From Anaerobacillus sp. (GTDB lineage: Bacteria > Bacillota > Bacilli > Bacillales_H > Anaerobacillaceae), in NCBI GenBank assembly GCA_007120055.1, contig SKOL01000435.1:1-5739 (forward strand): a stretch of 5,739 nucleotides of DNA, written 5' to 3'. Positions 1-5,739 of this stretch are shown here, piece after piece (position 1 is the stretch's first letter; each line of letters starts with the position of its first letter). The position numbers and the translations under genes were made by a program. The notes under the pieces were generated by a model. The model was not told the DNA's origin and ran no database searches. It saw only the letters and a list, made by a program, of their open reading frames with translations.

Positions 1-311
1 GGGGGCGATTCCACCCTTGAGAGTTCGTAGTATGTTTTGCATCATTAAGTTTTATTAATATTACACAGTCCCCACGCGATATTACACACGCTCCCTAGAC
101 TATTCATCTTGTTTTGCTCTTCTGCTCGTTAGTTTAAGTGAAATTATTCACAATCTCACGGATCTTCATAAAACAAATAATACCAAAAAATAACGGATTA
201 TTGTTCTTGTTTTTCATAAGAAATGGAAATATTTCATTCGAACAATTTAATGGAAAAATCCTTATTTTTTATGATTTCGAATTATAAAAAATATAATTTA
301 ATCCTAATAGC
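1..311. other. AT-rich intergenic stretch without a recognisable gene
   Basis: No reading frame with a credible ribosome binding site was found on either strand. The first bases could encode the last nine residues of a plus-strand gene ending at the TAG at 28-30, or the first codons of a minus-strand gene starting at 45 or 42, but neither has support. The rest is AT-rich and consistent with a non-coding region. Confidence 0.5.
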
Positions 312-325
312 TTGCTGCGCAGTAA
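312..325. repeat. Isolated copy of the TGCTGCGCAGTAA palindrome
   Basis: TTGCTGCGCAGTAA is a near-perfect palindrome (ideal form TTACTGCGCAGTAA). It matches the end of the roughly 100-bp repeat found at 2231 and 3580 and the right flank of the insertion sequence at 5481 (TGCTGCGCAGTAAG in both). The body of the 100-bp repeat does not follow. Instead there is a small hairpin with stem CGCGTT (353-358) and AACGCG (367-372), then the motif GCCCGATTGT (372-381) that recurs at 2171-2180. This is either a diverged member of the family or a different repeat with the same end. Confidence 0.6.
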
Positions 326-449
326 GAGATTAACGTCCTAAACAACAAAAGACGCGTTATGAAATAAACGCGCCCGATTGTGGAAAATCGTTATTTATAT
401 TTTCTTTGCAGAGAAACAACATAATATGTCGTAATTTCTCTCAAGAACG

Positions 450-476
450 AAAAAAAGTCCTTTGGTTAAAGGACTT
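450..476 (-). terminator. Rho-independent terminator, probably for the HEPN-like gene
   Basis: A perfect 9-bp stem (AAGTCCTTT at 455-463, AAAGGACTT at 468-476) has a 4-base loop and is followed on the minus strand by seven T residues (plus-strand A run 450-456). It lies about 215 bp beyond the stop of the minus-strand gene at 691, with no other gene between, so it most likely ends that transcript. Confidence 0.75.
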
Positions 477-690
477 AATTAAACATTTCTCTTATTTCAA
501 TTTCTTACAATTCTATGTAATACATCTGAAATTTTCTGTTCTTCCATACTTTAATATTATAATCGCCATCAATACTTTTACAGTTTTTTATTATTCATCA
601 ATATCGAATGTTGTATATATTGTCACTGTTTGCCTTTCATATAACAATTTATCAACTATAAAAAGCAACACCGTAAACATCTCTTTAAAA

Positions 691-1863
691 TTAGGAATTA
701 AATTTATCCTGTAAATAATTTTGTATTGCGCGATTTGCAATAAAAGATACGAGTTGAAAGTTCGGTAACGTTATATCTTCAATTATATACTCATCATTTT
801 TTTCTATGACCACTGTTTGAGTATCAAAAAATCTGTTGTTACTATCCGGATTTTGATGAGGAGGATTTTTACCTTCATGAGTAAACTTTGATCTGTGAAC
901 ATAGAGGTCATTAAGAATTTTCCTTATCTCATCCTCAGTAAAATCTTCAGGATATTTCTCATACCATTGTTTCTGTAAATACCAATCATCCTTACGACCA
1001 GTAAGTTCTTCTATATAACTCACCATATTCGCTCTTGGATGTTTTAAATCTAGCCATTGCTCAGGTGGGCAATATTCCATAATAAATTCTATAACTCTCT
1101 TACCTAAAAATTGTGATTTACCACGCTCGTCCTTGTACAAACTTAGTAATTCATTAATGTCATTATTTGTTTTAGCTAATTGCTTCCACTTATCTTCTTT
1201 TGGGTGCTTGATTACAAACTTCTTTCTCTTTACAGCCTTTTTTGCCATAGTCTCCATTGATGAAACCAAGAGATAATATGCTAAACCAAAGTCATCCCTT
1301 TTATTAAGATGGGATAAATGGACAAGTCTTATAGATTGCATTGTATTCTCATACAATTCATAAGGTATACCATAAACCATTTTAAATGTTTCTTGTAAAT
1401 TTTCATATATCCTATTTAACGTTTCTTTGGATATACTGGTGTCATGTGCACCTGGTCCTGCAGTTAACACTGGAAATTGAATAGCTAATTCCTCAAGTGA
1501 ATTTTGATCTAAATTCTCTCTCCGTGTTATATACCCATCCCTAGGTGCTTTTACTGGTCTCCTTGTAGCAAAAGAAAAGACTGACGCAAGAGCAATAGTA
1601 AAGAGATGTGCATTATGCTCCCACTCAAACCATTTAGGTAATTGAACAGGTGCAATAAAACTTGCATATGCTCCTGGAAGTCTTACTTCAAAGGTTGGCT
1701 CAATCTTAAAATAATCAAACTCTAACTCCTCAGTAAGTCTAAAATCCAGTAGTAAATAACCTATAATGGCCTTCCCATCTTCATTCACTTTAATTTCTTC
1801 CGGACGAAATATCGGAATACATTCGTTAAATAATACGTGATCTTCTGTTACAGCTCTTGACAT
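691..1863 (-). CDS. HEPN-like protein of unknown function (390 aa)
   Basis: The frame is open upstream to 2079, but the start at 1863 (MSRAVTEDH) is chosen because GGGAGGT lies 7 bases before it (plus 1871-1877). The extra upstream residues look like translated leader. I do not recognise the protein by name. Residues 1-170 are mixed hydrophobic and acidic with no motif I can place. Around residues 190-215 a helix-like stretch with AYYLLVSSMETM resembles the first helices of ApeA-like HEPN domains. Residues 321-330 read YVHRSKFTHE, giving an RX4H motif (R324, H329) followed by G331, the usual catalytic signature of HEPN ribonucleases. No signal peptide or membrane segment is seen, so it is probably cytoplasmic. 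HEPN proteins of this kind often act as RNases in phage defence or toxin systems, but no partner gene is next to it, so a defence role is only inference. Confidence 0.65.
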   Translation of the reverse strand: MSRAVTEDHVLFNECIPIFRPEEIKVNEDGKAIIGYLLLDFRLTEELEFDYFKIEPTFEVRLPGAYASFIAPVQLPKWFEWEHNAHLFTIALASVFSFATRRPVKAPRDGYITRRENLDQNSLEELAIQFPVLTAGPGAHDTSISKETLNRIYENLQETFKMVYGIPYELYENTMQSIRLVHLSHLNKRDDFGLAYYLLVSSMETMAKKAVKRKKFVIKHPKEDKWKQLAKTNNDINELLSLYKDERGKSQFLGKRVIEFIMEYCPPEQWLDLKHPRANMVSYIEELTGRKDDWYLQKQWYEKYPEDFTEDEIRKILNDLYVHRSKFTHEGKNPPHQNPDSNNRFFDTQTVVIEKNDEYIIEDITLPNFQLVSFIANRAIQNYLQDKFNS

Positions 1864-2130
1864 TGTATCTACCTCCCATCTAACTAAATTCCATAAGATG
1901 TTATTTTTTCCTTTTATATTTCTGTTTAAAACTGCTTTCTTTTCAAAAGTGGATATCAAAACGGTGGAATGAATATGGAAGAGTTTAAAGAGATAGGAGA
2001 AGAAAAAGAGTAAAAACCTCAAGCACGAACTTGGACGAGGCAAGTGCTTAAGTGTGGTATGAGCTTGATATTCTTCCAACCCTTACAAAATGAATAGTGC
2101 AATCACATAGAGAGTGTAATATTCAATTTT

Positions 2131-2136
2131 ATTATA
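2131..2136 (-). promoter_or_regulatory. Possible -10 box for the HEPN-like gene
   Basis: On the minus strand a perfect TATAAT lies about 270 bases before the start codon at 1863. No good -35 box sits at the right distance (TTGAAT is four bases too far). If it is used, the transcript has a long leader of about 260 nt. Weak call. Confidence 0.25.
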
Positions 2137-2156
2137 GTACAAGAATCTCTATCTCT

Positions 2157-2186
2157 CATTCAACAATCTTGCCCGATTGTTGAATG
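2157..2186. repeat. Perfect 12-bp inverted repeat upstream of the HEPN-like gene
   Basis: CATTCAACAATC (2157-2168) and GATTGTTGAATG (2175-2186) are exact inverted copies around TTGCCC. Neither strand has a following T run, so it is not a standard terminator. It lies 20 bases beyond the candidate -10 box of the HEPN-like gene, where an operator could sit. It also contains GCCCGATTGT, shared with 372-381, which suggests a dispersed palindromic repeat instead. Confidence 0.6.
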
Positions 2187-2230
2187 CCTACCACCGATAA
2201 AATAAAACCTCTTTATTTAAACATAAACGA

Positions 2231-2339
2231 AATTATTTGCTGCGCAGTATCTAGTCAAATATGAAAAGACGAACACTTTGAATGTAATCGTCTCTTAGAT
2301 AGGTAATTTTTCAACAGTATTTTCGTAATGTGCAATAAA
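2231..2339 (+). repeat. Copy A of a ~100-bp hairpin-forming repeat
   Basis: It starts AATTATTTGCTGCGCAGTA and ends TTTCGTAATGTGCAATAAA. The middle shares TCTAGTCAA, AAAGACGA and AATGTAATCGTC with copies at 3131 and 3580, and GACGA...TCGTC forms the core of a hairpin. The outer TGCGCAGTA and its inverted counterpart act like terminal inverted repeats, as in a miniature transposable element. It lies between the HEPN-like gene and the first sporulation peptide gene. Confidence 0.8.
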
Positions 2340-2395
2340 TTCACTTTTTTCTTTAATTACATAAAATGTTTTTTTGTCATACATAGTTCGTCCAG

Positions 2396-2422
2396 ACATA
2401 TTTCCAGATAATACATAAAGTA
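2396..2422 (+). promoter_or_regulatory. SigK-like sporulation promoter
   Basis: AC at 2396-2397 and CATAAAGTA at 2414-2422 are separated by 16 bases, fitting the known Bacillus SigK pattern (AC, about 17 bases, CATANNNTA). The upstream GTCCAGAC (2390-2397) is almost repeated at the next gene. It lies 32 bases before the GTG of the YjcZ-like gene. Confidence 0.65.
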
Positions 2423-2454
2423 TAATAATCCTGTAAATATGGAGGTGAAACTTC

Positions 2455-2592
2455 GTGAGTGATTATGGTCACAGAAGAGACAATAATTTTGCGTTAATCG
2501 TTGTCTTGTTCATTTTATTGATTATTGTCGGCACGGCTTTCGTTAGATCACATTATGAGAAACCTTTTTTTGATGCGAACGCTTCTTCATAA
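2455..2592 (+). CDS. YjcZ-family sporulation peptide (45 aa)
   Basis: This is a very short gene that a length cutoff would miss. It starts with GTG 7 bases after a strong GGAGGTG (2441-2447). Residues 12-30, FALIVVLFILLIIVGTAFV, are the hallmark hydrophobic core of the YjcZ family of sporulation membrane peptides. The N-terminus (SDYGHRRDN) is short and polar, replacing the Gly/Tyr-rich start usual in the family. A 15-residue polar tail after the membrane segment is longer than usual. The peptide is expected to be a single-pass membrane protein made in the sporulating mother cell, in line with the SigK-like promoter in front. Its molecular role is not known. The terminator overlaps the last codons, so the gene is a tight single-gene unit. 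Confidence 0.9.
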   Translation: MSDYGHRRDNNFALIVVLFILLIIVGTAFVRSHYEKPFFDANASS

Positions 2593-2606
2593 GTGTTCGC
2601 TTTTTT
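2575..2606 (+). terminator. Terminator overlapping the end of the YjcZ-like gene
   Basis: GCGAACGCTT (2575-2584) pairs with AAGTGTTCGC (2591-2600), ten pairs with one G-T wobble, around a 6-base loop and followed by six T residues. The TAA stop codon (2590-2592) lies inside the hairpin. Confidence 0.9.
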
Positions 2607-2672
2607 AATTTCACTGAATTCTCCTTTGTATAATTCACCTCTTTGTAACTGTGAATAATTGGTCTTACTCGT

Positions 2673-2694
2673 CAGTTTCGTAATGTACAATAAA
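2673..2694 (+). repeat. Remnant of the ~100-bp repeat (end only)
   Basis: TTTCGTAATGTACAATAAA at 2676-2694 matches the end of copy A (2321-2339) at 18 of 19 bases, and a CAGT lies just before it in both. The rest of the repeat is missing or too diverged to align by eye. Confidence 0.6.
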
Positions 2695-2747
2695 ATTATT
2701 ATTTTCCTAAATACTTAAATGTATATATAACCTATACAATTGTCCAA

Positions 2748-2774
2748 ACCTCCCTATAACTAAAACATAAAGTA
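2748..2774 (+). promoter_or_regulatory. SigK-like sporulation promoter
   Basis: AC at 2748-2749 and CATAAAGTA at 2766-2774 have the same 16-base spacing and the same -10 sequence as the promoter of the YjcZ-like gene. The upstream GTCCAAAC (2742-2749) differs from the other by one base, and TATARTAA follows the -10 in both. The two genes are therefore likely co-regulated. Confidence 0.65.
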
Positions 2775-2807
2775 TAGTAACCCTTTTGGAACGGAGGTGA
2801 AGACTCA

Positions 2808-2999
2808 ATGGACCAATTAGCAATGGCGTATCAAGGACAAATGGTAGAAATTAGAGATACTTATGGTGGAATTCATACTGGAATTATCGAAGGTGTAAAT
2901 CAACAAAGAGGTTTATTTCTTCGCACATCACCCTTTAGAAGGATATTTATTCCCTTCTTCCTAATCACATCTCTTCTTCTTTTAAGACGTTTTTTCTAA
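2808..2999 (+). CDS. Small probable spore membrane protein (63 aa)
   Basis: The ATG follows GGAGGTG (2793-2799) by 8 bases. Residues 8-40 (QGQMVEIRDTYGGIHTGIIEGV and on to GLFLR) have the alternating pattern and glycine turns of a small Sm- or SH3-like beta barrel, with a G-x-V-x-I-x-D start and a GxIxGV strand. Residues 43-63 form a basic, aromatic, hydrophobic tail (RRIFIPFFLITSLLLLRRFF), probably a membrane anchor flanked by arginines. Similar short proteins with an IPFFLI tail occur in Bacillaceae as uncharacterised products. I cannot assign a function. The SigK-like promoter and the neighbouring YjcZ-like gene suggest a late sporulation role in the mother cell or the spore coat. The gene stands alone, with its terminator about 85 bases downstream. 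Confidence 0.8.
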   Translation: MDQLAMAYQGQMVEIRDTYGGIHTGIIEGVNQQRGLFLRTSPFRRIFIPFFLITSLLLLRRFF

Positions 3000-3082
3000 A
3001 AAATTAACTAATTAAACAATATGGATACAACAATAACAAAAAATTAGCAAATTATAAGTGCACTCACTTTGCTTTAACCACT

Positions 3083-3110
3083 AAAAAGAGCTGAAAAAAA
3101 GCTCTTTTTT
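3083..3110 (+). terminator. Terminator for the 63-aa peptide gene
   Basis: AAAAAGAGCT (3083-3092) and AGCTCTTTTT (3100-3109) form a 10-bp stem around a 7-base A-rich loop, ending in a T run. The symmetrical A and T tracts could let it work in both directions. Confidence 0.85.
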
Positions 3111-3130
3111 ACTTCTTGCTCCAAAAAATA

Positions 3131-3239
3131 AAATTATTTCACAGTTTCTAGTCAACTAAGAAAGACGATCACTTTTAATGTAATCGTCCCTCTTAGTTGG
3201 TTATTCTATTGCCAGTATCCTTATACTGCGCAATAATAA
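3131..3239 (+). repeat. Copy B of the ~100-bp hairpin-forming repeat
   Basis: This copy has the best-preserved hairpin. CAACTAAGA (3153-3161) pairs with TCTTAGTTG (3191-3199), and inside it GACGAT (3164-3169) pairs with ATCGTC (3183-3188), leaving only an AA/CC internal loop. The right end TATACTGCGCAATAATAA (to 3239) is intact. The left end has lost about five bases of the TGCTGCGCA motif (TTTCACAGTTTC instead). It shows the uninterrupted form of the end that is broken in copy C. Confidence 0.85.
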
Positions 3240-3283
3240 AATAACTGTTTTTATTAAAAATTCCTTTGCTTCCAAGAGTACAC

Positions 3284-3311
3284 ACCCTTTTGCATTTAAT
3301 GAAATAAGCTA
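3284..3311 (+). promoter_or_regulatory. Possible SigK-like promoter
   Basis: AC at 3284-3285, then 17 bases, then AATAAGCTA at 3303-3311, one base off the SigK CATANNNTA pattern. It lies 26 bases before the ATG of the 67-aa peptide gene. Weaker than the two promoters upstream. Confidence 0.4.
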
Positions 3312-3337
3312 ATACAAAAGCAGAAGGGAAAGTTCCA

Positions 3338-3541
3338 ATGAATAATCAACATGAAGATCACATTATTGACACTGTTATCTCTTTGCTAGACATTTTGGTA
3401 ATTATTCAGATTGAAGACGATCCAATTATAGGAATTGTTCTTACTACTCTTTTAAAAGTTGTTACAAAAGACCGTCTAACACGAATATTATTAATTTTAT
3501 TGGTTATTATCTTAGGTGAAGTTTCAGAGATTAAAAGCTGA
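3338..3541 (+). CDS. Small hydrophobic peptide (67 aa), unknown function
   Basis: The ATG follows AGAAGGGA (3322-3329) by 8 bases. I do not recognise the product. A short polar N-terminus (MNNQHEDH) leads into hydrophobic stretches at about residues 9-24, 29-43 and 49-60, separated by acidic (IEDD) and basic (TKDRLTR) turns. This suggests a membrane-associated helical peptide. It has the same layout as the two genes before it: its own promoter, a short frame, and a terminator that overlaps the coding end. A sporulation role is therefore plausible, but it rests on context and a weaker promoter match. Confidence 0.65.
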   Translation: MNNQHEDHIIDTVISLLDILVIIQIEDDPIIGIVLTTLLKVVTKDRLTRILLILLVIILGEVSEIKS

Positions 3542-3560
3542 AACTTCACCCTTCTTATTT
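3515..3560 (+). terminator. Strong terminator overlapping the end of the 67-aa gene
   Basis: GGTGAAGTTTCAG (3515-3527) and CTGAAACTTCACC (3538-3550) form a perfect 13-bp stem around a 10-base loop, followed by CTTCTTATTT. The left arm encodes the penultimate residues and the TGA stop (3539-3541) lies in the right arm. Confidence 0.85.
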
Positions 3561-3579
3561 GAAAAAATAAACTACTTCA

Positions 3580-3671
3580 TCTGCTGCGCAATTAGAGTCA
3601 AATAAGAAAGACGCTCACTTTATATGTAATCGTCTCTTTAATACTTATTCTATTACCAGTATCGTTGTACT
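3580..3671 (+). repeat. Copy C of the ~100-bp repeat, left part, cut by the insertion sequence
   Basis: TCTGCTGCGCAATTAGAGTC opens the copy, followed by AAATAAGAAAGACG, TATGTAATCGTCTC and TTATTCTATTACCAGTATC as in copy B. Where copy B continues TACTGCGCAATAA, copy C stops after GTACT (3671) and runs into unrelated sequence (CCCTCAG). The missing end is found at 5485-5493. Confidence 0.85.
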
Positions 3672-3782
3672 CCCTCAGTTAGATTTAATTTACTCGCAAA
3701 TGCTCGCTTATTCGAAGGATTTCAAAACCCTTGTAAGAACAATAACGGATGAATGGAATGAGTAATGATCATAAAGGCTACA

Positions 3783-3854
3783 TGAAGGCATGCGGGAATA
3801 GAGGAGTTAATAGTAGCTCCTTTTATTTCCATAATATACTGCACGCATTCTTCA
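3783..3854 (-). other. Nested hairpin between guide loops and element end
   Basis: On the minus strand TGAAG plus GCGTGC (from 3854 down to 3841) pairs with GCATGC plus CTTCA (3793 down to 3783), with an AAT bulge. Inside lies an 8-bp hairpin (3802-3821). One pair in GCGTGC/GCATGC is G-U on the minus strand but A-C on the plus strand, favouring a minus-strand RNA. It may be the 3' part of the bridge RNA or a DNA structure for the recombinase. Confidence 0.5.
3802..3824 (+). terminator. Plus-strand terminator-like hairpin inside the insertion sequence
   Basis: AGGAGTTA (3802-3809) pairs with TAGCTCCT (3814-3821) with one T-G wobble and a 4-base loop, followed by TTTT. In this direction it would stop transcription entering the element from the upstream genes. 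Confidence 0.45.
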
Positions 3855-3859
3855 CGCCG

Positions 3860-3997
3860 CCCCTGGAGGCTATCCCTCCCATGTCTCAACGGGTCATTTG
3901 CCCTTTCATTCCTTCGTCATGCCTATCCAAGGGGTGGAGGCCGGTTTTGCTGCGCAAACGGGTCAGTGCCCTTAGGTACAACGGTATCCAGTACTCC
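3860..3997 (-). ncRNA. Bridge RNA (seekRNA) of the IS110-family element
   Basis: Transcribed in the recombinase direction, this region forms two similar loops about 70 nt apart. The first has the outer stem 3994-3997/3936-3939 and 3988-3991/3941-3944, the second 3931-3934/3860-3863, 3927-3929/3864-3866 and 3921-3924/3867-3870. Each contains a short inner GGG/CCC hairpin in a shared frame (AAGGGCA, then TGACCCGTT) that separates two guide stretches. The first loop matches the insertion target: CTGCGCA at 3950-3956 equals 5483-5489, and 3976-3986 matches the complement of 3660-3670 at 10 of 11 bases. The second loop matches the element ends: CATTCCT at 3907-3913 is the complement of 5476-5482, and CTCCC at 3876-3880 equals 3670-3674. 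In IS110-family elements such an RNA pairs with both target and donor DNA and guides the recombinase. The exact RNA ends and promoter are not visible. The RNA may be longer, up to the inverted repeats at 3706 and 4026. Confidence 0.85.
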
Positions 3998-4101
3998 GCG
4001 CTTTCTCTGTAATCCTACGAATAAGCCAACATTCAAAAACTTTTTATCTAAATTAACCTACTTTCATTTTCTTTAAAGCCATACTTAGTTCATGATAAGA
4101 A

Positions 4102-5376
4102 TTATGCTGCGATAGGTGCTAATGGTTGTACTTTCTGAGAACAATATGGTTCATGACTTTTAGCTATTGCCACCAATATTCTTGCTAGTTTTCCTACGAG
4201 TTTCATTATAGATTTCATTTTTTTCATCTTTTTGACGTTAACATTATTAAAATGAATCTGCTTGAAATCAGAGTTATTGCTCACAAGACTTAATGTCGTT
4301 AAAAATAAAAAGCGCCTTAGTCGAGATCTCCCACGTTTAGAGACTACAATTTGTCCTTTCCATTTACCTGAGCTTGCTTCTACCAGATGCAAACCCGCAT
4401 GCCGTAATAGAGAATTACCATGCGCGAAGCCACTTAAATCACCAGCTTCTCCTAAAATACCGGCCAATGAAATTTCACTAATTCCTTCAATGGCAAGTAC
4501 TTTTATAGCGAAAGTAATTTGGTCAAGTACGGAAGTGACTTCTTTTTCTACTCTTTCGAGTTGGGTTTTTGCTAAATCGAATTCTTCAAGTAAATGTTCC
4601 AAATGAAGCTTATAGGCTTCATGAGCTTGTTTACTACCAACAGAACTTTTGGCTAAGTCAATTAGCGATTGTGCTTTTTTAAGTCCTGCGTGACGTTTCA
4701 TCACTTTTTTCCAACCTTCCACAATATCTTGTGCTTTCATGGAACATAGTTCTGAAGGTGTAGGAAATAACCGAAGCGTTGCGATTGCCCCTTTACCTTT
4801 TACATCTTTAAATACTTCTCGAAGTTCAGGGAAGACAATATCTACCCAACGATTTATTTGGTTAATAGAACTGGTGAGGCGTTTGACGGTTACATCTCGG
4901 TTAGCCATTAGTACTCGAAGCTTTTCAAAAGCTTCAGAAGTGGGCCGGATAAAGGAGTAATACCCATTCTTGATCATATCTGCAATCACAAGGGCATCCT
5001 TTTTATCGCTTTTAGATTGGGTATTATCACGATTTTCTTTATTTCTTTTCACATGGTGAGGATTAACTGTTACTACATCAATATCTTGATCATATAGCCA
5101 TTTAGATAGACTCAACCAGTAATGTCCGGTAGGTTCCATCCCAACTATTTCAGTATTCAATCCTTTTAAAAGTTTTAAATGATTAATCCATTCTATTAAT
5201 CTAGCGAAACCTTTCTCGTTATTTTCAAAAGTGAGAGGATTACCGACGACAATACCACGAAAATTTACAGCACGAGCTACGTGTGTTTGTTGAGCAATAT
5301 CCACACCAACTACAAGATGTTTATCAGAAATTCTTTCAATTAGTTGATTTTGTTTGTCTTGCATTTTAAACTTCAT
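4102..5376 (-). CDS. IS110-family transposase (RNA-guided DEDD/Ser recombinase, 424 aa)
   Basis: The start at 5376 is set by AAGGAGG (plus 5387-5393) ten bases upstream; the next ATG, at residue 5, is too far away. The N-terminal RuvC-like DEDD domain (about residues 18-165) has VGVDIA (D26), GMEPTGHYW (E81) and KSDKKDA (D124, D127) as the metal-binding acidic residues. A long helical, lysine- and glutamate-rich middle (about 165-290) fits the coiled-coil linker of the family. The C-terminal Transposase_20 domain (about 293-360) has IEGISEISLAGILGE followed by EASSGKWKG, whose serine (S336) is the expected strand-attacking nucleophile, and RGRSRLRR. The frame is intact with all expected catalytic residues, so the enzyme may be active. 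It would excise the element as a circle and insert it at sites chosen by the bridge RNA encoded just downstream at 3860-3997. Confidence 0.97.
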   Translation of the reverse strand: MKFKMQDKQNQLIERISDKHLVVGVDIAQQTHVARAVNFRGIVVGNPLTFENNEKGFARLIEWINHLKLLKGLNTEIVGMEPTGHYWLSLSKWLYDQDIDVVTVNPHHVKRNKENRDNTQSKSDKKDALVIADMIKNGYYSFIRPTSEAFEKLRVLMANRDVTVKRLTSSINQINRWVDIVFPELREVFKDVKGKGAIATLRLFPTPSELCSMKAQDIVEGWKKVMKRHAGLKKAQSLIDLAKSSVGSKQAHEAYKLHLEHLLEEFDLAKTQLERVEKEVTSVLDQITFAIKVLAIEGISEISLAGILGEAGDLSGFAHGNSLLRHAGLHLVEASSGKWKGQIVVSKRGRSRLRRFLFLTTLSLVSNNSDFKQIHFNNVNVKKMKKMKSIMKLVGKLARILVAIAKSHEPYCSQKVQPLAPIAA

Positions 5377-5426
5377 ATAAGAGCTTCCTCCTTAAGGTTG
5401 AGTTTTAGAGTGGTGTCTATACTCAT

Positions 5427-5455
5427 ATCTTACTGAGGAGCTCTGTTTTTTTCAA
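5427..5455 (-). promoter_or_regulatory. Promoter of the transposase gene
   Basis: On the minus strand TTGAAA (plus 5450-5455) and TAAGAT (plus 5427-5432) are separated by exactly 17 bases and lie about 50 bases before the start codon. The -35 is one base off SigA consensus, the -10 two bases off. It lies wholly within the element's short left end, so expression would not depend on the insertion site. Confidence 0.55.
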
Positions 5456-5482
5456 AGTCGAAATTAACGCACTACAGGAATG

Positions 5483-5493
5483 CTGCGCAGTAA
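5483..5493 (+). repeat. Right remnant of copy C of the ~100-bp repeat
   Basis: CTGCGCAGTAA continues the repeat that stops at 3671. Together the two pieces read GTACTGCGCAGTAA, close to the palindrome TTACTGCGCAGTAA and to TATACTGCGCAATAA in intact copy B. Confidence 0.8.
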
Positions 5494-5583
5494 GTGATTT
5501 TTTTATTAGTTGATCTCTTCAACTCCTCCTTAATTTGACACATTTTATAAATACCTCAAAACTATATGTGAGGATCCAACTAA

Positions 5584-5739
5584 TTAAATATTCAACCATA
5601 CAGGTGGGAGTTTGTTCGTTTGTTGTCGTTGACTTCTTGTAGCATTTCGGGCAAGCTGGATTGCTCTCATAGCATCTATTCTGCCAAATCGAATCGTTCC
5701 TCCTGAAACGGATTGGATTCCAGCTCGCTGAATAATCGA
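5584..5739 (-). CDS. C-terminal 51 residues of a gene running off the window
   Basis: The minus-strand frame is open from the window edge to the TAA at 5584-5586. Its composition is that of a real protein, not of the AT-rich spacer. The segment SVSGGTIRFGRIDAMRAIQLA resembles the end of the catalytic domain of S8 (subtilisin-like) peptidases, where a GxGRxDAxxAV motif follows the active-site serine region. It then ends in a basic, glutamine-rich tail (RSQRQQTNKLPPVW). The family call is tentative because the catalytic residues lie outside the window. A weak CCTCA/TGAGG hairpin just downstream (about 5556-5575) has no T run. Confidence 0.6.
   Translation of the reverse strand, partial: SIIQRAGIQSVSGGTIRFGRIDAMRAIQLARNATRSQRQQTNKLPPVWLNI

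Follow-up and report, generated by a model that had tools for sequence, protein, structure and literature searches.

What do the 430 bp behind the IS110-family recombinase gene of an Anaerobacillus sp. contig encode, and how does this region relate to the guide RNAs described for IS110 and IS1111 elements? The window referred to below is the whole stretch of DNA analysed, 5,739 nucleotides of contig SKOL01000435.1 (assembly GCA_007120055.1), with positions counted along its forward (plus) strand. A preliminary description of the window had read a bridge RNA with two paralogous guide loops in this region. The comparison with relatives presented here makes it very probable that these 430 bp hold the gene of a bridge RNA, which has the same direction of reading as the recombinase and would work by the mechanism proposed below.

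Recombinase gene and element ends

The recombinase gene occupies positions 4102-5376 of the minus strand and encodes a protein of 424 aa, identified by Pfam, NCBIfam and alignment. It contains the Pfam domains DEDD_Tnp_IS110 (E 3.1e-34) and Transposase_20 (E 6.4e-14), and it scores 205.4 bits with the NCBIfam model transpos_IS110, for which the cut-off is 140. The residues D26, E81, D124 and D127, which we assigned as the DEDD residues, and the pair S336-G337 are unchanged across ten aligned sequences including that of the window. The predicted DEDD RuvC-like domain and C-terminal domain with a conserved serine are those of the IS110 family. In a recombinase tree, the clade of this protein, within which the L223 recombinase also falls, is separate from IS4321 (the sole IS1111 member included), ISEc21 and IS116 with a support of 97/100; the branches are long and the deep forks weak, so that the place of the clade among IS110 and IS1111 is not settled by this tree. 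The open frames at 691-1863 (-), 2808-2999 (+), 3338-3541 (+) and 5519-5737 (-) gave no Pfam match at E 0.001.

The element ends were defined from 79 loci, taken from the best 80 of 178 stretches encoding a recombinase relative and including loci from Aquibacillus, Salipaludibacillus, Neobacillus, Peribacillus and Paenibacillus. The ends are common to these relatives and the flanks differ. The insertion element comprises the 1811 bp between two core copies (3672-5482, minus strand), or 1815 bp with both cores. Read on the minus strand, the left end (5472-5484) consists of the core AG (5483-5484) followed by CATTCCTGTAG, and the right end (3670-3682) of CTAACTGAGGG followed by the core AG (3670-3671). 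Relatives share this left end, with CATTCCTGTAG behind the core AG, and their right end reads CTGAGGG before the core AG, which corresponds to CT on the plus strand. In the group of L083, L084, L087-L089 and L114, AAC or GAC stands before the left end and AG at the right end, and the two cores seem to differ.

The insertion has interrupted a copy of a dispersed repeat (3580-3671, plus strand, by eye) at its TACT/GCGCA end. The opposite side of the broken target lies at 5483-5515 (plus strand) and resembles, by eye, the loci L209 and L211, which look like unoccupied sites with window-like flanks. The CT core alone is present on both sides of the insertion, as in a scarless insertion, and the element would presumably have entered as a circle. 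The insertion site of the window is thus the end of a dispersed repeat, with further copies at approximately 2233-2340 and 3130-3236 (by eye). When outlined by the bounding sequences TGCTGCGCAGTA and TACTGCGCA, again by eye, the copies in the window cover 295-345, 2225-2345, 3120-3240 and 3570-3671. The repeat contains an inner hairpin-like stretch and is also present in genome G017 (L211, L216); it is possibly a small mobile repeat.

Structure and distribution of the downstream RNA

The preliminary description started from a unit of about 70 bp present twice in diverged form, with short sequences recurring at offsets of 71, 69 and 68 bases. These offsets were reproduced for TGGAGGC (3864/3935), AACGGGTCA (3888/3957) and GCCCTT (3900/3968), the last of which occurs once more at 4990 on the minus strand. 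Aligned locally, the two units score 25, a value that none of 2000 letter shuffles attained (mean 13.2), and most of their likeness falls within the inner hairpin (AAGGGC..TGACCCGTT).

The fold was read from an alignment of 59 downstream regions, from whose consensus 56 pairs were named by hand; all of its features lie on the minus strand. The closing helix P1, an inverted repeat with 22 pairs in the alignment, joins 4012-4035 (5' strand) to 3697-3720 (3' strand). This long-range helix encloses the whole RNA, which goes beyond the layout described earlier. The helix P2 (5' strand 3998-4001, 3' strand 3841-3844) joins the target-binding loop (3941-3991) and the putative donor-binding loop (3850-3939), which carry inner GGG..CCC hairpins at 3960-3971 and 3891-3903, respectively. 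A third hairpin, GGAG..CUCC, occupies 3803-3820.

Standard pairs fill 98.2% of the cells formed by the 56 pairs and 59 sequences (95.4% after shuffling), double changes affect 16 pairs (7.8 shuffled, at most 6 when the structure was slid) and 115 cells (30.6 shuffled, at most 19 when slid); the shuffles keep kinship, and the structure, being drawn from the same 59 sequences, is favoured over the slid versions too. Double changes were found in 7 of the 22 pairs of P1, in one of four pairs of P2 (UA 27, CG 26, UG 6), in three of four pairs of the target-loop outer stem, which is paired in 100% of cells, and in three of ten pairs across the two inner stem stretches of the donor loop. Two of the four pairs of the third hairpin have changes on both sides. 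No double changes occur among the 59 sequences in the inner GGG/CCC hairpins of both loops, which provide no covariation evidence because they are nearly invariant, nor in the outermost donor stretch CUCCAC/GUGGAG, within which the window has one C-A mismatch. Judged by covariation, the relatives share the conserved two-loop structure expected of a bridge RNA.

The succession of stem, guide, hairpin and guide that had been ascribed to each unit agrees with this covariation, and its extent had to be revised, since the donor loop reaches 3850. The two outer stems do not pair alike, although GCCTCC recurs in both. Homologues carry the region and their stems covary, and neither of the two homologue-based observations named at the outset as speaking against a bridge RNA (a missing region, or stems without covariation) was made.

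The direction of reading had been deduced from the first outer-stem pair, which is G-U on the minus strand only. Over the 59 sequences this pair is C-G in 42, U-G in 15 and U-A in 2, and two closing-helix pairs are U-G in 56/59 and 45/59 sequences. These U-G pairs are standard on the minus strand only, and the RNA is therefore predicted to be read in the recombinase direction, as first proposed. The segment 3840-4020 alone folded no better than its shuffles (z 1.71 on the minus strand, z 0.79 on the plus strand), and because folding of the loops from a single strand gave no signal, covariation was used for them. The longer segment 3680-4060 of the minus strand did beat its shuffles (z -3.38, 0/100 as good). 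Promoter-like sites numbered 4 against 5.1 expected, and terminator-like sites 3 against 1.5 expected (sd 1.2). Two relatives have truncated forms of the region: in L023, target loop and donor loop have been fused by a deletion at the hairpin sequence that they share, which leaves a single-loop RNA made up of the 5' half of the former and the 3' half of the latter, and in L001 the element ends abruptly directly past the target loop.

A covariance model built from the two loops matched all 18 genomes preselected for carrying the element and 81 of the 104 genomes in the family of G016 (Paenibacillus at L075). At the loci with weaker matches, a recombinase relative found by tblastn adjoins the RNA in 31 of 37 stretches, two of which (L080 and L111) overlap; the matched segments are 34-55% identical. 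Covarying stems, guides that track the flanks (see below) and the nearness of a recombinase relative to the RNA in 31 of these 37 stretches together uphold the proposal of a bridge RNA behind an IS110-family recombinase.

Target guides and handshake position

In the target-binding loop, the left guide CGUUGUAC (3976-3983, minus strand) has its last base inside the core, equals the plus strand at 3663-3670 and, in relatives, tracks the right flank. The right guide with the core, UUGCGCAG (3950-3957, minus strand), tracks the left flank in relatives; in the window, five of the six pre-core bases of the left flank CTGCGCAG equal this guide and the sixth makes a U-G pair.

A first set of 81 left-end sites in 80 sequences yielded 75 rows, of which 69 and 66 were used in the two guide tests; one-loop copies, L023, L072, absent or short flanks and N runs were left out. 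The right guide matched the six left-flank bases before the core at 314 of 414 positions (n=69; shuffled mean 204.7, maximum 243), and the left guide matched eight bases of the other flank at 449 of 528 positions (n=66; shuffled mean 331.1, maximum 373). Neither value was reached in 5000 shuffles, and the same holds when identical guide/flank pairs are counted once (204/294 for the right guide and 288/360 for the left guide). In a second set, nearly all rows of which come from genomes in the family of G016, the right guide matched at 147/174 positions (29 rows, 132.8 shuffled) and the left guide at 235/384 (48 rows, 192.3 shuffled), with 0/5000 shuffles in each case. The first set alone contains 17 distinct right and 24 distinct left target guides. 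In L009, two guides and two flanks are altered together; the flanks of the S. neizhouensis copies L004-L007 match their guides poorly. As would be expected of a bridge RNA, the target loop is complementary to its target.

With at most two mismatches, the predicted target was found at nine sites in G017 and eight sites in G003, and the reversed pattern at none in either genome; these target-like sites read as unoccupied. In all other genomes the numbers equalled or came close to those of the reversed control, with 1 vs 0 sites in G001, 3 vs 2 in G002, 1 vs 1 in G004, 4 vs 2 in G007, 1 vs 1 in G010 and 0 vs 0 in G008.

In IS621, as PMC11208158 describes it, strand exchange is followed by pairing between bases past the core guide of one loop and the other DNA. 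The corresponding target-loop bases of the window are CA (3948-3949, minus strand), the first of which equals the first left-end base in AG-core rows. This agreement holds in 101 of 101 AG-core rows (C in 74, A in 24, G in 3) and in 0/20000 shuffles, which keep kinship, so that each state may be one old change inherited by many rows. In the AC-core group, none of the 16 rows that have a left end shows the match (guide G, end A), L080 and L111 being one place. The handshake table holds 133 of 204 rows, after 67 without an AG-core right guide in the parser and four duplicate sites had been dropped. A left end was parsed in 101 of the 133; the other 32 comprise 26 in which none was found, one of another kind and five with AG directly before ATTCC, where agreement would extend to the first base (A) but not to the second. 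For the donor loop, the handshake base makes a Watson-Crick pair in 43 of 114 rows (of the 133) against 31.8 after shuffling, with 9/20000 shuffles as high. The C and U types, a subset picked after seeing the data, fit in 42/54 rows (27.4 shuffled), or in 52/54 with G-U pairs, and the G types, including that of the window, show no fit, with 58/60 opposite A.

Putative donor loop and alternative readings

The left donor guide GAAGGAAUG (3907-3915, minus strand) ends in seven nucleotides equal to the plus strand at 5476-5482 (AGGAATG), and the last five nucleotides (GGGAG) of the right donor guide CAUGGGAG (3876-3883, minus strand) equal the tail of the right end GAGGGAG. Over the 65 parsed rows of the second collection, the six positions compared between left donor guide and left end agree fully in 40, show a difference at the final base in 24 and differ further in one. 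For the right donor guide, 89 rows were available: a right core AG goes with AG in the guide in 61/61 rows, AC (20 rows) with AU in 16, which is a G-U fit, and with AG in four, AA (six rows) with AG in five and AU in one, and AT with one each. The left donor guide and left end have changed jointly in L185, where the end CCTTCC matches the guide GGAAGG, and the guide alone has changed in L187. The group of L178, L184, L185 and L189 has the right core AA, the left guide CCCGUUAC plus UU and the donor guide GGAAGG; no left end was found for L178, L184 and L189. Because the changes in relatives speak partly for and partly against a donor function, we call it likely that this loop reads the joined ends of the element.

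The strongest rival to this reading is that the target loop alone guides, as a seekRNA would, and that the second loop, its paralogue, has a role in structure or in protein binding. According to the transposition experiments in PMC11187229, a smaller seekRNA of 70-100 nt sufficed for ISEc11, and a loop that does not read the donor would suit the nearly constant left donor guide, the change of guide without end in L187, and the disagreement of right donor guide and right end in 4/20 AC rows and 5/6 AA rows. We nevertheless consider it unlikely, given that the matches of seven and five nucleotides to the two ends follow the order and orientation of the published IS621 scheme, that guide and end changed together in L185, and that the right donor guide is altered in 16/20 AC rows against 0/61 AG rows.

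Far less probable is that DNA features, either recombinase binding sites or an attenuator, account for the inverted repeats and hairpins. In the closing helix, the core (ATTCG.AGGA with TCCT.CGAAT) is nearly invariant, which would suit such a role, but the frequent U-G pairs of the same helix are standard only in an RNA of the minus strand, and the guides track genomic flanks. The notion that the guide/flank match is an artefact of flanks that belong to the element or travel with it can practically be dismissed, since copies of one element (L002-L007) differ in flanks, sites reading as empty exist and 0/5000 shuffles reached the observed matches, even if some clades hold to one guide and one target type.

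In the bridge RNA reading, transcription of the region would give an RNA that the long helix and the third hairpin fold into a single domain of about 340 nt, and this RNA would form a complex with the recombinase. Through its left guide and its right guide UUGCGC plus AG, the target loop would pair with the two DNA strands surrounding the core CT at the chosen site, and the donor loop, in pairings that are for the most part predicted, would bind the element where its ends meet in the circle. The RNA-bound recombinase would unite target and donor and exchange strands at the core, and the base past the target-loop core guide would then pair with the incoming donor end in a handshake.

Comparison with IS621 and IS1111 elements

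Several features are shared, or probably shared, with IS621. The descriptions of its bridge RNA in PMC11208160 and PMC11208158, as far as they bear on these points, include two loops, each composed of a left guide, an inner hairpin and a right guide; a 5' loop for the target and a 3' loop for the donor; a CT core; and, in the target loop, handshake bases past the core guide (PMC11208158). The recombinase is also related in sequence (8wt6, E 4e-10). Unlike that of IS621, the RNA of the present element follows the recombinase gene, with the 22-pair long-range helix closing it and a third hairpin as a further part; the recombinase is longer (424 aa, compared with 328 aa), and the donor-loop handshake base of the window does not fit.

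Other features are those of the IS1111 seekRNAs (ISEc11, ISPa11, ISKpn4) as characterized in the pertinent passages of PMC11187229, namely an RNA downstream of the transposase gene, a top-strand guide 5' of the bottom-strand guide, and folded repeats among the targets. In the window, the guide for the top strand (recombinase sense), CGUUGUAC, precedes UUGCGC in the 5' to 3' direction, which is the IS1111 guide order. The element differs from this group in its longer recombinase (424 aa against the 330-350 aa stated in PMC11187229) and in a donor loop that is readable. Subterminal inverted repeats of 7-17 bp, typical of IS1111, did not exceed chance: with 40 nt per end and at most one mismatch, the mean longest end match was 7.09 over 56 distinct pairs of the first set, compared with 7.16 for random pairing. 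TTAATTT is present in both ends of the window and absent from L008 and L009.

In the overview given in PMC11208160, the RNA region belongs to the left end for most IS110 elements and to the right end for IS1111. Here it lies in the right end, downstream, an arrangement of the IS1111 kind and not the left-end, upstream one of the IS110 group. As read from its sequence, the element combines features of both published groups. The passages of PMC11187229 on IS110-type elements note as exceptions some with a downstream noncoding region, which share with the present element a long recombinase, the lack of long subterminal inverted repeats and the position of the RNA region; this clade and those exceptions are probably of the same kind. 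The same source reports the guide order for one IS110 member, ISEc21, with the region upstream, and sets the IS110 and IS1111 groups apart by their guide order and perhaps also by their mechanism. On the CT-carrying strand, the guide order of the present element would be that of IS621, with the gene cassette alone reversed.

Rfam gave no match at gathering scores, and the clade is a variant of the kind of RNA known from PMC11208160 and PMC11187229. Within the literature searched, which left most subscription papers and all preprints outside, no paper was found that treats IS110, Paenibacillus and bridge RNA together, and handshake, bridge RNA and IS110 occur together in PMC11208158 alone.

A wider interpretation, which we put forward tentatively and are slightly more inclined to doubt than to accept, is that the clade breaks the published pairing of features, being an IS110-type element with the RNA position and guide order of IS1111; that its RNA of about 340 nt represents a new structural class; and that guide order is set by the position of the RNA gene and not by the recombinase group, with one mechanism for both. 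If this is true, the guide order on the CT target strand would be identical in all groups, and handshake pairing would take place in AG-core elements. The many natural guide variants (17 right, 24 left, with the RNA in 81/104 genomes) amount to ready natural reprogramming experiments, from which, for elements with a downstream RNA, one can learn how long the guides are, which mismatches are tolerated and how far the handshake rule applies. The clade also provides Gram-positive systems in which these questions may be tested.
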